Assembly (NCBI RefSeq): GCF_000784835.1
Contig: NZ_JSFH01000004.1
Span: 1 to 64,000 of the forward strand
Direction of reading: 5' to 3'
Source: Thermotoga sp. Mc24
GTDB lineage: Bacteria > Thermotogota > Thermotogae > Thermotogales > Thermotogaceae
DNA: 64,000 nucleotides
A model generated the notes under the pieces. It ran no database searches, was not told where the DNA came from, and saw only the letters and a program-made list of their open reading frames with translations. A program made the position numbers and the translations under genes. Shown here piece after piece: positions 1 to 64,000 of this stretch. Within the stretch, counting starts at the first letter, position 1, and every line of letters begins with the position of its first letter.

Positions 1-190
1 CTTCGTAGGGTAAATACGAAATTTGTAGGTTATGAGCATGCTTATCCTTCCTTTGAGATTACTCCTTGAGATTCAAGAACCTTCTTTTTCACTTCTATAT
101 GTGATATATTAACATTTTGGCACAAATTAAATTGCAAATTCATCTCCACCTTATAGAAAATGGTGTCTTCTTTGCACTTTGTTCAATAAA

Positions 191-216
191 AGAGCCCCTT
201 CGTGGGGCTCTTTTTT
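191..216 (-). terminator. Rho-independent terminator after the left ABC operon
   Basis: A perfect 7-bp stem (GAGCCCC at 192-198, GGGGCTC at 204-210) with a TTCGT loop is flanked by A/T tracts on both sides, so it can work in both directions. It lies directly after the stop codon (215-217) of the minus-strand permease. Upstream, 1-190 holds no supportable gene; it shows only a short direct repeat TTGAGATT at 53-60 and 67-74. Confidence 0.85.
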
Positions 217-1040
217 ATTTTAATCCCGTTGTTTTTATTCCTGCCGTTATGTATTCACGAGCCACAAGGAAGAGAATCATTGGTGGTATTATCATGATCG
301 TTGCCATTGCCATTATTAAATCCCATCGAACAATGAAAGTTGTTCTCGAGAAACTGTAAATACCCACACTCAGGGGTTTCAGTTCTTCCGAGTTGATGAA
401 AACCATAGGGACGAAAAATTCGTTCCACCAGTATATGGAAGAAAGGACACCTATGGTTATAAAGATGGGCTTAGAAACGGGCACTATTATTTTCCAAAAA
501 ATCTGCCATTCATTACAACCATCAATTTTAGCCGCTTCATCCAGTTCTTTGGGAATCGTTCTATAAAACTGTCTGAAAAGAAACACATTATATGGATAAG
601 CAAAAAAGGCAGGAACTATTATTGGTAAGAAAGAATCAAGCCATCCAAAGTATCTGAAGAGAATGTATTGTGGAACGATCGTAACGTAACTTGGAACCAT
701 CATGGTGGCGAGTATCAAAGCGAATATTAACTTTTTCCCTTTAAAATCCATCCGTGCCAGAGGATAAGCGACAAGAGAACTGGAAAGAAGCGTACCCACA
801 GTATTTCCTAACATGAGAATCAACGTATTACGCAAGTAAATAGGAAGTTTGCTGTTTGTAAAGACTTCATAATAATTTTTCAACGTGAAGTTTTTTGGAA
901 ACAGCCTTGGGGGATACGAACTGAATTCCACGAGTGGCTTAAAGGAAGAACCAATAATCCAAAGGATTGGGAAAAACATTATAATGGCAACCAGTATCAT
1001 CAAGACATATTGAAGTCCTACTGTCGCTTTTTTTTCTCAT
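215..1040 (-). CDS. ABC sugar transporter permease (MalG/CUT1 type), apparent frameshift at its N-terminus
   Basis: This is an inner-membrane subunit of a carbohydrate ABC importer. It has about six hydrophobic helices and the ATPase-contacting EAA loop (ELDEAAKIDGC, then IIVPVSKP). The best start is the ATG at 1038-1040, which has GGAGG 7 bases upstream. That frame goes wrong after four codons in an A8 run (T8 on the + strand, 1028-1035). With seven A's the protein would begin MRKKATVGLQYVLMILV, typical of the family, and be 274 residues long. As read, the only in-frame start is a TTG at 1001-1003 that removes 12 residues and has no clear Shine-Dalgarno. It is the last gene of the operon and is partner to the permease at 1056-1938. 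The product may be truncated, made by slippage, or hidden by a sequencing error. Confidence 0.8.
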
Positions 1041-1055
1041 ATGAGTTCCTCCCCA

Positions 1056-1938
1056 TCAAACTTCATAATAGACCCATTTCTTCGACAGTACGAACATCAA
1101 CAATGAAACAATTGCGGAAATAATGAACAATATTACTGCTTCTGCACTTGCATAACCCAATCTGAACGTCTTAAAAGCGTTGTAGTAGATATCCAGACTT
1201 ATTGCTTGGGTAACTTTCCCTGGCCCTCCTCCAGTGAGAGGATAAATAAGTGTGAATGAAGCACTCAGAGAGTTTATCGTAGCGGTGACCAGGTTAAAGA
1301 GAAGAATGGGAGATATCGCAGGCAGTGTGATTCTAAAAAATCGAGTGAAAGGTCCTGCACCGTCTATTTCCGCTGCTTCATAGAGCTCCTTAGGAACTTC
1401 TTTCAAAGCACTATCAAATATCAACATCATTTGACCAGTATAAAAGGTGTAAATATTCAGAATAGCTACCAGCCATGTTACATAATGTGGATCCATCAGC
1501 CAGTTTGGGGTGTTTTTTATTCCCAATAATGTCAATAGGTAATTCATCACTCCTAATTCCTTGTTGAAAATCAACTGAAAAGCGAAAGTCAGAGCAATCA
1601 TCGGAACAACCGCTGGGACAAAATAAAAGAAGCTGAATATTTTTGCACCCTTTACCCTTTGGTTCAGAAGAAGAGCAGTAAAGAGAGCCCAACCAACAGA
1701 TACTACAACGGAAAGGAATGTATATAAAAGTGTAAACCTTAGAACTATCCAAAAATCTGAGCCACTTCGGAACATCCTTACATAATTTGCAAACCCTACC
1801 CATCTGGGGGGGAGTTATTAAATCCCATTTATAAAAACTTAGAAGAATAACTGCTAAGATGGGCCCACCTGTAAAGAGTATAAAGCCGACGATCCATGGG
1901 GACACAAAAAGATAAGCCCATGCGTTTTTTCTGTGCAT
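1056..1938 (-). pseudogene. ABC sugar transporter permease (MalF/CUT1 type), frameshifted in a G7 run
   Basis: The gene starts at ATG 1936-1938, six bases after GGAGG, and encodes MHRKNAWAYLFVSPWIVGF, a typical CUT1 permease N-terminus. After about 42 residues the frame is lost in a run of seven G's on the + strand (1806-1812). The rest of the permease, from RWVGFANYVRMFRSGSD to KKWVYYEV, continues in another frame to the stop at 1056. Removing one base restores a 293-residue protein of normal length, with the EAA loop (ELYEAAEIDGAGP) intact. No other damage is visible, so this is a recent mutation, a slippage-controlled gene or a sequencing error. Its sugar-binding protein lies just upstream in the operon. 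Confidence 0.85.
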
Positions 1939-1978
1939 ATTGAACCTCCTTAACTACTATAATTTTCTACCCTTCAAT

Positions 1979-1997
1979 GTGGGGGCAAAGCCCCCAC
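1979..1997 (-). other. Intercistronic RNA hairpin between binding protein and permease genes
   Basis: A perfect 8-bp inverted repeat (GTGGGGGC, 3-base loop, GCCCCCAC) starts four bases after the stop of the binding-protein gene. On the minus strand it is followed by ATTGAAGG rather than a U tract, so it is a poor terminator. In ABC operons such hairpins often protect the 3' end of the binding-protein message and so raise its yield over the permeases. That role is inferred here. Confidence 0.65.
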
Positions 1998-2000
1998 CAG

Positions 2001-3254
2001 TTATTCTGTTGCCACTCTGTCTTCCCCTAAAATATCTTTTGCCTTTTCTATAGCTCTTTCAATAACTTCATCAACGGAAATTTGGCCAAGAATTGCGGCA
2101 TTGAAATCTTTTACTAAATCAAAAGTCAGTCCAGGAGGTAACAGTGTGTATCCCCATTCTGCAAACTCCGCTGTTTTTTCTATAGCATCCCAATTTCGAG
2201 GCCCTTTCGGCCCTTCAACTTTGTAATAACCCTTCTTAAGGATAGAAACACGAGCTGATGGGTTACTATAAGCTGTATTGATCAGCTTCTGCCCCTCTTC
2301 ACTCATACAGAATTCTATGAATTTCCACGCTGCATCCTTTACTTTACTTTTTGCATTGATGGCAAAGAAGCCCGTATGAAGTGTTGAATAATGCCTCACA
2401 CCCTTAGGAATAGGAGCTATATCCCAGTTGAAGTCGGTAATATCCTTGTAAACCGATGTCATCCAACTTCCATTGAAAGCCATTGCGGCTTTTCCTGCCA
2501 TGAAAAGGTCAGCAGATACAACACCAGATGTGGAAACCTGCGGAGGAGCTACCACTTTGTACTTGTTTGTTAAGTCATACCACCATTTCAAAAACTTCCT
2601 AGCACCTTCTCCAATAGCGAACCTTCCTTTCTCATCCACTATTTTGTCTCCGAATGTCCCTATTAATGAGTACCACAGTCCCTGGAAACTTATGGCATCG
2701 CATCCATATTGCACAACTTTTCCATTCTCAACAACTGTCAACTTTTTTGCAGCTTCCTCAAAATCTTTCCAAGTCCAGTTCTCATTTGGATACGGTATTC
2801 CTGCCTTGTCGAACAAATCCTTGTTGTAGTACATAATTTCTGTTGCAAAACACCACGGTAAACCATAAAGATGTCCCTGCAATTCCATCAGTTGCTTAAC
2901 CGCGGGTATAAAATCGTCCAGGCTCAATTCTTTGCTCTGTTTGATGTAATCGTCAAGAGGAATTATCCAACCTGCCTTTGCAAAGTCTGCCATATCAGCT
3001 TCCCAAAGGCAAAGAACATCAGGAGCATTTCCTGCAAGCGCCATGGTTCTAAGTTTCTGGGAATACTCAGCTTCAGGTATTTGTATGAATTCTACTTTGA
3101 TGTTAGGATACTTTTCTTCAAAAGCCTTCACATAATTGTATGGATCTGGCGGTAGAGCGTTCCAGTGAGCATAGCGAATGACTATTGTGTCACCTGCTAG
3201 AACTGTTAAAACAAACCCCACCAAAAGGATCACAAATAAAAGTAATTTCCTCAT
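2001..3254 (-). CDS. Extracellular sugar-binding protein of the left ABC importer
   Basis: This is a family 1 solute-binding protein of 417 residues. It has a Sec signal peptide (MRKLLLFVILLVGFVLTVLAG) followed by the standard beginning of the fold (DTIVIRYAHWNALPPD, then a YVKAFEEKYPNIKVEF segment). The start at ATG 3252-3254 is chosen because it has a strong GGAGGTG Shine-Dalgarno and begins the signal peptide; the open frame extends 21 codons further without a plausible start. It lies 44 bases after the GH127 gene on the same strand, so it is probably co-transcribed with it. That suggests arabinose-containing oligosaccharides as ligand (inference). The gene and its permeases are visibly more AT-rich than the arabinose genes to the right. 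Confidence 0.88.
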   Translation of the reverse strand: MRKLLLFVILLVGFVLTVLAGDTIVIRYAHWNALPPDPYNYVKAFEEKYPNIKVEFIQIPEAEYSQKLRTMALAGNAPDVLCLWEADMADFAKAGWIIPLDDYIKQSKELSLDDFIPAVKQLMELQGHLYGLPWCFATEIMYYNKDLFDKAGIPYPNENWTWKDFEEAAKKLTVVENGKVVQYGCDAISFQGLWYSLIGTFGDKIVDEKGRFAIGEGARKFLKWWYDLTNKYKVVAPPQVSTSGVVSADLFMAGKAAMAFNGSWMTSVYKDITDFNWDIAPIPKGVRHYSTLHTGFFAINAKSKVKDAAWKFIEFCMSEEGQKLINTAYSNPSARVSILKKGYYKVEGPKGPRNWDAIEKTAEFAEWGYTLLPPGLTFDLVKDFNAAILGQISVDEVIERAIEKAKDILGEDRVATE

Positions 3255-3298
3255 AGACTGACACCTCCTCTTAAATGTATTCTGGAAGTATTGATGTT

Positions 3299-5164
3299 TC
3301 ACTCTTTTTTCAACCACACCGCCATTGCACCCGGTTCTCTGTTAGCCCACATATGGTAGGGAATGAGAGTGAACTCTACCGTTTTTTCCCTAACCTCAGA
3401 CAGCTTTCTGTACAGTTTCCCCTCCCATTCAGAGATGTCCAGTGCTCTTCCAGTTCCTTTGAGGAAAACAGCCTCCTTGTCCAGTATCTTTCTTTTTTCT
3501 TCCTTCAGGCTTTCTGAGTTCAACACCAGTGTCCAAACATGGAAATCCGGGTTATCTGCTTGTTCTATACAGTAGACAACGGGACCTCTTTTCACTGCAA
3601 TTTTTCCAAGGTCGTCTCTCACGAACGGGTGTGCCTCGATAAACACCGCTTTCATGGGAAGTGAAAGTTCCACTGTGTGTTTCCCTTTCCAGCTCTGGTT
3701 CAGTTTTACATAACCGTTCTGTGGCTTTGCTATCACCGCTTTTCCGTCCACCCTGAGAACAAAGTCATCTGCCCAGGAAGGAATTCTGAGATAGATGGAG
3801 AATGGTTCTTCAATATCCGTTTCAACGGTGAAGGTCACTTCTCCACTCCATGGATAGTCCGTTTCCTGTTCTATCTCCACAACCGAACCTTTGAAATCGA
3901 GCCTGGCTGTACTTTTCTCGTACAGATGGACCTGAACACCGTCGTCCGAAGTGGTGTACATGTATCCCGGAAAAGACGCTATGAACCTGGCAAGGTTTGG
4001 TGGGCAGCACGCGCAATCGAACCATTTCTGTCTTCTTGTTCTCCCGAGGTCTTCAAGTGGATTGAAGTAGAAGTAGTGCTTCCCATCGAGGGATATACCG
4101 GAGAGAAGTCCGTTGTACAGAACCTGTTCCATAACATCTGCAAATCTCCCTTCACCCGTTGCAAGAAGCATCCTGAAGTTCCACATGAAATTCGCTATCG
4201 AGGCACAGGACTCAGCGTAGGATCTTCTGTTTGGAAGCTCATACTCTTCTCCGAAGGATTCCCAGTCGTGCCTGGAACCCGCCCCTCCTGTGATATACAT
4301 CTTCTTCGTCACAAAATTCTCCCAGAGTTTGTTGAGAGCCTGCCAGATCTTTTCATCACCTGTTTCAAGATAAAGATCGGTGGCACCAGAGCAGAGATAC
4401 AGAGCCCTCACTGCATGGCCTGTGATCTCCTCCAGTTCCACAAAAGGTTTGTGATCGATGAAATACTCCGGCCCTGGATTTCTGGGAACGCTGGCAAGCC
4501 CTTTTCCACGTGCGTAAATGAAGTACCTTGCAAGGTCCAGATATTTTCTGTCTCCTGTTTCTCTGTAGAGCTCCACAAGGGCCATCTCCACTTCAGGATG
4601 CCCGGGTGCTCCCTCTTTCTTCTCAGGGCCGAAGGTGCTATAGATGTGATCTGCGAATCTTTTTGCCACTTCGAAAAGAGTGTTCTTTCCTGTCACTCTT
4701 CTGTGCGCAACGGCCGCCTGAATCAAATGACCTGCGTTGTACAATTCATGATTCCACGCAAGGTTCGTCCATCGCTCTTTTTTTCTCTCTCCAGAAAGAT
4801 AGGTTCCAAGGTAACCGTCTTCATCCTGAGCAGCTTTCACCTCTTCTATCACGCTGTCGAGGATCTTTTCTAGTTCTGGCAGTTTCCTGTTCGCCAAGGC
4901 GAAGGACACTGCCTCAGCCCATTTGTACACGTCTGTGTCGTCAAACGGGAAAAATGTTTTGTAAGATCCTTCCATCTTGCCAGCGGCGATTCTGAAGTTG
5001 TCGAGCCTTCCTGTGTTCTCCAGAAGATCGTACTGTGTGGGAAGGGTTACGTTGACGAGAGTTTCAAAATATTTACCCATGAATCCATTTACCCTCACAG
5101 AACCAACAGGTATCGTTTTGAGCTTTGCGTAGGGACTTTTGGAAACTTCTACGATTTTGGACAT
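3299..5164 (-). CDS. GH127-type beta-L-arabinofuranosidase (DUF1680)
   Basis: This 621-residue protein belongs to the DUF1680/GH127 family, whose characterised members release beta-linked L-arabinofuranose from oligosaccharides and glycopeptides. The zinc/catalytic signature is present: a Glu-Cys pair in RRSYAESCASIANF around residues 319-332, and the Cys-Cys of DCACCPPNLARF around residue 390. The fold is an alpha/alpha barrel with many hydrophobic and aromatic helices, followed by a beta-sandwich C-terminus. There is no signal peptide, so it acts in the cytoplasm on imported sugars. Start ATG 5162-5164 follows an AGGAGG. A promoter and a GTACGTAC operator lie upstream. The family is clear; the exact linkage specificity is inferred. 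Confidence 0.85.
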   Translation of the reverse strand: MSKIVEVSKSPYAKLKTIPVGSVRVNGFMGKYFETLVNVTLPTQYDLLENTGRLDNFRIAAGKMEGSYKTFFPFDDTDVYKWAEAVSFALANRKLPELEKILDSVIEEVKAAQDEDGYLGTYLSGERKKERWTNLAWNHELYNAGHLIQAAVAHRRVTGKNTLFEVAKRFADHIYSTFGPEKKEGAPGHPEVEMALVELYRETGDRKYLDLARYFIYARGKGLASVPRNPGPEYFIDHKPFVELEEITGHAVRALYLCSGATDLYLETGDEKIWQALNKLWENFVTKKMYITGGAGSRHDWESFGEEYELPNRRSYAESCASIANFMWNFRMLLATGEGRFADVMEQVLYNGLLSGISLDGKHYFYFNPLEDLGRTRRQKWFDCACCPPNLARFIASFPGYMYTTSDDGVQVHLYEKSTARLDFKGSVVEIEQETDYPWSGEVTFTVETDIEEPFSIYLRIPSWADDFVLRVDGKAVIAKPQNGYVKLNQSWKGKHTVELSLPMKAVFIEAHPFVRDDLGKIAVKRGPVVYCIEQADNPDFHVWTLVLNSESLKEEKRKILDKEAVFLKGTGRALDISEWEGKLYRKLSEVREKTVEFTLIPYHMWANREPGAMAVWLKKE

Positions 5165-5193
5165 AAACGATATTCCTCCTTTTCATACATTTA

Positions 5194-5203
5194 GGTACGT
5201 ACA
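5194..5203. promoter_or_regulatory. Probable AraR operator (GTACGTAC) before the GH127 operon
   Basis: The 8-bp palindrome GTACGTAC at 5195-5202 lies between the probable promoter and the start codon of the GH127 gene. The same octamer precedes both other arabinose operons. It matches the core of the known B. subtilis AraR operator (ATTTGTACGTACAAAT). AraR is encoded at 10128-11183. Binding here would block transcription just downstream of the start site. Confidence 0.75.
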
Positions 5204-5218
5204 TTATTCTTTACGCAA

Positions 5219-5248
5219 ATTCTACATTGTCCATTTTTGTTAAATCAA
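5219..5248 (-). promoter_or_regulatory. Sigma-A-type promoter for the GH127-ABC operon
   Basis: On the minus strand there is a -35 TTGATT (5243-5248), an 18-base spacer and a -10 TAGAAT (5219-5224). The AraR-type palindrome starts about 16 bases downstream of the -10. The 180-base gap 5165-5344 has no other clear feature. Confidence 0.6.
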
Positions 5249-5344
5249 GTATATTTCTGGACAAATATTGCATGTTATACCTTAATAGATACAAATATTT
5301 CCGTTTAAAAGCTCTTTTCTTATGGTTTCTCATTTTTTCACAAA

Positions 5345-6196
5345 CTATCCTTTCACCGCTCCGAAGGTGAGGCCTCTGATTAGATACCTCTGGGCAACAA
5401 GAGCAAAGACCACAACGGGAAGCATTGTGACGATTCCTGCAGCCGAAAGAGGTCCCCAGGCAACCCTCCAGCCAGTGATGTATCTTCCAAGGAAAATGGG
5501 TAGCGTTTGAGCACGTGCATCGTTCGTTAAAACAAGGGCCAGAAGGAACTCTCCCCAGCTTTGAATGAGAGAAAGCACTGCAACCGCTGCGAGTCCTGGA
5601 GCACTGAGCGGAAGAACCACATAGAAGAACGCTTGAAAGGGAGTAGCTCCATCTACATAGGCCGCTTCATCTATCTCCCTTGGTATCTCTCTGAAAAAGC
5701 TGATAAGAAGCCAGACCCCGAGAGGCACAACTATGACAAGATGTGACAGAATGAGAGCCCACCAGGTGTTGATGAGTCTCAGTTTTGTGAATATCACGTA
5801 CAGGGGAACGGCTGACACAATAGGTGGGAGCATTCTGATGGAGATGATCCACTCCGCCAGGAATGGACCTCCTACCCTGTAGCGGGCTATAGCATAGGCA
5901 GCGAGGGCACTGATTACCGTTCCTATAAGTGCTACAGATACACCAACCACGATACTGTTTCTCAAGTACGGAAAGATGTTCTCAATAGAACCGGTTGTTC
6001 CACCGAAAACTTCTGTCTCTTTTGCTCCAAAGAAATTAGCAAGCGTGGGCTTTGTCGGAAAGAATCTAGGAGGCATGGTGAACCACTCGTCTGAAGGCTT
6101 AAAGGCCGTGATCACGAGCCAGTAAACGGGAAAAAGGAAAAATATCAGACAAATGGCGATCAGGATGTATCTCACAATCGTCAGGATTTTTTTCAT
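5345..6196 (-). CDS. Arabinose/arabinoside ABC transporter permease (MalG type)
   Basis: This 283-residue inner-membrane permease is the second of the right-hand ara importer. Its N-terminal helix is KKILTIVRYILIAICLIFFLFPVYWLVITAFKPSDEW. The EAA loop (REIDEAAYVDGATPFQAFFYVVLPLSAPG) that docks the ATPase lies about 90 residues from the C-terminus. The ATG at 6194-6196 overlaps the stop of the preceding permease (TGATG), which indicates translational coupling. A GTG one codon earlier is possible but sits against the Shine-Dalgarno. It corresponds to one of the TM0277-TM0279 transporter genes of T. maritima. No ATPase gene is in the operon. Confidence 0.88.
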   Translation of the reverse strand: MKKILTIVRYILIAICLIFFLFPVYWLVITAFKPSDEWFTMPPRFFPTKPTLANFFGAKETEVFGGTTGSIENIFPYLRNSIVVGVSVALIGTVISALAAYAIARYRVGGPFLAEWIISIRMLPPIVSAVPLYVIFTKLRLINTWWALILSHLVIVVPLGVWLLISFFREIPREIDEAAYVDGATPFQAFFYVVLPLSAPGLAAVAVLSLIQSWGEFLLALVLTNDARAQTLPIFLGRYITGWRVAWGPLSAAGIVTMLPVVVFALVAQRYLIRGLTFGAVKG

Positions 6197-7080
6197 CACT
6201 CCTCACCCCCAAACCCCAGTTGTTGTCTCATTCTCACAAGCCTGAACACTACATTCACGAGGACTATCGCCACAATCAATAGCAGAACACTCAACGCAGA
6301 GGCGTAACCGATGTTCCATCCAAAAGAAATACCTACCTTGTAGATGTAGAAACTGTAGGTGTGGGTCGCAGATCCTGGGCCACCCCAGGTTGTCATGAAG
6401 ACAATATCGAAGGTCTTCAGACAGTCTATGATTCTTAGAACAAGAGCAACCAGAATCAAAGGTCTTAGAAGAGGAAACTCCACGTGCAAAAAGACTCTTC
6501 CCCAATCGGCTCCATCCACTCGGGCTGCGTCGATGAGATCCTGAGGTATCGACTGAAGACCTGCGTATATCATGAGAAAAATGAAAGGAGTCCACTGCCA
6601 GACGTCTATGATAATGATCCCCAGTTGTGCATAGAATGGATCTCCAAGCCACGAAATTTTGGGAACACCGAAGAGTGACAAAAACCAGTTCACCGGTCCA
6701 AAGGCAAAGTTGTACAACATCTTCCAGGCAACCCCGGAAACTGCCGGTGGAATCATCATGGGAATAAGGAGAGAAGACCTGATTATCTTTTCTCCCTTGA
6801 CGCCCCTTATCAGAAAAGCGATGAGAACACCGAGGACGAGCTCCACAGGAACTGCGATAGCCAGAAGTTTAGCGGTGAACTTCATGGATTCGATAGCGGT
6901 TGAATCTCTGAAAATCTGGAAGTAATTCGAAAGACCAATGAAGTGAGTCTCCGCACTCTTTGAAAGATCGTAATCTCTGAAAGAAGCCCAGATCATGAAA
7001 CCAAAGGGATAGATCGTCATTGCAAGGAAAAGAGCGAGAACGGGAAGGACCATCAACCAGGGAACAATTCTTTTTCTCAT
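6196..7080 (-). CDS. Arabinose/arabinoside ABC transporter permease (MalF type)
   Basis: This 294-residue permease opens MRKRIVPWLMVLPVLALFLAMTIYPFGFMIWASF and has six hydrophobic helices. Its EAA loop reads QDLIDAARVDGADWGRVFLHVEFPLLRP. It pairs with the permease at 5345-6196 and the binding protein at 7116-8426. Its start is unusual: the only good Shine-Dalgarno (GGAGG, 7111-7115) lies about 30 bases upstream of the ATG, and a stable hairpin (7087-7105) fills most of the gap. Folding of the hairpin would bring the two close together. A CTG six codons before the ATG is a less likely start. Confidence 0.88.
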   Translation of the reverse strand: MRKRIVPWLMVLPVLALFLAMTIYPFGFMIWASFRDYDLSKSAETHFIGLSNYFQIFRDSTAIESMKFTAKLLAIAVPVELVLGVLIAFLIRGVKGEKIIRSSLLIPMMIPPAVSGVAWKMLYNFAFGPVNWFLSLFGVPKISWLGDPFYAQLGIIIIDVWQWTPFIFLMIYAGLQSIPQDLIDAARVDGADWGRVFLHVEFPLLRPLILVALVLRIIDCLKTFDIVFMTTWGGPGSATHTYSFYIYKVGISFGWNIGYASALSVLLLIVAIVLVNVVFRLVRMRQQLGFGGEE

Positions 7081-7086
7081 GGCAAA

Positions 7087-7105
7087 AGGGGGCAGAGCGC
7101 CCCCT
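7087..7105 (-). promoter_or_regulatory. Hairpin between Shine-Dalgarno and start codon of the ara permease gene
   Basis: AGGGGGC (7087-7093) pairs with GCCCCCT (7099-7105) across a 5-base loop. On the minus strand the order is GGAGG, five bases, the hairpin, six bases, then ATG. A run of four T's after the stem gives it weak terminator character too. It could tune permease against binding-protein expression by attenuation, by RNA protection or by presenting the Shine-Dalgarno. These roles are inferences. Confidence 0.6.
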
Positions 7106-7115
7106 CTTCACCTCC

Positions 7116-8426
7116 TTATTTTCCAAGAATCTCTTCCCATTTCTTTGCGAGATCGTTCAGCGTTTCCATGGAGAGCGGGAGTTCTCCAGAGAGGATCTTG
7201 GAGAAGGTCTCAACAGTGATGTCTTCGAGTCTTGGTTCCTCTGGAATCCTTGGCCTGTGGGTCTGAGAAACGTACGTTACCTCGAGGGCGGGAACTCTCG
7301 GATCAGCGGCCCTCACCTCGGGATCCTGGAGTGTTGAGATTCTGGCAGGAGCGACGGCGAATCTCAGGAACTTGTTCTTGTCAGCCCATTTGCTGGTGGC
7401 GAAAATGATGAATTTGAACGCAGCGAGTTTCTTTTCCTCAGGTATAAATTTGTTGATGCCGAGTGCCCATTGACCACTCACGGATCGACCCGACATGGGA
7501 ATGATCCCGACTTTATCTTCACCGAGGGTGCTCTTGAAGATCAGATACGGTCCCGTCCATTGAGGTACCATAGCAACGAGTCCCTGGTTGAAGTACTCGA
7601 TCGTTTCACCGTAATCAGAGCCGAGCGGATCTGGACTGTAAGGCATGAGTTTTTTCATCATTTCGAGCGCTTTCAATCCTTCCTCACTGTTGAAGGCTGG
7701 TTTGTGATCCGCTGTGAAGTATTCACCGAATTCAAGATCCGCGGTTCCATGCTTCATAATACCGAGTGGTGCGTTCCTGTACTCACCGAAAAACAGCAGA
7801 TACATGTAGAAGAGTGTGTGGGTTCTCGGGAACATGAGGGCGATTCCGTAGTCTGTTGGAGAGCTCTTGTTGTATTTTTTGGTGAAGAATTCTGCTATTT
7901 CCACAACTTCTTCCCAGGTGGTCGGGAGGGTGAGTTCTCTACCGTATCTTTCCTTGAACGCTTGTTTTATCCTTGGATCTTCAAAGAGATCTTTTCTGTA
8001 ATAGAAGAGCATTGTGTTGTTGTAGAACGGAAGCCCGATGAGTTTTCCCTTCCACTTTCCAGATTCTTCCAGAACCTGTGGGATAAAATCGTTCAAATCG
8101 TAATCTTCTGGAACAAGTTCTGGATGTTGTTTCATGAACTCTCCAAGGTCAACCAGTCCGAAAGAGACGGCTCCAGTGGTCATCACATCGTAAGTGAAAG
8201 CGTCGAACGATCCAGCCTGAGATCTGAGATCCTGCAGCAGCTTCGGATAAAGTACTTCCCACGAAAGAGGTACGATTTCAACCTGAATGTCGGGATTCTG
8301 TTTCATGAACTCCTGGGCAAGCCACTTCAGGGCGTCCGCGTTGTCTGGGGAGCAGAGAACGGAGATCTTGATTGAGAAGATCAACGAGGTGACGATGAGA
8401 AAGATCACCAGTAAAAATCTCTTCAT
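7116..8426 (-). CDS. Arabinose/arabinoside-binding protein of ABC importer
   Basis: This 436-residue family 1 solute-binding protein has a signal peptide (MKRFLLVIFLIVTSLIFSIK) and then the usual fold start (ISVLCSPDNADALKWLAQEFMKQNPDIQVEIVP). Hinge and sugar-site aromatics are plentiful in the middle (PQWTGPYLIF, SVSGQWALGINKF). It is the first gene of the operon running to 5345 and is the counterpart of T. maritima TM0277 in the AraR regulon. The promoter region carries the GGTACGTACC operator. Likely cargo is arabinose or short arabino-oligosaccharides; the sequence does not show which. Confidence 0.87.
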   Translation of the reverse strand: MKRFLLVIFLIVTSLIFSIKISVLCSPDNADALKWLAQEFMKQNPDIQVEIVPLSWEVLYPKLLQDLRSQAGSFDAFTYDVMTTGAVSFGLVDLGEFMKQHPELVPEDYDLNDFIPQVLEESGKWKGKLIGLPFYNNTMLFYYRKDLFEDPRIKQAFKERYGRELTLPTTWEEVVEIAEFFTKKYNKSSPTDYGIALMFPRTHTLFYMYLLFFGEYRNAPLGIMKHGTADLEFGEYFTADHKPAFNSEEGLKALEMMKKLMPYSPDPLGSDYGETIEYFNQGLVAMVPQWTGPYLIFKSTLGEDKVGIIPMSGRSVSGQWALGINKFIPEEKKLAAFKFIIFATSKWADKNKFLRFAVAPARISTLQDPEVRAADPRVPALEVTYVSQTHRPRIPEEPRLEDITVETFSKILSGELPLSMETLNDLAKKWEEILGK

Positions 8427-8458
8427 ACGGATCCCCCCTGCTTAAAAATAGTGGATAA

Positions 8459-8470
8459 CGGTACGTACCG
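8459..8470. promoter_or_regulatory. Probable AraR operator (CGGTACGTACCG) before the ara transporter operon
   Basis: This is a perfect 12-bp palindrome around GTACGTAC (8461-8468). It lies a few bases downstream of the -10 box of the minus-strand transporter promoter, near the expected transcription start, so bound AraR would block initiation. Confidence 0.78.
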
Positions 8471-8475
8471 ATGGT

Positions 8476-8494
8476 AGTATATCATATCTGTCAA
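8476..8494 (-). promoter_or_regulatory. Promoter of the ara ABC transporter operon (extended -10)
   Basis: On the minus strand, TGATATACT (ending at 8476) is an extended -10. A TTGACA (8489-8494) lies upstream but only about 7 bases away, so it is not a properly spaced -35. The extended -10 probably drives the operon. Confidence 0.5.
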
Positions 8495-8547
8495 CAAAGA
8501 ATTATCTTATAGTCAATTAGTTAACATAAATCTCCGCAGAAACGGAC

Positions 8548-8584
8548 ATGATACGTATAATGGTACGTACTTTTATGTTATACT
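8548..8584 (+). promoter_or_regulatory. araA promoter with overlapping AraR operator
   Basis: The octamer GTACGTAC (8563-8570) lies just upstream of the -10 TATACT (8579-8584). A second, weaker palindrome ATACGTAT (8551-8558) lies 12 bases to its left. The overlap with the spacer fits repression of araA by AraR in the absence of arabinose. The ribosome site AAAGGAGGT follows at about 8604. Confidence 0.68.
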
Positions 8585-8618
8585 AAAAGGATGAAACCAT
8601 GAGAAAGGAGGTCGGAGA

Positions 8619-10109
8619 ATGATAGATCTCAAGCAGTACGAGTTCTGGTTTCTCGTTGGAAGTCAGTATCTTTACGGTCTGGAAACCCTGAAAAAGGTGG
8701 AGCAACAGGCAAGTAAGATCGTGGATTCACTGAACGATGACCCCATCTTCCCTTCAAAGATCGTTTTAAAGCCGGTTTTGAAGAGTTCTTCTGAAATCAC
8801 GGAAATCTTTGAGAAGGCAAACGCAGACCCCAAATGCGCAGGGGTTATCGTCTGGATGCACACTTTTTCCCCATCGAAGATGTGGATACGGGGACTCTCC
8901 ATAAACAAAAAACCCCTGCTTCACCTTCACACGCAGTACAACAGAGAGATTCCATGGGATACGATCGATATGGATTACATGAACCTGAACCAGTCCGCAC
9001 ACGGAGACAGAGAGCATGGGTTCATACATGCAAGGATGAGACTTCCAAGGAAAGTTGTGGTGGGACACTGGGAAGAGAAAGAAGTCAGAGAAAAGATCGC
9101 AAAGTGGATGAGAGTGGCCTGTGCGATACAGGATGGAAGAATGGGACAGATAGTCAGGTTCGGTGACAACATGAGAGAAGTCGCCAGCACCGAAGGCGAC
9201 AAAGTAGAAGCACAGATAAAACTCGGCTGGTCCATAAACACTTGGGGAGTTGGAGAACTTGCAGAGAGAGTGAAAGCCGTTCCAGAGCGCGAAGTAGAGG
9301 AACTTCTCAAAGAATACAGAGAAAAATACATCATGCCAGAGGATGAATACAGTCTCAAAGCAATAAGAGAGCAGGCGAAAATAGAAATTGCTCTGAGAGA
9401 ATTTTTGAAAGAAAAGAACGCTGTTGGCTTTACCACCACGTTCGAGGACCTGCACGATCTTCCACAGCTTCCCGGGCTCGCGGTCCAGAGACTCATGGAG
9501 GAAGGATACGGTTTTGGTGCAGAAGGTGACTGGAAAGCAGCGGGATTGGTTAGAGCCATCAAGGTAATGGGAACGAGTCTTCCCGGCGGAACTTCTTTTA
9601 TGGAAGACTACACTTACCACCTCACTCCCGGAAACGAACTCGTTTTAGGGGCTCACATGCTCGAGGTATGTCCAACGATAGCAAAGGAAAAACCACGAAT
9701 AGAGGTTCACCCTCTCAGCATCGGCGGGAAAGCAGATCCTGCCCGTCTTGTCTTCGATGGTCAGGAAGGACCAGCCGTTAACGCATCGATCGTTGATATG
9801 GGCAACAGGTTCAGACTCGTTGTGAACAAGGTTTTATCCGTTCCCATAGAGAGGAAGATGCCAAAACTCCCGACAGCCAGGGTCCTCTGGAAACCGCTGC
9901 CTGATTTCAAGAGGGCAACTACTGCATGGATACTCGCTGGAGGATCACACCACACTGCCTTCTCAACAGCCATTGACGTAGAATACCTCATCGACTGGGC
10001 GGAGGCATTGGAAATCGAATACGTCGTCATCGATGAGAATTTGGATCTCGAGGACTTCAAAAAAGAACTGAGATGGAACGAACTCTACTGGGGGCTTTTG
10101 AAAAGATGA
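8619..10109 (+). CDS. araA: L-arabinose isomerase
   Basis: Converts L-arabinose to L-ribulose in the cytoplasm. It is a Mn/Co-dependent enzyme, and the 496-residue length is normal for the family. The metal and catalytic residues of the E. coli enzyme (E306, E333, H350, H450) have clear counterparts: E302 in FGAEGDW, E329 in TSFMEDYTYH, H346 in GAHMLEV and a His pair at 444-445 in GGSHHTAFS. ATG 8619 follows a strong GGAGGTC site. The gene is divergent from the transporter operon and convergent with araR. No ribulokinase or ribulose-phosphate epimerase gene lies in this window. Confidence 0.97.
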   Translation: MIDLKQYEFWFLVGSQYLYGLETLKKVEQQASKIVDSLNDDPIFPSKIVLKPVLKSSSEITEIFEKANADPKCAGVIVWMHTFSPSKMWIRGLSINKKPLLHLHTQYNREIPWDTIDMDYMNLNQSAHGDREHGFIHARMRLPRKVVVGHWEEKEVREKIAKWMRVACAIQDGRMGQIVRFGDNMREVASTEGDKVEAQIKLGWSINTWGVGELAERVKAVPEREVEELLKEYREKYIMPEDEYSLKAIREQAKIEIALREFLKEKNAVGFTTTFEDLHDLPQLPGLAVQRLMEEGYGFGAEGDWKAAGLVRAIKVMGTSLPGGTSFMEDYTYHLTPGNELVLGAHMLEVCPTIAKEKPRIEVHPLSIGGKADPARLVFDGQEGPAVNASIVDMGNRFRLVVNKVLSVPIERKMPKLPTARVLWKPLPDFKRATTAWILAGGSHHTAFSTAIDVEYLIDWAEALEIEYVVIDENLDLEDFKKELRWNELYWGLLKR

Positions 10110-10111
10110 AA

Positions 10112-10137
10112 GAGGGGCGAAAGCCCCTCATTTTTTT
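10112..10137. terminator. Terminator shared by araA and araR
   Basis: A 7-bp stem (GAGGGGC, GAAA tetraloop, GCCCCTC) is followed by a T7 run on the + strand, making a strong terminator for araA. The araR stop codon (10128-10130) lies inside it, so the reverse orientation may also end the minus-strand transcript. Confidence 0.85.
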
Positions 10138-11183
10138 GGATACGTCACCGACTCTCTCATAATGAGTTTTGGTTTGAAAACATATTTCTCGGGCTTTTCA
10201 CCATCGATCATCTTCAAAAGGATCTCGACTGCTTTCTTTCCAACTTCTTCCTTGGGATGTTCAAAGGTGGTCAGAATCTCTCTGAAATCACCTATGGGAG
10301 CATCGTCGAAACCTATGACAGAAACGTCTTCTGGTATACTCAGACCCATTCTCTTTGCTGCAAGGAAAAACTGAAGAGCCGTTGCATCATTGTAGCAGAA
10401 AACCGCGGTTGGACGCTGATCCTTCGGTAAAGATAGAAGCTCAAAAGCACTCTGCATAACAATACCGGTGAACTCCGAAACATGAAAAGATTTCTCGTGG
10501 ACTTTTTCGAAACCGAGTTCTCTTCCTCGTTTCAGAAAGGCCTGGGCTCTTACCACACTGGGAAGGTGTATTGTTTTATACAACACCGCCACATTTCTGT
10601 GTCCGTACTGATAAAATATCTCCGCTGCTTTTTCTCCTCCGTACCAGTCGTCGAGAACAACACTTCCCACACCTTCTATATCCCAGTTGGTGTGTACCAA
10701 AACCACCTTCGTGCCTTTTTTTGCTATGTCTTCTATCAAATCTCTGTTGGAACGTTTGGTGGCGCTGTAGACAGGGTCTATTATCAGACCATCCACACCT
10801 ACTTCCAGCCATTCGTTTATTATCTGTCTCTCTTTGTGGGAGTCTTCAGAAGCGTTTCCAAGAAGCATCTTGTACCCGTTCGCAAACAAGACCTCTTCGG
10901 CGCCGAGTGCTATGTATGGAAATATGTAACTTGTGATCTGTTGGACAAGAATGCCAACGACCTTGTTTTTCTTTTCTATGTTCACAAACGTTCCAAGTCC
11001 TGGCTTTCTGATGACCAGGTTTTTAACTACCAACCTTTCGAGGGCTTTTCTCACCGTTTCCCGACTAGCGTCGAATCTTTCCATTAACTCCTTTTCAGTG
11101 GGGAGCTTGTCTCCGTGCTTATACTTTCCAGATTTTATTTCGTCGATCAGAAATTTTTCGATGATTCTGTATTTTGGGAGGAT
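10128..11183 (-). CDS. araR: Arabinose-responsive GntR/LacI-hybrid repressor AraR
   Basis: The N-terminus is a GntR-type winged helix (KYRIIEKFLIDEIKSGKYKHGDKLPTEKEL, then MERFDASRETVRKALERLV). From about residue 85 there is a LacI-type periplasmic-binding-like sensor domain (VVGILVQQI to the C-terminus, with PTAVFCYNDATALQFF and SVIGFDDAPIG). This is the AraR architecture, and the gene lies beside araA. The first ATG (11082-11084) would delete half the DNA-binding domain. The conserved frame continues upstream to a TGA at 11190-11192 with no ATG, GTG or TTG. An ATC at 11181-11183, six bases after AGGTGA, is the best-placed start. Alternatively a one-base change in the AAAA near 11171 would join a GTG start. 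It is last in the ppdK-fba-ackA run. Confidence 0.85.
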   Translation of the reverse strand: MLPKYRIIEKFLIDEIKSGKYKHGDKLPTEKELMERFDASRETVRKALERLVVKNLVIRKPGLGTFVNIEKKNKVVGILVQQITSYIFPYIALGAEEVLFANGYKMLLGNASEDSHKERQIINEWLEVGVDGLIIDPVYSATKRSNRDLIEDIAKKGTKVVLVHTNWDIEGVGSVVLDDWYGGEKAAEIFYQYGHRNVAVLYKTIHLPSVVRAQAFLKRGRELGFEKVHEKSFHVSEFTGIVMQSAFELLSLPKDQRPTAVFCYNDATALQFFLAAKRMGLSIPEDVSVIGFDDAPIGDFREILTTFEHPKEEVGKKAVEILLKMIDGEKPEKYVFKPKLIMRESVTYPKK

Positions 11184-11201
11184 TGCGAATCACCTCTCTC
11201 T

Positions 11202-12413
11202 TCACTTGCTAATCTTCTCGGCTAACTCTTTCGTATCCCTTGCGATCATGAGCTCTTCGTTTGTGGGAACGACCAGGACTTTCACACGGGAATCAGGAGT
11301 GGAGATTACGCCTTCCTTTCCTCTTATTGTTTCTTCGTTCTTCTGCTTGTCAAGCTTTACTCCGAGAAATTCCAGGTAAGAACACACATCTTCCCTCGTG
11401 ATTGGAGAATTTTCTCCAACACCGGCTGTGAAGACTATGGCATCGACGCCGTTCATCGCAGCAGCGTACGCACCTATGTATTTGGCGATCCTGTAGTGGT
11501 AGATGTCGAGGATGAGCTTGCACCATTCGTCTCCTTTCAAGGCAGCCTCTTCGATGTCCCTCATGTCCGAACTGAATCCCTTTGAGAGTCCGTAGACTCC
11601 GCTTTTTTTGTTCAGTATATCGTACATCTCCTGAGGAGATATACCTTCTTTTTCCATGATGAAGAAGGGAATTGCCGGATCCAAATCACCGGACCTCGTA
11701 CCCATAACGAGTCCTTCGAGCGGTGTGAATCCCATGGAAGTGTCGACACACTTCCCGTATTTCACGGCGGCTACCGAAGCACCGTTTCCTATGTGACAGG
11801 TGATGATCTTGAGTTCCTCCAGTTTTTTCCCGAGGATCTCCGCCGCTCTCTTCGAAACGTACCTGTGACTTGTACCGTGAAAACCGTAGCGTCTGATTCT
11901 GTATTTCTCGTAGTATTCGTACGGTATAGCGTAGAGATATGCTTTCTGAGGAATCGTCTGGTGGAAAGCTGTGTCGAAAACAACCACATTTGGTACTCCT
12001 GGAAGGAGCTTCATAGCAGCTTTTATTCCCATGAGATTCGCAGGATTGTGAAGCGGCGCAAGAGGTGAAACCTCTTCGATCGCTTTGAGTACTTCCTCGT
12101 CCACAAGTACCGATTCTTTGAATCTTTCACCACCGTGAACCACCCTGTGACCAACGGCATCGATCTCCTTTAGATCTTTTATGACTCCAAGTTCTTCATC
12201 AACCAATGTGTTCAATATGAGCTTCAACGCTTCTTCGTGATCCGGAAGTTCTTTTTCTATCACATGCTTTTCGTCGTTCACCCTGTGGACCAGCCTGCTA
12301 CCTTCGATGCCGATTCTTTCTGCGATACCTTTACAGAGAACTTTCTCACCGTCCATCTCGATGAGCTGGTACTTTATTGAGGAACTCCCCGAGTTTATCA
12401 CCAGTACTTTCAT
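11202..12413 (-). CDS. ackA: Acetate kinase
   Basis: Interconverts acetyl phosphate and ADP with acetate and ATP, the final ATP-yielding step of sugar fermentation. At 403 residues it matches the family. It has the N-terminal NSGSSSIKY loop, [11 protein letters not shown] with the substrate Arg, [13 protein letters not shown] with the catalytic His, HIGNGASV for phosphate, and GVGENSP near the C-terminus. The gene is ATG-started, twelve bases downstream of fba, and 18 bases ahead of the probable araR start, so the three genes are probably one transcript. Confidence 0.97.
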
Positions 12414-12425
12414 TCTCTCTTCACC

Positions 12426-13367
12426 TCACGCCTTTCCGCTGGATCCGAATATTCTGATTCTCTCTTTGACGATTTCTTTCACCTGTTCGAAGACAGGCCC
12501 AAAAATCTTTCTGGGATCTATCTGAGACTTGTCCTCTGAGAGAATCTTCCTGAGATACGCGACGAAGGTGATCCTCAGATCGGTGTCTGTGTTTATCTTG
12601 TTGATACCAAGTTCTATAGCTTTCTTCAACATGTCTTCAGGAACACCTTTCGCGCCGGAAAGTTCGGCGCCGTATTCGTTCGCCAGTTTCACTACATCCT
12701 GTGGAACCATGGAAGCTCCGTGAAGAACGAGCGGTATCTGAGTGTATTCCTTCACTTTCTTCAGTCGTTCAAAGTCGAGCTGTGCTTCCCCTTTGAATTT
12801 GAACGCACCGTGACTGGTTCCAATGGCAGGGGCCAGGAAATCCACTTCTGTTTCCTTCACAAATACCTTTGCTTCCTCCGGATCGACGAGGACGGACTCT
12901 TTTTCCACCACGTTGTCTTCTATGCCCTTGAGTTTTCCGAGTTCCGCTTCTACGCTTATACCAACCGCGTGAGCTATTTCCACGATCCTCTTCGTTTCTC
13001 TAAGGTTTTCCTCGAATGGAAGATGTGAAGCGTCGATCATCACCGAAGAATAACCAGCCTTTATAGCTGCCATGATGACTTTAAAGTCTCTTCCATGGTC
13101 CAAATGGAGCGCGACAGGGACCGAAAGTTTCTCAGCGTAAGTTCTCACCATTTCAACGGCAAGTCTTGCACCAGCCTCTATATCGCCTTTTCCTATGTAC
13201 TTTATTGCCCCTTCCGATGTAGCGACAATGACTGGTGCCTTTTCTTCTTCGGCGGCTTCAAGAATCGCCTGAAGAAATTCCATGTTGTTGAAATTGAATG
13301 CACCGATAGCGTATCTTTCTTTGCTGGCTTTTTCCAAAATTTCCTTTGTGTTCTTTACGTAAGGCAT
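12426..13367 (-). CDS. fba: Fructose-1,6-bisphosphate aldolase, class II
   Basis: Zinc-dependent aldolase that interconverts fructose 1,6-bisphosphate with DHAP and glyceraldehyde 3-phosphate, 313 residues. Asp90 and the adjacent His91 in ALHLDHGRD are the catalytic base and a zinc ligand. The second class II signature follows (GYSSVMIDASHLPFEEN, with EAELGKLKG after it), and LVLHGASMV and NINTDTDLR complete the substrate site. It follows ppdK after a stable intergenic hairpin and precedes ackA. Confidence 0.96.
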   Translation of the reverse strand: MPYVKNTKEILEKASKERYAIGAFNFNNMEFLQAILEAAEEEKAPVIVATSEGAIKYIGKGDIEAGARLAVEMVRTYAEKLSVPVALHLDHGRDFKVIMAAIKAGYSSVMIDASHLPFEENLRETKRIVEIAHAVGISVEAELGKLKGIEDNVVEKESVLVDPEEAKVFVKETEVDFLAPAIGTSHGAFKFKGEAQLDFERLKKVKEYTQIPLVLHGASMVPQDVVKLANEYGAELSGAKGVPEDMLKKAIELGINKINTDTDLRITFVAYLRKILSEDKSQIDPRKIFGPVFEQVKEIVKERIRIFGSSGKA

Positions 13368-13388
13368 TGTAACACCTCCTTCAATGTA

Positions 13389-13411
13389 AAGGCCGGGACA
13401 AGCCCGGCCTT
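13389..13411 (-). other. Intercistronic hairpin between ppdK and fba
   Basis: A 9-bp inverted repeat (AAGGCCGGG, short loop, CCCGGCCTT) starts three bases after the ppdK stop. The minus strand continues TTTACATTG, so termination would be weak. It may partly attenuate or process the message so that ppdK and fba are expressed at different levels. Confidence 0.6.
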
Positions 13412-13414
13412 CAA

Positions 13415-16060
13415 TTACTTCTTGTTCTTGAGAGCTGCCTGAGCCGCTGCAAGTCTGGCGACGGGTACCCTGTACGGCGAACAGGAAACGTAGTCGAGTC
13501 CGATCTTGTCAAAGAACAGTATGGATCTCGGATCTCCACCGTGTTCTCCACAGACTCCAACCTTGAGATCGGGCCTTGTACTTCTTCCTTTTTCCTTGCC
13601 CATCCTCACCAGTTCTCCAACACCGTCGTAATCCAACGTCTTGAACGGATCGTGTTCGAGAATGCCTTTTTCGAGGTACTCAGGCAGGAACTTTCCAACG
13701 TCGTCTCGGCTGAATCCAAAGGTCATCTGCGTGAGGTCGTTGGTACCAAAGCTGAAGAATTCAGCTTCTTCCGCTATCTGATGGGCGGTAACAGCGGCCC
13801 TTGGAACTTCGATCATGGTTCCGATCTTGTAAGTGAGCTCGACACCGGCCTCTTTTATGAGAGCGTCGGCCGTTTCCTTGATGATCTTCTTCAGGTACCT
13901 GAGCTCGTTGATGTGTCCCACGAGAGGAATCATGATTTCAGGTATTACATCTATTCCCTCTTCTTTCTTGAGTTCGATGGCTGCCCCGATAATAGCTCTG
14001 GTCTGCATCACGGCAATTTCAGGATAGGTAATGGTGAGCCTACAACCCCTGTGTCCGAGCATCGGGTTGAGTTCCCTAAGATTCTCCACGACGTTCTTGA
14101 GTTCTTCGAAGGAAACTCCCATCTGCTCGGCAACTTCCCTGATCTGTTCATCTTCCTGTGGCAGGAATTCGTGAAGAGGAGGATCTATGAGCCTTATGGT
14201 GACTGGAAGCCCCTTCATGACCCTGAACAATCCTTTGAAGTCCTCTTTCTGGAGTGGCAGGAGTTCGTCCAGGGCCTTTTCTCTTTCTTCTTTCGTCTTT
14301 GCAAGAATCATCCTTCTAACCTTGGGTATTCTATCCTTTTCGAAGAACATGTGTTCTGTTCTACAGAGTCCGATTCCTTCAGCACCGAATTTTCTCGCAA
14401 CTTCCGCGTCTCTTGGTATGTCTGCGTTGGTTCTCACACCGAGTCTTCTGATCTCATCGGCCCACTGCAGAAGCTCTGCGACAGGTCCTTCAAGACCCTG
14501 TGGTTTTATGGTTGTCACTTTCCCGAGGAGAACCTCACCGGTCGTTCCATCGATGGAGATCCATTCTCCCTCTTTTACAACAACATCTCCCACTTTGAAG
14601 TACCCTTCCTCTGGATGAACTTCTATAGATTCTGCTCCGACGACCGCTGGCTTACCCATTCCTCTTGCAACAACGGCAGCGTGGGAGGTCATTCCTCCTC
14701 TGGAGGTCAGGATTCCCTGTGCGACAGCCATTCCTCCGACGTCTTCGGGGCTGGTTTCAGGTCTCACAAGAATAACCTGTTCACCTGCTTTACCGAGTTC
14801 TTCGGCTTTCTTGGCGTTGAAGACGACCTTACCCGTCGCGGCACCTGGAGACGCAGGAAGTCCTTTCGCGATGACTTTTGCCTGGGCTTTTTCTTTTGGA
14901 TCGAACACTGGATGGAGCACCTGTTCAACGTCTTCGGGTCTCACCCTGAGAATCGCTTCTTCTTTGGTGATGAGTCCTTCGTGGACCATATCGACGGCGA
15001 TTTTGATGGCTGCCTGAGATGTTCTCTTTCCACTTCTTGTCTGGAGCAGGTAGAGTTTACCTTTTTCGATGGTGAACTCGATGTCCTGCATATCCCTGTA
15101 GTGTTTTTCGAGTCTTTCCATTATTTCGAGGAGCTGATCGTAGACCTCTGGCATTCTGTTTTTCAGCTCTTCAAGTTTGAGAGGAGTTCTAATACCCGCA
15201 ACAACGTCTTCACCCTGCGCGTTGGGAAGGAATTCTCCGTAAGGTTCCTTCTCTCCAGTGTTCGGGTCTCTTGTGAAAGCGACACCCGTTCCGGAGTCTT
15301 CTCCCATGTTTCCGAACACCATCGCAACGATGTTCACAGCCGTACCGAGTAGATCTCCTTCCTTGATCCCATGGATTTCTCTGTACTTGATGGCCCTCTC
15401 GTTCATCCAGCTACCAAACACCGCATCGATGGCAAGCCAGAGTTGTTTCCAGGGATCCTGTGGAAATTCTTTTCCTGCTTCCTTGTAGATCTGTTTGTAT
15501 CTCTCAACGAGTTTTTTGAGGTCTTCTGCGTCCAGTTCAGTGTCGAGTTTCACACCTTTCTCCTTCTTGAGTTCTTCGAGTGCCTTTTCGAATCTTTCGT
15601 GTGGTATCTTCAGAACCACATCACCGAACATCTGAAGGAATCTTCTGTAAGCATCGTAGGCGAATCTTTCGTTGTTCGTCTGCTTTGCAAGCCCCTTCAC
15701 TGTCTCATCGTTGAGACCAAGGTTGAGGACGGTGTCCATCATTCCAGGCATTGAAATGGCTGCACCAGATCTGACAGAAACAAGGAGTGGATTGTTGGGG
15801 TCACCGAACTTTTTCCCGGTAACTTCCTCGAGTCTTCTCATTGCCTCTTCAACCTGTTCTTTCAGCTCTTCCGGATAAGTTCTTCCGTGGTCGTAGTAGT
15901 ACTTACAGACTTCCGCAGAAATGGTGAATCCGGGAGGAACAGGAATTCCAAGGTTGGTCATCTCCGCGAGGTTGGCGCCTTTTCCACCGAGGATATCCTT
16001 CATGTCTGCCCGGCCTTCTGCCTTACCGTTTGCGAAGAAGTACACGTATTTCTTTGCCAT
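13415..16060 (-). CDS. ppdK: Pyruvate, phosphate dikinase
   Basis: Catalyses pyruvate + ATP + Pi to PEP + AMP + PPi and the reverse, giving a PPi-linked route between PEP and pyruvate. The start at ATG 16058-16060 (MAKKYVYFFANGKAEG) follows GGAGGGAG and gives the normal 881 residues; an upstream in-frame ATG has no ribosome site. The N-terminal ATP-grasp region includes GGKGANLAEMTNLGIPVPPGF. The phospho-carrier His domain has GGMTSHAAVVARGMGKPAVVG around residue 450. The C-terminal TIM barrel carries GVCGEHGGDP with the catalytic Cys. Confidence 0.97.
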   Translation of the reverse strand: MAKKYVYFFANGKAEGRADMKDILGGKGANLAEMTNLGIPVPPGFTISAEVCKYYYDHGRTYPEELKEQVEEAMRRLEEVTGKKFGDPNNPLLVSVRSGAAISMPGMMDTVLNLGLNDETVKGLAKQTNNERFAYDAYRRFLQMFGDVVLKIPHERFEKALEELKKEKGVKLDTELDAEDLKKLVERYKQIYKEAGKEFPQDPWKQLWLAIDAVFGSWMNERAIKYREIHGIKEGDLLGTAVNIVAMVFGNMGEDSGTGVAFTRDPNTGEKEPYGEFLPNAQGEDVVAGIRTPLKLEELKNRMPEVYDQLLEIMERLEKHYRDMQDIEFTIEKGKLYLLQTRSGKRTSQAAIKIAVDMVHEGLITKEEAILRVRPEDVEQVLHPVFDPKEKAQAKVIAKGLPASPGAATGKVVFNAKKAEELGKAGEQVILVRPETSPEDVGGMAVAQGILTSRGGMTSHAAVVARGMGKPAVVGAESIEVHPEEGYFKVGDVVVKEGEWISIDGTTGEVLLGKVTTIKPQGLEGPVAELLQWADEIRRLGVRTNADIPRDAEVARKFGAEGIGLCRTEHMFFEKDRIPKVRRMILAKTKEEREKALDELLPLQKEDFKGLFRVMKGLPVTIRLIDPPLHEFLPQEDEQIREVAEQMGVSFEELKNVVENLRELNPMLGHRGCRLTITYPEIAVMQTRAIIGAAIELKKEEGIDVIPEIMIPLVGHINELRYLKKIIKETADALIKEAGVELTYKIGTMIEVPRAAVTAHQIAEEAEFFSFGTNDLTQMTFGFSRDDVGKFLPEYLEKGILEHDPFKTLDYDGVGELVRMGKEKGRSTRPDLKVGVCGEHGGDPRSILFFDKIGLDYVSCSPYRVPVARLAAAQAALKNKK

Positions 16061-16099
16061 CTTCTGACTCCCTCCTTTTCCTTTCGTATCCAAGAATTT

Positions 16100-16105
16100 A
16101 TTATA
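16100..16105 (-). promoter_or_regulatory. -10 box of the ppdK promoter
   Basis: A consensus TATAAT lies on the minus strand in the 74-base gap between ppdK and the gene upstream. No good -35 is visible at 17-18 bases, so the match is partial. It would drive ppdK-fba-ackA-araR. Confidence 0.5.
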
Positions 16106-16134
16106 AGATCAAAACCACACGATTAACTTCGGTA

Positions 16135-17367
16135 TCATTTCACGTTAACATGGAAAACCATTTTTCCATCTTTGTAGAATCCTCTTGCGAAGACGTAGGC
16201 TTCTTCACCTTCTCCCACAAGCGATTCCATGAGAGCCTTCATATCGAGGAAGAGGAAGAAAACGTCGTTCTTCTCAGATTTGATACCAAGGGTTCTGGGA
16301 GAGAACTGCTTACTTTTCAGAACGACCGTGTCATCCTCTGTGCAAATCGATAATCCATTCTCCAAAACAAAACATTTGCCTTCCTTTCTGTACTGAACTC
16401 CTGCGGTTTTTAAAGCATTTTCCACGGCATCAGGAGATTTCAGCTTGGCTTTTGCAACGATTTCGAGATTTGTGGGAGTGGATCCGGCTATCAGGTCCAT
16501 AACTGCCGAAGACACATTCGCACTCAAGAACATCGGAGGCTCGAGCTCTTCAAAGAGATTTTTGACAACTTTCTCAATATCCGACTCGGGAAGCTGAACA
16601 GGAAGATTTTCACTTTCCATGGAAAACCCTGCGCTGGAGAGAACGTCTAACAGTCCGTCGTAGTTCTCCGTGTTGAAAATCACCGTCAATTCGCCGAACG
16701 TGTAGTAATCGGACGGGATTTCCCTCGGCTGTCCGACTTTTTCGAGGAAGTTTCTGGAGGTATCATCCGCTGGAGTGATTTCCACCTTTATTGAGAGATG
16801 ATCACTTGCGGATTCTTTTGTGCTCACAACAGTGAAGGAATATTTATCCCCCTGCAGCAAACCGTAGCCAAAGAAATCAGTCTTTCCCAGAGTATCGGGA
16901 ATCTCCCCCCCACCTTTCAGAGAAGCGTTCACTGCTTTAGCTGTTCCCAAGAAGAGATACCCATCTTTTTCAACAACGACCGCATCTTCCATTCCCAGTA
17001 GATCGACAATAAGAGACTTTATGCTGTCTTTCAGTTTCTTTGCCTTTTCAGATGGTCCCAGAACGAAGCAAGTGTCTTCGTTGTCGAGCTGTACAAAGAG
17101 AAATTCGTGAGAGAGGAGATCGTAGAAGTCGGATGGCTCTATATTTCTGCTGAGGAGCTGGGACTCCAGAACACCCTGTATCATCATCTCGAGGCCGAGA
17201 GTTTCTGTCAGAAACCGGCCGGTGGGAAGGCGTTTGACCTCAGAGTAGAACTCTGATAAATCCTTCACATATCGAATCACCTTGAAATTCTCCGGTACAT
17301 AGTTTAATATTTGTGAAAAAGAGAGGGCCGTGACAATCAGCAGGATAAAGACAATCCATTTTTTCAT
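16135..17367 (-). CDS. Exported protein of unknown function
   Basis: This 410-residue protein has a signal peptide (MKKWIVFILLIVTALSFSQI) and a mixed alpha/beta body. I recognise no catalytic motif. Segments such as DVFFLFLDMKALMESLVG and the repeated roughly 90-residue layout resemble DUF3352-type secreted proteins, which is a weak resemblance. It is probably periplasmic or in the space under the toga. Its ATG at 17365-17367 follows GGAGG. It is divergent from the metF-like gene and lies upstream of ppdK, which has its own -10 box. It corresponds in position to TM0271. Confidence 0.75.
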   Translation of the reverse strand: MKKWIVFILLIVTALSFSQILNYVPENFKVIRYVKDLSEFYSEVKRLPTGRFLTETLGLEMMIQGVLESQLLSRNIEPSDFYDLLSHEFLFVQLDNEDTCFVLGPSEKAKKLKDSIKSLIVDLLGMEDAVVVEKDGYLFLGTAKAVNASLKGGGEIPDTLGKTDFFGYGLLQGDKYSFTVVSTKESASDHLSIKVEITPADDTSRNFLEKVGQPREIPSDYYTFGELTVIFNTENYDGLLDVLSSAGFSMESENLPVQLPESDIEKVVKNLFEELEPPMFLSANVSSAVMDLIAGSTPTNLEIVAKAKLKSPDAVENALKTAGVQYRKEGKCFVLENGLSICTEDDTVVLKSKQFSPRTLGIKSEKNDVFFLFLDMKALMESLVGEGEEAYVFARGFYKDGKMVFHVNVK

Positions 17368-17431
17368 GTTCAGAACCTCCTTCTTTTTTCTTCACCAAAA
17401 CTTATGATAACACAGGAAAGGAGGTAGTGCG

Positions 17432-18277
17432 TTGAGAAGATCCCTTGAAATGGGAAAGTGTGTTGTTCTGGAAGTGTTAACACCGAGAGGCACAAACCTG
17501 AGCAAGTTCATGGAATTCGCTGAAGAAGCCTGGGAGACAGGCATCGACGCGTTCACGGTAACCGATATGCCAATGGGGAGAGTGAGAATGGCTCCCTGGG
17601 CTGTTTCTCACCTTCTTGTGGAAAGCGGAAAAGAAGTTCTCATGCACTTCACGAAGAACACAAGGAATATGATAAGGATACAATCTGATCTTTTGGGTTG
17701 TCATGCCCTCGGAGTGAAGAATCTGCTCCTCCTGTCCGGAGACAACCCTTCACACGGTGATTACCCCGACACGACTTCCGTTAACGATATAGATATTTTA
17801 GACCTCATAAGACTCACAAAGCTCATGAACGAAGGAACAGATCTTGCCGGAAACAAGATCTATGGAAAAACCGATTTCTTCGTTGGTGGAGCACTGAATC
17901 CCCTCAGCGATGAGGATATGAAAAGGGCTAAACAGAAGGTCGAAGCCGGCGTTGATTTTCTCGTCACTCAGCCGCTTTTCAACAGCGAGGTAGCGAAAAA
18001 GATCAAGGAAGAACTGAGCACGAAAATCCTCGCTTCGATAGTTTTCTTTGAAAATGAAAAACAGATGAGCTACTTCTCGAACGTTCCCGGAATAGAAATA
18101 CCAGATGAGATAGTGAATTCCGCGGAGAAAGGTGATGATTACTTGAAAGAAAAAAGCTTTGAAAGTGTGCTCAGATTCGTTGAAGAGACAAAAGATGTAC
18201 TGGATGGTTTCTACATAGTGGCCATCGTGAAAGATCTCGAAAAGATCAGGAAGGTGGTAGAAATTGCCAAAAGTTGA
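17432..18277 (+). CDS. metF: Methylenetetrahydrofolate reductase family protein
   Basis: A 281-residue TIM-barrel protein of the MetF family, which reduces 5,10-methylene-THF to 5-methyl-THF, the methyl donor for MetH two genes downstream. Visible features are VLEVLTPRGTNLSKF near the N-terminus (the region of the catalytic Glu), LLLLSGDNPSHGDY around residue 95-110 (flavin contact in the family) and DFLVTQPLFNSEVAKK around residue 178. The start is TTG 17432, six bases after a GGAGGTAG site. It overlaps the next gene by 14 bases. It is shorter than E. coli MetF by about 15 residues. The electron donor is not evident. Confidence 0.85.
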   Translation: MRRSLEMGKCVVLEVLTPRGTNLSKFMEFAEEAWETGIDAFTVTDMPMGRVRMAPWAVSHLLVESGKEVLMHFTKNTRNMIRIQSDLLGCHALGVKNLLLLSGDNPSHGDYPDTTSVNDIDILDLIRLTKLMNEGTDLAGNKIYGKTDFFVGGALNPLSDEDMKRAKQKVEAGVDFLVTQPLFNSEVAKKIKEELSTKILASIVFFENEKQMSYFSNVPGIEIPDEIVNSAEKGDDYLKEKSFESVLRFVEETKDVLDGFYIVAIVKDLEKIRKVVEIAKS

Positions 18278-18875
18278 AATAGACCCCAGCGAGATAAAGA
18301 TTCCAGACAACGTTTTGAAGGCAAAGCTCGGTTTCGGAAGAGCGGAGGATATACCCAAAGAATTCAGGAGAACAGTGGAAAGGGCATACGAAGAGTTACT
18401 CAATGTAGCGAGACCCGTGGTTCTGTGGCGAGATTTTGATGTGGACAACCCCCTCTCTTTCGATAGCATGAAACTCACGGGTGAACTCGCAGAGAAACAC
18501 CTTTCTGGAAGTAAAATCATCACGGTTTTTCTTGCAACACTTGGAAAGAGGGTAGACGAAAAGATAGAGGAGTACTTTAGAAACGGGGAGGATCTTCTTG
18601 CATTTTTCATCGATGGAATTGCTTCAGAGATGGTGGAGTACGCTTTGAGAAAAGTAGACGCAGAACTCAGAATGGAAAGATTCAACCTGGAGGGAAGTTT
18701 CAGAATTTCACCTGGTTACGGTGATCTTCCACTTTCCTTGAACAAGAAGATCGTCGAAATTTTCAAAGATGAAGTGGACGTCAATGTGATAGAAGACTCC
18801 TATGTGCTCGTTCCCAGAAAAACCATCACAGCGTTCGTGGGCTGGAGGGAAAAGAAGAATGAGAAACAGACATGA
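18264..18875 (+). CDS. Stand-alone MetH activation-domain protein
   Basis: This 203-residue protein resembles the C-terminal S-adenosylmethionine-binding reactivation domain of cobalamin-dependent methionine synthase, here made as a separate polypeptide. The signature is the C-terminal FRISPGYGDLPLSLNKKIVEIF, comparable to the RxxPGYxxxP motif that binds SAM in E. coli MetH. The start TTG 18264 lies inside the end of the preceding gene, and its own end overlaps metH by 17 bases, so the three are translationally coupled. It matches the position of TM0269. It probably helps reductively remethylate oxidised cobalamin on the MetH protein. Confidence 0.88.
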   Translation: MPKVEIDPSEIKIPDNVLKAKLGFGRAEDIPKEFRRTVERAYEELLNVARPVVLWRDFDVDNPLSFDSMKLTGELAEKHLSGSKIITVFLATLGKRVDEKIEEYFRNGEDLLAFFIDGIASEMVEYALRKVDAELRMERFNLEGSFRISPGYGDLPLSLNKKIVEIFKDEVDVNVIEDSYVLVPRKTITAFVGWREKKNEKQT

Positions 18876-21168
18876 GGTTTCAAAATTGCTTTCAGAAAGA
18901 GTGTTGCTCCTGGATGGAGCTTACGGGACAGAGTTCATGAAGTACGGATACGATGATCTTCCCGAAGAGCTGAATATAAAAGCACCCGATGTGGTGCTGA
19001 AGGTTCATAGAAGTTACATAGAGAGTGGCTCGGATGTCATTCTGACGAACACGTTCGGTGCCACAAGGATGAAACTGAGAAAACATGGACTGGCGGACAA
19101 ACTGGATCCTATTGTGAGAAACGCTGTGAGAATCGCAAGAAGAGCAGCTGGAGAGAAGCTTGTTTTTGGAGATATCGGCCCAACAGGAGAGCTTCCGTAT
19201 CCACTCGGAAACACTTTGTTCGAAGAGTTCTACGAGAACTTCAGAGAAACCGTGAAGATAATGGTCGAAGAAGGTGTCGATGGAATCATCTTTGAGACGT
19301 TCTCGGACGTTCTCGAACTGAAAGCCGCTGTACTCGCAGCGAGGGAAGTCTCCCGCGATGTTTTCCTGATTGCCCACATGACATTCGACGAGAAGGGAAG
19401 AAGTCTCACAGGGACAGATCCCGCGAACTTCACCATCACGTTCGATGAACTGGATGTCGATGCCCTCGGTATAAATTGTTCACTCGGACCCGAAGAGATC
19501 CTCCCCATTTTTCAGGAACTGTCTCAGTACACAGACAAGTTCCTCGTAGTGGAACCTAATGCGGGAAAGCCCATCGTGGAGAACGGGAAAACCGTGTATC
19601 CTTTGAAACCACACGACTTTGCCGTTCACATAGATTCCTACTACGAACTCGGTGTGAATATATTCGGAGGTTGCTGCGGGACCACCCCTGAGCACGTGAA
19701 GCTCTTCAGAAAAGTTCTCGGAAACAGAAAACCTCTTCAAAAAAGAAAGAAAAAGAGAATATTCGCTGTCTCTTCCCCTTCAAAACTCGTGACGTTCGAC
19801 CATTTTGTTGTCATAGGAGAGAGGATAAACCCTGCAGGTAGAAAGAAGCTCTGGGCAGAGATGCAGAAAGGAAACGAAGAGATCGTGATCAACGAAGCGA
19901 AAACACAGGTGGAAAAAGGTGCGGAAGTACTCGATGTGAACTTCGGCATAGAATCTCAGATATACATACGATACGTGGAAAAAATCGTTCAAACACTTCC
20001 GTATGTTTCAAACGTTCCTCTTTCCTTGGACATCCAGAGCGTAGACCTCGCAGAGAAAGCACTCAGGGTCTACCCGGGAAGGCCTCTTTTCAACTCGTCC
20101 AAGGTAGATGAAGAAGATCTCGAAAGAAAAATAGGCCTGTTGAAGAAGTACGGAGGCACACTCATCGTACTTTTGATGGGAAAAGACGTTCCAAAAAGCT
20201 TCGAAGAGAGAAAAGGATACTTCGAAAAGGCCTTGAAAATCTTAGAGAAACACGACTTCTTAGATAGGGTGATTTTCGATCCAGGAGTTCTGCCTCTCGG
20301 CGCAGAAGGGAAACCGGTGGAAGTGCTGAAGACCATAGAATTCATCTCAAGCAGAGGTTTCAACACAACAGTGGGCCTTTCCAACCTGTCTTTCGGCCTT
20401 CCTGACAGAAGTTATTACAACACCGCTTTCCTCGTTCTTGGAGTATCTAAAGGTTTGAGTTCTGCCATCATGAATCCTTTCGACGAAACACTGATGAAGA
20501 CTCTGAACAGTGCACTTGTGGTACTCGAAAAGAAGGAACTTCCCAGAGCTGAAGTGAAGGAAGAAAAACTGGTTGAAGTTATACTCTCCGGAAACCAGTC
20601 GGAACTCGAGAAGCTCGTGGAGGATTTTCTGAAGAAAAAAGATCCTCTCTCCATCATAGAAGAACACCTGAGGCCAGCGATGGAACGTATTGGAGAACTC
20701 TACGATAAAGGAAAGATCTTTCTGCCGCAACTCATCCTCGCTGCTCAAACGGTGAAACCCGTGTTCGACAAACTGACATCGATGCTTCCATCAGACAGTC
20801 AGGGAGAAACATTCGTCATTGCAACAGTCAAGGGTGACGTGCACGACATAGGAAAAAACATAGTGGCATCTGTGATCAGAAGCAGCGGGTACCGCGTGGT
20901 GGACCTTGGAAAGGACGTGGATACATCGAAAATAGTGGAAGCCGTGGAAAGAGAAAGACCCGTTGCACTCGGTCTGTCTGCAATGATGACAACCACTGTC
21001 AGCAGAATAAAGGAAGTTGTGGAAAAGCTCAAAGAAAAGAACCTGAAAATCCCTGTCATAGCGGGTGGCGCTTCCCTGAACGAAAAACTCGCAAAGGAGT
21101 TAGGAGCGGACTACTACGCAAAGAACGCTTCCGAAGCGGTAAAAATACTGAAATCTCTCGGGAGATGA
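18859..21168 (+). CDS. metH: Cobalamin-dependent methionine synthase lacking the activation domain
   Basis: Transfers methyl from 5-methyl-THF to homocysteine through cobalamin. The 769-residue protein contains, in order, a homocysteine-binding barrel (zinc ligands Cys207, Cys272 and Cys273 in GINCSLG and GGCCGTTPEH), a folate-binding barrel beginning VIGERINPAGRKKLW, a helical cap, and a B12-binding Rossmann domain with the axial-His motif DVHDIGKN. The usual C-terminal SAM reactivation domain is missing and is supplied by the gene just upstream. The ATG at 18859 is preferred; an in-frame upstream ATG gives an unrelated extension inside the previous gene. It ends 4 bases before mnmE. Confidence 0.95.
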   Translation: MRNRHEVSKLLSERVLLLDGAYGTEFMKYGYDDLPEELNIKAPDVVLKVHRSYIESGSDVILTNTFGATRMKLRKHGLADKLDPIVRNAVRIARRAAGEKLVFGDIGPTGELPYPLGNTLFEEFYENFRETVKIMVEEGVDGIIFETFSDVLELKAAVLAAREVSRDVFLIAHMTFDEKGRSLTGTDPANFTITFDELDVDALGINCSLGPEEILPIFQELSQYTDKFLVVEPNAGKPIVENGKTVYPLKPHDFAVHIDSYYELGVNIFGGCCGTTPEHVKLFRKVLGNRKPLQKRKKKRIFAVSSPSKLVTFDHFVVIGERINPAGRKKLWAEMQKGNEEIVINEAKTQVEKGAEVLDVNFGIESQIYIRYVEKIVQTLPYVSNVPLSLDIQSVDLAEKALRVYPGRPLFNSSKVDEEDLERKIGLLKKYGGTLIVLLMGKDVPKSFEERKGYFEKALKILEKHDFLDRVIFDPGVLPLGAEGKPVEVLKTIEFISSRGFNTTVGLSNLSFGLPDRSYYNTAFLVLGVSKGLSSAIMNPFDETLMKTLNSALVVLEKKELPRAEVKEEKLVEVILSGNQSELEKLVEDFLKKKDPLSIIEEHLRPAMERIGELYDKGKIFLPQLILAAQTVKPVFDKLTSMLPSDSQGETFVIATVKGDVHDIGKNIVASVIRSSGYRVVDLGKDVDTSKIVEAVERERPVALGLSAMMTTTVSRIKEVVEKLKEKNLKIPVIAGGASLNEKLAKELGADYYAKNASEAVKILKSLGR

Positions 21169-21172
21169 GAGT

Positions 21173-22525
21173 GTGGACACCATTGTCGCTGTAGCCACTC
21201 CCCACGGAAAAGGGGCAATCGCGATTCTCAGGTTGAGCGGTCCAGATAGCTGGAAGGTCGTTCAGAAACACCTTCGAACACGATCGAAAATCATTCCACG
21301 AAGGGCAATCCACGGATGGATCCATGAAAACGGAGAGGATGTGGATGAGGTAGTAGTCATTTTCTATAAATCACCGAAGAGCTACACAGGAGAGGACATG
21401 GTAGAGGTGATGTGTCACGGTGGACCGCTCGTGGTAAAGAAGATGTTGGATCTCTTCTTAAGATCTGGCACACGAATGGCCGAACCCGGCGAATTCACAA
21501 AACGGGCTTTCTTAAATGGAAAAATGGATCTCACTTCGGCGGAGGCTGTAAGAGACCTCATAGAAGCGAAAAGTGAAACCGGTTTGAAACTCTCCTTGAG
21601 AAATCTCAAGGGAGGATTGAGGGGTTTCATTGAGAATCTAAGAAGAGACCTCATAGAAATTCTTGCTGAGATACGGGTAGAACTGGATTATCCAGATGAA
21701 ATAGAGACGGACACGGGCGGAGTGGTGACCAAACTGGAGCAAATAAAAGAAGAACTCACAGAAGAACTGAGAAAAGCAGATGCGGGTATTCTTCTCAACA
21801 GAGGGCTCAGGATGGTTATCGTGGGAAAGCCCAACGTGGGGAAATCCACTCTTCTGAATAGACTTTTGAACGAGGACAGGGCTATCGTCACAGATATACC
21901 CGGAACAACGAGGGATGTTATCAGCGAAGAAATCGTCATAAAAGGAATACTTTTCAGGATAGTCGACACAGCGGGTGTGAGATCGGAAACAAACGATCTG
22001 GTCGAGAGACTGGGAATAGAGAGGACTCTTCAGGAGGTAGAGAAAGCCGACATAGTACTGTTTGTGCTCGACGCATCTTCACCTCTCGATGAAGAAGACA
22101 GAAAAATCCTTGAAAGGATAAAGAACAAACGCTATCTTGTGGTGATAAACAAAGTGGATGTGGTGGAGAAGATAAACGAGGAGGAGATAAAGAACAAACT
22201 CGGAACAGACAGACACATGGTGAAGATATCTGCCCTGAAAGGAGAAGGACTCGAAAAACTGGAGGAAGCCATCTACAGAGAAACTCAGGAGATCTTTGAA
22301 AGAGGTTCTGATTCTCTCATCACAAACCTTCGACAGAAGCAGTTGCTTGAAAACGTTAAAGCACACTTAGAGGACGCCATAAGATCTTTGAAGGAAGGAA
22401 TGCCAGTTGATATGGCTTCTATAGATCTGGAGAGAGCCCTCAATCTTCTCGATGAAGTGACGGGAAGGAGCTTCAGAGAAGACCTGCTGGATACCATATT
22501 CTCCAACTTCTGTGTTGGAAAATAA
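21173..22525 (+). CDS. mnmE: tRNA modification GTPase MnmE
   Basis: With MnmG it installs the 5-aminomethyl/carboxymethylaminomethyl group on wobble uridine 34 of tRNAs. The 450-residue protein has an N-terminal folate-binding domain (TIVAVATPHGKGAIAILRLSG), a helical region, and an inserted G domain with GKPNVGKSTLLNRL, DIPGTTRD, DTAG and NKVD. The C-terminal catalytic motif is FCVGK, a variant of F-C-I/V-G-K. The GTG start at 21173 lies four bases after the metH stop. Its partner mnmG is in this window at 25356-27245 on the other strand. Confidence 0.97.
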   Translation: MDTIVAVATPHGKGAIAILRLSGPDSWKVVQKHLRTRSKIIPRRAIHGWIHENGEDVDEVVVIFYKSPKSYTGEDMVEVMCHGGPLVVKKMLDLFLRSGTRMAEPGEFTKRAFLNGKMDLTSAEAVRDLIEAKSETGLKLSLRNLKGGLRGFIENLRRDLIEILAEIRVELDYPDEIETDTGGVVTKLEQIKEELTEELRKADAGILLNRGLRMVIVGKPNVGKSTLLNRLLNEDRAIVTDIPGTTRDVISEEIVIKGILFRIVDTAGVRSETNDLVERLGIERTLQEVEKADIVLFVLDASSPLDEEDRKILERIKNKRYLVVINKVDVVEKINEEEIKNKLGTDRHMVKISALKGEGLEKLEEAIYRETQEIFERGSDSLITNLRQKQLLENVKAHLEDAIRSLKEGMPVDMASIDLERALNLLDEVTGRSFREDLLDTIFSNFCVGK

Positions 22526-22528
22526 ATG

Positions 22529-22552
22529 AGGGGAAGGGTTTCCCCTTCCCCT
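22529..22552. terminator. Terminator between convergent mnmE and hup
   Basis: A GC-rich stem (GGGGAAGGG, TTT loop, CCCCTTCCCC) fills the 28 bases between the two convergent stop codons. There is no long U run on either side, but the location and stability fit a shared stop signal. Confidence 0.65.
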
Positions 22553-22553
22553 A

Positions 22554-22826
22554 TCACTTGACCTTCTCTTTGAGAGCTTTTCCAGGTTTGAACTTCGGAA
22601 CCTTTCTCTCGGGAATGGTGATGGGTTTTCTTGTCTGAGGATTCACGCCTTTTCTTGCGGCGGCTTTTCTCACTTCGAAGCTTCCGAATCCAACGATCTG
22701 AACCTTTTCACCCTTCGCGAGAGCTTCTGTGATCGTTTCGAGGATGGTGTCGAGAATCACTCTTACATCCTTCTTCTTCGCACCTGCTTTCTTCGCCACT
22801 CTGTCGATGAGTTCCTTTTTGTTCAT
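22554..22826 (-). CDS. hup: DNA-binding protein HU
   Basis: A 90-residue histone-like protein of the HU/IHF family. It starts MNKKELIDRVAKKAGAKKKDV, has the GFGSFEVRKAAARKG turn, and carries the DNA-bending beta arm NPQTRKPITIPERKVPKFKPG, which includes the RxNP-type tip region. The length is exactly that of typical HU. It has its own promoter (22876-22905), a GGAGG site before ATG 22824-22826 and a terminator, so it is a single-gene transcript. Confidence 0.97.
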   Translation of the reverse strand: MNKKELIDRVAKKAGAKKKDVRVILDTILETITEALAKGEKVQIVGFGSFEVRKAAARKGVNPQTRKPITIPERKVPKFKPGKALKEKVK

Positions 22827-22875
22827 GAAACCCCCTCCTTTCTAGGGTTGTAAAGCGTTCTTCTCACTGCTTGTA

Positions 22876-22905
22876 AATATACCATTTTACAGCGGGGTGT
22901 TGCAA
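22876..22905 (-). promoter_or_regulatory. hup promoter
   Basis: On the minus strand a -35 TTGCAA (22900-22905) is followed by an 18-base spacer and a -10 TATATT (22876-22881). It lies about 50 bases before the hup start. The remaining gap up to 23006 shows no other clear feature. Confidence 0.6.
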
Positions 22906-23006
22906 GTCCCTTTAGAAAAGCACTTCGAAGTCTGGAAGTTCTAAAACACCCATAAAAAGCGGAATTTCGAAAAATAGGACAAAATTTAGAATCAGTTACA
23001 GAAAAT

Positions 23007-24680
23007 TTACAAAGCATCCAGGACTCTTCGTGCTATTTCACTACTACCAACAATCCTTGCTATTTCCTCCAGGGAGGCAGAACGAATATTCTCCAGAGAA
23101 CCAAAGTGTTCGATGAGCTTTTTCTTTCTGATGGGACCTATCCCAGGCACACTATCAAGGACGGACTTGAGTGTTTCTTTCTCTCTTCGTTTTCTGTGGT
23201 AACTCACAGCGAATCTGTGCGTTTCATCTCTTATCTGAACAAGGAGCCTCAAAACTGGGTGATCGTGTGGAAGGTGTATTTCTCTGTTTTCAAAGACAAC
23301 GGTCTCTTCTTTCTTCGCGAGGCCAACGACAGGGCAGTCCTTTCCTGTTTCCTTCAACGCTTCGATAGCGGCGTTTACTTGACCTATTCCACCATCCACG
23401 AACAGAAGATTTGGAAGAGGGTGTTTCGAATATCTTCTTTTCACGACCGTTCTTATCGATTCGTAATCATCGGGATGATCCTGTTCAATCTTGTAACGTC
23501 TGTAATCGCTCTTTTTGGGAAATCCATCCTCGAACACCACCAGAGAAGCCACGGTGTGTTTTCCCTGAAGATGAGAAACATCGATCCCTTCTATCCTGTA
23601 CGGGAAATCTTTCAAATTCAGAAGCTTCATCAATTCTTCGAGCGCTTCCTTCTTCAGCCCTCTCATTTTCAACTCGTTTTCCAGGTTCTTCTTTGCTTTC
23701 TCGAGAAGATCCGCTTCTGTGGTGGAACGTGGTGGACCCACATACTCAAAACCGAGAGAAGAGTAATCCATTTCGTCCAGATTACTCTCCAGAATGAGAT
23801 TTTTCGGTATATCACCTCTTCCGGATACGTAGTATTCTCTGATGAAATCTTCCACACTTCCCCCTTCCATTTCAAAGGAGATCTTTCCTACGAGATAACC
23901 ATTTCTGACCCTCAAAACGACGAACAGGTCGTGTGCGTGGACCAAAACGTCACAGTTGATGTTTTCTTCAAAAACCACACCCTGAGATTCCAGAACATTC
24001 GACAGATTCAAAAGAAGATCCCTGTACTTTGCAGCGTTCTCGAAATCGAGCATTTTACTGTGAGTCTCCATCTTTTCTTTCAAATAATCGAAGACTTCTC
24101 CCATGTTCCCAGAGAGAAACTCTTTCAGCCTTCTTATCGCCTCTTCATGCGATTCTACGTTTCCAATGCACGGACCGGTACACCTGCCAAGATGGTAAAG
24201 GAAACAGGGCCTCTTTATCCTTCTCAAATCGGATTTGCAAGTTCTGAAGCCCATTATCTTCTGAAGGATTTCCAGTAGATTTTTTACGAATTGAACGCTG
24301 GTGTAGGGGCCAAAGTACGTTCCCTCCTTTGATCTTCTCTTCACGATTTCAACGTACGGTATCTCATCATCGGATATCCTGATGTAAGGATAGAAATCCG
24401 TGTCTTTGAGACGAACGTTGTACTTCGGCCTGTACTTTTTTATGAGATTTGCCTCGAGTATGAACGCTTCCCTTTCGTTCATCACAACGATCGTTTCCAG
24501 TTCGTCCGCTTCTTCGATGATTCTGAACACTTTCTCCGTCTGGGGATTGAGGTAACTCCTCAATCTGTTGGACAATATCTTTGCTTTTCCTATGTAGATG
24601 GGAACACCTTTGTCCTTGAAGATGTAAACACCAGGCTCTTCAGGAGCGAGGAGTATTTTCTTTCTTATTCTCTCCTTCAA
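23007..24680 (-). CDS. uvrC: UvrABC excinuclease subunit C
   Basis: Makes both incisions in nucleotide excision repair. The 557-residue protein has an N-terminal GIY-YIG nuclease (PGVYIFKDKGVPIYIGKAKILSNRLRSYL), a Cys-rich segment (CKSDLRRIKRPCFLYHLGRCTGPC) resembling an Fe-S-binding region, and a UVR motif (SKMLDFENAAKYRD). The C-terminal RNase H-like nuclease has IEGIDVSHLQG and LLFVDGGIGQVNAA. A helix-hairpin-helix follows (SVPGIGPIRKKKLIEHFGS). The start is TTG 24678-24680, inside the 3' end of the pseudouridine synthase gene, which indicates coupling. Confidence 0.96.
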   Translation of the reverse strand: MKERIRKKILLAPEEPGVYIFKDKGVPIYIGKAKILSNRLRSYLNPQTEKVFRIIEEADELETIVVMNEREAFILEANLIKKYRPKYNVRLKDTDFYPYIRISDDEIPYVEIVKRRSKEGTYFGPYTSVQFVKNLLEILQKIMGFRTCKSDLRRIKRPCFLYHLGRCTGPCIGNVESHEEAIRRLKEFLSGNMGEVFDYLKEKMETHSKMLDFENAAKYRDLLLNLSNVLESQGVVFEENINCDVLVHAHDLFVVLRVRNGYLVGKISFEMEGGSVEDFIREYYVSGRGDIPKNLILESNLDEMDYSSLGFEYVGPPRSTTEADLLEKAKKNLENELKMRGLKKEALEELMKLLNLKDFPYRIEGIDVSHLQGKHTVASLVVFEDGFPKKSDYRRYKIEQDHPDDYESIRTVVKRRYSKHPLPNLLFVDGGIGQVNAAIEALKETGKDCPVVGLAKKEETVVFENREIHLPHDHPVLRLLVQIRDETHRFAVSYHRKRREKETLKSVLDSVPGIGPIRKKKLIEHFGSLENIRSASLEEIARIVGSSEIARRVLDAL

Positions 24681-25359
24681 AAACCTTCTTCACCTCCTCT
24701 TCACTCAAAAATCTGTACTCTCCGGGTTTCATATCATCGGGTAGAACGAGTTCACCGATTCTTGTTCTCTTCAAGTGCACTGTTCTTAGACCCACAGCAG
24801 CCGTCATCCGTTTGACCTGATGATACCTACCCTCCGTTATAACTATCTTCAACGTGTCGTTCGACAGTTTCTCCACACATTTCGCTTTCGCGAAAAAACC
24901 GTCCCTCAAAGTCACACCATTTTTCAACTTTTCTATCTTGTCTTCTGTGATTTCTCCTTCTACCTTCACGATGTACTCTTTTTCTACAGACCATTTCGGC
25001 GAAGTCACGCGATGAGCGAAATCACCATCGTTCGTTATTATCAGGAGACCTTCGGCGTCTTTGTCGAGTCTTCCAACGGGGAAGATTCCTTTCAATGGGG
25101 GAAGAAATTCCATGATGGTTTCCGAATGGGGATCTTTCGTGCTGGTCACGTATCCTGAAGGTTTGTGGAAGAGAATGTAAACCTTTCTGTGAAAGTTCAC
25201 CGTCTCACCATCGAGTACAACAACATCGTTCTCCGACACAGAATGACCAGGATCGAGCACCACTCTCCCGTTAACGGTCACCCTGCCCTGTTTTATCAGT
25301 TTTTTCACTTCTTTTCTTGTTCCCACACCACTGTTCGAAAGATACCTGTCCAGTCTCAT
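24640..25359 (-). CDS. RsuA/RluB-family rRNA pseudouridine synthase
   Basis: The 239-residue protein converts a uridine in rRNA to pseudouridine. It starts with an S4 RNA-binding domain ([31 protein letters not shown]). The catalytic domain carries the family motif [19 protein letters not shown] around residue 97, with the catalytic Asp of [17 protein letters not shown] near residue 178 is the second signature. Its stop overlaps uvrC by 41 bases, and its ATG overlaps the mnmG stop. The rRNA target (16S or 23S) cannot be told from sequence alone. Confidence 0.92.
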
Positions 25360-27245
25360 TGTTTCTTCTTGTCCAGGTAGATTATGAGGTTCGAAATATC
25401 GGAAGGGTTTATTCCCGGGATTCTCATAGCCTGACCGATGGATCTTGGCCTGATCTTCTTCAATTTATCCTTCGCTTCTGTGGAGAGATTTGGAACCGCG
25501 TCGTAATCTAAATCGTACGGTACCTCGTAATTTTCATACTTTTCAAAGACAGCGACCTCTTCAAACATCTTCTGGATGTATCCCTCGTATTTCACGTTTA
25601 TTTCCACCTGCTCCACGACTTCTGGATCATCCATGGGGTTTGGATCCAGAAACTTCAGCGTACTGTAACTCAACTGAGGACGTTTCAAAAGATGATATAG
25701 AGAGACCGACTCTTTGAGAGGACTGGTTCCCAGAGAAGTTAAAAGATCGTTGATCCTGTCAGAAGGTTTCACAGCGACCTTCTTCAAACGTTCGATCTCT
25801 TCGTTTATTCTACGTTCAAGACTCAGTACCTTTTCGTAAAACCACTTGGGAATCAGTCCCACTCGATAACCGTACTTTGCCAGTCGCAGATGAGCGTTGT
25901 CGTGTCGGAGAAGGAGACGATACTCGGCCCTCGAAGTGAGAAGTCGATACGGTTCATCCACTCCCCTTGTTACCAGGTCGTCTATCAGAACACCAATGTA
26001 AGCCTCGGATCTCTTCAAAATGAGGGGAGACTCTCCACGGAGTTTGAGAGCAGCGTTTATACCGGCGATTATACCCTGCCCAGCCGCTTCCTCGTATCCG
26101 CTCGTCCCATTCACCTGACCTGCAAAATAGAGATTCTCCACAAGTTTTGATTCGAGTGTGGGATAGAGCTGTCTGGGATCTATATAGTCGTATTCTATCG
26201 CATAGGCAGGACGAGTGATGATAGCGTTTTCCAACCCTTTCACACTTCTTATCATCTTTATTTGTGCTTCATAGGGAAGACTCGTACTCAAACCGTTCAG
26301 GTAGTACTCTTCTGTGTCTCTTCCTTCCGGTTCCACAAAAACTTGGTGCGATTCTTTGTCTTTGAATTTGACGACCTTGTCCTCTATGGAAGGACAGTAC
26401 CTTGGTCCTACTCCTTCTATGAGTTTGACCGTTCCATACAGGGGCGAAAATTCCAGATACTGTCTTATTATGCTGTGGGTCTCCGGGTTCGTTCTGGTCA
26501 GCCAGCAGGGGTAATCCTTCGGAAGCACTCTCGGTTCGTCAAAGAAGGAAAAAGCAAGGGGTTCATCCGAAGTGTCTTGCCTTTCCATGACAGAAAAGTT
26601 TATAGAGCGTTTCAACACACGAGCCGGCGTTCCTGTCTTGAATCTACCAACCTCGAATCCCAGTTCTATGAGACTCTCCGTGAGTTTTGTCGCCGGAAAC
26701 TCTCCCATCCGACCTGCTGGAAACGTGGAACGACCGATGAATATCTTTCCTCTCAGAAAAGTCCCTGTTGTCACAATCACAGCCTTTCCCAGGTAGTCTA
26801 TCCCGTAATTGTCTACAACCCCTTTAACCTTTCCTTTCTCCGTCAGAATCTTTTCAACGATGCCATGCCTTAGTACTATGTTCGGATTCGTTTCCAGCTT
26901 TCTTTTCATCGTTCTGCTGTACAAGATCTTGTCTATCTGAGCCCTTAAAGCCCTCACAGCGGGTCCTTTACTCACGTTCAGCATTCGTATGTTTATCATC
27001 GTCTCGTCGGTGGTTTTGGCCATCTCTCCACCAAGAGCGTCTATTTCGCGAACCACAACACCCTTTGCCGGACCACCTATGGCGGGATTGCACGGGGCCC
27101 ATCCTACGGTGTCTGGATTAACCGCGAGAACAAGTACCCTGAAACCCATCCGCGCGGCCGCAAGAGCCGCCTCTATTCCTGCATGACCAGCTCCCACAAC
27201 GATCACATCGTAGACACGATCGTCCTCAGGTCTCAAATCAACCAC
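25356..27245 (-). CDS. mnmG: tRNA uridine 5-carboxymethylaminomethyl modification enzyme MnmG
   Basis: FAD-dependent partner of MnmE in wobble uridine modification. The 629-residue protein shows the Rossmann dinucleotide site [23 protein letters not shown], the first MnmG signature [11 protein letters not shown], and the second signature around [28 protein letters not shown] contains a conserved active-site Cys. The start is GTG 27243-27245, three bases after the dnaN stop (TGAGGTG). The C-terminal helical domain is intact ([15 protein letters not shown]). Confidence 0.97.
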
Positions 27246-27246
27246 C

Positions 27247-28347
27247 TCACGCCAATCTGATGGGCATTACTATGTAGAGGTATCCAGAAATGTCGAGTGG
27301 ATTGATCTGACAGGGGCTGGTGGAATCCACGAAGTTCATTTCTATTTCTTCAGTCTCAATGTGCTTCAAAACGTCCTCGATGAACTTCGGGTTGAAAGCG
27401 ATCACGAGGTCTTCCCCCTCTTTCTGAACTTCAACTTCATCGATCACTTCTCCATAATCTGGACTTTTGCTCACGAGCCTCATGACGTTTTCTTCTATTT
27501 CGAACTTCACAGATTCGCTTCCCTTGCTGGCGATTACCATCACTCTTTTCAACGATTCCATAAGGTCCTTTCTGGAAACCACCACTTTTGTTTTGAAAGT
27601 TTCGGGGATTACTCTTTTGTAATCGGGGAATTCAGCGTCGACTACTCTCATCACCGTTTCCACGTCGTTTGTCGTCAGAGAAACTCTCCTTCCATCGTAT
27701 CTCACCGTTATAGTCGGCTCCGTTGTGTTGTCCAGCACATTTTGAACTTCTTTCATGCTCTTCAAAGAGAGCAAGAAACTCGTCTCTTCCTCATTCTCTA
27801 TCTGTTCCTCTGCAAGTGCGAGTCTAAACCCATCACTGGCAACCAGCCTGAGAAGATTCTTGTGGAGTTCCCAGAAGACTCCGTTCAGATTTCGCATAAA
27901 TTCATCTTTGGCGGCAGCGAAGATGACCTTTTCAACCATCTCTTCGAGGAGCGAAATATCGACCTCGAAAGTTATTCCAGATTCAGCCGGCGTTATCTCA
28001 GGAAATTCATCCGCGGGCATGGTGGTAATTCTGAAAACGGTGCTTCCAGAACTTATAACAAGAACATCACCCTCTAAAGAAAGTTCTGTGATTTCATCCG
28101 GAAGAACTTTGACCAACTTTTGGATGATGTCTCCCGGTACCACGAAACGTGCTTCACCGGAGATTTCAGCGGCGTTCACGGTTGCTTTGACTCCCGTTTC
28201 AAGGTCGGTCGTACAGATGTAGAAATTTCCATCTTTCACTTCGAAAAGGAATCCGGCAAGAATGGGTTTCACAGATTTTTTAGCAAGTGCTTTTGAAGCA
28301 ATGGTTATTTTGTCTCTCAATTCAAGAGTCGTAACGGTTATTTTCAT
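27247..28347 (-). CDS. dnaN: DNA polymerase III beta subunit (sliding clamp)
   Basis: Forms the dimeric ring that tethers DNA polymerase III to DNA. The three similar domains of the clamp can be seen as repeated topology over 366 residues. The start is placed at the third of three possible codons (GTG-ATG-ATG) because it has the best spacing, five bases, from GGGGGTG. The C-terminus ends [11 protein letters not shown], typical of the clamp. Unusually for bacteria it is not beside dnaA here; it lies between a phosphate permease gene and mnmG. Confidence 0.96.
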
Positions 28348-28360
28348 CATCACACCCCCA

Positions 28361-29569
28361 TTAGAATTTTAATATCAGCTTCAGAACCCAATAAACAGCT
28401 GCAGAAGTCGCTGCCACCGTTGGTACTATGAGAAGCCAGGATATAACGATGTTTTTCAACACACCAACGTTCACCATTTCGAGTCCTCTGGCAAAACCAA
28501 CACCCGTGACAGCTCCCACCACAACGTGTGTCGTGGAGACAGGAAGACCAAGTGACGAAGCAAGCAAAACAGTCGTCGCTGTGGAAAAATCCACGGTGAA
28601 TCCTCTGGAATTTGTGAGCGTCGTTATTTTCTCCCCCACCGTTTCCATCACTTTTTGCCCAAAGAAGAACACTCCCAATGAGATCCCAATTCCTCCAAGA
28701 AGAAGTGCCAGAAACGGTATCTCCACGGTTTTTGGAACAACACCCGTTGACGCAACGATCATGACCGCTGCTACAGGACCCGCAGCATTGGCGACGTCGT
28801 TGGCTCCATGGGAGAAAGAAACGTAGCAGGAAGTGAGAATCTGAGCGCGTTTGAACACGTTCTCAACCGCATCGTACACATTCTTTGTTTTGTTCACCAG
28901 TTTTCTCACAGTGAAGTGAATTCCAAAAAATGTTACAATGGAAAAAATGATACCAAGAATAAGGGATTCACTGAGAGACTGTTTGAGCGTCTTTTTTACA
29001 AAAAGAGATGTCATTGTGAAAACCGCGAGGGATATGAAAAACGGGATAGCTATAGTGGAAGATTTCTTCGGATTTTTTGTGTGGAACACTGAGAGAGAGA
29101 TCAGCTTGAATATCACAAAAGAGATCAAACCGCCGAAAACAGGGGAAACAATCCAGGAAAATACTATGAATAGGAATGTTTTCCAGTTTATACCATCTAC
29201 GCCCACTGCCACAAGACCGAATCCAATCATTCCTCCGACTATGGAATGAGTTGTGGAAACAGGATAACCCCAGTTGGTCGCTATAAGGATCCACAGTGAA
29301 GCTGCAATCAGTGCCGACAGCGAACCATACATTAGTTCCACCGGTTGAACTTTCTCCACTTCCACTATTCCTTTGACGATCGTTTGGGAGACATGAGAGC
29401 CGAACATAATTGCCCCAAGAAACTCGAGAAACATCGCTATAGTTGCTGCCTGTCGTACAGTTATGGCCTTTGCCCCAACGGCTGTCGCCATGGAATTCGC
29501 CACATCGTTGGCTCCTATGGAGAAAGCCATGATGAAACCAAGTATGCCAGCTACGATAAGTATTGTCAC
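28361..29569 (-). CDS. Inorganic phosphate transporter, PiT family
   Basis: This 402-residue inner-membrane phosphate/cation symporter has the duplicated PiT signature: GANDVANSMATAVGAKAIT near the N-terminus and HGANDVANAAGPVAAV in the second half. Paired PVSTTH motifs (YPVSTTHSIVGGMIGFG and LPVSTTHVVVGAVTGVG) match them. There are about ten hydrophobic helices and a cytoplasmic loop in the middle. The start is GTG 29567-29569 after GGAGGGA. The PhoU-like gene lies 12 bases upstream in the same transcript and probably modulates it. Confidence 0.94.
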   Translation of the reverse strand: MTILIVAGILGFIMAFSIGANDVANSMATAVGAKAITVRQAATIAMFLEFLGAIMFGSHVSQTIVKGIVEVEKVQPVELMYGSLSALIAASLWILIATNWGYPVSTTHSIVGGMIGFGLVAVGVDGINWKTFLFIVFSWIVSPVFGGLISFVIFKLISLSVFHTKNPKKSSTIAIPFFISLAVFTMTSLFVKKTLKQSLSESLILGIIFSIVTFFGIHFTVRKLVNKTKNVYDAVENVFKRAQILTSCYVSFSHGANDVANAAGPVAAVMIVASTGVVPKTVEIPFLALLLGGIGISLGVFFFGQKVMETVGEKITTLTNSRGFTVDFSTATTVLLASSLGLPVSTTHVVVGAVTGVGFARGLEMVNVGVLKNIVISWLLIVPTVAATSAAVYWVLKLILKF

Positions 29570-29581
29570 GTTATTCCCTCC

Positions 29582-30250
29582 TCATCTAAGGATGGAATTT
29601 ATCCTCTTTGTGATATCTTTGCCCTGATCGGCGATCTTCGAAATAAGTCTTGCCACTTTGCTCAGGAACATCAGATCTATTGGATTCATACTGTTCTTGA
29701 GGGAATAGAGTTTTTTACCAAGATTTCTTGATATTGCGTCGACTTCCCTCTCCTCCATGGACACGTCAAATATTTCTCTTTCTTCCTTTTCTTTTTCAAA
29801 AGGTGAAAAATCGCTCTCCGCGAGTACGCGGAGCTGTTCGATTACTTCGGTGGTTTCTCTGATAGTATCAAATACGTTTTCAACGAGTTCCCTGAACAAC
29901 TCTTTGATATTCTCCGGCACATTTTCAACCCTGTTCATATCGAGCATAATGACGATATCCCTGACAAGGTCGAGAATCTCATCTGCTTTGTGAACTATGT
30001 AAAGAAAGTCATCTTTCTCGAAGTAGGTGTACTTCATTTTGAGATACATCCTCTTCAGCTTTGACTTGATCTCATCCGACTCTCGCTCCAGAGAGATCAC
30101 ACGATTGAGGTGGCCTTCCCCGAATTTTCCGGCGAAGTAATCCTCGATAGCATCCTTGAGAAGTACAACAGCCGATTCGCCTCTTCTGGAAAGATTTATG
30201 AGAAGATCAATAGGAGACTCCTCCGGGAGCATTCTTTCTATAAATTTCAT
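29582..30250 (-). CDS. PhoU-like DUF47 protein (putative PiT regulator)
   Basis: This is a 222-residue all-helical protein of the DUF47/PhoU-like family. Acidic helices with the family's metal-binding pattern are visible (ESDEIKSKLKRMYLKMKYTYFEKDDFLYIVHKADEILDLVRDIVIMLD). Its ATG overlaps the ddl stop (ATGA), and it sits 12 bases before the PiT permease. DUF47-PiT pairs are common, and the small protein is thought to control the permease. Confidence 0.9.
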   Translation of the reverse strand: MKFIERMLPEESPIDLLINLSRRGESAVVLLKDAIEDYFAGKFGEGHLNRVISLERESDEIKSKLKRMYLKMKYTYFEKDDFLYIVHKADEILDLVRDIVIMLDMNRVENVPENIKELFRELVENVFDTIRETTEVIEQLRVLAESDFSPFEKEKEEREIFDVSMEEREVDAISRNLGKKLYSLKNSMNPIDLMFLSKVARLISKIADQGKDITKRINSILR

Positions 30251-31158
30251 GCTCTCACCTCTCCCTTCAAAAAGGCGCTTTTTAAGATGATTTCAACGAG
30301 TTCCTCGAACTCGATCCCCCCCGCTTTCGCACTTGCTGGAAGATCACTGGTTTCTGTTAAACCTGGCACTGTGTTGATTTCCAGAAAGTAGAACCTACCA
30401 TTGCTGAAAATACCATCCACTCTTCCAAAACCTCTGCAACCAGCTTCCACAAATGCTTTGAGGGCTGTTTCCTTGACGAGTCGTTCTTCCGAAGGATTCA
30501 AAGGAGCAGGAAGAATAAACTCAGTTTCACCTTTCGTGTACTTCGCAACGTAGTCGTAGAACCGACGCTTCGGTCGCAACTCAAGAATGGGAAGGACCTC
30601 GAAACCTTTTTCTGTCTCTAAAATAGACACGGTCATCTCCCTGCCGGGGATGTACTCTTGAACAATAACACTTCCATATTGTGGTAAATCTTCTTTGATT
30701 GCGTGTTGAAACTCCTCATCTGATTCACAAATGAACACTCCTATACTTGAACCCTCCCTCCTCGGTTTTACCACACAGGGATACCCGAGGGGAGAAGTTT
30801 CCATGAATTCCCTGATCTCTATGAAATCAGGTATCTCGACGATGTCTTTTAAAAACCTGTAAGTTGCTAGTTTATCAAAGCAAATCATACTTGAAAACGC
30901 ATCGGACCCGGTGTATCTAATTCCCAAAAAATCCAGAATTGCTTGAAGCGTTCCATCCTCACCAAAAGTTCCATGGAGAACATTGAAGACCACATCAAAA
31001 CTTTTTAACTGATCCACTTCTTTGAGAAAATCCTCTTTAACATCAAAAACGGTGTATTCATACCCAAGTTTTTCAAGAGCTTTTTTTACCCTTTCTCCGC
31101 TTCTCAGGGAGATTTCTCTTTCCCTTGATACTCCTCCCATCAGGAGAGCCACTCTCAC
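30247..31158 (-). CDS. ddl: D-alanine--D-alanine ligase
   Basis: Joins two D-alanines for the peptidoglycan stem peptide. The protein is an ATP-grasp enzyme: MRVALLMGGVSREREISLRSG at the N-terminus, VFNVLHGTFGEDGTLQAIL, the ATP lysine region PCVVKPRREGSSIGV, then LEINTVPGLTETSDLP near the C-terminus. The start is set at GTG 31156-31158, six bases after GGAGG, giving 303 residues; an in-frame ATG ten codons earlier gives an unconserved extension. It overlaps the 3' end of topA by 86 bases, which is large. Confidence 0.94.
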   Translation of the reverse strand: MRVALLMGGVSREREISLRSGERVKKALEKLGYEYTVFDVKEDFLKEVDQLKSFDVVFNVLHGTFGEDGTLQAILDFLGIRYTGSDAFSSMICFDKLATYRFLKDIVEIPDFIEIREFMETSPLGYPCVVKPRREGSSIGVFICESDEEFQHAIKEDLPQYGSVIVQEYIPGREMTVSILETEKGFEVLPILELRPKRRFYDYVAKYTKGETEFILPAPLNPSEERLVKETALKAFVEAGCRGFGRVDGIFSNGRFYFLEINTVPGLTETSDLPASAKAGGIEFEELVEIILKSAFLKGEVRA

Positions 31159-32974
31159 TGTCTTTCCTCCCCAGGAATATCTTTCCATCGTCTATGACCG
31201 CAATTTCGTCGTTCCTCACACTTCTGGTGCTACCACACTCACATTTCAAATAGAAGCCGTATTTCCCAAAAGAGAGTCTCATTTCTTTTCCACACGAACA
31301 TTTCTGGTTCGTTGGAAAATCGATCACAATCCTGTCGTTCCTATCGAACACACTGGAAAAGGATTGATAAAACTCTTGCAAGACGATCTTGTCTGTCTTC
31401 TTGCCCTGTTCGACTTCATCGAGATCCTTCTCCATTTCAGCCGTGAAAGAAACGCTAACAACGTCGGAGTACTTTTTCTCCAGATAATCCATGACAACAC
31501 TTCCAACGACAGTAGGATAGAGATAACCTCTGATCTTCTTTATGTAACCCCTATTCAACAGGAGCTTTATCGTGGATGCGTAGGTGCTGGGACGACCTAT
31601 ACCAAGCCTTTCCATTTCCTTCACGAGTGAACCTTCAGTGTACCTTGGTTTTGGTTTGGTTTCCTGTTCTTCTATTTCTACAACCACCGGTTTCACAGAT
31701 TCTCCTTCTTCGAAAGGAAACTCCCCTGTGTTTCTTTCCGTCGTCCACACCTTTTCGTATCCATCGAAAATCTTTTTCAACACCGTTCCTTTGAATCTGT
31801 ACTTTCCGTCTTTTGTTCTCAGGACAAAGCGAGTTTCTTCGTATTGAGAAGGCTTCATCTGAGAAGCGAGAAATCTCTTCCATATCAACTCGTAGAGTTT
31901 TTTCTGGTCAGGATTCAGGTATTTCCCCGCTTCCTCGGGTGTCATGAAAACGTTCGTGGGACGAATCGCTTCGTGCGCATCCTGTATTTTTGTGTTGCTT
32001 TTTCTCTTTGCTCCTTTCGAACCAACATAATCCTCTCCAAAGACTTCTGTTATCAGATTCCTGGCTTCCTCTTTCGCGTAATCCGATACACGCGTTGAAT
32101 CTGTTCTCATATAGGTTATGAACGCGATGTGTCCATCTTTCGTTTCTACACCTTCATACAACTGCTGGGCGATCATCATGGTTTTGGAAACGGAGAAACC
32201 CAGTTTGGAATACGCCTCCTGCTGGAGGGTACTGGTTTTGAAGGGTTCTGGAGGTGAAAAGTTTTTCAAAGAAACCTCTTTCTCCTCTACGACGAGTTCG
32301 TCTATACTCTTGATCTCTTTCAACGTTTCAGAGTCGAAAAACTTCTTTTCTTTCACATCTATTTCTGCCGTGAGACCATCGAATTTGACGGTGATCTTGT
32401 GGTACTTCTTTGGTACAAACCTGAGGATTTCTCTCTCTCTATCACAAACGAGCTTCAGTGTAGCCGATTGGACCCTGCCAGCGCTCAGGTTGGTTTTAAA
32501 ATTTCTCCAGAGTACCGGACTCAGAGAATAACCAACGATCCTATCCAGAATTCTCCTTGCAAGCTGTGCTCGAACTTTCTTCATGTCAATTTCTCGAGGA
32601 TTTTTAACGGCTTCTCTTATCACGCGAGGAGTGATCTCAGAGAACACGATTCTGTTCTTCTTCCCAAGAGTGTTCGTCACTCTGGCTATGTGCCAGGCTA
32701 TAGCTTCTCCTTCCCTATCCATATCAGAAGCGATGAGCAGTTCTCCCTTTTTTGCAAGATCTTTCAGCTTTTCGACCACCTTTTCTTTTCCTTTTATTAC
32801 CACGAATTCCGGTTCGAAATCCTTTTCCAGATCTATCCCAAATTTACTTTTGGGAAGATCTATGATATGACCCATCGAAGCGAAGACTTCGTATTCGTTT
32901 CCAAGAATACTCTTGATCGTCTTCGCCTTGGCAGGAGACTCAACGACGATGTATTTCTTCACTTTCCTATTCAT
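31073..32974 (-). CDS. topA: DNA topoisomerase I
   Basis: Type IA topoisomerase that relaxes negative supercoils, 633 residues. The Toprim domain is at the N-terminus (IVVESPAKAKTIKSILG, ASDMDREGEAIAWHI). The active-site Tyr lies in AFITYMRTDSTRVS around residue 288. The C-terminus holds one unusual zinc ribbon of the form CxC-x16-CxC (KCSCGKEMRL and LKCECGS), as described for the T. maritima enzyme, and ends in a basic tail. It overlaps the YhaM-like gene by 8 bases upstream and ddl downstream. Confidence 0.96.
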   Translation of the reverse strand: MNRKVKKYIVVESPAKAKTIKSILGNEYEVFASMGHIIDLPKSKFGIDLEKDFEPEFVVIKGKEKVVEKLKDLAKKGELLIASDMDREGEAIAWHIARVTNTLGKKNRIVFSEITPRVIREAVKNPREIDMKKVRAQLARRILDRIVGYSLSPVLWRNFKTNLSAGRVQSATLKLVCDREREILRFVPKKYHKITVKFDGLTAEIDVKEKKFFDSETLKEIKSIDELVVEEKEVSLKNFSPPEPFKTSTLQQEAYSKLGFSVSKTMMIAQQLYEGVETKDGHIAFITYMRTDSTRVSDYAKEEARNLITEVFGEDYVGSKGAKRKSNTKIQDAHEAIRPTNVFMTPEEAGKYLNPDQKKLYELIWKRFLASQMKPSQYEETRFVLRTKDGKYRFKGTVLKKIFDGYEKVWTTERNTGEFPFEEGESVKPVVVEIEEQETKPKPRYTEGSLVKEMERLGIGRPSTYASTIKLLLNRGYIKKIRGYLYPTVVGSVVMDYLEKKYSDVVSVSFTAEMEKDLDEVEQGKKTDKIVLQEFYQSFSSVFDRNDRIVIDFPTNQKCSCGKEMRLSFGKYGFYLKCECGSTRSVRNDEIAVIDDGKIFLGRKDSESGSPDGRSIKGKRNLPEKRRKGKKSS

Positions 32975-34001
32975 CAGTTACTTCACCTCTTAAAAAGATT
33001 CTCCTTCCCAGATTCTTATCGTACTCTGTCCATCCCTGATCCGTTTCGGAACTTTCAATAACCTCAATGAATCGAGCTATCTTGGAATCCAAGTTCTCAA
33101 CGTGGTGAACTATTAAAGCCTCTATCGTTTTTGGAACCACGGGTGATCCCCACTCGAGTTCTCCATGGTGAGAAAGGATTATGTGCTCCAACTCGAGGAT
33201 CTTGTGTTCTGGAATAGACAACTTTTTCCCCATTTCCCTGATCATAGCCGCCCCTATCGCTATATGACCCTTCAACTCCCCTTCAGTGGTCACTTCGATC
33301 CCGGATTCTGTGATCTTGTACTCTTCCACCTTCCCAACATCATGAAGAAGGGCTCCAGTTATGAGAAGATCTCTGTCGAGAGAGTAATATTTGCTGATCT
33401 CTCTGCAGATCTCAGCGACCGTGACACTGTGTTCCAGAAGACCGCCTATGTAGGCGTGATGAACTCTCATACCCGCCGGTGATCTGAAGAATTTTTCAGA
33501 GAACTCTTTATCTTCAAAGAAAGCCTTCAAGAGTTTTTTGTAGTGCTGATCTTTTACTTGATCCAAAAGAACAAAAAGTTTTTTCTTCAAAACCTCCAGG
33601 TCTTTTTTCGACTGTGCAACGAATTTCGTGTAATCGTATTCGTCGTCCTTCAAAATCTTTATGGCGCCGTAATCGTTATCCAGGTTTATCTGTATTCTGT
33701 TCTCAAAAAATACCACTCTGCCTTTCACCCTGACGACGGTCCCTTCTTTCAAGCGTTGATCGTTGAGCTCAGCATTGTACCAGTCCACAGCCCTGACGGT
33801 TCCCGTCCTGTCTTCCAGCGTCATGATCAGGAATTTCTTACTATCTTTTGTTTCCTGGAGTTTTTTACTCCTAACCTTCAGGATGATTTCAACGTTGTCG
33901 TTGATATGACTCTTCAAATCCTGAACAAACAGTTCCTGTTTTAACAGATCTCTTGGCATCAAATCACCGAGCTTCAAAACAACCACTTCCCTTCTCGTCA
34001 A
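32967..34001 (-). CDS. OB-fold/HD-domain 3'-5' exoribonuclease (YhaM-like)
   Basis: An N-terminal OB-fold nucleic-acid-binding domain (residues about 35-125, with VRVKGRVVFFENRIQINLD) is followed by an HD phosphohydrolase domain. The domain's metal residues are in VHHAYIGGLLEHSVTV, TGALLHDVGKVEEY and IILSHHGELEWGSP. This is the layout of YhaM/CBF1 exonucleases, which trim RNA and single-stranded DNA from the 3' end. The start is uncertain: TTG 33999-34001 gives the longest frame, but a TTG at 33975-33977 has a better-spaced GGAAG. It overlaps its neighbours on both sides. Confidence 0.87.
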   Translation of the reverse strand: MTRREVVVLKLGDLMPRDLLKQELFVQDLKSHINDNVEIILKVRSKKLQETKDSKKFLIMTLEDRTGTVRAVDWYNAELNDQRLKEGTVVRVKGRVVFFENRIQINLDNDYGAIKILKDDEYDYTKFVAQSKKDLEVLKKKLFVLLDQVKDQHYKKLLKAFFEDKEFSEKFFRSPAGMRVHHAYIGGLLEHSVTVAEICREISKYYSLDRDLLITGALLHDVGKVEEYKITESGIEVTTEGELKGHIAIGAAMIREMGKKLSIPEHKILELEHIILSHHGELEWGSPVVPKTIEALIVHHVENLDSKIARFIEVIESSETDQGWTEYDKNLGRRIFLRGEVTDE

Positions 34002-34356
34002 TCAATTTCTTCAAAAGTTCAAAATCCTCCACGGGATGAGAGAAAACACGACGTGTTCCATCATTCAAATAGAAAACAATCGACATCCCGTACCTTTCAA
34101 CTCTCTCAATCGAAGAAAAATCAAAAGATTTCCTCTCCAGAACCACTCTGTTTTTTTCTACATCGATCACTATCTCTTTCTTGAAGAGAGTGAGCACCCA
34201 TACACCAAAGATTATATCCAAAATCAGGAAGAAAATCCTCAAAATCAAGTGGAGAGGTTTATAAAAAAGGAAAATTGTGAGGTCAAAGCTCACAACCCAT
34301 AGCAGAACCATGATGAACTTATACCAAAAAGGAACCCTGAACCTTACTATGACCAT
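33964..34356 (-). CDS. Small membrane protein of unknown function with PH-like tail
   Basis: The 130-residue protein has two closely spaced hydrophobic segments near the N-terminus (FIMVLLWVVSFDLTIFLFY and LILRIFFLILDIIFGVWVL) and a soluble C-terminus. The tail (VIDVEKNRVVLERKSFDFSSIERVERYGMSIVFYL) looks like the beta strands of a bacterial PH-like domain. It lies between rpmB and the nuclease gene and overlaps the latter by 38 bases. I do not recognise a function. Confidence 0.7.
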   Translation of the reverse strand: MVIVRFRVPFWYKFIMVLLWVVSFDLTIFLFYKPLHLILRIFFLILDIIFGVWVLTLFKKEIVIDVEKNRVVLERKSFDFSSIERVERYGMSIVFYLNDGTRRVFSHPVEDFELLKKLIDEKGSGCFEAR

Positions 34357-34363
34357 AAATAAT

Positions 34364-34380
34364 GCGGGCCAACAGCCCGC
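34364..34380 (-). terminator. Hairpin after rpmB, possible weak terminator
   Basis: GCGGGC (34364-34369) pairs with GCCCGC (34375-34380) immediately after the rpmB stop. On the minus strand it is followed by ATTATTTATGG, which is only moderately U-rich, so read-through into the downstream genes is likely. Confidence 0.5.
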
Positions 34381-34593
34381 TCACACCTCCGAAACCTGTC
34401 CTACGTACTTCTTCACCTTACCAGCCTTCAGACAGGAAGTGCAGACTCTCATTCTCTTAACCGTTCCATCTGGAAGCACTACTCTTACCCTCTGAAGATT
34501 GGGTCTGAACCATCTTCCTGACTTCTTGTCCGAGTGACTAACGGTGTTTCCGGATCTGGGAGCCTTTCCACACACTTCACATCTCTTTGCCAT
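34381..34593 (-). CDS. rpmB: 50S ribosomal protein L28
   Basis: This is a 70-residue L28 beginning [21 protein letters not shown]. It has two Cys pairs (CEVCG and CTSCLKAG) that form a zinc site in the C+ type of the protein. The start is ATG 34591-34593, preceded by a GAGGG site; a longer open frame upstream is not conserved. It lies 50 bases downstream of smpB. Confidence 0.96.
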
Positions 34594-34643
34594 GATCATG
34601 CCCTCCCATGAGTCTGATTTCTCTCTCCAAGAGTATACCATAA

Positions 34644-35096
34644 CTATCTCGAATACTTCATGTATTCTCTGATCTTTCTTTCCATCTCCTTCTTTTTTAT
34701 CGCCTCTCTCTTATCGTATTTCTTTCTTCCTCGAGCAACGGCTATTTCCACTTTTGCGATCCCGCGATCGTTGAAGTATATCTTCAGTGGAACTATCGTT
34801 ACTCCCTCTTCCTGCACTTTACCCATGAGTCTCTTCAGTTCCCTTTTGTGAAGAAGCAGTTTTCTCGGCCTTTCAGGATCGTGGTTGTAAACTCCTCCGT
34901 GGCTGTAAGGTGGAATGTGTAAATTCAAAAGGTAAAGCTCTCCGTTCTTGAACCGACAGAAAGAATCCTTGAAATTGACAGAACCGTTCCTCAGGGATTT
35001 CACTTCTGTTCCTGTGAGAACAATACCTGCCTCGTAGGTTTCCAGGATCTCGTAGTCCGTGTAGGCTTTTTTGTTCGTAGCGACAACCTTCACCAT
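34644..35096 (-). CDS. smpB: SsrA-binding protein SmpB
   Basis: Binds tmRNA and delivers it to stalled ribosomes in trans-translation. The 150-residue protein starts [18 protein letters not shown] and contains the family signature [18 protein letters not shown], then [24 protein letters not shown]. It ends in the basic tail [18 protein letters not shown] that enters the mRNA channel. The start ATG 35094-35096 lies one base after the yraN stop. The tmRNA gene itself is not in this window. Confidence 0.97.
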
Positions 35097-35097
35097 C

Positions 35098-35424
35098 TCA
35101 CCCCAGCCAGATAGCTTCAAAATGGTCTATTCTTTCAGGGGTCACCCTCACAAAATCAACCCGCGCCGGCCCATTCAACTTGTTCTGGATCATGTAAAAT
35201 CTCGCTGCTCGTTCCAAGTTTCTCACTTTTCTGAGATCTATTCTTTCAAGAGGATCCACTTTTCCATTTCCGCTTTTGACTTCCACGAAAACTATCTCTT
35301 TCCCATCGCGCGCTATTATATCTATCTCACCATACTTTGTTCTGTAGTTTCTTTCAAGAATTTTGTAACCTTTTTTCCTCAAAAATTTACACGCGAGTTC
35401 TTCTGCTTCCTTCCAGTCCATCAT
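35098..35424 (-). CDS. YraN/UPF0102 endonuclease-like protein
   Basis: This 108-residue protein belongs to the UPF0102 family, which has a Holliday-junction-resolvase-like nuclease fold. The core is visible in [34 protein letters not shown], which contains the E-D-ExK residues of that fold. Its cellular role is not established. It sits between gatC (4-base overlap) and smpB. Confidence 0.92.
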
Positions 35425-35711
35425 CTGTGGATTCCGGGAACCTTTATGTGACTGTCTTTTTCTTCCGGGAAGTTCTTCTTTATGAGGTCTCGCATTTCAA
35501 AGAATCTCGGATCCCCTTTCCTGAGTTTGGCACTGTCCTCAACGGGTGTGTACATCGGCTCCACACCCTCTACGTCGACTTCGTTGAGGAGCTCCACGTA
35601 ATCGAGTATCTCCTGAAAATCTTTCATCAGACTTTCTCTCTGATCTTCAGAGAGTTCCAATCTTGCAAGATTTTCAAGATGAAGCACCAGGTCTTTTGTA
35701 ACCTTTATCAT
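35421..35711 (-). CDS. gatC: Asp/Glu-tRNA amidotransferase subunit C
   Basis: The 96-residue GatC wraps around GatA in the complex that converts Glu-tRNA(Gln) or Asp-tRNA(Asn) to the amides. It starts MIKVTKDLVLHLENLARLELSEDQRESLMKDFQEIL and ends with the typical extended C-terminus (PRFFEMRDLIKKNFPEEKDSHIKVPGI). GatA and GatB are not in this window. Its start overlaps csrA by 38 bases. Confidence 0.94.
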   Translation of the reverse strand: MIKVTKDLVLHLENLARLELSEDQRESLMKDFQEILDYVELLNEVDVEGVEPMYTPVEDSAKLRKGDPRFFEMRDLIKKNFPEEKDSHIKVPGIHR

Positions 35712-35925
35712 TTTTCAAAACCCCCTTCAGGTCATCTTTTGAAACCCCAGAAGCTTTTATGTTTTCACTCTTGAGTTCTTCGTAGAGTTCCTCACGAAGA
35801 ATCTTCACATATCTGGGTGCCTCTATACCAATTTTAACAGAATTTCCTTCTATCTTCAGGACAGTTATCACTATGTCCTCGCCGATCATGATCTTTTCCC
35901 CTACTCTTCTGGTGAGAACCAACAC
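35674..35925 (-). CDS. csrA: Carbon storage/translation regulator CsrA
   Basis: A small dimeric RNA-binding protein that blocks or stabilises target mRNAs at GGA motifs. The 83-residue sequence opens MLVLTRRVGEKIMIGEDIVITVL and includes the conserved RYVKILREELYEEL helix region. The C-terminal tail is longer than the E. coli protein. GTG 35923-35925 follows GGGGTGA and matches the conserved N-terminus. The usual antagonist gene fliW is not adjacent. Confidence 0.94.
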   Translation of the reverse strand: MLVLTRRVGEKIMIGEDIVITVLKIEGNSVKIGIEAPRYVKILREELYEELKSENIKASGVSKDDLKGVLKNDKGYKRPGASS

Positions 35926-35929
35926 GTTA

Positions 35930-36943
35930 TCACCCCAGCAATCTGTATGCACCACCGTCGAACCAGATCATTCCCATCAGTTCCATTTCCGAAATTACCC
36001 TGAGGACTTCCGAAACGTTCCATCCCAACTCTTCAACAAGATCATCGACAGTTCTTGGAGAAATTCTCAACAGATCGTAGATTTTCTTTTTGTCGTCATC
36101 GAGCGATGGAGAAACGCTTTTTCTGATTCCAAAATGGATTTCAAGATCCTCCTCGTCGGTGAGGGGATAGGCACCCGACTTTATCAAATAGTTTGTACCT
36201 TCGCTGGTCTTCCTATCTATATCACCGGGAACGGCAAACACATCGCGACCGCTCTCCAGGGCGAACTTCACCGTTATGAGTGCACCACTTTTGAGGGGAG
36301 CCTCTGTGACGATTATCACATCCGAAAGACCTGCTATGATTCGATTTCTCGCTGGAAAATGATGTTTTCGAGCGTGAGTTCCCATTGGATACTCACTGAC
36401 AACACACCCGTTTCTCACAATCTCGTAGAAGAGCCGTTCGTTCGACCGTGGATAAAAGACATCCACTCCTGTACCGAGAACCGCCACCGTTTTTCCTCCA
36501 GAACTCAGAGCTTCCCTGTGTGCAACAGAATCTATTCCGAGCGCCATACCGGAGACGATCACAAAGTACTCACTCAGAAGTTTAACGAAACGCTTTGTAA
36601 CATTCACCCCGTAACCTGTGGGTCTCCTTGTTCCTACAACTCCCACACATTTTTCTTTCAAGAGTTCCGTGTTGCCCCTCACAAAAAGAACAGCAGGTGG
36701 ATACCTGATCTCCCTCAAGTGCTGAGGGTAGTCATCGTCCCAGAAAGAAACGAGCTTTACATCGTGTTTCCTTATCAGTGCCTCTTGCCTTTCTATCTCT
36801 TCTTTTCCACACTTTTCCTGGAACTTTCTCGTCCTTTTTGGATCCGCGTTTTTCAAAAATTTTTCAAGGGGTAATTCCGGTTCCAATTCTTGGAGATGGA
36901 ACCCACCGTGATGAACAAGCAGAGCCATCTCAAGAGGAGACAT
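35930..36943 (-). CDS. dprA: DNA processing protein DprA/Smf
   Basis: Loads RecA on incoming single-stranded DNA during natural transformation. The 337-residue protein carries the central Rossmann-like DprA domain: VGVVGTRRPTGYGVNV, VSGMALGIDSVAHREAL, TVAVLGTGVDVFYPRSNERL and FPARNRIIAGLSDVIIVTEA. A C-terminal winged-helix segment follows (ISPRTVDDLVEELGWNVSEVLRVISEMELMG). Start ATG 36941-36943 lies inside the end of rnfB, so it is probably translated from the Rnf transcript. Confidence 0.95.
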   Translation of the reverse strand: MSPLEMALLVHHGGFHLQELEPELPLEKFLKNADPKRTRKFQEKCGKEEIERQEALIRKHDVKLVSFWDDDYPQHLREIRYPPAVLFVRGNTELLKEKCVGVVGTRRPTGYGVNVTKRFVKLLSEYFVIVSGMALGIDSVAHREALSSGGKTVAVLGTGVDVFYPRSNERLFYEIVRNGCVVSEYPMGTHARKHHFPARNRIIAGLSDVIIVTEAPLKSGALITVKFALESGRDVFAVPGDIDRKTSEGTNYLIKSGAYPLTDEEDLEIHFGIRKSVSPSLDDDKKKIYDLLRISPRTVDDLVEELGWNVSEVLRVISEMELMGMIWFDGGAYRLLG

Positions 36944-37232
36944 TCTTGTACTCCTCGAGGATCTTCTTTATCTTCTCTTCGACGCCCTGAGGTCTTCCGG
37001 GGAGGCACCTGTTCGTTTCTGCCTGACCTTTCACGATCGCCTTCGCGTAAGCCTCACAACCGGCAAAACCGCACGCACCACAGTTTATTCCAGGAAGAAC
37101 CCCTGTTATCATCTTCACACGTGGATCTTCTTCCACCTTGAATTTCTGCGCAGAATAGGCAAGAAAAGCCCCGAATCCAAAACCCAGAACGGCGAGCAAG
37201 AGCGTCGAGTAGATGACTTCCAACTCCTTCAC
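36930..37232 (-). CDS. rnfB: Rnf complex subunit B, short form without ferredoxin domains
   Basis: The 100-residue protein has one N-terminal membrane helix (STLLLAVLGFGFGAFLAY) and the RnfB [4Fe-4S] domain with four cysteines (GINCGACGFAGCEAY and NRCLPGRPQG). Ordinary RnfB proteins are much longer and carry additional ferredoxin-type clusters, which are absent here. The stop lies inside dprA, with no in-frame continuation, so this looks like the natural size rather than a frameshift. The GTG start at 37230-37232 follows GGAGG. Confidence 0.9.
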   Translation of the reverse strand: MKELEVIYSTLLLAVLGFGFGAFLAYSAQKFKVEEDPRVKMITGVLPGINCGACGFAGCEAYAKAIVKGQAETNRCLPGRPQGVEEKIKKILEEYKNVSS

Positions 37233-37236
37233 CTCC

Positions 37237-37812
37237 TCACAACTTCACCATGCCCTGGAATCCCATGAAAGCCAGTGAAAGAAGTCCCGCGGTGATGAGA
37301 GCTATGGCGGTTCCCTTGAAAGGTTCCGGCAGGTCGTAGAGATCCATTTTTTCCCTTATTCCGGCGAATATCACAAGAGCAAGGGCGAACCCAAGGCCAG
37401 ATCCCAGTGCATGGAAGACCGCCTCAACAAAGTTGAGCTTCATGAGACTGTTCAAAAGCACCATACCGAGGATCGCACAGTTCGTGGTAATGAGGGGCAA
37501 GAAAATACCAAGCGCTTCGTAGAGGTCCGGACTGGTTTTCTTCAAAAACAACTCAACGAACTGGACGAAAGAAGCGATTACGAGTATGAAGACGATCGTT
37601 TTCAGAAATTCAAGCCCCGTGGAGATAAGGAGTTTGTCCAGAAACCAGCTGATGGCAGCAGAAACCGTCATAACGAACGTAACGGCTATACCCATCCCTG
37701 TCGCCGTTTCCAACCTTTTGGAGACCCCCAGGAAGGGACAAATTCCGAGAAACCTTGCCAGAACGAAGTTGTTCACGAATATGGCAGAGAAGAAAAGCAG
37801 AAACACCTTCAT
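37237..37812 (-). CDS. rnfA: Rnf complex membrane subunit A
   Basis: A 191-residue, six-helix membrane subunit of the ferredoxin:NAD+ oxidoreductase ion pump. It contains the family motif ALAR-type FVNNFVLARFLGICPFLGV near the N-terminus, where a conserved Cys faces RnfE, and the second half-repeat LITTNCAILGMVLLN with a second conserved Cys. It overlaps rnfE by 4 bases. Confidence 0.96.
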   Translation of the reverse strand: MKVFLLFFSAIFVNNFVLARFLGICPFLGVSKRLETATGMGIAVTFVMTVSAAISWFLDKLLISTGLEFLKTIVFILVIASFVQFVELFLKKTSPDLYEALGIFLPLITTNCAILGMVLLNSLMKLNFVEAVFHALGSGLGFALALVIFAGIREKMDLYDLPEPFKGTAIALITAGLLSLAFMGFQGMVKL

Positions 37813-38411
37813 TTCGCTTCACCTCTCTTCTTTCTCCTGATGCCGATGTAGGTGAAGAGTGCAGAGAGGAGACCGAGTGTTATGTAGGCCCCTGGTGGAA
37901 GAATTTCGAGGAATATTTTCAACTCCCACACTCTGTAACCGAAAATCGTACCGTTACCGAAGAATTCTCTGATGCTTCCAAGAAGAACCAGTGAACCCGT
38001 GAAACCGAGACCCACTCCCAGGCCATCGAGCATAGAATCCAAAACTCCATGTTTAGAAGCGAACGATTCCGCCCTTCCCATTATGATACAGTTCACCACT
38101 ATGAGAGGAATGAAGAGGCCCAGAGTCTTCCACAGATCGTAGGCAAAGCCGTGCATGAGTAGATCTATCATGGTAACGAAAGACGCGATAACAACGATGA
38201 ATATTGGGATCCTGATCTTATCGGGAACGATCTTTCTTATCAACGAAATGACCACGTTCGACATGGTGAGAACGGCCGTCGTAGCGAGCCCCATCCCCAA
38301 ACCGTTGATGGCACTCGTGGTAACGGCGAGTGTGGGACACATCCCGAGAACCTGAACATAAGTGGGATTTTCTTTTATGATTCCCTTCGTGAACTCTCTC
38401 AAGCGACTCAT
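37809..38411 (-). CDS. rnfE: Rnf complex membrane subunit E
   Basis: A 200-residue membrane subunit, homologous to RnfA in inverted topology. The paired Cys motifs are visible in YVQVLGMCPTLAVTTSAINGLGMGL and LIVVNCIIMGRAESFAS. It forms the membrane centre of the pump with RnfA. It overlaps rnfG and rnfA by 4 bases each. Confidence 0.96.
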   Translation of the reverse strand: MSRLREFTKGIIKENPTYVQVLGMCPTLAVTTSAINGLGMGLATTAVLTMSNVVISLIRKIVPDKIRIPIFIVVIASFVTMIDLLMHGFAYDLWKTLGLFIPLIVVNCIIMGRAESFASKHGVLDSMLDGLGVGLGFTGSLVLLGSIREFFGNGTIFGYRVWELKIFLEILPPGAYITLGLLSALFTYIGIRRKKRGEAK

Positions 38412-39082
38412 TTCGACACCTCCTCGAGGTACCTGTACATGAGGTTCAAAGCGGTCACCACGGCCCTTGGTGTGATCGTTGCTCCCGTCATTACATCGCT
38501 TACCTTCACAACACCCTGTTTTTTCAACTCCTCAGAAGAACCCTTTGGAAGTCCCGCATCTTTGTCGACTTTCAGACCGTTTTTCAGTCCTTCCGGTGGA
38601 ACCGGAAAGAAACGTCTCTGGATGTTTTCTTCTCCTATCTTTGCACCGAGCCCGGGCGTCTCCTGAGAATAATCTATTACTCGCACGGAATTGAGCATGA
38701 ATCCATCTTCCGTTTTTATGAAACATGCCACAACGGTCACGTTTCCTCCAAAACCGGGTGCGTATCCAGACAGAACGTACGCATTTCTGCCATCCTTCGT
38801 CACGAATTCGTACATGGGGCCAAGAACTACCCCTTCTTTGTACTCTTTCAGAACAACTGTTTCTATGCCCGTTTTTTTGACGACTTCCTCGATTTCTTTT
38901 TCATCCACCAGATAATCTCCCGTGAGGGGATCTTTCAGGACGAATTTGATGGCGCTCAACTTTGCCGCGTTATCCGCTTCCTGAATCTTTCCCTTGACTC
39001 CCACATACACGAATCCAAGAAAAAGACCAGAAATAGCTGTGAAAACCATGAGGATCAATCCTGTCTTCAGGATATCTTTCAT
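38408..39082 (-). CDS. rnfG: Rnf complex flavoprotein subunit G
   Basis: A 224-residue subunit with one N-terminal membrane helix (GLILMVFTAISGLFLGFVYVGV) and an exported FMN-binding domain. The flavin is bound covalently through a phosphoester to the Thr of the TGAT motif, found in SDVMTGATITPRAVV near residue 202. GYAPGFGGNVTV and SQETPGLGAKI are further family motifs. Confidence 0.95.
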   Translation of the reverse strand: MKDILKTGLILMVFTAISGLFLGFVYVGVKGKIQEADNAAKLSAIKFVLKDPLTGDYLVDEKEIEEVVKKTGIETVVLKEYKEGVVLGPMYEFVTKDGRNAYVLSGYAPGFGGNVTVVACFIKTEDGFMLNSVRVIDYSQETPGLGAKIGEENIQRRFFPVPPEGLKNGLKVDKDAGLPKGSSEELKKQGVVKVSDVMTGATITPRAVVTALNLMYRYLEEVSK

Positions 39083-40035
39083 CCTTTCACCTCACCGAAG
39101 ATGCGTGGTCTGGTGTACCTGTCTATCAGGGGAACCAGCGCGTTCATGAAAAGGATTGAAAATGAAACACCCTCAGGATACGCTCCAAAGAGTCTTATGG
39201 CCATCGTGAGAACGCCACATCCAATCCCGAAGATCACCTGTCCCTTCTCGGTGATGGGACTCGTCACCATATCAGTGGCCATGAAGAGTGCACCGAGCAT
39301 GAGACCACCACTCAAAAGGTGAAAGAGCGGATCACCGTACTTTGGATTCATTAGATAAGCTATCGAAGAAAACACAAGAACCGTTCCTATATAGGAGGCG
39401 GGAATGAATATCTTCACTCTCTTTTTCAAAAGAAGATAAATGAAACCAATTATGAGAAGAAGTGCACTCGTTTCACCTAAGGATCCTCCAACCTTACCTA
39501 TGAACAGATCCCAATAGGAAGTGAAAACGCCCTGTTCTTTGAAAAGAGCGAGGGGGGTTGCCGCCGTTACCACATCCACTGGAGATTTCCAGAATCCTGC
39601 CCCAGGTACAACCCAGGTGGTCATGTAAGTAGGAAAAGAAATCAGCAAAAACGCTCTTCCAACAAGCGCAGGGTTGAAGATGTTCTGACCGAGCCCTCCA
39701 AACACGTGTTTCCCGATCCCCAGGGCAAATACAAGTCCCAGCAAAAAAGCCCAGAAAGGAAGCCTTGTGCTCACGTTCATCGCCAGAAGCAGTCCTGTCA
39801 CTGCCCCACTCCCGTCTGGAACAAAATCCTTCACTCCTCTCAGGTATCTCATAACGAATATATCGAAGAGTTCCCCTGTCACCGCTCCTGCGATACAGAG
39901 AAAGAGCGCGTACCACCCGAAGAAATAAGCCGCTCCAATAACTGCTGGTGAAAGGGCTATGAGCACATCCAGCATGATCTTTCTCACGTCATCCTCTTCC
40001 CGAAGATGAGGAGCGTAAGTGCTCATCAACTTCAT
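39079..40035 (-). CDS. rnfD: Rnf complex flavoprotein membrane subunit D
   Basis: A 318-residue membrane protein of the NqrB/RnfD family with about eight or nine helices. The covalent FMN site is probably in DVVTAATPLALF, residues about 154-165. GKHVFGGLGQNIFNPALVGRAFL is the family signature. With RnfG it carries electrons through the membrane part of the pump. Confidence 0.95.
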   Translation of the reverse strand: MKLMSTYAPHLREEDDVRKIMLDVLIALSPAVIGAAYFFGWYALFLCIAGAVTGELFDIFVMRYLRGVKDFVPDGSGAVTGLLLAMNVSTRLPFWAFLLGLVFALGIGKHVFGGLGQNIFNPALVGRAFLLISFPTYMTTWVVPGAGFWKSPVDVVTAATPLALFKEQGVFTSYWDLFIGKVGGSLGETSALLLIIGFIYLLLKKRVKIFIPASYIGTVLVFSSIAYLMNPKYGDPLFHLLSGGLMLGALFMATDMVTSPITEKGQVIFGIGCGVLTMAIRLFGAYPEGVSFSILFMNALVPLIDRYTRPRIFGEVKG

Positions 40036-41339
40036 TTCTTACCCCTCCTTGTAGCACGATACACTGTTTTTGCCAGTTTTATGTATCTTACGTGTTCTAT
40101 CTTCGATGGACAGGTGTAGGTACACGAGCCACACTCTATACAGTCCATCAAGCCGTTTTCCACAGCTTCATCGTACTTTCTCTTCGTGGAAAGGAGATAG
40201 AGAAGATAAGGCTGGAGGTTCATCGGACAAACTTGAACACATTCACTGCATCTGATACATGGTTTCTGAGGCTGAGGCTTCTTTGGAAGAAACGCGGTTA
40301 TTCCAGAGGTTCCTTTCATAACAGGGACGTCCAGATTTGTGATGGATATTCCCATCATGGGACCACCGAGGATGACACGTTCCGTGTTCTCGTCTATTCC
40401 ACCACAGTAGTCGATAACATCCTTCACGGGTGTTCCTATTCTGACGATCAGATTCCTTGGATTTTTCACAGCATCACCGCTGACTGTCACGCCTCTTTCT
40501 ACGAGTGGTTTTCCGTCGACAACCGCTTCCTTCACAGCAACACAGGTACCGACGTTCTGAACCACCACCCCGACATCCATTGGAAGGCCTCCCCTCGGTA
40601 CCACCCTTCCAGTTATCGCGTATATGAGCTGCTTTTCTGCACCCTGTGGATATTTGGTCTTGAGAAGAGCAACATCGACGGGATATCCCTTGAAAACCTT
40701 TTTTAAATTGTGATATGCATCTATTTTGTTGCTTTCTACACCGACTATGGCTTTTTGAACTCCCAGAACTTTCATCATTATCAGAATTCCCTGGAGGATA
40801 TCCTCTGCTCTTTCTAGCATGAGCCTGTGATCTATCGTGAGAACGGGTTCACACTCCGCCCCGTTGATGATCAAGGTGTCCACTTTTTTCTCGGGAGGAG
40901 GTGAGAGTTTAACGTGGGTAGGAAACATCGCTCCACCCAGGCCCACGATTCCCGCTTTTTTGATGACTTCCAGGACTTCCTCTTTCGACATACGTTCGAA
41001 ATCCCCAGTTTCTATGTAGACCCACTCATCGTCAGAGGTTCTTTCTATAACGATCGCTTCGATGGGCTTTCCAAGGATTGGATGCAGGATCTTATTTATC
41101 TCGAGCACTTTTCCCGTCACAGGAGAGTGCAGATAAGCGGAAATGAAACCCTCAGGTTCACCTATGACCTGACCTGTTTTTACCTCGTCACCGGGAGAAA
41201 CCACGGGTTTCGCTGGATTTCCCGCGTGGTTGGAGAGAAAGACGAAGACCTTCTGTGGTAATGGTACCCTTTCAATAGGCTTATCCTTCGACCATTCCTT
41301 CATTTCTGGAGGATGTACTCCTCCCTTGAAAGTGAGCAC
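40032..41339 (-). CDS. rnfC: Rnf complex NADH-binding subunit C
   Basis: The soluble 435-residue subunit oxidises or reduces NAD(H) at the cytoplasmic side. It has a lipoyl-like N-terminal domain (LTFKGGVHPPEMKEW onward), a NuoF-like Rossmann region (GLGGAMFPTHVKL, TLIINGAECEPVLTIDHRLM), and two C-terminal [4Fe-4S] motifs (CIRCSECVQVCP and CIECGSCTYTCPSK). GTG 41337-41339, four bases after GGAGGTGA, is the natural start; a longer frame upstream overlaps the radical SAM gene and is not conserved. It begins the rnfCDGEAB block. Confidence 0.95.
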   Translation of the reverse strand: MLTFKGGVHPPEMKEWSKDKPIERVPLPQKVFVFLSNHAGNPAKPVVSPGDEVKTGQVIGEPEGFISAYLHSPVTGKVLEINKILHPILGKPIEAIVIERTSDDEWVYIETGDFERMSKEEVLEVIKKAGIVGLGGAMFPTHVKLSPPPEKKVDTLIINGAECEPVLTIDHRLMLERAEDILQGILIMMKVLGVQKAIVGVESNKIDAYHNLKKVFKGYPVDVALLKTKYPQGAEKQLIYAITGRVVPRGGLPMDVGVVVQNVGTCVAVKEAVVDGKPLVERGVTVSGDAVKNPRNLIVRIGTPVKDVIDYCGGIDENTERVILGGPMMGISITNLDVPVMKGTSGITAFLPKKPQPQKPCIRCSECVQVCPMNLQPYLLYLLSTKRKYDEAVENGLMDCIECGSCTYTCPSKIEHVRYIKLAKTVYRATRRGKK

Positions 41340-41343
41340 GGTT

Positions 41344-42195
41344 TCACCTCCAGTGAACGTTGTAAATGGGACCTCTTGGACTTTCGTTGTAGTAAGGACG
41401 TGTGCAGTGAGGACATCCACGAGTTTTTAAAGCTTCCTCTGGAAACTCGTCGCTCCATTCGACGTCGATAATTTTACCATTTGAGTCGAAAATTATGTTC
41501 TCTGGCTTTATCAAGTTTTTCTCGAGCAGGTAAGTTACCAGCTGGATTTTTCTGTAACGCTCGAGGGAAGGTCTTTCTCTGTTTTCAAACGCCGTTCCCC
41601 TGATTGGTGTAAAAGCAAACAGAGAAACCACGATGTTTCTTTCCTTTGCCCACACCGTGAAATCAACAATGTCTTTATCACTTTCACCCAATCCAACTAT
41701 CACATGTGTCGTGATTTTTCCGGGAAACATTTCTGCTGCTTTCTCGAGAATATGGAGATGTCTCTCGTATTTTCCTCCTCTGATTTTTTCAAAGAGAGTT
41801 TCGTTGGGAACATCCACAGCGATATCCACTCTGTCGGCTCCCAGTTTGAAATACTCTGTAACCTCCTCCACACTGATAGCTCTGACGCTCACCGAAACCG
41901 GTATTCGAAACCTCGGAATGATCGATCTGAGGTCTTCTCTGTACCCAGCATAAGAAACAACTTGGATACAGATCCTCTTGAAACAATCGTTCAATTTGTT
42001 GAGCAGATCTTCTGAAATCTCCTTCCAGGTGACCCTGGAGAGAAAATGAGACGGGCTTGTGGAAGAGCGTGACTGAGCACAGTACAGACAGTTGTAAACG
42101 CACCTTTCCCCAAGCATGAAATAAGCGGTGTCCATTTCTAAAGACGATTTTCCATTCACTTTCTGAATCGTTCCGTAAGATGCTCTGAGTATCAT
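41344..42195 (-). CDS. Radical SAM enzyme, biotin/lipoate-synthase-like
   Basis: The 283-residue protein has the radical SAM cluster motif CVYNCLYC (CxxxCxxC) at about residue 33 in GERCVYNCLYCAQSRSS, followed by a BioB-type barrel (PVSVSVRAISVEEVTEYFKLGADRVDIAVD, THVIVGLGESDKDIVDFT). The C-terminus ends in GCPHCTRPYYNESPRGPIYN, with a CxxC pair that could bind a second cluster. This tail resembles the archaeal BioB-like proteins linked to two-component lipoate synthases (LipS type). The substrate is not shown by the sequence. It lies directly upstream of rnfC. Confidence 0.85.
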   Translation of the reverse strand: MILRASYGTIQKVNGKSSLEMDTAYFMLGERCVYNCLYCAQSRSSTSPSHFLSRVTWKEISEDLLNKLNDCFKRICIQVVSYAGYREDLRSIIPRFRIPVSVSVRAISVEEVTEYFKLGADRVDIAVDVPNETLFEKIRGGKYERHLHILEKAAEMFPGKITTHVIVGLGESDKDIVDFTVWAKERNIVVSLFAFTPIRGTAFENRERPSLERYRKIQLVTYLLEKNLIKPENIIFDSNGKIIDVEWSDEFPEEALKTRGCPHCTRPYYNESPRGPIYNVHWR

Positions 42196-42464
42196 TTCTC
42201 CACCTCAAACTCGTATTCTCTTTCTTGGTTTCTCAGGTGAACCTTGCTCCCTTCCACACTGATCTCGAAGCCGTTCAAGAACTCAGGAATCGGCTGTTTT
42301 GCTTCCAACCTCATGAACACACCATCCGCGGTTCTCTCGGCCACTCCTTTTTCTCTGTAAAGCAAAAAGATCCTCCTTGCGTGAATGGAAACACTGCAAA
42401 CCGTGAAAAAGACCATTGTAACGATGAAAAGAGCGAAAAGAACCTCTATGACAAGAGATCCTAA
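42192..42464 (-). CDS. Pseudopilin-like small membrane protein, start codon unresolved
   Basis: The sequence contains a type IV prepilin-like N-terminus: LGSLVIEVLFALFIVTMVFF, with Gly at -1 and Glu at +5 as prepilin peptidase requires. About 70 further residues follow, ending EREYEFEVEK. In this frame there is no ATG, GTG or TTG near the expected start. The first ATG upstream (42642-42644) would add about 60 unrelated residues read from the preceding gene. The ATG at 42414-42416 would cut the helix. Expression may use a non-standard start, or a -1 slip at the end of the preceding gene. The bounds given begin at the TTA that overlaps that gene's stop. Confidence 0.55.
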   Translation of the reverse strand, partial: LGSLVIEVLFALFIVTMVFFTVCSVSIHARRIFLLYREKGVAERTADGVFMRLEAKQPIPEFLNGFEISVEGSKVHLRNQEREYEFEVEK

Positions 42465-43486
42465 CTGAAAAGAAGATAAGAGAGTATTAGAAGAATTCCC
42501 ATGACGAGAAGCGCTAGTACGAAAGCCAGAAGAAAATCTGAACTCGCCGCTTTCTGAACGGGTTGAGGAGATTTTCTCAGTTTCAATTTCTCCTGGTTTG
42601 ATTCTTCCCCCTCCCTGAGCATCTCTCCTATTTTTTCCATCCACTCTTCATCGGAAATCTTCACTCTGCTTTCACCACGTTTTATCTTCAGATTCGGGGA
42701 TACTATGGCCTTTCCAATTATCCCTTCTTCAAATTCCACTTTCAAAAGATAAAGATTTCCTTCTCTGGTCTTTACAACCTCTTTCGAGAGGATCTTCCCA
42801 GGAAGACTCGCCACATTTTCCGTTCCGAACTTTTCCTTCAGAAACCTTTTGAACTTCTCCGAAAATTCTTCGTTTCCGTAGTTCAGGATAACAAAATCTA
42901 TCTTCTTTTCTACCTCTATCTCTCTTATGGTCACACCGTTCAAAGGATCAAGAACTGGGAACACTTCTGGGAGATTTCTCAAATCTTCTCTCTGAAACAA
43001 TTTGAAAACTTCATCAGTCGAAAGTTCTTCAAAATGTTCTTTCACCACTTCAAGAGAAACATCTTCATAGTCCAGCGGGGTTCCTACCGCTTCCACTTCC
43101 AGTTTTTCAGACCACTCCCTGAAGAGGTCGGCCATGAAGACCTTGAGTGCCTCGTGATCACCACTTTCAACGAGCCTGAAAAACTCACTCCCAACCAGTC
43201 TAAGATTCTGTTTTCTGGTTTGAATCAGCCAGAAATTGAGGAATTCATCCGTTATGACAGAAGCTTCTGAGACTTCTTTCAAGGCCAGTTCTTTTTTTGC
43301 TTTAAAATCTTCAAGGAACTCCTCAAATCCGAGATTCAGATCTACCGAATACTTTCGAACATACCGACCCGGCATCACAAAAAAATCGTACTCAGGGATC
43401 TGATTGAGTTTGCCGAGGAAATATCCCTGAACGATCTCGGATGTGAGCTTCGATGTGACCCTGAACTTCACAAAATAGAGATCCAC
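42461..43486 (-). CDS. Membrane-anchored protein of unknown function (DUF4899-like)
   Basis: The 341-residue protein has a large charged, mostly helical and beta soluble part and a single C-terminal membrane helix (FLLAFVLALLVMGILLILSYLLF), so it is tail-anchored with the body in the cytoplasm. I think it belongs to a Thermotogales family (DUF4899), from memory. It starts with GTG 43484-43486, just after glgC, and its stop overlaps the pseudopilin-like frame. No catalytic motif is seen. An Arg/Lys-Gln-rich linker (KLRKSPQPVQKA) precedes the helix. Confidence 0.75.
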   Translation of the reverse strand: MDLYFVKFRVTSKLTSEIVQGYFLGKLNQIPEYDFFVMPGRYVRKYSVDLNLGFEEFLEDFKAKKELALKEVSEASVITDEFLNFWLIQTRKQNLRLVGSEFFRLVESGDHEALKVFMADLFREWSEKLEVEAVGTPLDYEDVSLEVVKEHFEELSTDEVFKLFQREDLRNLPEVFPVLDPLNGVTIREIEVEKKIDFVILNYGNEEFSEKFKRFLKEKFGTENVASLPGKILSKEVVKTREGNLYLLKVEFEEGIIGKAIVSPNLKIKRGESRVKISDEEWMEKIGEMLREGEESNQEKLKLRKSPQPVQKAASSDFLLAFVLALLVMGILLILSYLLFS

Positions 43487-43489
43487 TCA

Positions 43490-44761
43490 CTACTCCTCCC
43501 TGGGTATCACATAATCTCCCGATTCCAGAGTTTTCGATTTGAAATCTTCAGGTCCTACACCAATGCCTATGACACAGTTCTTTCCTATTACCATGTCGTC
43601 GGGAATCACCGAATTCATCCCCACCACCGTCAGGAGACCAGAGTACACCTTTGGATCCAGTTTGTTCTCAGCGTCTTCACCCACTCCCATCCTGACGTTG
43701 TTTCCTATTTTTACACTTTCTGCTATTATCACGTTTTCCAGATAGCAGTTCTCTCCTATCTCAGCTCTGGTCATTATGACTGAGTTCTTCACCACCGTTC
43801 CTCTACCGATCTTCACACCCTGGAAAATAACAGAGTTGAAAACATTACCATACACCTCTGCTCCTTCACTCACGAGAGAGGTGGAAACCTTCGAACCAGG
43901 AGCCACGTAAGCGGGTGGCATCTCCTCGGTATGGGTGAAAAACCTCCAGTTCGGATCGTAGAGGTTGAAAGGCGGCACTGGAAGAACAAGCTCCAGATTG
44001 GCTTCCCAATAAGATCTGAGCGTACCAACGTCCCTCCAGTATCCATCGAATCTGAACGCGTAGAGAGAACCGAGATTTTCTCTCAAAATTCTTGGAATCA
44101 CGTCTTTTCCAAAATCATGAGAACTGTTCGGATCGTTTTCGTCTTCGATGAGAACTTTCTTCAGGAATTCATAATTGAAGACGTAAATTCCCAGAGACGC
44201 CAGATTCGATCGGGGTTTTGCCGGTTTTTCTTCAAAATCTACTATTTTCCCATCCACATTCGTTATCATGATACCAAACCTGCTTGCCTCTTCGATGGGT
44301 ACTTCCATGCAGGCTATCGTCCCGTCTGCCTCCTTGAGCAGATGATAATCTATGAGATCGTTGTAATTCATAGCGTACACGTGATCTCCCGAGAGAATGA
44401 GAACGAGTTCCGCGTCGTTTTCTTCGAGAAATTCAAGATTCTGATAGACAGCGTTGGCGGTTCCTTTGTACCAGTCAGACTCATGCCTACCCACGTAAGG
44501 CGGAAGAATTTCGACCCCTCCATCTTTCCTGTCCAAATCCCAGGGTCTTCCGATACCTATGTGTTTCGAAAGAACATGAGGTCTGTACTGGGTCAAAACC
44601 CCTACTCTATAGATACCAGAATTCACACAGTTGCTCAGAGTGAAATCTATGAGACGGTATTTCCCCCCAAAAGGGATAGCGGGTTTCGCTATCCTCTCCG
44701 TGAGAACACCGAGTCGCGTTCCTTGGCCCCCCGCCAGTATCATCGCAACGATGTTTCCCAT
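43490..44761 (-). CDS. glgC: Glucose-1-phosphate adenylyltransferase, catalytic subunit
   Basis: Makes ADP-glucose from glucose 1-phosphate and ATP for glycogen synthesis. The 423-residue protein has the nucleotide site [43 protein letters not shown] with the metal Asp, DFEEKPAKP with the glucose-phosphate Lys, and a C-terminal beta-helix made of hexapeptide-like repeats. It follows glgD by 11 bases and works with it in a mixed tetramer in Thermotoga. Confidence 0.96.
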
Positions 44762-44772
44762 AAAATTTCACC

Positions 44773-45885
44773 TCACAAGACCGCTCTTTTTTCAAAAACG
44801 GGTAACTCTATGTCTCCTTCAATGACACGACCTTCTCTCACAATACAATTCTTGTCCAGAATCACGTTTCTCAAAACCGCACCTTCTTCCACAACAGTAC
44901 TTTCCATAATGATGGAATTCTCAACTATGGCCCCGACTTTTATTCGCACGTTTCTGAAAATGATAGAATTTCTCACCGTACCGGAAACAATGCTTCCATC
45001 CGCTATCAAAGAATTCTCAACAACGGCCGTGGTCGTGAATTTTGGAGGAGGAAGATCTTTCAGCTTCGTATATACCTTCCCGTTTCTGTAGAAGAGCTCA
45101 TCGCGCACCTCTTTTCTCAGAATATCCATGTTTATCCTGTAGTACTCTTTTATTCCCTTCTTCACATTTCTCCAGTAGCCATCAAACCTATAAGCGTAGA
45201 CCTTCAACCTGTCGAGGTTGGGAATCACTATGTCGAGAAGAAGATCGTATTTTCCTTGAGGAACCGTTGCGTAGAGAAGCTCTTTGAGCAACTCTTTGTT
45301 CATGAAATAAACCCCGAGAAACGCGATGTTTCCTTTTGGATGGGCAGGTTTTTCTTCTATCTCCACCACTCTCATGTCATCGTCGAGCTGAACTATTCCA
45401 TATTCACTCAAGTTGTACGTTTCATCGAGTTCTTTAACAAGCAGGGTGATGTCTGCTCCCTTTTTCAGATGGTAGCTGAAAAGATCTCTATAGATCATCT
45501 TGTAGATGTGATCTCCTGAACCTATTAAAACGTGATCTTCCTCGCCCCTTCTCAGAATGGTCATGTTTTGGAAGATAGCATCCGCCGTTCCCCTATACCA
45601 AACTTCTCTGTTTGGCCCAACGTAAGGCTGGAGAATGAACAGTCCCCCGCTTTTCCGATCGAGGTCCCACTCCTTTCCAGAACCCAGATGGTCCATCAGA
45701 CTCCTCGGATTGTACTGAGTGAGAATACCCACCTTTCTGATACCGGAGTTCACCATGTTGCTCAGGGTGAAGTCTATCGCCCTGTACTTCCCAAACACGG
45801 GAACCGCCGCACTGGCTCTCACCTTTGTCAGAGGCCACAAACGATCACTTTTTCCCCCAGCAAGAATCAATCCAAGCACCCTCAT
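44773..45885 (-). CDS. glgD: Glucose-1-phosphate adenylyltransferase, GlgD-type subunit
   Basis: The 370-residue paralogue of GlgC also has the N-terminal nucleotidyltransferase fold, but the glycine-rich site is changed (LILAGGKSDRLWPLTKVRASAAVPVFGKYRAIDF). The beta-helix is shorter. In Firmicutes and Thermotoga GlgD improves activity and regulation of GlgC in a heterotetramer; whether it catalyses by itself is uncertain. It lies between an unknown gene and glgC. Confidence 0.94.
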   Translation of the reverse strand: MRVLGLILAGGKSDRLWPLTKVRASAAVPVFGKYRAIDFTLSNMVNSGIRKVGILTQYNPRSLMDHLGSGKEWDLDRKSGGLFILQPYVGPNREVWYRGTADAIFQNMTILRRGEEDHVLIGSGDHIYKMIYRDLFSYHLKKGADITLLVKELDETYNLSEYGIVQLDDDMRVVEIEEKPAHPKGNIAFLGVYFMNKELLKELLYATVPQGKYDLLLDIVIPNLDRLKVYAYRFDGYWRNVKKGIKEYYRINMDILRKEVRDELFYRNGKVYTKLKDLPPPKFTTTAVVENSLIADGSIVSGTVRNSIIFRNVRIKVGAIVENSIIMESTVVEEGAVLRNVILDKNCIVREGRVIEGDIELPVFEKRAVL

Positions 45886-45923
45886 CCTTCACACCTCTCC
45901 TCCTTCGTTCACAAAAAATTCTA

Positions 45924-46466
45924 TCACCTCCACCCCTCTTCTATAAAACCGTCTGAAAGTTTTTTCAGTAAATCTACAATGAAATTGGTGTTAGAATCCG
46001 GATATTCTCTCACAACAAGATAAACTCTTTCTCCAAAGCTTCTCATGGCGGACATGAATCCCATCACCCTGAGAACGTGTCCAATCATCTCAGGGAAGAT
46101 CAGAAAATCACCGGAGGGAAAATCGAGCTCCTCTGGTTCGAAGTCTGGCAGATCGAACATTTCCTCGAGTTTTATTCCATAACGGCTGGAAAAGAGCTCT
46201 AACATGGCGCACGATAAAGAGAAGAGCACTTTCGGATGTTCTGGAAAATGCGCCTCGAGTCTCTCGAAAAGACCAAAAATCTGACTCGATTTTGCTTCCT
46301 TGAGGATCCCCTCATATTCTTCTAGCACGGCCACAAAAATCTTGTAATGCTCCCCCAACGATCTTTCGGGAACTATTGTTGAACTCCCCTTGAATTCATC
46401 TTCCATCAGTTCTACTTTCACAATTTCTCTGTCTTTCCATTTCTCGAGATGATAAGTTAAGATCAT
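45924..46466 (-). CDS. Hypothetical protein between glgD and murE
   Basis: The 180-residue, acidic, mostly helical protein has no signal peptide or clear membrane segment. I recognise no family. Its ATG 46464-46466 follows AGGAGG, and the 67-base gap to murE is a divergent promoter region. It is the first gene of the long minus-strand run, in the position of TM0238. Hydrophobic patches (PKVLFSLSCAMLELFSS) suggest a folded, cytoplasmic protein. Confidence 0.7.
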   Translation of the reverse strand: MILTYHLEKWKDREIVKVELMEDEFKGSSTIVPERSLGEHYKIFVAVLEEYEGILKEAKSSQIFGLFERLEAHFPEHPKVLFSLSCAMLELFSSRYGIKLEEMFDLPDFEPEELDFPSGDFLIFPEMIGHVLRVMGFMSAMRSFGERVYLVVREYPDSNTNFIVDLLKKLSDGFIEEGWR

Positions 46467-46509
46467 TTTTCCTACCTCCTGTCTGGAAAAGCTTTAAATA
46501 AAGTGTTAA

Positions 46510-49276
<2,767 letters not shown>

Positions 49277-49280
<4 letters not shown>

Positions 49281-50185
49281 TAGCAGCGAATTTTCTCCTG
49301 AACCTCGTTCTTTATCCGATCCTCATAAAACTCTTCAGACACAGAAGAATCGGGCAATACATAAGGAAAGAAGGTCCGGACCTTCACGGTTACAAAGAGG
49401 GTACCCCCACCATGGGAGGTATTCTGTTCGTTCTGACCAGTTTTTTGTTTGGGATGATCTCTAAGACAAACACGATAGTGTTGCTTGGCATGTTTCTCTT
49501 CTTCCTCATTGGTTTTCTGGATGACTTTCTCAGTGTGGCAAGAAAAGACTCCACCGGATTGAAAACTTATCAGAAAGCTCTGCTTCAGACTCTTGTAGCC
49601 TTCATTATGTTGCTTCTGATACGTCCCGAAACCAACGTCGACTTCTTTGGCTCCGCGATTGAGATGGGAAAGTGGTATTACCTCTTCGCACTCTTGGTTA
49701 TCGTCGGAAGTTCGAACGCCACGAACCTAACGGATGGGTTGGACGGTCTGGCCGGTTGGATATACGTGAGCGGAAGCATCCCTTACTGGTTTTTCCTCAA
49801 AGAAAGGGGAATCTCAGAGGACACTCTGTTGATCCTTGTAGCCGGTGTTCTTGCATTTCTCGTGTTCAACTCGAAACCCGCGAAGATCTTCATGGGGGAT
49901 ACGGGTTCTATCACACTCGGTGGGGTTTTGGGAACCGTCTCTGTTCTGACAAAAACGGAGTTCTATCTGGTGCTTTTCTTTCTGATTCCCGTCGTCGAAA
50001 CGTTGAGCGTTATCCTTCAAGTGGGGTCTTTCAAGATCTTCAAACGCAGGATATTCAGAATGTCTCCTCTGCACCACCACTTTGAACTACTCGGATGGAG
50101 CGAGGAAAAGATCGTGGCAGTGTTTACCGTCTTCAATCTGATGTCTTCTCTTGTTGCTCTTGAGGTCTTCGGGGTGATAGGATGA
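49277..50185 (+). CDS. mraY: Phospho-MurNAc-pentapeptide transferase MraY
   Basis: Integral membrane enzyme that moves phospho-MurNAc-pentapeptide to undecaprenyl phosphate, giving lipid I. The 302-residue protein has ten hydrophobic helices and the family motifs [18 protein letters not shown]-type [31 protein letters not shown] and [12 protein letters not shown], then [13 protein letters not shown]. It is slightly shorter than the E. coli protein. Confidence 0.96.
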
Positions 50186-51474
50186 GGATAGGTTTCCTGG
50201 GTTTCGGAAAGAGCAACAGATCCCTTCTGAAATATCTTCTGAAACATCAAAAAGCAGAGTTTTTCGTGAGCGAAGCAAAAACTCTGGACAGTGAAACGAA
50301 AAAATTCCTGGAAGAATACTCCGTAGAATACGAAGAAGGGGGACATACCGAAAAACTTCTGGAGTGCGATGTTGTCTACGTGAGCCCAGGGATAAAACCA
50401 GACACAAGCATAATCGAACTCCTTTCTTCCAAGGGCGTGAAACTATCCACGGAGCTTCAGTTTTTCCTGGACAACACAGATCCAAAAAAGGTCGTAGGCA
50501 TCACGGGCACCGACGGAAAAAGTACCGCCGCCGCTCTCATGTACCATGTACTCTCCAGAAAGGGGCTCAAGACTTTCCTTGGCGGAAACTTTGGTACACC
50601 AGCCGTGGAAGCCCTGGAAGGAGAGTACGACTATTACGTGCTGGAAATGAGCAGTTTCCAGCTTTTCTGGAGCGAAAGACCTTATCTTTCAAACTTCCTC
50701 GTTCTGAACATATCCGAAGATCATTTAGACTGGCACTCTTCTTTAGAAGAGTACGTTGATTCAAAGTTGAAACCGGCTTTTCTTCAGGCAGAAGGAGATC
50801 TGTTCGTCTACAACAAGCACATCGAACACTTGAAGGATTTGAAAGGCGTGAGATCCAGAAAAATTCCCTTCTGGACAGATGAAAGCTTCGCCACGGAGAG
50901 AGAACTGATCGTCCACGGAAAAAGTTACGCACTTCCTGGGAACTATCCGTATCAGATGAGGGAAAACATACTGGCAGTTTCCGTTCTTTACATGGAGATG
51001 TTCAAAGAACTGGAAAGTTTCTTAGAATTCCTCAGAGATTTCAAACCACTTCCACACAGAATGGAATACCTGGGTCAGATAGATGGAAGACATTTTTACA
51101 ACGACTCGAAAGCCACGTCGACACACGCGGTACTGGGTGCGCTCTCCAACTTCGACAAGGTAATTCTCATAATGTGTGGTATCGGCAAAAAGGAAAACTA
51201 TTCTCTCTTCGTGGAAAAAGCCAGGCCAAAGCTGAAACATCTCATCATGTTCGGAGAGATATCGAAAGAGCTCGCTCCATTTGTGGAGAAAATTCCTCAC
51301 AGCATCGTTGAAAATATGGAAAAAGCCTTCGAAACAGCACTGGAAGTCTCCGAAAAAGGTGATGTGATTCTTCTCAGCCCGGGAGGAGCGAGTTTTGATA
51401 TGTACGAAAACTACGCAAAAAGAGGCGAGCACTTCAGAGAGATCTTCAAACGACACGGAGGGGATAAAGTTTGA
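50182..51474 (+). CDS. murD: UDP-MurNAc-L-alanine--D-glutamate ligase MurD
   Basis: Adds D-glutamate to UDP-MurNAc-L-Ala. The 430-residue protein has an N-terminal Rossmann domain ([19 protein letters not shown]), the ATP loop [49 protein letters not shown] and [16 protein letters not shown]. It ends [26 protein letters not shown]. It lies between mraY and the ftsW gene with 4-base overlaps. Confidence 0.96.
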
Positions 51475-52565
51475 ACGAAAAATCTCTCGTTTTCTTTGTC
51501 ATAGTACTCCTGTGCGTGGGCTTCATATCCCTCAGCAGTTTTGAAATAGTTCAGGATTATGTGAAGCCAGCCAGCGACACCGCACACGTGGTGCTGAACC
51601 ATTTGATGAAACTGGCAGTGGCCATTGTTTTTTTCGTTGTCTTCCTCTACACAGATCACAGATTGCTCTTCTCAAAACAAATCATAGTGGGGGGATACGT
51701 CCTCTCCCTTGTTCTTCTGACAGTCGTGCTGTTTCTCCCTTCGGGTGAGAGGGGCGCACACAGATGGATCGATCTTGGTAGCTTTTCATTCCAGCCATCC
51801 GAACTGGTCAAAATCTACATTCTTCTGTTTCTTGCGTGGTACGTCGAAAAGAACTCCCTGTTCATGAAAAGGCTCTTCAGGGGATTTTTGAAGCCGATTC
51901 TCCTCGTTTCTCCTCTATTCTTCCTTGTTCTGATCGAACCCGATTTCAGCACTTTCGTGCTTCTCGTCTTCACGGTCATCCTCACACTTTACGCTGCTGA
52001 AACTCGCGGGATTTATGTGCTGAGCTTCTTTCTGGTAACGATTTTCCTTTTTATTTCCATGTATAAAACCGGTGTTCTGGAACATTTTCTGAGAAATTAC
52101 CAGATGGAAAGACTCGTATCGTATCTGAGAGGGAACGTCTCAGAACAGGTTATTGAAGCGGTGAACGCTATAAGAAACGGTGGTACGCTTGGTAAAGGGC
52201 TGGTTCTCGGTGAAGAAAAGCTCTTCGTGCCCGTGGTAACCAGTGATTTCGTGCTGGCCATAGTGGGTGAAGAGCTTGGTTTCATAGGCTTGGGAGTCGT
52301 CCTGTTCTCATTTTATGGATTAGTTCACAGTCTTGTGAAGGTTGCCACGAAAATGCACACGGTTCCATCAGTCAGGACGTTCATCTCTGGTTTCGCTATT
52401 TTGATAATGCTTCAGGTGATGACGAACGTCGGTGTCATATCCGGAATTCTTCCAGTCACAGGAGTAACCCTTCCCCTGGTAAGCTATGGAGGGAGCTCCC
52501 TTCTTTCCGTGATGATGGGTTTTGGAATAATCGGAAATATGATTCTGGAGAGTGAAAGAGAGTGA
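51471..52565 (+). CDS. ftsW: FtsW/RodA/SpoVE-family peptidoglycan polymerase
   Basis: The 364-residue polytopic membrane protein (about ten helices) is a SEDS-family glycosyltransferase. Motifs include [41 protein letters not shown], and the C-terminal signature [27 protein letters not shown]. It sits between murD and murG, as FtsW does in division/cell wall clusters. The start is TTG 51471 at the end of murD. Confidence 0.93.
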
Positions 52566-53581
52566 TAAAGGTCGTTGCAGCTGGCGGTGGAACCGGTGGA
52601 CATCTCTACCCGCTTCTGGCCATCCTCGAGGCGCTTGTGAAAAGAGTTGATGTGAAGGTTCTGTTCTTCGCCGTAAAAGGCAAAATCGATGAAAGGGTTG
52701 TGAGAAAGGATCATCCGGAGTTCGAAACAGTTGTAATCGATGTCAGAGGTTTGCACAGACCGCTCCACCATCCAAAAAACCTGTGGAGAGCCTTGAAGAT
52801 AGGAATTGCTACAATCGAGGTGAAGAAACATTTGAGGCGCTTCAAACCGGATTTAATAATCCTCACGGGCGGATACATATCTGGAGTTGTGGGTTTGGCC
52901 GCTAAGGATCTTGGAATACCCATCTTTGTCCACGAACAAAACGTCGTTCCAGGGCTCGCAGTGAAGGTTCTCTCGCAGTACGCGAAGAAAGTTTTCGTCT
53001 CTTTCGAGAGAACACGAGATTATCTGAGGGAATGGCGGGATAAAATCGTCGTCACTGGATGTCCGGTGAGAGAAACAGAAAAAGAAGCACCTTTGAAGGA
53101 TTTCGTGCTCGTTCTCGGTGGAAGTCTGGGGAGTGAAGCGATAAACGAACTGATGGAAAAGGTGTACCCGGAACTTCCGGAGATTCTATTTGTACATTCC
53201 ACAGGGTCAGACGATTGGACAGAAAGACTTTCCGCTTTTCCAAATGTAACAGCGCTAACTTACATAGATCCTGTGGGAGCCTACTGGAAGAAAGCGATCG
53301 CGTCCATTTCAAGAGCAGGAGCGAGTACAATCGCAGAAATGATGTACTACGGTGTTCCCGGAATATTGATACCATGGGAAGGCTCCGCTGAATCACACCA
53401 GCTTGAAAACGCTCTTGAAGCAGAAAGACTGGGGTACGGCATTGTTATCAGAGAAAAAGAGACGTCTCCCCGGAAAATAATCGAGTCTATTGATAAAGTA
53501 GTGAAAAAAGGTAAAATAGAGAAGATGAAAGAAAACCCTGCTTCCAAAATATCTGAGGAAATACTGGGGGAGATAATGTGA
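52562..53581 (+). CDS. murG: MurG, lipid II-forming N-acetylglucosaminyltransferase
   Basis: Adds GlcNAc to lipid I at the cytoplasmic membrane face. The 339-residue GT-B protein begins [24 protein letters not shown]. It has VGTGGYISG-like ILTGGYISGVVGLAA, VHEQNVVPGLAVKVL, VLGGSLGSEAINELM, and the UDP-GlcNAc site SRAGASTIAEMMYYGVPGILIP followed by SAESHQLENAL. The start is GTG 52562, overlapping the ftsW stop. Confidence 0.96.
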   Translation: MIKVVAAGGGTGGHLYPLLAILEALVKRVDVKVLFFAVKGKIDERVVRKDHPEFETVVIDVRGLHRPLHHPKNLWRALKIGIATIEVKKHLRRFKPDLIILTGGYISGVVGLAAKDLGIPIFVHEQNVVPGLAVKVLSQYAKKVFVSFERTRDYLREWRDKIVVTGCPVRETEKEAPLKDFVLVLGGSLGSEAINELMEKVYPELPEILFVHSTGSDDWTERLSAFPNVTALTYIDPVGAYWKKAIASISRAGASTIAEMMYYGVPGILIPWEGSAESHQLENALEAERLGYGIVIREKETSPRKIIESIDKVVKKGKIEKMKENPASKISEEILGEIM

Positions 53582-54951
53582 AAATTCATTTCGTAGGAAT
53601 TGGTGGAATAGGAATGAGTGCCGTAGCTTTGCACGAATTCTTGAATGGAAACGATGTTTACGGTTCAAATATAGAGGAAACAGAAAGAACCGCTTATCTA
53701 AGAAAATTAGGAATTCCGATTTTTGTACCACACTCCGCAGACAACTGGTACGATCCCGATCTGGTTGTAAAAACCCCCGCCGTTCGTGACGACAACCCGG
53801 AGATAGTACGCGCCAGGATGGAAGGGGTTCCACTCGAGAACAGACTGCATTATTTCCGAGACATTCTGAAACGAGAGAAAAAGGAAGAGTTCGCTGTAAC
53901 CGGAACCGATGGAAAAACCACAACAACGGCCATGGTTGCGCACGTTTTGAAACATTTGAGAAAGTCTCCAACAGTATTTCTTGGAGGCATAATGGATTCC
54001 CTCGAACATGGAAACTACGAGAAAGGAAACGGGCCCATAGTTTACGAACTTGACGAGAGTGAAGAGTTCTTCTCAGAGTTCTCCCCAAACTACCTCATAA
54101 TCACAAACGCCAGAGGAGATCATCTGGAAAACTACGGAAACTCTCTGTCCAGATACAGATCGGCCTTCGAAAAGATCAGCAGGAACACTGACCTGGTTGT
54201 CACCTTCGCAGAGGACGAACTCACCTCTCATCTCGGTGATGTGACTTTTGGCGTGAAGAAGGGTACATACACTCTCGAAATGAGAAGCGCTTCTCGCGCT
54301 GAACAAAAGGCTGTAGTGGAGAAAAATGGAAAGAGATATCTCGAGTTCAAACTCAAGGTTCCCGGTTTTCACAACGTTTTGAACGCTCTGGCAGTGATAG
54401 CACTCTTCGACTCACTCGGGTACGATCTGGCCCCAGCGCTCGAAGCACTGGAGACATTCCGGGGAGTTCACAGACGTTTTTCCATCGCGTTTCACGATCC
54501 GGAAACGAACATCTATGTGATAGACGACTACGCCCACACACCAGACGAGATAAGAAACCTTCTTCAGACAGCAAAAGAAGTCTTCGAAAACGAAAAAATC
54601 GTGGTGATATTCCAGCCGCACCGATACTCCAGACTGGAAAGGGAAGATGGAAACTTCGCAAAGGCGCTTCAGCTGGCAGATGAGGTTGTGGTCACGGAAG
54701 TCTACGACGCGTTCGAAGAAAAGAAAAACAACATCTCAGGGAAGATGATCTGGGATTCCCTCAGATCGCTTGGAAAAGAAGCGTATTTCGTTGAGAAACT
54801 TCCGGAACTGGAAAAGATAATTCCCGTGAGTGAGAACACCGTCTTCCTTTTCGTCGGTGCCGGAGATATCATTTACTCTTCCAGAAGGTTCGTGGAACGT
54901 TATCAGAGCTCCAAAAGTTCTCCTTCACGTGTTCTGGGATCGAACAAATAG
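53578..54951 (+). CDS. murC: UDP-N-acetylmuramate--L-alanine ligase MurC
   Basis: Adds L-alanine to UDP-MurNAc, the first stem-peptide step. The 457-residue protein has HFVGIGGIGMSAVALHEFL at the N-terminus, the ATP loop AVTGTDGKTTTTAMVAHVL, YELDESEEFFSEF, ITNARGDHLENYG, and DDYAHTPDEIRNLLQTA near residue 312. It is last in the mur operon. Its final 49 bases overlap the convergent phosphoesterase gene. Confidence 0.96.
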   Translation: MKIHFVGIGGIGMSAVALHEFLNGNDVYGSNIEETERTAYLRKLGIPIFVPHSADNWYDPDLVVKTPAVRDDNPEIVRARMEGVPLENRLHYFRDILKREKKEEFAVTGTDGKTTTTAMVAHVLKHLRKSPTVFLGGIMDSLEHGNYEKGNGPIVYELDESEEFFSEFSPNYLIITNARGDHLENYGNSLSRYRSAFEKISRNTDLVVTFAEDELTSHLGDVTFGVKKGTYTLEMRSASRAEQKAVVEKNGKRYLEFKLKVPGFHNVLNALAVIALFDSLGYDLAPALEALETFRGVHRRFSIAFHDPETNIYVIDDYAHTPDEIRNLLQTAKEVFENEKIVVIFQPHRYSRLEREDGNFAKALQLADEVVVTEVYDAFEEKKNNISGKMIWDSLRSLGKEAYFVEKLPELEKIIPVSENTVFLFVGAGDIIYSSRRFVERYQSSKSSPSRVLGSNK

Positions 54952-55379
54952 ACTGTGCTCTTACCGGAAAGATAACCGCACGCTTCTCCAGGATTCACCA
55001 CGAGAGTCTTTCCTTCTTTTCTCACATCCACTCTATGAGTATGCCCGTAGAGAATCAGATCGAACTCCTGGGAATGAACGATCGCATCCAGAAGAACGGG
55101 TTCGTGCATCATTGCTATTCTTAAACCATCGATCTCCAGGGAAATGGGTGGTTTCTTGATTCTCCCGCCGGATCTTTTGTCTAGCAGGAGCACCTCTCCG
55201 TCGTTGTTTCCAAAAACACCGTAAAAATCCACCCCTTCTTTGATCAATCTTCCAAGTGTGAACGGTGCAACGAAGTCTCCACAGTGGAAAATTCTTTCGA
55301 TGTTCTTCTCAGATACGAGTTCTTCCACCTTTTTCAAAACTTCCATGTTATCGTGAGTGTCACTGAGTATCAGCCACAT
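54903..55379 (-). CDS. YfcE/MJ0936-type metallophosphoesterase
   Basis: The 158-residue calcineurin-like phosphoesterase carries the complete two-metal set: LSDTHDN (DxH), HCGDF (GD), GNND (GNxD), MHEPVL and YGHTHRVD (GHxH). Family members are active on phosphodiesters in vitro; the physiological substrate is unknown. It converges on and overlaps murC by 49 bases, and lies just downstream of the AEC carrier on its strand. Confidence 0.94.
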   Translation of the reverse strand: MWLILSDTHDNMEVLKKVEELVSEKNIERIFHCGDFVAPFTLGRLIKEGVDFYGVFGNNDGEVLLLDKRSGGRIKKPPISLEIDGLRIAMMHEPVLLDAIVHSQEFDLILYGHTHRVDVRKEGKTLVVNPGEACGYLSGKSTVYLFDPRTREGELLEL

Positions 55380-55384
55380 TCACG

Positions 55385-56242
55385 TCACCCCCATGTGTAG
55401 TTTATCACCATGATTATGGACGTTGAAACAACCGTGAAGAAAGTGATGAGCCCACTCGCGAGTTCCGCATCGTAACCCTTCTCGACCGAGTACACGAGTG
55501 TCATGATAGCAGAAGGAAGAAGTGGCGAAAGAAACAGGTTCATCTCTTCGAAAGAAGAAAGAGAGAAGATCTTCACTGCGATCAGAGCAACAAGCAACCC
55601 GGCAGCATACTTTACGAGTCCCGCCATTAAAATCAGACGGAATTTGTCGTAAACCGATCTGAAGCTGAGATAGTATCCCACAAGAAAAAACACGAGGAAA
55701 GCATTCGCGTTCTTTATCGTCCGCGCAGCATCGAGAACAATACCAGGTGGAACTACTTTGAAGATGTTCATCGTTATCCCGACGAGGAGAACCAGAAACG
55801 GTGGAAAGGTGAAAACCTTCAGTATTCCCTTTTTATTTTGCTCAGCCACTGCCTTCCCCACACCAAATATGAAGAAAGAATTTCCCAGGTCGAACAAGGC
55901 AAAGTTAACCACCGATCCTTCTCCCCAAAGGCTTTCCGCCAGAGGGTACATGAACAATCCCGTGTTGAAACCAATGAAAGAGAGAACGATCGGAATTCTC
56001 ACTCTTGGATCCTTTATTCGGGAGAAAAACAGAAAAGCAAGAAAGATGAGAAGGAGGTTACTTAAAACACCCGTTGCGGTGAAAGCGAACTTCGAAAAGT
56101 GAAAACGTGAGGTGGAAAAACTGTAAAAGATCGCCGCTGGCAACGTGAAGTTCACCACGAGTTTCGAAAGGACCTTACCAGTATCTTTTTCGAAAAATTT
56201 CTTCGTCAGATAACCGATCAGTATGACGATCGAGAATTCCAC
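55385..56242 (-). CDS. Auxin efflux carrier (AEC) family transporter
   Basis: The 285-residue membrane protein has about ten hydrophobic helices in two five-helix halves and the family features VNFTLPAAIFYSFS and GFNTGLFMYPLAESLWGEG near one crossing. Bacterial members export or exchange small organic acids; the substrate here is unknown. GTG 56240-56242 is the start, and the frame begins directly with a hydrophobic helix. It lies downstream of the NuoF terminator. Confidence 0.86.
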   Translation of the reverse strand: MEFSIVILIGYLTKKFFEKDTGKVLSKLVVNFTLPAAIFYSFSTSRFHFSKFAFTATGVLSNLLLIFLAFLFFSRIKDPRVRIPIVLSFIGFNTGLFMYPLAESLWGEGSVVNFALFDLGNSFFIFGVGKAVAEQNKKGILKVFTFPPFLVLLVGITMNIFKVVPPGIVLDAARTIKNANAFLVFFLVGYYLSFRSVYDKFRLILMAGLVKYAAGLLVALIAVKIFSLSSFEEMNLFLSPLLPSAIMTLVYSVEKGYDAELASGLITFFTVVSTSIIMVINYTWG

Positions 56243-56277
56243 TCAGTGCACCCCTGAAAAAGATTTTATCAAAAGAA

Positions 56278-56303
56278 GAGGGCGTCTCTTTGACGCCCTC
56301 TTT
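56278..56303 (-). terminator. Rho-independent terminator of the nuoEF operon
   Basis: The 9-bp stem GAGGGCGTC / GACGCCCTC with a 5-base loop is followed on the minus strand by TTCTTTT. It begins at the nuoF stop codon and separates the pair from the AEC carrier gene. Confidence 0.85.
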
Positions 56304-57939
56304 ATGGTTTTCTAACACCGATTTTCTTCTTTTCCTTCTTCTTTATGAACTCACACACACCCACCGGACATTTATTAGCACCTATGTGGGCTCTGAATTC
56401 TTCTTCGAAGTTGTCAACGATCGAGAGCAGAGGAACCGGAATACTCTGACCCAGCCCGCAGAAAGAAGTTTCTCCCGCGTTCCGAGCGATCTCCCTCAGC
56501 GTATCAAGATCCTCTTTTTTGCCTTCGCCTCTGCTTATTCTCTCCAAAATGTTGACGATCATCCTTGTACCTTCCCGACACGGTGTGCATTTTCCACACG
56601 ATTCGTGCTCGAAGAACCTCATAACAGCGAGTGCGAGATCCACCGCACAGTGAGTCTCGTCAGCAACGAGAATCACTCCTGATCCAAGGGAAACTCCGTA
56701 CTTTGCGTAAGAATCAAAATCGAGTGGAACGTCGAGTTTGTCTGGTCCGATGAACGTTCCCGCACTACCACCCGTTTGCACAACTTTCAACTTCCTGCCA
56801 CCCTCAACTCCTCCACCAAATTTGAAGATGAGATCTCTCACCGTCACCCCCATTGGCACTTCCACGATTCCCTTTCTCACCACATTACCCACGAGGGAGA
56901 ACACTTTTGTGCCTGGTGACGAGTCAGTACCGAACTTTTTAAACCACTCCGCACCGTTCATTATTATCCTTGGAACATTCACAAAGGTTTCCACGTTGTT
57001 CACGACGGTGGGTTTCCCGAAAAGGCCAAAGGTGGGGGGGTAAGGAGGTTTCAATCTGGGCCGAGCAGGTTTTCCTTCGATGGACTCTATCAACGCCGTT
57101 TCCTCTCCTGCTACATATGCTCCCGCTCCGAGTCTTATTTTCAGATCGAAGTTGAATCCACTTCCAAGGATGTTCTCACCGAGAAATCCGTACTCGTAGG
57201 CCTGTTCTATGGCTTTCTTCAGGATTTCTATCGAACTGTGATACTCTCCCCTTATGTATATGTAGCCCTTCGTTGCACCAACCGCGTACCCCGCTATGAT
57301 CATGCCCTCTATCAAAGAATGAGGATCACCCTCCATGATGAGCCTGTCTTTAAAGGTACCGGGTTCTCCTTCATCGGCGTTGCACAGGACATATTTCTGA
57401 TCAGCAGAAGCTTTGTAGGTGAATTCCCATTTCAGACCCGTTGGAAAACCAGCTCCACCCCTTCCCCTCAGCCCGCTTCGTTTTATCTCTTCGATTATCT
57501 CTCCTGGTTTCATCTGGAGCGCTTTGGCGAGGGCAAAGTAACCGTCTCTTGCGATGTATTCCTCTATACGAGTGGGATCTATCTCTCCTACGTTTTTCAG
57601 AACGATACGAGTTTCTTCAGCCACTCTCTCTACCTCAACGGTTCTTCTTATTTGACTCTCGGAAATTTCAAGATCGAGCACTCTCCTTCCCTTGAGAACG
57701 TGCTCTTCGAAGATCCTTCTCACATCCGATTCATTCTTCACGACGTAGAAAACACCATCGGGAAGAACGGAAACAATCACTCCTTCTGGATAAATTCCCA
57801 TGCTACCCGTTTCCAGCACATCGACAGTATCTCCGAGGTTGTGTTCCTTCACGAGATCTCTGAAGTAATTGAGAAAGTGACGAGCCCCCATCAACACACT
57901 GTTCGAATCCACTGAGACCAGAACTGTTATCGGTTTCAT
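56302..57939 (-). CDS. nuoF: NuoF/HydB-like NADH-binding iron-sulfur flavoprotein
   Basis: The 545-residue protein has an N-terminal thioredoxin-like ferredoxin extension, then the NuoF core: RGRGGAGFPTGLKWEF and NADEGEPGTFKDR for FMN and NADH, GAGAYVAGEETALIESIEG, and the cluster motif ESCGKCTPCREGT. The C-terminus ends about ten residues after CPVGVC, so the extra two-[4Fe-4S] ferredoxin domain of bifurcating hydrogenase HydB is missing. Only one additional small subunit (next gene) is present, and no hydrogenase or other catalytic subunit lies nearby. It is the counterpart of TM0228. Confidence 0.92.
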   Translation of the reverse strand: MKPITVLVSVDSNSVLMGARHFLNYFRDLVKEHNLGDTVDVLETGSMGIYPEGVIVSVLPDGVFYVVKNESDVRRIFEEHVLKGRRVLDLEISESQIRRTVEVERVAEETRIVLKNVGEIDPTRIEEYIARDGYFALAKALQMKPGEIIEEIKRSGLRGRGGAGFPTGLKWEFTYKASADQKYVLCNADEGEPGTFKDRLIMEGDPHSLIEGMIIAGYAVGATKGYIYIRGEYHSSIEILKKAIEQAYEYGFLGENILGSGFNFDLKIRLGAGAYVAGEETALIESIEGKPARPRLKPPYPPTFGLFGKPTVVNNVETFVNVPRIIMNGAEWFKKFGTDSSPGTKVFSLVGNVVRKGIVEVPMGVTVRDLIFKFGGGVEGGRKLKVVQTGGSAGTFIGPDKLDVPLDFDSYAKYGVSLGSGVILVADETHCAVDLALAVMRFFEHESCGKCTPCREGTRMIVNILERISRGEGKKEDLDTLREIARNAGETSFCGLGQSIPVPLLSIVDNFEEEFRAHIGANKCPVGVCEFIKKKEKKKIGVRKP

Positions 57940-58409
57940 TGTGACTCACCCCTCAATCTATCTATGAGATCCTTTACACGATCGGGCGTCATGTTACCGT
58001 AATACTCGGCATTCACCATGATCACCGGTGCAACACCGCAAAGGCCCAGACAACTCGTCATTTCGAGTGTGAAAAGACCATCAGAAGTGGTCTGACCGAA
58101 GTCGATTTTCAGAATTTCCCTGATGGTCTTGACTATCTCTCTTCCGTTTTCAACATGACACGGAAGACTCTCACAAACCCTTATCACGTATTTTCCCTTC
58201 TGTTTTGTCGAAAACATGGTGTAGAACGTTAACACCTCGTACACTCTGGAGAGCGGAACACCGAGCTCTTCAGCCACGATTTCAGCGGCTTCTGGTGGTA
58301 TGAAGTTGTTGAAACGCTTCTGTATCTCGTGCAGGGTGTTTATCAAAACGTCTCTCTCTTCTGCTGTTTCTTTAGCTTTCTGGACGATCTCTGCTATTAC
58401 CTCTCGCAT
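57936..58409 (-). CDS. nuoE: NuoE/HydC-like [2Fe-2S] subunit
   Basis: The 157-residue thioredoxin-fold subunit has the helical N-terminus and the [2Fe-2S] cysteines in VCESLPCHVENG and TSCLGLCGVAPVIMVN. It pairs with NuoF as in complex I and bifurcating hydrogenases. ATG 58407-58409 is preferred, five bases after GGGGGAG; a GTG two codons earlier is too close to that site. A TATAAT-type promoter lies upstream. Confidence 0.93.
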   Translation of the reverse strand: MREVIAEIVQKAKETAEERDVLINTLHEIQKRFNNFIPPEAAEIVAEELGVPLSRVYEVLTFYTMFSTKQKGKYVIRVCESLPCHVENGREIVKTIREILKIDFGQTTSDGLFTLEMTSCLGLCGVAPVIMVNAEYYGNMTPDRVKDLIDRLRGESQ

Positions 58410-58452
58410 CTTCACTCCCCCTCGTCAAAAATTTCACAATTATTCATGAAAA

Positions 58453-58458
58453 ATTATA
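58453..58458 (-). promoter_or_regulatory. -10 box of the nuoEF promoter
   Basis: A consensus TATAAT on the minus strand lies 44 bases before the nuoE start. The -35 region is A/T-rich (TTTAAA) and poor. It falls in the gap after the DUF554 gene, indicating a separate nuoEF transcript. Confidence 0.5.
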
Positions 58459-58476
58459 CCACTTTTTCTGTGCCAT

Positions 58477-59154
58477 TTAAAAAAGGTTTTTCAACCAGTC
58501 AAAAATAGGAATTAAAACCAGCGCCGGAAGTAGGTTTCCAACCTTCACTTCTCTCACTTTGAGAATTCTTATTCCAAGGCCCAGAATCATGACACCACCC
58601 GTACCTACAAAATCGGAAATAAAGATATCGCCTGTAAGAAAGGTCAGGCTCTTCGCGAAAACAACGAGAAGTCCCTGAACGAGGAAGACAGAAACCGCCG
58701 AGAGAAAAACCCCTGTTCCTAAGGTTGCCGTGAGCACTGTGGCTGACACTGTGTCGAGCACCGTTTTCACGAGTATCAAATCCGCATTTCCTGTGAGTCC
58801 TATGTTTATAGATCCCACTATGGTCATGGGACCAACCAGAAAGAGAAGCGAAGAGGTGAGAAAACTCTCCGCAAACCCCTGGGAATCACTGAACTTCTTC
58901 CCAATACCTTCTATTCTGTCCTCTATTCTGAATAATTCTCCGATAACGCCACCTGAGACAAGCGCTAAGAGTATCATCAAGAAATCATCACCCTGGGTGA
59001 CCATCCGGATACCTATACCCAGCGTGGTGAGTCCTATCACCGTGAAAAGAATGTCGTGTAATCTCTGAGGGATTTTTCTTTTGAACAAGAAACCCACGGA
59101 CGCACCGATCAAAACTCCAAATGCATTCAGAAGAACAGCGTAGTGAAACATCAT
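58477..59154 (-). CDS. DUF554 membrane protein
   Basis: The 225-residue protein has about six or seven hydrophobic helices and the DUF554 pattern: LLNAFGVLIGASVGFLFKRKIPQR at the N-terminus, GGVIGELFRIEDRIEGIGK, and FVGTGGVMILGLGIRIL near the end. Its function is unknown; it may transport a small solute. Its start overlaps the stop of the desulfhydrase/deaminase gene by 4 bases. Confidence 0.9.
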   Translation of the reverse strand: MMFHYAVLLNAFGVLIGASVGFLFKRKIPQRLHDILFTVIGLTTLGIGIRMVTQGDDFLMILLALVSGGVIGELFRIEDRIEGIGKKFSDSQGFAESFLTSSLLFLVGPMTIVGSINIGLTGNADLILVKTVLDTVSATVLTATLGTGVFLSAVSVFLVQGLLVVFAKSLTFLTGDIFISDFVGTGGVMILGLGIRILKVREVKVGNLLPALVLIPIFDWLKNLF

Positions 59155-60089
59155 ACCAACCTCCCACTCTGTGCAAACAAGCCAAATATTCCTCCTGTGT
59201 GGATGAAAAGAACGTTCTTTCCCGAGTTTTTGAACATCTCAACCATTCCTCTGAAGGCCTTTGCTGTGTAGACCGGATCAAGGATGATGCCCTCTATTGA
59301 AGCTACTTTTTTCAAGATCTCCACATCCTCACTGGAAGGAATCGCATATCCTGGACCCCTGTAATCATCAACCACTTCGAAAGCGGGTTCATTGACTCTC
59401 AGGCCGTACTCTTCCATACCACTAATTATTCTTTTCACCTTCTCCACAAAATAATCCGAGTTTTTCGTGGTAACGTTCACACCCACCACGGGCACGCGAC
59501 ATCCCAGAAAAGAGACACCAGCCGACAATCCTGCTATGGTTCCCCCGCTTCCAACAGCACACACAATAGCATCGAAGGATTCGAGATTCAATTGATCCTT
59601 CATCTCCAGTACTGCATTGAAGTAGCCAAAAGCCCCAAGAGAGTTCGAACCCCCTTCGGGTATCACGTACACCTTTTCGCCTTTTTTCTCCCTTATCTTT
59701 CTGTGATCATCGAAGATCTCATCGATGCGTTCGTATTCTTCTTGGGAGACTTCTACTATTTCAGCGCCGAGGAGAAGATCGAGAAGGAGATTTCCGTTCA
59801 GTACCTTCTCTCCTTTCCTGAGGAAGAGAACAGGTTTCAAACCGTATTTTCTCGAAACGTATGCCGTTGCTCTGGCGTGGTTCGACTGAAGTCCTCCACA
59901 GGTGAACACGGTCGTTGCCCCTTCCTTAAGAGCTTCCCAGAGGAGATACTCCAGCTTTCTGATTTTGTTGCCTGATCCCACAAGCTCTGTGAAATCGTCC
60001 CTTTTGATGTAGATGTTGAACCCGCATTCTTCCGACAATCTTCTGAGAAACTGAACGGGTGTGGGTTTAAGTGCAAGATCGATTCTCAT
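59151..60089 (-). CDS. PLP-dependent D-cysteine desulfhydrase / ACC deaminase family
   Basis: The 312-residue fold-type II PLP enzyme has the Lys loop VGSGNKIRKLEYLL (PLP-binding Lys near residue 40), GGLQSNHARATAYVS and the phosphate-binding GSGGTIAGLS. T. maritima TM0225 is described as an ACC deaminase-like protein, and family members mostly act on D-cysteine. D-cysteine desulfhydrase seems the more likely role. It is divergent from birA over a compact shared promoter region. Confidence 0.9.
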   Translation of the reverse strand: MRIDLALKPTPVQFLRRLSEECGFNIYIKRDDFTELVGSGNKIRKLEYLLWEALKEGATTVFTCGGLQSNHARATAYVSRKYGLKPVLFLRKGEKVLNGNLLLDLLLGAEIVEVSQEEYERIDEIFDDHRKIREKKGEKVYVIPEGGSNSLGAFGYFNAVLEMKDQLNLESFDAIVCAVGSGGTIAGLSAGVSFLGCRVPVVGVNVTTKNSDYFVEKVKRIISGMEEYGLRVNEPAFEVVDDYRGPGYAIPSSEDVEILKKVASIEGIILDPVYTAKAFRGMVEMFKNSGKNVLFIHTGGIFGLFAQSGRLV

Positions 60090-60115
60090 TCGTCTCCCCC
60101 CCTCTCTTTGTTTGT

Positions 60116-60125
60116 TAGAATTGTA
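60116..60125. promoter_or_regulatory. Overlapping divergent -10 boxes for birA and the PLP enzyme gene
   Basis: TAGAAT on the + strand (60116-60121) and TACAAT on the - strand (60120-60125) overlap by two bases. The former is about 22 bases before the birA start, the latter about 30 bases before the other gene. Two polymerases could not bind at once. Confidence 0.45.
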
Positions 60126-60143
60126 GCACGGGAGGGAGAGAGA

Positions 60144-60839
60144 TTGATAGGAGAAAAGATCATTTCTTTTGAATCCATAGATTCCACAAATCGTTTCTTG
60201 AAGGAAAATTGCCGATTCTATCCCGACGGCACGGTGGTTGTCGCGTTAGAGCAGACCTCTGGATATGGAAGAAACGGAAGGCACTGGCACTCTCCAAAGG
60301 GTGGACTATGGTTTTCGGTGCTTTTCAAACCGAGGAAACCTCTGGAGCTTTCGTTTTACACGAGGGTATTCTCAGTAGCAATTGTGAAGACTCTCGAAAA
60401 CATGAAAATACACGCGAACATAAAGTGGCCCAACGACGTGTACATAAACGGAAGAAAGCTCGCGGGAATTCTTTCAGAGGGAATTTTTGAAGGTGTAAAA
60501 CCTCTCGCAGTTGTTGTGGGAGTGGGTATGAACGTGAACAACGAGATCCCGGTCGAGTTGAAAACGAGAGCGATCAACCTGAAAGAGATCACAGGGAAAG
60601 AAATCAGTATCATAAAACTCATGGAGTCGATATTGAAAAACGCACGCGTGATCTTTAGAAAGTATTCAAAGAAAAAAGAGTCTTTGACGAGGATCTGGAA
60701 GAGATATCTTCTTCAAAAAGAAGGAGATTTCGTATTTCTGGAAGGAAAGAAGGGAAAAATCGTGAAGATAAACCCCGATAGTCTGTTGATAGACTTCAAC
60801 GGAGAGATCAGAAGGGTTTACTCACTCTCTCCTCACTGA
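60144..60839 (+). CDS. birA: Biotin--[acetyl-CoA-carboxylase] ligase (catalytic domain only)
   Basis: Activates biotin and attaches it to carrier proteins. The 231-residue protein has ISFESIDSTNRFLKE, VVVALEQTSGYGRNGRHWHSPKGGLWFSVLF (the GRGR-like adenylate loop reads GRNGRHW), IKWPNDVYINGRKLAGILSE and VGVGMNVNNE. It lacks the N-terminal DNA-binding domain, so it is not a repressor. TTG 60144 is chosen: GGAGGGAGAG precedes it, and a further upstream TTG would begin inside the promoter. Confidence 0.94.
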   Translation: MIGEKIISFESIDSTNRFLKENCRFYPDGTVVVALEQTSGYGRNGRHWHSPKGGLWFSVLFKPRKPLELSFYTRVFSVAIVKTLENMKIHANIKWPNDVYINGRKLAGILSEGIFEGVKPLAVVVGVGMNVNNEIPVELKTRAINLKEITGKEISIIKLMESILKNARVIFRKYSKKKESLTRIWKRYLLQKEGDFVFLEGKKGKIVKINPDSLLIDFNGEIRRVYSLSPH

Positions 60840-61041
60840 GGATTTCATAGCCTCCGTTTCCTACGACCCTTAAGGTTATTTTCTTCGCTGGTAAAAGCAC
60901 CTCTACGATGTCTCCGTCTTTTACCTCGTAGGAGGCCTTCGCGGGTCTTCCATTCACCAAAACTCTCTGTCCTTTCAGCAGTTTCTGGGCAACCGTTCTT
61001 CTCTTCACCACCGAAATCTTAAGAAACAAATCTAATCTCAT
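60808..61041 (-). CDS. Small S4-domain RNA-binding protein
   Basis: The 77-residue protein is little more than one S4 domain (MRLDLFLKISVVKRRTVAQKLLKGQRVLVNGRPAKASYEVKDGDIVEVLL), like the heat-shock Hsp15/YlmH-type RNA-binding proteins that act on ribosomes. The likely start is ATG 61039-61041, giving the standard MRLD beginning. It overlaps birA (convergent) by 32 bases and the ABC ATPase gene by 4 bases. Confidence 0.9.
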   Translation of the reverse strand: MRLDLFLKISVVKRRTVAQKLLKGQRVLVNGRPAKASYEVKDGDIVEVLLPAKKITLRVVGNGGYEILSEERVSKPF

Positions 61042-61838
61042 GAATTGCACACCCTTTCCAAAAGTTCATCGTCGCTCATCGAGAAGGGATATTCTCCCTT
61101 CAAAACTAATTTTCTCATAATCAGCATCTTGCTTGTGAAAAATCGGGGATCGTATTCTTCAAGAAATTCTATTCTGGTCCCATCAAAGACCTTCTTTCCT
61201 TTCTCAAGTACCACCACACGATCCACGTGATTCATCACTGTTTCAATATCGTGAGAGATAAGGATGACCGTCTTTCCAAGAGTCTTCCACTTCTCCACAA
61301 TCCCCAGAAGGTCTGTCTTCCCTTCCCGGTCCAGCCCCACAAGAGGCTCATCGAGGATGAGAATATCCGGTTCATGAACAATCACGGAAGCGATCGCTAC
61401 CCGTCTCTTCTCACCACCGGACAGGAAAAACGGCACTCTGTCTTTAAAAGAATCGAAATCCAATCCCACGAACTCCATCGCTTTTTTCACTAGAGGAACA
61501 GGATCTCTATCTGGATAGAAGTTCTTCACGGCAAAAGCCACTTCGTCAAAAACCCTCTCTGCGAAGAACTGATCCTCAGGGTACTGAAAAGCGATTCCTA
61601 TGCTCCTTCTTATCTCGTAACCTTTCTTTCTTTCTCCGTCGTAAAGCACAGCACCTGAAGTGGGTTCGATCAAACCTGCTACAATCTGAAGAAGGGTTGA
61701 CTTCCCAGATCCCGTATTCCCAGCAACAAGGATACACTCTCCCTCGTTGATAACGAGATTCACGTTCTCGAGCGCTTTTTTCTCTAAAGGTGTTCCTCTG
61801 TGAAAGATATGAGAGACGTTGACCACTTCTATTCTCAT
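61038..61838 (-). CDS. ecfA: ECF transporter ATPase subunit
   Basis: The 266-residue ABC ATPase energises an energy-coupling-factor vitamin importer. Walker A GNTGSGKST, Q-loop FQYPEDQFFAERVFDEVAF (typical of ECF ATPases), signature LSGGEKRRVAIASVI, Walker B ILILDEPLVGLD and the His switch LISHDIETV are all present. It is one of the T. maritima EcfA/A' subunits (TM0222). The transmembrane EcfT and substrate-binding subunits are not in the window. Confidence 0.93.
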   Translation of the reverse strand: MRIEVVNVSHIFHRGTPLEKKALENVNLVINEGECILVAGNTGSGKSTLLQIVAGLIEPTSGAVLYDGERKKGYEIRRSIGIAFQYPEDQFFAERVFDEVAFAVKNFYPDRDPVPLVKKAMEFVGLDFDSFKDRVPFFLSGGEKRRVAIASVIVHEPDILILDEPLVGLDREGKTDLLGIVEKWKTLGKTVILISHDIETVMNHVDRVVVLEKGKKVFDGTRIEFLEEYDPRFFTSKMLIMRKLVLKGEYPFSMSDDELLERVCNS

Positions 61839-61887
61839 GTTGAAAATTATATCACGTGGTAAAATTTAACGAGAGGTGAATCACTCT

Positions 61888-63486
61888 ATGAACATTTTTG
61901 AACGTTTGAGAGATCTGTGGAAGAAAATAGCAGACATATGGAACTCTATGTCTCGGGAGAGGAAATTCCTCGTAGGAGGAACAGGTGTTGCCCTTTTGGT
62001 AACGATCATCCTGTTTGCCGTCGTGGCATCCACCCCTCACTACAGACTCCTCGTGGCTGGTCTCAATGAAGATGAAGCGGGTGTGATCATCCAGAAACTC
62101 GAGGAGATGAACGTTCCTTACAAAGTGTCCCCTGGAGGAGATATATACGTTCCCGACAGTTACAACGTTTATGAGCTCAGGATGAAACTGGCATCTGAAG
62201 GAGTTCTTGGAAGTTCAAGGAAAGGTTTTTCTATACTCAGTGAAAACTCTTTCGGAGCCACGAGCTTCGACAAGCAGGTCAAATATCAGATCGCTTTACA
62301 GGAAGAACTCGAAAGAAGCATCATGACGATAAAAGGTGTGAAAGACGCGAGAGTTCACTTGGTCCTTCCGAAGTACACCTACTACGTTCGTGGTGAGATG
62401 GCAGAACCCCGAGCATCAGTTCTCGTGGTCTTGGAGCCCGGTGCAGAACTCACCCGTGAACAGGTGAGAGGAATCGCTGAGCTCGTCTCGGGGGCTGTTG
62501 AGGGGTTGAAACCGGAGAACGTGAGGATAGTGGATAACTACTCCAGATCGCTGAGCGATATGTTAGAAACAGACGAAGAAACCTTCCTCGCCTCCAGCAA
62601 ACTGGAATTGAAGCAACAGCTTGAGAAATACTACGAAAGTAAAATAAAGAAAGCACTGGAAAGCGTTTTCGGCCCTGGAAGGGTGGAGGTAATACCCGAC
62701 ATATCGATCAACTGGTCCAAGATAGAAACAGAGATGAAAAAGTACGAAGCGCCTGCCAGAAGAGAAGGTTTGGTGAGAAGTCAGGAAACGCAGGTGGAGA
62801 AGAGCCAAAACCTTCCTCCAACCGGAGGACCAGCGGGGACGGATTCGAACATACCGCCTCTCACTTATCCATCAACCACGTCCGAAGGAACGAGTACCTA
62901 CGAACGAACCCATACCATCACCAACTACGAATTGAACGAAGTGTACCAGAAGATAATACAGAACCGCGAAGGAGAAATCTCTTCGCTTTCCGTCGCTGTC
63001 ATAATCGATGCTTCTTCTTCTGTTCTTCAAAACAGCAGTGACTGGAGCAGTGTGATAAACGATCTCGTAGAAAAAGGTGTAGGATCCATAACGTCTTCCG
63101 CCTCTCTCAGCGTCGCGGTTGCCTTTTTGCCATTCGATCGTTCCATCGAAAGGGTTCTTCAGGAAGAACTGAAGCAGATTGAAACGAGAAGAAGGTTCGT
63201 CCTGTATTCGGTGGGAATAGCCCTGCTTGGATTTCTCACGTTCATACTCATCTATCTTGTGATCATCCAGATAAGAAGAATAAGGGCAAGGAAACTCGCA
63301 GAAGAACGGAGAAGAAAATTGGAAGAAGAGGTAAAAGAGATTCTTCAGGAGGAATTGAAGGAAGAAGAGGTATCGCCAGAAGAAAAGGAGCTGCTCGAAC
63401 TTGTGGAAGAGCTGGAGAACATCTTTTCCCGTTCACCCTCCGATATCGCCGAGATAGTCCGGTTGTGGTTCTTCGAAAGGGGATGA
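61888..63486 (+). CDS. fliF: Flagellar MS-ring protein FliF
   Basis: Forms the membrane ring at the base of the flagellum. The 532-residue protein has a first membrane helix (FLVGGTGVALLVTIILFAVV), the periplasmic ring-building domains (YRLLVAGLNEDEAGVIIQKLEEMNVPYKV, GVKDARVHLVLPKYTY), and a second helix (VLYSVGIALLGFLTFILIYLVIIQI). The cytoplasmic C-terminal tail, LSPSDIAEIVRLWFFERG-like at its end, binds FliG. ATG 61888 follows GAGGTGA; a GTG four codons earlier lies in that ribosome site. Confidence 0.96.
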   Translation: MNIFERLRDLWKKIADIWNSMSRERKFLVGGTGVALLVTIILFAVVASTPHYRLLVAGLNEDEAGVIIQKLEEMNVPYKVSPGGDIYVPDSYNVYELRMKLASEGVLGSSRKGFSILSENSFGATSFDKQVKYQIALQEELERSIMTIKGVKDARVHLVLPKYTYYVRGEMAEPRASVLVVLEPGAELTREQVRGIAELVSGAVEGLKPENVRIVDNYSRSLSDMLETDEETFLASSKLELKQQLEKYYESKIKKALESVFGPGRVEVIPDISINWSKIETEMKKYEAPARREGLVRSQETQVEKSQNLPPTGGPAGTDSNIPPLTYPSTTSEGTSTYERTHTITNYELNEVYQKIIQNREGEISSLSVAVIIDASSSVLQNSSDWSSVINDLVEKGVGSITSSASLSVAVAFLPFDRSIERVLQEELKQIETRRRFVLYSVGIALLGFLTFILIYLVIIQIRRIRARKLAEERRRKLEEEVKEILQEELKEEEVSPEEKELLELVEELENIFSRSPSDIAEIVRLWFFERG

Positions 63487-63490
63487 GGAT

Positions 63491-64000
63491 ATGCCCGAGA
63501 AAAAGATCGATGGCAGAAGAAAAGCCGCAGTTCTTCTGGTGGCCCTTGGACCCGAAAAAGCAGCCCAGGTGATGAAACACCTTGACGAGGAAACAGTGGA
63601 ACAACTGGTGGTAGAAATCGCAAACATTGGAAGGGTTTCTCCAGAAGAAAAAAAGCAGGTTTTGGAAGAATTTCTGAGCCTCGCCAAAGCAAAAGAGATG
63701 ATATCAGAGGGTGGTATAGAGTACGCAAAAAAGGTTCTGGAAAAGGCATTCGGGCCTGAAAGGGCAAGAAAAATCATAGAAAGGTTAACTTCCTCCTTGC
63801 AGGTCAAGCCTTTCAGTTTTGTAAGAGACACAGATCCCATCCAGCTTGTGAATTTCCTCCAGAGTGAACATCCGCAGACCATAGCGGTTGTTTTGAGTTA
63901 CCTTGATCCCCCAGTCGCGGCCCAGATCCTTGGAGCGCTCTCTGAAGAACTTCAGATCGAAGTTTTGAAGAGAATTGCTCTACTCGAACGTACCTCTCCA
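63491..64000 (+). CDS. fliG: Flagellar motor switch protein FliG, partial at window end
   Basis: This gene runs off the window after 170 codons. It opens MPEKKIDGRRKAAVLLVALGPEKAAQVMKHLDEETVEQLVVEIANIG, the FliG N-terminal domain that binds FliF. The start of the middle domain follows, including the EHPQTIAVVLSYL motif (HPQTIA). The ATG comes four bases after the fliF stop with a GAGGA site. The C-terminal torque-generating charged domain is outside. Confidence 0.97.
   Translation, partial: MPEKKIDGRRKAAVLLVALGPEKAAQVMKHLDEETVEQLVVEIANIGRVSPEEKKQVLEEFLSLAKAKEMISEGGIEYAKKVLEKAFGPERARKIIERLTSSLQVKPFSFVRDTDPIQLVNFLQSEHPQTIAVVLSYLDPPVAAQILGALSEELQIEVLKRIALLERTSP

What the first reader, a model, noticed from the sequence alone, without database searches (positions are those of the whole stretch)
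42416..42480. Prepilin-like frame with no start codon, overlapping an upstream stop
A convincing prepilin segment (LG then SLVIEVLFALF, Glu at +5) begins at the stop codon of the DUF4899-like gene, but no usual start is in frame. The upstream gene ends CTT CTT TTC AGT TAG. A -1 slip on TTC (to TTT) would fuse both proteins, and reinitiation at a non-standard codon would make a free pilin. Both would be unusual.
Basis: partly seen in the sequence, partly recalled or inferred. Interest (0 to 1): 0.5.

Follow-up and report, generated by a model that had tools for sequence, protein, structure and literature searches.

The report
Conserved pilin gene without start codon
A small pilus-type protein in Thermotoga-like heat-loving bacteria is clearly kept by evolution, yet its gene has no normal start signal and its coding begins exactly at the stop signal of the gene before it, which suggests that ribosomes restart there on a non-standard codon.

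Summary
On the minus strand a minor-pilin frame (42464-42192) begins at the TAG stop (42463-42461) of a DUF4899 gene. The nearest in-frame ATG, GTG or TTG upstream is a GTG 60 codons back. It is not a sequencing error: all 7 genomes of the genus and one of a second genus share the junction TTC-AGY-TAG-G, read in the pilin frame as CAG-YTA-GGN (Q-L-G). The pilin is under purifying selection (dN/dS 0.10-0.28). Coding constraint changes frame exactly at the stop: upstream only the DUF4899 frame is constrained, from Gly(-1) on only the pilin frame. In the sister family the same operon mostly has an ordinary ATGA overlap and leaders such as MKRG, also without Shine-Dalgarno. So these lineages seem to have lost the ATG of an SD-less, translationally coupled gene and still make the protein. 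Best explanation: termination-coupled reinitiation at a non-canonical codon at the stop (YUA, or the adjoining GGN). A frameshift fusion is unlikely: no conserved slip site, and wrong membrane topology. The upstream GTG/ATG is missing in the second genus, and its frame shows no coding constraint. The start codon itself is inferred; N-terminal data are needed.

The parts
42461..43486 (-). DUF4899 gene (341 aa, GTG start), C-terminal membrane helix ...LLILSYLLFS*, stop TAG at 42463-42461
   Evidence: ORF; Pfam PF16240 E 1.7e-118; present in 76 of 103 class genomes
42192..42464 (-). Start-less minor-pilin frame: codon -2 TTA (42464-42462, overlaps TAG by its last two bases), Gly(-1) GGA (42461-42459, its first G is the G of TAG), mature protein Ser+1 to Lys+88 (42458-42195), stop TGA 42194-42192
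   Evidence: frame-switch tests; predicted fold; weak GspI/ComGE profile matches
42458..42470 (-). Conserved junction TTC-AGY-TAG-GN; the ten bases TTCAGYTAGG are invariant (Y = T or C) in all 7 distinct genomes
   Evidence: alignment A3, codon alignment
42642..42644 (-). Only canonical in-frame start upstream (GTG, 60 codons before the junction); rejected as the general start
   Evidence: present in 6 of 7 distinct genomes, absent in G004; no coding constraint between it and the junction
42447..42449 (-). ATA at codon +4, alternative near-cognate start for a leaderless protein (ATG, GTG or TTG at +4 or TTG at +2 in relatives)
41344..42195 (-). Radical SAM gene, ordinary ATGA overlap with the pilin stop; follows the pilin in the relatives read (Thermotoga-like, g3, g5 and f2 loci)
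   Evidence: (PF04055 E 1.1e-12)
43490..44761 (-). glgC-like gene upstream of DUF4899 (same order in the sister family)
   Evidence: name recalled, not tested by a profile

Best explanation
This is a real GspI/ComGE-like minor pilin gene, co-operonic with DUF4899 and a radical SAM gene, whose ordinary ATG start has been lost in the genus and one related lineage. SHOWN: the junction is conserved, the pilin is under purifying selection, and the coding constraint passes from the DUF4899 frame to the pilin frame exactly at the TAG stop. INFERRED: ribosomes that finish DUF4899 at UAG do not leave but step back one base and reinitiate, without a Shine-Dalgarno sequence, on the codon that overlaps the stop (UUA/CUA in YUAG, the place that AUG holds in the AUGA overlap of the sister family), or less likely on the adjoining GGN; fMet-Gly is then removed by prepilin peptidase after Gly(-1), giving Ser+1 with Glu+5. 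A weak start tied to DUF4899 translation would keep this minor pilin scarce. Loss of the ATG was probably tolerated because the coupling was already independent of Shine-Dalgarno.
For: Junction without start in 8 of the 12 family genomes that have the frame. Pilin dN/dS 0.10-0.28 in 17 of 21 pairs, dS saturated in 4. Amino acid identity at codons -1 to +4 is 0.66 in the pilin frame against 0.25 and 0.29 in shifted frames, and 0.86 against 0.21/0.26 at +1 to +2; at codons -15 to -4 pN/pS is 0.11 in the DUF4899 frame and about 9 in the pilin frame. Over the last 58 DUF4899 codons the pilin frame is no better conserved (0.377) than the control frame (0.405). The stop is TAG in 7 of 7 distinct genomes although TAG ends only 6 of 53 window genes and 1 of 15 genes in the G004 stretch; only TAG gives the G that begins the Gly(-1) codon, whose third base varies (A,T,T,T,C,T,A). 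Ser+1 is kept as TCN and AGT. Sister family: 6 of the 9 loci with a readable junction have ATG in an ATGA overlap; the starts scored there also lack SD (5 of 5 between +0.7 and -1.9 kcal/mol), like the YTA site here (+1.0 to +3.6), whereas 15 of 17 candidate 4-nt overlap starts in the window have -8.4 or stronger. A prepilin peptidase gene is in the genome. Precedent read: reinitiation in E. coli without SD is IF3-sensitive, with reinitiation on non-AUG codons by mutant initiator tRNAs and mention of a recJ mutant start coupled without SD (passages of PMC2268962; the GUA codon is in a cited title only); calicivirus reinitiation tolerates start codon changes (passages of PMC5972666).
Against: No protein data. 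UUA and CUA share only the middle base with AUG, and no bacterial gene known to me starts there; GGN shares none. The leader would be only Met-Gly, without the usual basic residue. AGG in TAGG could be a weak Shine-Dalgarno for a start at +4, which would also keep TAG-G conserved. TTC before AGY is invariant (7 of 7), which keeps the pilin frame open (TTT would give TAG there), slightly favouring reading from further upstream; TTC is the commoner Phe codon anyway (1044 against 696).
Confidence: 0.55

Rival explanations
1. Leaderless start just inside the mature protein: after the stop the ribosome uses TAGG(A/T) as a weak Shine-Dalgarno and starts at codon +2 or +4 (TTG, ATG, GTG; ATA in the window). 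The product would lack Ser+1 and the cleavage site.
For: 6 of the 7 distinct sequences have ATG, GTG or TTG at +2 or +4 and the window has ATA at +4. Predicted pairing to the 16S tail is -2.4 to -4.8 kcal/mol at these places. It uses near-ordinary codons and explains the conserved TAGG.
Against: The position differs between species. Codons -1 to +2 are under protein-level constraint (aa identity at +1/+2 0.86 against 0.21/0.26 in shifted frames), and Ser+1 survives as both TCN and AGT; codons before a start would not do this. Glu would no longer be at +5. Leu, Val and Met codons are expected in a membrane helix anyway.
Confidence: 0.17
2. -1 ribosomal frameshift just before the TAG makes a DUF4899-pilin fusion.
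For: The pilin frame is -1 relative to DUF4899 and open across the junction; in the window the tRNA on TTC could re-pair on TTT.
Against: The base before TTC is T in only 3 of 7 distinct genomes (G or C in 4), and the next codon AGY cannot re-pair on CAG. No clear stimulatory fold (energy -12.9 kcal/mol over 179 columns, covariation term -0.2). A fusion at this point places Gly^Ser after a helix that should run from inside to outside, out of reach of prepilin peptidase (inference). A shift further upstream, before the helix, would need the pilin frame to be coding there, and it is not. The sister family makes two separate proteins.
Confidence: 0.11
3. Long overlapping gene: translation starts at GTG/ATG 60-61 codons upstream, inside DUF4899, giving a pilin with a long leader.
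For: Canonical codon in 6 of 7 distinct sequences with a moderate predicted SD (-6.3 in 5 of 6, -2.8 in 1). Frame open in all 7, with a per-genome chance of 0.05-0.09 in a synonymous shuffle.
Against: G004 has no ATG, GTG or TTG anywhere in its open frame. The codon is forced by a conserved Trp codon in the other frame. No constraint on the pilin frame for the 58 codons between (0.377 against 0.405 in the control frame); synonymous variation of DUF4899 is among its highest near the end. Open -1 frames of this length are common: 8 of 53 window genes, 18% of segments.
Confidence: 0.11
4. The frame is a dead or untranslated remnant.
For: No recognisable start; weak profile matches only.
Against: dN/dS 0.10-0.28 across deep divergences and 7 of 7 distinct frames intact.
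Confidence: 0.03

Closest known systems
Termination-reinitiation (translational coupling) at ATGA/TAATG overlaps in bacterial operons
   Same: Four-base overlap of stop and presumed start, same phase as ATGA, upstream gene in the same operon; the sister-family orthologue is a textbook ATGA case
   Different: No canonical start codon (YTA instead of ATG, TAG instead of TGA) and no Shine-Dalgarno
E. coli recJ mutant with a GUA start, coupled and without SD (known here only from a cited title and one passage in PMC2268962)
   Same: Coupled, SD-less downstream gene starting on a codon that does not end in G
   Different: A laboratory mutation rescued by IF3 mutants, with a start differing from GUG only in the last base; here the state is natural and conserved over a genus
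Calicivirus and influenza B termination-reinitiation (PMC5972666 passages)
   Same: Reinitiation that tolerates non-cognate start codons because the ribosome is held at the stop
   Different: Eukaryotic ribosomes tethered by an RNA motif; no such motif found here
GspI / ComGE minor pseudopilins
   Same: Gly(-1), Glu(+5), N-terminal hydrophobic helix, small beta domain; weak profile matches
   Different: Below every curated cut-off; no basic leader

Membership tests
Type IV pilin-like minor pseudopilins (GspI/ComGE type) | Gly at -1 and Glu at +5 of a hydrophobic N-terminal segment | tested here: met
   7 of 7 distinct start-less sequences
Type IV pilin-like minor pseudopilins (GspI/ComGE type) | Long N-terminal helix followed by a small beta sheet | tested here: met
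   AlphaFold2 model pLDDT 91.7: helix 2-54, strands 66-71, 74-78, 83-87
Type IV pilin-like minor pseudopilins (GspI/ComGE type) | Fold match to solved pilins | tested here: inconclusive
   No Foldseek match with E <= 0.001 in PDB; best VIA Z 4.3, no pilin listed
Type IV pilin-like minor pseudopilins (GspI/ComGE type) | Profile score over a curated cut-off | tested here: not met
   Window member: gspI E 0.0045, 17.5 bits against 44.35; no N_methyl hit in the window member. Among the 16 homologues gspI matches 10 (best 3.9e-6), ComGE 13 (best 6.2e-4)
Type IV pilin-like minor pseudopilins (GspI/ComGE type) | Leader with a basic residue before the cleavage site | tested here: not met
   No start before Q-L-G; the sister family has MKG, MRYG, MKRG and the like
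Type IV pilin-like minor pseudopilins (GspI/ComGE type) | Prepilin peptidase encoded in the genome | tested here: met
   PF01478 in G000, E 2.2e-16
Termination-reinitiation gene pair | Start overlaps or lies next to the upstream stop | tested here: met
   Coding constraint switches at the TAG; codon -2 or -1 touches the stop
Termination-reinitiation gene pair | Canonical start codon | tested here: not met
   No ATG, GTG or TTG from codon -59 to +1 in any of 7 distinct sequences
Termination-reinitiation gene pair | Downstream synthesis depends on upstream translation | not testable with these tools
   Needs a reporter
Programmed -1 frameshift | Conserved slippery sequence | tested here: not met
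   Base before TTC is T,T,G,G,C,G,T; AGY cannot re-pair
Programmed -1 frameshift | Downstream stimulatory structure | tested here: inconclusive
   Weak consensus fold, covariation term -0.2; pseudoknots not searched

The most novel reading that the evidence does not exclude
A natural, genus-wide bacterial gene is started by termination-coupled reinitiation on UUA/CUA within YUAG (or on GGN), codons never used for de novo initiation, so that a ribosome parked at a stop codon needs almost no codon-anticodon match to begin a new protein.
Probability: 0.4. Interest if true: 0.8.

Novelty: new variant of a known kind. Interest (0 to 1): 0.58.

Why it matters
If true, gene finders that demand ATG/GTG/TTG will miss or mis-start genes of this kind, and it would give a natural, evolutionarily stable case for asking how little start-codon matching a reinitiating bacterial ribosome needs. 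The contrast between one lineage with ATGA and another with YTAG at the same junction, both without Shine-Dalgarno, makes this directly testable by swapping a few bases.

Tried and rejected
Programmed frameshift: no conserved slip site or clear stimulator. Long upstream start: missing in G004, no coding constraint. The open -1 frame as evidence of coding: P 0.05-0.09 per genome by shuffle, but such runs are common in these genomes, so I count it as neutral. Ribosome hopping: a matching take-off and landing codon in the right frame was seen only in G004 (AGT/AGT), by eye. Transcript slippage: the longest run near the junction is four T in the window and shorter in others (by eye). Start at the ATG of codon +15 (IVTM): it is GTG or ACG in some relatives (ACG in G010) and would remove half the helix. 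PDB fold comparison gave no useful match: no Foldseek hit with E <= 0.001 and no pilin among the listed VIA rows.

Literature: no paper holding TM0242, TM0241, DUF4899 or THEMA_03515 (locus names recalled) in the held library. The Hecht 2017 start codon survey is not held; one line about it was seen in PMC10666635. PMC3711429 (reading frame transitions, passages) does not name this pair in the passages seen. PMC9845219 was looked at in passages only. Searches were seen as search listings.

Full report
WHAT IS THERE. On the minus strand the order is glgC-like (44761-43490), DUF4899 (43486-42461), pilin frame (42464-42192), radical SAM (42195-41344). DUF4899 ends ...CTT CTT TTC AGT TAG; the pilin frame reads ...TTT CAG TTA GGA TCT CTT GTC ATA GAG GTT CTT TTC, that is Q-L-G^S-L-V-I-E-V-L-F. 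The only canonical start codon in the open frame upstream of the junction is a GTG 60 codons before it.

CONSERVATION. A search of 14 family genomes found the frame in 12. In all 7 genomes of the window's genus (6 distinct sequences) and in one of a second genus (G004) the junction is the same and has no start; the other 4 (one of genus g3, three of g5) have an ATG overlapping the stop of a different upstream gene, with MRKG^SLLVEN in g3 and MSSTIEIL, MSSLIEIL, MSTLLEIM in g5. In the sister family f2, 9 loci could be read at the junction (a tenth, L029, gave no readable end): 6 have ATG in an ATGA overlap with the DUF4899 stop (leaders MKG, MRYG, MKFRRG, MKRG, MKHRRG, MKHRIG), 2 have ATG after a spacer (MRG, MKG), and in 1 (L016) the first start listed for the pilin is a GTG after a spacer. 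In the f2 loci I listed, the radical SAM gene follows.

IS IT CODING, AND FROM WHERE. For the 7 distinct start-less sequences dN/dS is 0.10-0.28 in 17 of 21 pairs; in the other 4 dS is saturated. Comparing frames base by base: at codons -15 to -4 the DUF4899 frame is constrained (pN/pS 0.11, aa identity 0.91) and the pilin frame is not (ratio about 9, identity 0.48); at codons -1 to +4 the pilin frame is constrained (identity 0.66 against 0.25 and 0.29 in shifted frames); with one genome per deep lineage (4 of 7) the contrast stays (0.57 against 0.13 and 0.17). Over the last 58 codons of DUF4899 the pilin frame is as poorly conserved (0.377) as the third frame (0.405). So protein-level constraint passes from one frame to the other at the stop. 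Two details fit a translated Gly(-1): the stop is TAG in all, though TAG is rare (6 of 53 window genes, 1 of 15 in the G004 stretch), and its G begins the Gly codon, whose third base varies freely; and Ser+1 is written TCT, TCT, TTT (Phe), TCG, TCA, TCG, AGT, so 6 of 7 keep Ser in two codon families.

CONTROLS AND RESULTS AGAINST. The long open -1 frame is no evidence: 8 of 53 window genes have one, although the shuffle gave 0.05-0.09 per genome. The conserved TAGG could be a weak Shine-Dalgarno for a start at +4 (-2.4 to -4.8 kcal/mol). TTC is invariant before AGY, as it would be if the pilin frame were read through there. The sequences are few: 7 distinct, about 4 deep lineages.

WHAT KIND OF PROTEIN. 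AlphaFold2 with 16 homologues: helix 2-54 and three strands, pLDDT 91.7. NCBIfam: weak gspI (10 of 16 homologues, best 3.9e-6) and ComGE (13 of 16, best 6.2e-4), all below the cut-off for the window member; Pfam: nothing above cut-off for the window member. Prepilin peptidase is present (PF01478). Two other pilin-like genes of the window genome are found by the N_methyl profile; the starts I could read there are ordinary.

HOW IT MAY WORK. In f2 the pilin start sits in ATGA and lacks Shine-Dalgarno (5 of 5 scored starts between +0.7 and -1.9 kcal/mol), as does the YTA site (+1.0 to +3.6), while 15 of 17 candidate 4-nt overlap starts in the window show -8.4 or stronger (rough, recalled 16S tail). 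So this pair was probably always run by termination-coupled reinitiation. In the window's genus and G004 the ATGA became YTAG and the leader shrank. I infer that the post-termination ribosome restarts on YUA (or GGN). The literature passages read make this possible but do not show it: E. coli reinitiation without SD is limited by IF3, the factor that rejects poor start codons (PMC2268962), and caliciviral reinitiation accepts altered start codons (PMC5972666).

ALTERNATIVES. Frameshifting lacks a conserved slip site and gives the wrong topology; the long upstream start fails in G004 and shows no coding constraint; a leaderless start at +2/+4 is the strongest rival because it needs no exotic codon, but it does not explain the constraint on codons -1 to +2 or the wandering position. 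I put the best reading at 0.55.

VERDICT. A real and conserved oddity, not an artefact. Start-codon identity is unproven. New variant of a known kind; interest 0.58.

Noticed in passing
L055:12928-13203, L057:7760-8035, L058:14429-14704: In genus g5 the pilin orthologue starts M-S-S-x-x-E: the initiator Met takes the place of Gly(-1), so methionine removal alone would give Ser+1 with Glu at +5 and no prepilin leader is needed.
   Followed up: partly
L051:7102-8771, L055:11537-13203, L057:7760-9465, L058:13020-14704: In g3 and g5 the pilin-radical SAM block sits behind another gene of about 460 aa (resembles DUF342, recalled, not tested) with an ATGA overlap, while DUF4899 lies elsewhere.
   Followed up: partly
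L004 and L006 (G009, G010), end of the pilin frame: The pilin frame runs six codons further (ending WFSEPQ, WYSGPQ; stop TAG) into the radical SAM gene, so the ATGA overlap seen in others is a longer overlap there.
   Followed up: no
window 42224-42195 and other 4-nt overlaps: Most 4-nt overlapping pairs in the window carry a strong Shine-Dalgarno (15 of 17 at -8.4 kcal/mol or stronger); exceptions besides the pilin are candidate starts of the genes at 24640-25359 and 35337-35774.
   Followed up: no
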